This document shows positions 1 through 5,110 of a DNA stretch of 5,110 bases, piece after piece. Under the pieces are notes generated by a model. The model made no database searches. It was not told where the DNA came from and saw nothing but the letters and a program-made list of their open reading frames with translations. Made by a program: the position numbers and the translations under genes. How positions within the stretch are numbered: position 1 is the stretch's first letter; each line of letters opens with the position of its first letter. The stretch is from a bacterium (GTDB lineage: Bacteria > CSSED10-310 > JAJRTK01), in assembly GCA_024278345.1 (NCBI GenBank), contig JAJRTK010000342.1, positions 1 to 5,110 of the forward strand, written 5' to 3'.

Positions 1-2
1 TC

Positions 3-92
3 AGTGAAATCGCCTACGCACGGGAGTCGGAGCAGGATAAGGCTCAGCTCATGGTGGAGGAGGCGTTGCTGCACACTCATCAGCCCGTCTGA
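3..92 (+). CDS. C-terminal end of an unidentified upstream gene (partial)
   Basis: In the third forward frame the window opens with 29 sense codons ending at a TGA at 90-92. The peptide begins SEIAYARESEQDKAQ and ends ALLHTHQPV. It is rich in Glu, Ala, Gln and Leu, and looks like the amphipathic helical tail of a real protein. The overlapping frames instead give Arg-, Trp- and Cys-rich peptides typical of shadow frames. The gene starts before the window, so no domain can be seen and I do not recognise the family. It runs in the same direction as the following ATPase gene but is separated from it by about 250 non-coding bases. The call rests only on composition and the clean stop, so it is tentative. 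Confidence 0.45.
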   Translation, partial: SEIAYARESEQDKAQLMVEEALLHTHQPV

Positions 93-345
93 GATTTTCT
101 GGGTTGGAACGCCGGTTTCCGCGGAGAAAGGCGCCCTGCTTTTTCGTGGTGGGGGGAAGCCGGCGCTTGATGGGAGCAGTCATGGGTTTTGAGCGACGCG
201 GGCTGCCGCGGAATGGTGGAGCCGGTTTCCACGAGGACCTTATCCCCTTTTTCCTTGCACCTTGAGGCGGGTCGCAGGGTCCACACCGGTTACTGGGCGG
301 CCCTGGAGATTCTAGCACCGGCGATTCCCGCGGGAATCTCCGAAC
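93..345 (+). other. Non-coding leader with several short inverted repeats
   Basis: I find no credible gene here; both strands give only low-complexity or Arg/Pro-rich frames. The segment has several potential hairpins. GGAA (106-109) pairs with TTCC (117-120), and GTGGA (216-220) pairs with TCCAC (228-232). Both have 7-base loops containing GCCGGT, so the decamer GCCGGTTTCC occurs at 111-120 and again at 221-230, exactly 110 bases apart. A longer-range stem can form between 127-135 and about 172-178 (AAG-CGCC with one bulged G, against GGCGCTT). No sigma-70 -35/-10 pair stands out. It may be a structured 5' leader or regulatory region of the ATPase gene, but it matches no riboswitch or RNA family that I recognise. 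In GC-rich DNA short stems can arise by chance. Confidence 0.3.
323..338. promoter_or_regulatory. Perfect 16-bp palindrome before the ATPase start codon
   Basis: GATTCCCG is followed directly by its reverse complement CGGGAATC, ending 7 bases before the GTG at 346. It could be a dimeric repressor site. As RNA, a perfect 8+8 palindrome could fold only with some central pairs open. The right half also takes part in a second 8-bp pairing: GGAGATTC (305-312) with GAATCTCC (334-341), so the two pairings exclude each other. The right half contains GGGAA (332-336), the nearest purine-rich ribosome-binding candidate for the GTG, with 9 bases spacing. Pairing would therefore hide it. The symmetry is seen directly; the regulatory role is inferred. 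Confidence 0.4.
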
Positions 346-2370
346 GTGGGAGATGCCAACTTGCTCCACATGTTTCGTCTTGAAGACGTGACCGTCGAAG
401 GGCCACCGCGTCAGCAACTGAAGCGTTTGCTGGCTCACGTCCGGTCGCTACCGGGGTACAAGACGGTGGCGGATCAACTTTCGGAGTTTGATTTTCGGCA
501 CACGGGTAGCTTGTCCTTCTGCGTGCAAGTCCGGACGGAAGTTGCGAAGAGCTTCCTTTTGAAGGTCTATTGGCCGGCGGTCCAGAAGTTGTCTCCAGCA
601 TCCAAGCTCGTGCCGCTGGTGTTGTCGACGGGCCTCAGTGATTTTGATCGGATCTTGGGAGGAGGCCTGCTTCGAGGGAGCCTTGTATGTTTGCAGGGTG
701 AATCTGGCACAGGCAAGACTCTCCTTGGGCTGTGGCTTGCCCATGAGTTGTCGAAGCAAGGGGTTCGCGTCGTGTACGCGACACAGTTCGATCATCCTCC
801 GGAGCTGGTGCGGTACGCGCTGGGGATCAGCCTTGGGTTGCTGCCAGCCACCCGGAGCGGCGCCCTTGAGATTCGAAGTGTCGATTCCATGGAGAAGCTC
901 GAAGAGATCGCCAACGAAATTGAATTGGGCTCCCGCAATGTTCTGGTCGTCGATCAGATCGAAGATTTCCTGGAAACCGACACGGCTCTTGTAGGGCTGG
1001 TGACGCGGATGCGGAAAGCGATGCGCGGTGGACAGGGGATCAGCATCTTGCTCTGTTCGCCGACGACCCTCGATGACCGCAGCCGTCGGCGCGCGGATGG
1101 GCTTGTGTTGCTGGAGCTTCCCCAGCCGGGCTCAGGGCGTGTTTCCCACACAAGGACGGTTCGTGTTCTCAAACACCGTGGGTTGCCGGTGAATCCCGTT
1201 GCATGCACGGTGCATATCTCGGGTCGCGGGATCGAGATCGCCGAGATGAACATCGAGGGCGGAATCCGGCCCTGGCAAATCGCGGAATCCCTCCGCAACT
1301 GTCTATTGAACGCGGTGGAGAGGAATGCCGAAGACATTTTTCTTCTGGAAGGCGAGCCTGTTGCTCTACGGCTTAGCGAGGATCTTCTTTTCGATAAGGA
1401 TCTGAAAGCCGATCCACGGGCGCTATTCGACCTGTTGAGCACGCTCCAGCGGGAGCGATTCGCGGCAAACAGCGACGTTGATTTTTCTTTCAATTTTTTC
1501 TTGCCCGACAAGAGTCGCGTCCGGTTTCGGGCCAATCTTCATCTGCAAAAGGGGCAGCTTGCCGCCACCATTCGACCCGTACCGAAGAAGATTACGGGCT
1601 TTGATAGTTTGACGTTGCCGAGGCCGATTCAGAACCTGGTGGAGCTGGAACGAGGCCTTTTGCTGGTGTCGGGGCCAACCGGTTCAGGGAAATCGACGAC
1701 AATCGCGGCGATCCTCGATGCTATCCTCCGGAGCCGCTCCACACATCTCATCACCATCGAGAACCCCATTGAGTACGAGTTCACCGGCTACACGGGGATC
1801 TCTCTCATCGAGCAGCGGGAAATCTATACGGACACCCCCAGTTTCGAGCAGGCCGTGCAGGGAGTTCTTCGGCAGAATCCCCAGATCATCCTGCTGGGCG
1901 AGTTGAGGGACCAAGAAACCACGGAAGCGGCCCTTGCCTTGGCGGAAACAGGTCACCTGGTTGTCACGTCGGTCCATGCCTTGAGCGCGGGGAAAGCGAT
2001 CATGCGCGTGGCCAACATTTTCACCGGTGATCGGCGCGAGCAGGCATTGGCACAGCTCAGCGTCGCCCTGGCGGCTGTCATCTACCAGCGTTTGCTCCCC
2101 AGGGCTGATGGCAAGGGCATCGTTCCCGCCGTGGAAGTGATCCGGTCGCCAGATGTCTTCCGCCGGGCAATGGAAAACCCCGACTCCAATTTCGATGTCG
2201 CGGTAGATCGTGCGATTTACGGTGGATCTTTTGGTGCGGGAGCGGTGTACCGCCTGGAAGAGAGCCTCCATTCGCTCTACAAGAAAAAACTGATTTCCCT
2301 GGAAACCCTCGTCGCCCACGCCAACAGGCTGGAGTGGTTGGAAGCGCGGGTTGGGGAGCGGTTCTCTTAG
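346..2370 (+). CDS. KaiC-like / PilT-like dual ATPase fusion protein
   Basis: This 674-residue protein carries two P-loop ATPase modules. Residues 1-90 are an unrecognised N-terminal segment. Residues 93-302 are KaiC-type RecA fold: STGLSDFDRILGGG entry motif, Walker A GESGTGKT (118-125), Walker B NVLVVD (198-203), and the KaiC-type LKHRG motif (275-279) with K276 and R278 followed by a GRGIEI strand. The RadA zinc finger is absent. Residues 305-665 match PilT: an N-terminal PAS-like domain with SDVDFSF and RVRFRANLHL, Walker A GPTGSGKS (443-450), Asp box TIENPIEYEF (470-479) with E472, Walker B LLGELRD (516-522) with E519, His box TGHLVVTSVHA (535-545), and a C-terminal KKLISLETLVAHA helix. 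The four-cysteine zinc motif of PilB/GspE is absent, which favours PilT (retraction) over the extension ATPases. PilT family members are cytoplasmic hexamers at the pilus base. KaiC's catalytic Glu pair is replaced by F148-D149. The start is uncertain: GTG 346 is the first possible start after an in-frame stop at 313-315; ATG 370 (residue 9) is the alternative. Domain calls are firm; the role is inferred. Confidence 0.93.
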   Translation: MGDANLLHMFRLEDVTVEGPPRQQLKRLLAHVRSLPGYKTVADQLSEFDFRHTGSLSFCVQVRTEVAKSFLLKVYWPAVQKLSPASKLVPLVLSTGLSDFDRILGGGLLRGSLVCLQGESGTGKTLLGLWLAHELSKQGVRVVYATQFDHPPELVRYALGISLGLLPATRSGALEIRSVDSMEKLEEIANEIELGSRNVLVVDQIEDFLETDTALVGLVTRMRKAMRGGQGISILLCSPTTLDDRSRRRADGLVLLELPQPGSGRVSHTRTVRVLKHRGLPVNPVACTVHISGRGIEIAEMNIEGGIRPWQIAESLRNCLLNAVERNAEDIFLLEGEPVALRLSEDLLFDKDLKADPRALFDLLSTLQRERFAANSDVDFSFNFFLPDKSRVRFRANLHLQKGQLAATIRPVPKKITGFDSLTLPRPIQNLVELERGLLLVSGPTGSGKSTTIAAILDAILRSRSTHLITIENPIEYEFTGYTGISLIEQREIYTDTPSFEQAVQGVLRQNPQIILLGELRDQETTEAALALAETGHLVVTSVHALSAGKAIMRVANIFTGDRREQALAQLSVALAAVIYQRLLPRADGKGIVPAVEVIRSPDVFRRAMENPDSNFDVAVDRAIYGGSFGAGAVYRLEESLHSLYKKKLISLETLVAHANRLEWLEARVGERFS

Positions 2371-2558
2371 GCATTGGCCCGGGATCCGGTGAAGTGAATC
2401 TTTGAAAGCTTGCCGGAGCTTCCGCCGCCCTGGGATCGCAGGGGTTATTTTCTTTGACAGCGGGTGCTGCTTGAGGCCCAGAGGTTTTCTTTTGGGTTGC
2501 TTTCCGCTCCCATCGCTCGCAGCCGCTCCCGCTGCTCGCCTTTTGAAGAGTTCTTGTT
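2371..2558 (+). other. Intergenic gap between ATPase and glycosyltransferase genes
   Basis: This 188-base spacer has no credible gene of its own. Forward frame 2 stays open through it and into the next gene, but that frame reads as a shadow. A TTGACA hexamer at 2454-2459 matches a sigma-70 -35 box, but nothing resembling TATAAT lies 16-18 bases downstream. A 5-bp hairpin, AAGCT (2406-2410) with AGCTT (2417-2421), lacks a following T-run and is not an intrinsic terminator. The second half is pyrimidine-rich. The spacing suggests that the glycosyltransferase gene may have its own promoter, but I cannot locate it. Confidence 0.4.
2545..2550 (+). promoter_or_regulatory. Probable ribosome binding site for the glycosyltransferase
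   Basis: GAAGAG lies 8 bases before the GTG at 2559 and 14 bases before the in-frame ATG at 2565. The spacing favours the GTG, giving a protein starting MIMENP, but the match to AGGAGG is only partial and the ATG remains possible. The two starts differ by two residues. Confidence 0.4.
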
Positions 2559-4346
2559 GTGATCATGGAAAATCCGTTACCGCCACGGCTGGCCGAGGAT
2601 CGAGCCGGCCAGTGGGGGAAGTGGCTGGCCCTTCTGTTCTTGGCGGCACTTCTCTTCCGGCTGCTCAACTTGTGGTTGATGAGCGAGAATGCCTACCTGC
2701 TCAAGCCCCGAGGCGACGCGCTTTACAACCTCCAGTGGGCACGGGAACTGGCAATAACGGGATTCTCCCCTGGAACGGCCTACCACCAGGCCCCTCTTTA
2801 TCCCCACATCCTCGGGGTCGCCTTGCGGTTTCTGCCCCATCCCTTGTGGACGATGCGTTTGTTGCAGGTGCTGCTGGGATCGCTGGTTCCGCTTCTGCTT
2901 GCTTTGGCGGCGTACCGGGTTTGCCGGCACCGCTTCGCGGCCATCTTCATTGGGGTCCTGGCGGCTTTTTATGGGCCGTTTGCTTTCTACGACTCCCTTT
3001 TGCTCAAGGAATCGGTGGGGGTCTTCCTGTTGTCGCTCTTTCTTTTTCTTGCAGTCCGCGACTTGGACCGACCGACTCTCTGGGGATGTTTCTCTTCTGG
3101 GCTGGTGCTGGGGATCTTCTGGATGGTGCGAGAAAACGCTCCGCTCCTGAGCCTGCCAGTTTTGGGCTTTCATTTACTGGCGGGGGGCTTCCGCCGTCCC
3201 ACCCTGGGAAGGCGAATCTTACTTTCGGGGCTGTTCGCGCTGGGGACCGTGGTCTTCACCGGTGCCAACGTAGCTTCCAGCTTGTGGGGCAACGGAGAGT
3301 TTGCCCGGCCCGTCGTGATGAGCGGGGTCAACTTTTACCTTGGGAATCATCCCGACTCGGATGGCTTTTACCGGCCCATGGAGTTCCAGACGGGAAACGT
3401 GATGTCGGAGGTGGAGGAATTCCAGCGGGAAGCGGCCCGGAAGTTTGGTGAGACCATGGATCCCGGGCGAACGGGACTCTATTTCTGGTCAAAGAGCCTC
3501 TCCTTCATCCGGACCCAACCCTTGCGATGGCTTTGGCTCCAGGCAAAAAAGTTCCTGATCTTTTGGAATGCCTATGAAATCCCCGACAACTACGACATCC
3601 GGTTTACATCGCATTTTCTTCCCTATTTGGGGTATGCGCCGGGGTTTACTTTGGTGGCAGTGCTGGGGCTACTGGGACTGGCCCTGGGTGAACAGAATTC
3701 CCACCGACTGCTGTTTGCGGCGTTGATTGGGATCTACTCTGTTTCCGTGGCCCTCTTTTTCGTCTATGCCCGATATCGCCTCTTCGTCGTGCCCATGCTC
3801 TTGATCTCCAGTTCGTTGGCGGTAAGAGAATTTTTGGGCCGTCTGGAGCAAGGGCAATGGAAGAAACTATGGAGAGGGTTCAGCCTTGCCGCTCTTCTCC
3901 TGGCCTTGCCGCTCAATCCGGTATGCGCAGGCGAGGCGCGGCGAATCTCGAGTTTTTCCTGGGCCGCTTATGGAGGATACCTCTATGATACCGGGAGGAA
4001 ACAAGAAGCGAGGGGGGCGGTGAACCGCTCACTTTCCTTTTCCCAAAAAAACGTCTGGGCCCATTTCTATCTTGGTGAGCTGGACTTTGAGGCAAGGCGT
4101 TTTCGTCAGGCGGCGGAGCATTATTTGAAGGGCTTTCCCCAGTCGGTGGACTCAGATTATTTTTTCAGAAAGGCCGCTGGGGCGCTCATGGCAGCCGGCG
4201 ATAGAGTAGAGGCCATGGAATTGCTCCGGCGCTGGGAGAAGCTGGAGCCAGAAAACCCAGAACCAGCGCGTCTGCTGGCAGGGCTCCTTGGAAAAGAAGG
4301 AAGAGGGAGGCCAGCCGGCAGTGCCCCTCTAAAAACCCAGAAATAG
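2559..4346 (+). CDS. GT-C glycosyltransferase (GT39/ArnT-like) with C-terminal TPR tail
   Basis: This 595-residue integral membrane protein probably transfers sugar from a polyprenyl-phosphate donor to an envelope acceptor on the outer face of the inner membrane, as GT-C enzymes do. About 11 hydrophobic segments are visible, near residues 22-41, 99-119, 126-145, 150-166, 174-191, 195-210, 218-236, 361-377, 383-402, 405-421 and 439-456. The loop after the first has RGDALYNLQWA with the likely catalytic D53, then YHQAPLYP (75-82), a typical family motif. E151 in LLLKES may be the second acidic residue. The large loop at 237-360 holds GVNFYLGNHPDSDGFY and FWNAYEIPDNYD, motifs I associate with bacterial proteins annotated as family 39. 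YARYRLFVVP (403-412) is the usual late-segment motif. Residues about 466-575 form two or three TPR-like helical pairs. An odd segment count would place both the catalytic loop and the TPR tail in the periplasm. The acceptor is unknown. Pilin or another surface protein is possible given the upstream motor gene, but this is inferred only from adjacency. Confidence 0.88.
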   Translation: MIMENPLPPRLAEDRAGQWGKWLALLFLAALLFRLLNLWLMSENAYLLKPRGDALYNLQWARELAITGFSPGTAYHQAPLYPHILGVALRFLPHPLWTMRLLQVLLGSLVPLLLALAAYRVCRHRFAAIFIGVLAAFYGPFAFYDSLLLKESVGVFLLSLFLFLAVRDLDRPTLWGCFSSGLVLGIFWMVRENAPLLSLPVLGFHLLAGGFRRPTLGRRILLSGLFALGTVVFTGANVASSLWGNGEFARPVVMSGVNFYLGNHPDSDGFYRPMEFQTGNVMSEVEEFQREAARKFGETMDPGRTGLYFWSKSLSFIRTQPLRWLWLQAKKFLIFWNAYEIPDNYDIRFTSHFLPYLGYAPGFTLVAVLGLLGLALGEQNSHRLLFAALIGIYSVSVALFFVYARYRLFVVPMLLISSSLAVREFLGRLEQGQWKKLWRGFSLAALLLALPLNPVCAGEARRISSFSWAAYGGYLYDTGRKQEARGAVNRSLSFSQKNVWAHFYLGELDFEARRFRQAAEHYLKGFPQSVDSDYFFRKAAGALMAAGDRVEAMELLRRWEKLEPENPEPARLLAGLLGKEGRGRPAGSAPLKTQK

Positions 4347-4473
4347 CAGATAGATACAAGTGTTTCTCCGTTGCGCTCCGTGATGAGGACTACGGGTTGA
4401 TGGAAACGTCGCCTGAGATTGCCTCACCACGATCCTGGATGAACAGGCCACGAGCGGAAAGGCATCTTCCAGC
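4347..4473 (+). other. Intergenic gap before the methyltransferase gene
   Basis: I see no gene, terminator or convincing promoter in these 127 bases. The reading frame of the downstream gene is closed by a TGA at 4414-4416, and there is no ATG, GTG or TTG in that frame between it and 4474. This fixes the methyltransferase start at 4474. Confidence 0.5.
4456..4462 (+). promoter_or_regulatory. Probable ribosome binding site for ogt
   Basis: The purine run GGAAAGG lies 11 bases before the ATG at 4474. The spacing is slightly long but acceptable, and no better match is nearer. It supports the only available start codon. Confidence 0.45.
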
Positions 4474-5043
4474 ATGCAAACGAAGAAGATTGATGAGGCG
4501 ACGAAAGTCTATTGGTCGGAGCTTCCGGCTCCGATCCGCCCATTCCGGATCTATTGGGGCGGCGGGAGGATTTGCCGTCTCGAACTCGGAAATAGCCCGC
4601 CAGAGACCCGCGCCGACTGGTGGAAAAAGTGGTTTGGCCCCGTGGAGATCAGGCGGAAAGATCTGCCTCAAGAGTGGGCCTTGAAGCTCGGCAGCTACTT
4701 CAGGAATGGAATTCCCCTCCCAGCCCTTCCCATGGATCTCCGAGGAACTCCTTTCCAATTGGCCGTCTGGAGAAGGCTAAAGGAAATACGCCATGGCCGG
4801 CTCACGACGTACGGCGAGTTGGCCCGCCGGGTGGGCCGCCCCAAAGCCTTTCGCGCCGTGGGCGCCGCCATGGGCGCGAACCCGATTCCCCTTCTGATTC
4901 CCTGTCACCGGGTTCTGCCTGCCAACGGAGCGCTGGGCGGATTCGGCGGAGGGGCAAGACTGAAAAGATGGCTCCTTTGGCGCGAGGAATCTCTTCCCCA
5001 CGGACTTTTCGAGCAGATGGAGCTTTTTCCAGACCTCGGATGA
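4474..5043 (+). CDS. ogt: Methylated-DNA--[protein]-cysteine S-methyltransferase (Ogt/MGMT)
   Basis: This 189-residue cytoplasmic protein reverses O6-alkylguanine damage by moving the alkyl group irreversibly onto its own cysteine, a single-use direct repair. Residues about 1-85 form the divergent N-terminal domain. The C-terminal DNA-binding and catalytic domain (about 88-173) is canonical. It starts RGTPFQLAVWRRL (90-102), followed by TTYGELARRVG (111-121) with Y113. The recognition helix carries the base-flipping arginine R127 (FRAVG, 126-130). The Asn hinge N136 (GANPIP) and active-site motif IPCHRV (142-147, nucleophile C144) follow, then the GGFGGG turn and LKRWLLWRE, whose E171 matches the conserved active-site glutamate. 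All expected residues are present, so it should be active. Length is typical of single-domain Ogt. There is no Ada-type AraC regulatory domain. Its neighbours are unrelated in function and the 127-bp gap suggests separate expression. The identification is secure; the ogt symbol is the usual name for this non-Ada form. Confidence 0.96.
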   Translation: MQTKKIDEATKVYWSELPAPIRPFRIYWGGGRICRLELGNSPPETRADWWKKWFGPVEIRRKDLPQEWALKLGSYFRNGIPLPALPMDLRGTPFQLAVWRRLKEIRHGRLTTYGELARRVGRPKAFRAVGAAMGANPIPLLIPCHRVLPANGALGGFGGGARLKRWLLWREESLPHGLFEQMELFPDLG

Positions 5044-5110
5044 GGGGCGAGGGCGCACAGGCTCTTTCGCACCCGTCCGTGGAGTTCGACTCCCGCGGCA
5101 AACGCCCGAA
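5044..5110. other. Unassigned tail of the window
   Basis: The last 67 bases follow the ogt stop codon. They contain a 4-bp hairpin, GGAG (5081-5084) with CTCC (5090-5093), and a TTCGACT that resembles a tRNA or tmRNA T-loop. However, the flanking stem does not pair as a T-arm should and no CCA end follows. No intrinsic terminator with a T-run is visible. The next gene cannot be judged. Confidence 0.35.

Follow-up and report, generated by a model that had tools for sequence, protein, structure and literature searches.

KaiC-type domains are ATP-binding domains of the family to which the circadian-clock protein belongs. In archaea, one member of the family, ArlH, works together with a motor protein. 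ArlH is hexameric, binds ATP without hydrolyzing it, stimulates and switches the motor ArlI, and detaches on autophosphorylation (PMC8978795). A double-ring model of ArlI and ArlH was fitted into maps obtained in situ, and in this model ArlH is located on the face of ArlI opposite the N-terminal protrusions (PMC8978795). Archaeal type IV pilus (T4P) loci are also accompanied by KaiC-family genes, which were predicted to be regulators from gene neighbourhood only (PMC4858521). KaiC-family proteins are already known (ArlH-ArlI; PMC8978795) or predicted (T4P; PMC4858521) as regulators of related archaeal motors.

We identified a bacterial gene that encodes a KaiC-type ATPase and a PilT-type motor in a single chain. 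The window analysed (a stretch of DNA of 5,110 nucleotides) coincides exactly with a 5.1 kb contig, and thus the gene is seen without wider context. The fusion gene (674 aa; positions 346 to 2370, forward strand) was defined by profile matches and by codon usage that is continuous across the junction. It lies in one unbroken frame of 674 codons from GTG 346 (684 codons from stop to stop). Judging from the sequence, the true start may instead be TTG 361 (with GGGAG at 347 to 351) or ATG 370. The central claim of the preliminary description, that one uninterrupted frame encodes two different P-loop ATPases, is confirmed: matches to the Pfam profiles for KaiC (PF06745) and T2SSE, sequence matches in the PDB and AlphaFold models all give the KaiC-PilT architecture, far beyond chance.

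Three other genes were identified, all on the forward strand. An open frame to TGA (SEIAYARESEQDKAQLMVEEALLHTHQPV*; positions 3 to 92), to which no family was assigned, is cut by the contig end and is probably the C-terminal part of a gene upstream. Pfam and NCBIfam profiles identify a PMT/Agl23-like membrane glycosyltransferase with C-terminal TPR (2559 to 4346), which has no demonstrated link to the fusion, and an Ogt-like methylated-DNA--protein-cysteine methyltransferase (4474 to 5043), which is unrelated to it.

The KaiC-type domain, a RecA-fold ATPase, spans residues 90 to 301 (positions 613 to 1248, forward strand) and was recognized by profile, structure match and alignment. PF06745 matches residues 94 to 300 over profile positions 2 to 228 of 231 (2.4e-17; 61 to 63.5 bits against a cut-off of 26.6), and a PDB sequence search with the first half of the protein returned KaiC chains (best 3.2e-13). 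An AlphaFold model of residues 1 to 315 (pLDDT 76.7, pTM 0.76) resembles KaiC CI and CII with Z of 25 to 27 (Foldseek 2.5e-16; best VIA-align Z 26.6, rmsd 2.0 over 212 residues); the alignment used for this model was built from KaiC-family rows, so the structure match depends in part on the sequence match. Among NCBIfam models, ArlH (NF052589) ranks second for this half and is covered in full, with a score of 41.6 bits, below the cut-off of 215. The tandem pair of the two-domain clock protein is absent, as Pfam finds a single KaiC domain and then T2SSE. By its sequence, the N-terminal half is most like KaiC, and is neither an ArlH family member nor a two-domain clock KaiC.

Of the features that had been listed as evidence for a KaiC-like domain, the following were found: Walker A (GESGTGKT, 118 to 125, with K124), the Walker B residue D203 and LKHRG (275 to 279, including KxRG at 276 to 279). 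An alignment with ten KaiC/RadA-type domains shows that K124, D203, K276, R278 and G279 are kept. However, the same alignment shows that the KaiC pair of catalytic glutamates after the second strand is absent and is replaced by F148-D149; the second glutamate, D149 in the fusion, is present in 10 of the 10 domains compared. Because the glutamate pair is replaced while Walker A, Walker B and KxRG are kept, we infer that ATP binding is retained and that hydrolysis is slow or absent.

Loss of the catalytic glutamate would also fit a degenerate RecA/RadA-type domain that serves only for oligomerization or as a scaffold, with no nucleotide chemistry. Such a domain could have originated in a recA-pilT fusion, given that several genomes of the phylum have recA directly upstream of a pilT. 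We consider this quite unlikely. PF06745 scores 61 bits whereas RecA scores 13 (only 13 to 14 bits, far under KaiC, for which reason RecA/RadA identity was rejected), Walker A, Walker B, K276 and R278 are intact, and KxRG and the distance from it to the last strands are both KaiC-like. In addition, the PilT half of the fusion is placed by the tree outside the group of pilT genes linked to recA.

An N-terminal extension (residues 1 to 88; positions 346 to 609, forward strand) precedes the KaiC-type domain. It has no match in Pfam, to either the KaiC or the PilT family, and AlphaFold predicts a small alpha/beta region with the order beta-alpha-alpha-beta-beta-alpha. The order of helices and strands raised the idea that residues 1 to 92 repeat the PilT N domain in degenerate form, which was rejected (hhalign probability 0.5%, with a score within the shuffled controls). 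The KaiC-type domain is followed by a short connector of ~12 residues (302 to 313; positions 1249 to 1284, forward strand), delimited by the aligned ranges of the structure superpositions. The domain ends at residue 301, which corresponds to KaiC CI residue 249, and the PilT fold starts at 310 to 314; in KaiC, CII starts at 258. In the models the connector is thus about as long as the CI-to-CII connector that lets KaiC stack two rings, a geometric hint that is suggestive only.

The PilT module is complete (residues ~314 to 670). It comprises an N-terminal PAS-like domain (residues 314 to 418; positions 1285 to 1599), with an RFR motif at 393 to 395, and a C-terminal motor domain (residues 419 to 674; positions 1600 to 2367), both on the forward strand and both supported by TIGR01420, structure and alignment. 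In Pfam, the C-terminal half scores 131 bits for T2SSE (PF00437), and a PDB sequence search returned PilT chains (best 1.4e-62). A full-length AlphaFold model based on PilT relatives has pLDDT of ~90 over residues 314 to 670 and recovers the two-domain PilT fold, with Z of 40.7 and rmsd of 2.5 over 348 residues against Geobacter PilT4 (6ojy). The KaiC half is poor in this model because the alignment of PilT relatives had no KaiC rows. A combined MAFFT alignment placed KaiC rows onto the PilT half, and therefore the two halves were modelled separately. We identified Walker A (GPTGSGKST, 443 to 451, with K449), Asp box (E472), Walker B (E519) and His box (H537/H544) residues, and 74 of 100 conserved PilT columns are kept in the alignment, including K449, E472, E519, H537, H544, R393, R395 and R554. 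The earlier recognition of a PilT-like module with a PAS-like domain and these four motifs therefore holds in profile, motif and structure comparisons.

The fusion has the whole fold and the core catalytic residues of the PilT/PilU retraction ATPases (TIGR01420; PDB 6ojy, 9n32), but differs from them in an N-terminal addition of ~310 residues that contains a second P-loop domain, in a score below the family cut-off, and in changes to several invariant residues and to the AIRNLIRE-type motif. TIGR01420 matches residues 316 to 660 over positions 2 to 339 of 343 with 281.2 bits, below the cut-off of 319.1. Three positions that do not vary among 37 relatives differ here: N461 is L, D473 (in the Asp box) is N and D513 is Q. 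The AIRNLIRE-type C-terminal retraction motif is lost near residues 605 to 612, where it aligns with DVFRRAMEN (RNLIRE to RRAMEN). A tree of 55 PilT modules places this half on a long branch (2.6) without a close sister. On these comparisons the fusion would be a divergent PilT/PilU member at most, and the PilT half appears to be a divergent motor and not an evident pseudogene. Given the length of the branch, the three changed residues and the degenerate C-terminal motif, it may be inactive as a retraction motor.

Elsewhere in the same genome, pilB, pilT and pilC are adjacent in a canonical cluster (contig C400), and PilN and several further T2SSF genes were identified. Both pilC and a pilT separate from the fusion are thus present, and we conclude that a pilus on which the KaiC-PilT protein could act exists. 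About ten other PilT-like genes were identified in this genome. One is a HEAT-PilT (contig C245, 2 to 2509, forward strand) and another is a cNMP_binding-MshEN-PilT of 624 aa (contig C168, 1211 to 3082, forward strand), with a cyclic-nucleotide-binding domain and an MshEN domain of the c-di-GMP type at its N terminus. HEAT-repeat-PilT fusions of ~840 to 960 aa, followed by a second pilT, recur in several genomes of the phylum (on C245 and at three further loci). The expectation that PilT proteins normally stand alone does not hold here, given how frequent such forms are in this genome and phylum. Like the KaiC-PilT protein, these proteins carry an input domain N-terminal to PilT, but it is not an ATPase: it consists of HEAT repeats in one type and of a cyclic-nucleotide and MshEN sensor in the other. 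Because HEAT-PilT and cNMP-MshEN-PilT coexist in the genome, and HEAT-PilT occurs in sister genomes, we regard KaiC-PilT as one of several N-terminally regulated PilTs and the addition of N-terminal inputs as a habit of the lineage.

Two other arrangements of PilT-like genes were observed. The placement of recA directly upstream of pilT is conserved, being shared by several genomes of the phylum (including that of the fusion, on contig C54). Contig C11 (2569 to 4778, reverse strand) encodes two adjacent and extremely divergent PilT-like genes, with branches of 3.3 and >4, next to a response-regulator-like gene.

The presence of other motors (the canonical pilT on C400 and the ~ten paralogues) bears on whether the PilT half is still a retraction motor. 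It could instead be a PilU-like accessory or signalling ATPase, with two nucleotide-responsive halves that modulate the canonical PilT/PilB or another target. The changes N461L, D473N (Asp box) and D513Q, loss of the AIRNLIRE-type motif and the long branch would be consistent with such a role, and no pilus genes were found on the 5.1 kb contig. However, all core T2SSE catalytic residues are kept and the whole PilT fold is predicted with high confidence, and we view this role as rather improbable, though deserving of consideration.

The preliminary description had recognized that two genes might have been joined during assembly. In this case, an assembler would have merged two genes, from either a single genome or two strains, and no such protein would exist. 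The assembly is fragmented (550 contigs) and the contig ends coincide with those of the window, as might be expected if this were so. However, the junction is in frame, at a domain boundary and with a connector of natural length, and the PilT half begins at residue 314 with its entire N-terminal helix and carries no remnant of a start region. Codon usage and GC3 (0.67 to 0.71) are continuous over the N-terminal half, junction and C-terminal half and are typical of the genome (codon-usage fit of 0.135 for the KaiC half, 0.137 for the junction and 0.126 for the PilT half), and of the three frames the native one fits best. To arise by accident, a join would have had to keep the frame, fall on a domain boundary and leave a natural connector and continuous codon usage, and is thus unlikely.

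A second KaiC-PilT fusion was sought in ~770 distinct genomes in total. A full search of all 8 genomes of the phylum found no relatives with both halves. Among the best 3 to 5 candidates per genome from ~386 genomes across the domain and 386 genomes of one large phylum, no row spans both halves. None of the best 5000 of 72,556 plasmid records covers 80% of the fusion protein, a scan of viral contigs for relatives returned nothing relevant, and a contig scan of genomes returned one distant secretion ATPase only. In a Rosetta-stone test, a split KaiC gene adjoining pilT was not found in the phylum, and the matches adjacent to pilT are recA. Of the PilT frames of 920 to 960 aa considered as candidates for further KaiC fusions, the three that were read out are HEAT-PilT; a 758 aa PilT frame in genome G105 was not resolved to a fusion. 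The search also took in the surroundings of genome G104, for the most part genomes already covered, and the phylum of genome G031 (3 genomes). That neither the genomes, the plasmid records searched nor the viral contigs yielded a second fusion favours an assembly join. Frame and composition argue the other way, and we assign the join a low probability. The fusion has been seen once, in a genome assembled from fragments, and is a candidate requiring confirmation.

The ArlH-ArlI pair and the fusion both combine a KaiC-family RecA-fold protein with a hexameric motor of the T2SSE superfamily. ArlH binds ATP without hydrolysis (PMC8978795), and in the KaiC-type domain of the fusion the catalytic glutamate is replaced. 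ArlH and ArlI are two archaeal proteins of archaellum assembly and rotation, whereas the fusion is one bacterial chain with a motor of the PilT rather than the ArlI type. ArlH is a stand-alone protein of the arl operon; its counterpart here is part of a PilT chain, and the contig has no archaellum genes. The geometry counts against the parallel, as ArlH is placed opposite the N-terminal protrusions of ArlI (PMC8978795) but the KaiC-type domain is tethered on the N-terminal side of PilT. The cyanobacterial and bacterial KaiC, a two-domain circadian or stress ATPase, is like the fusion in its CI/CII fold, KxRG and connector length. Unlike KaiC, the fusion has one KaiC domain, FD in place of EE, and PilT rather than CII as the second ring domain.

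Given the KaiC-like N-terminal half, the rank of ArlH as second-best model and the parallels with ArlH-ArlI and archaeal T4P, we lean towards the interpretation that the protein is a type IV pilus motor ATPase of the PilT/PilU family with its own KaiC-type ATP-binding regulatory domain, which gates the motor. The single occurrence, the lack of pilus genes on the contig and the divergence of the PilT half weigh against this interpretation. By analogy, the best reading is that the protein would be the bacterial equivalent of archaeal ArlH-ArlI in covalent form, and that PilT would take the position of the second KaiC ring. The PilT part would form the usual hexameric ring under a PilC platform and occupy the position that CII takes in KaiC. 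The six tethered KaiC domains would make up a second ring, by assembly or by docking. The KaiC domain would act mainly as a nucleotide-state switch and not as a fast ATPase, and in its ATP-bound or assembled state may permit or brake the PilT cycle in the way that ArlH acts on ArlI. The protein would be one of several specialized PilT paralogues with different N-terminal inputs in the genome. A more tentative proposal is that the hexamer has two tiers, with PilT in the CII place, and that the KaiC ring, which would bind ATP with slow or no hydrolysis, times or gates retraction.

No pilus motor of such architecture was known to the preliminary description, and we found no description of a KaiC-PilT fusion in a literature search of partial coverage. 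The fusion is thus likely undescribed. It unites in one chain a KaiC-type regulator and a motor, which until now had been known to pair only as individual proteins of archaea. That the two are naturally fused speaks for a direct physical coupling of KaiC and motor, and bears on the control of ArlI by ArlH and on the action of KaiC proteins on pilus motors. As a single protein with fixed 1:1 stoichiometry, it could be used to measure KaiC control of a T2SSE-type motor. For the organisms themselves, the finding indicates that this lineage can diversify PilT via different N-terminal inputs, including KaiC, HEAT, and cNMP with MshEN.
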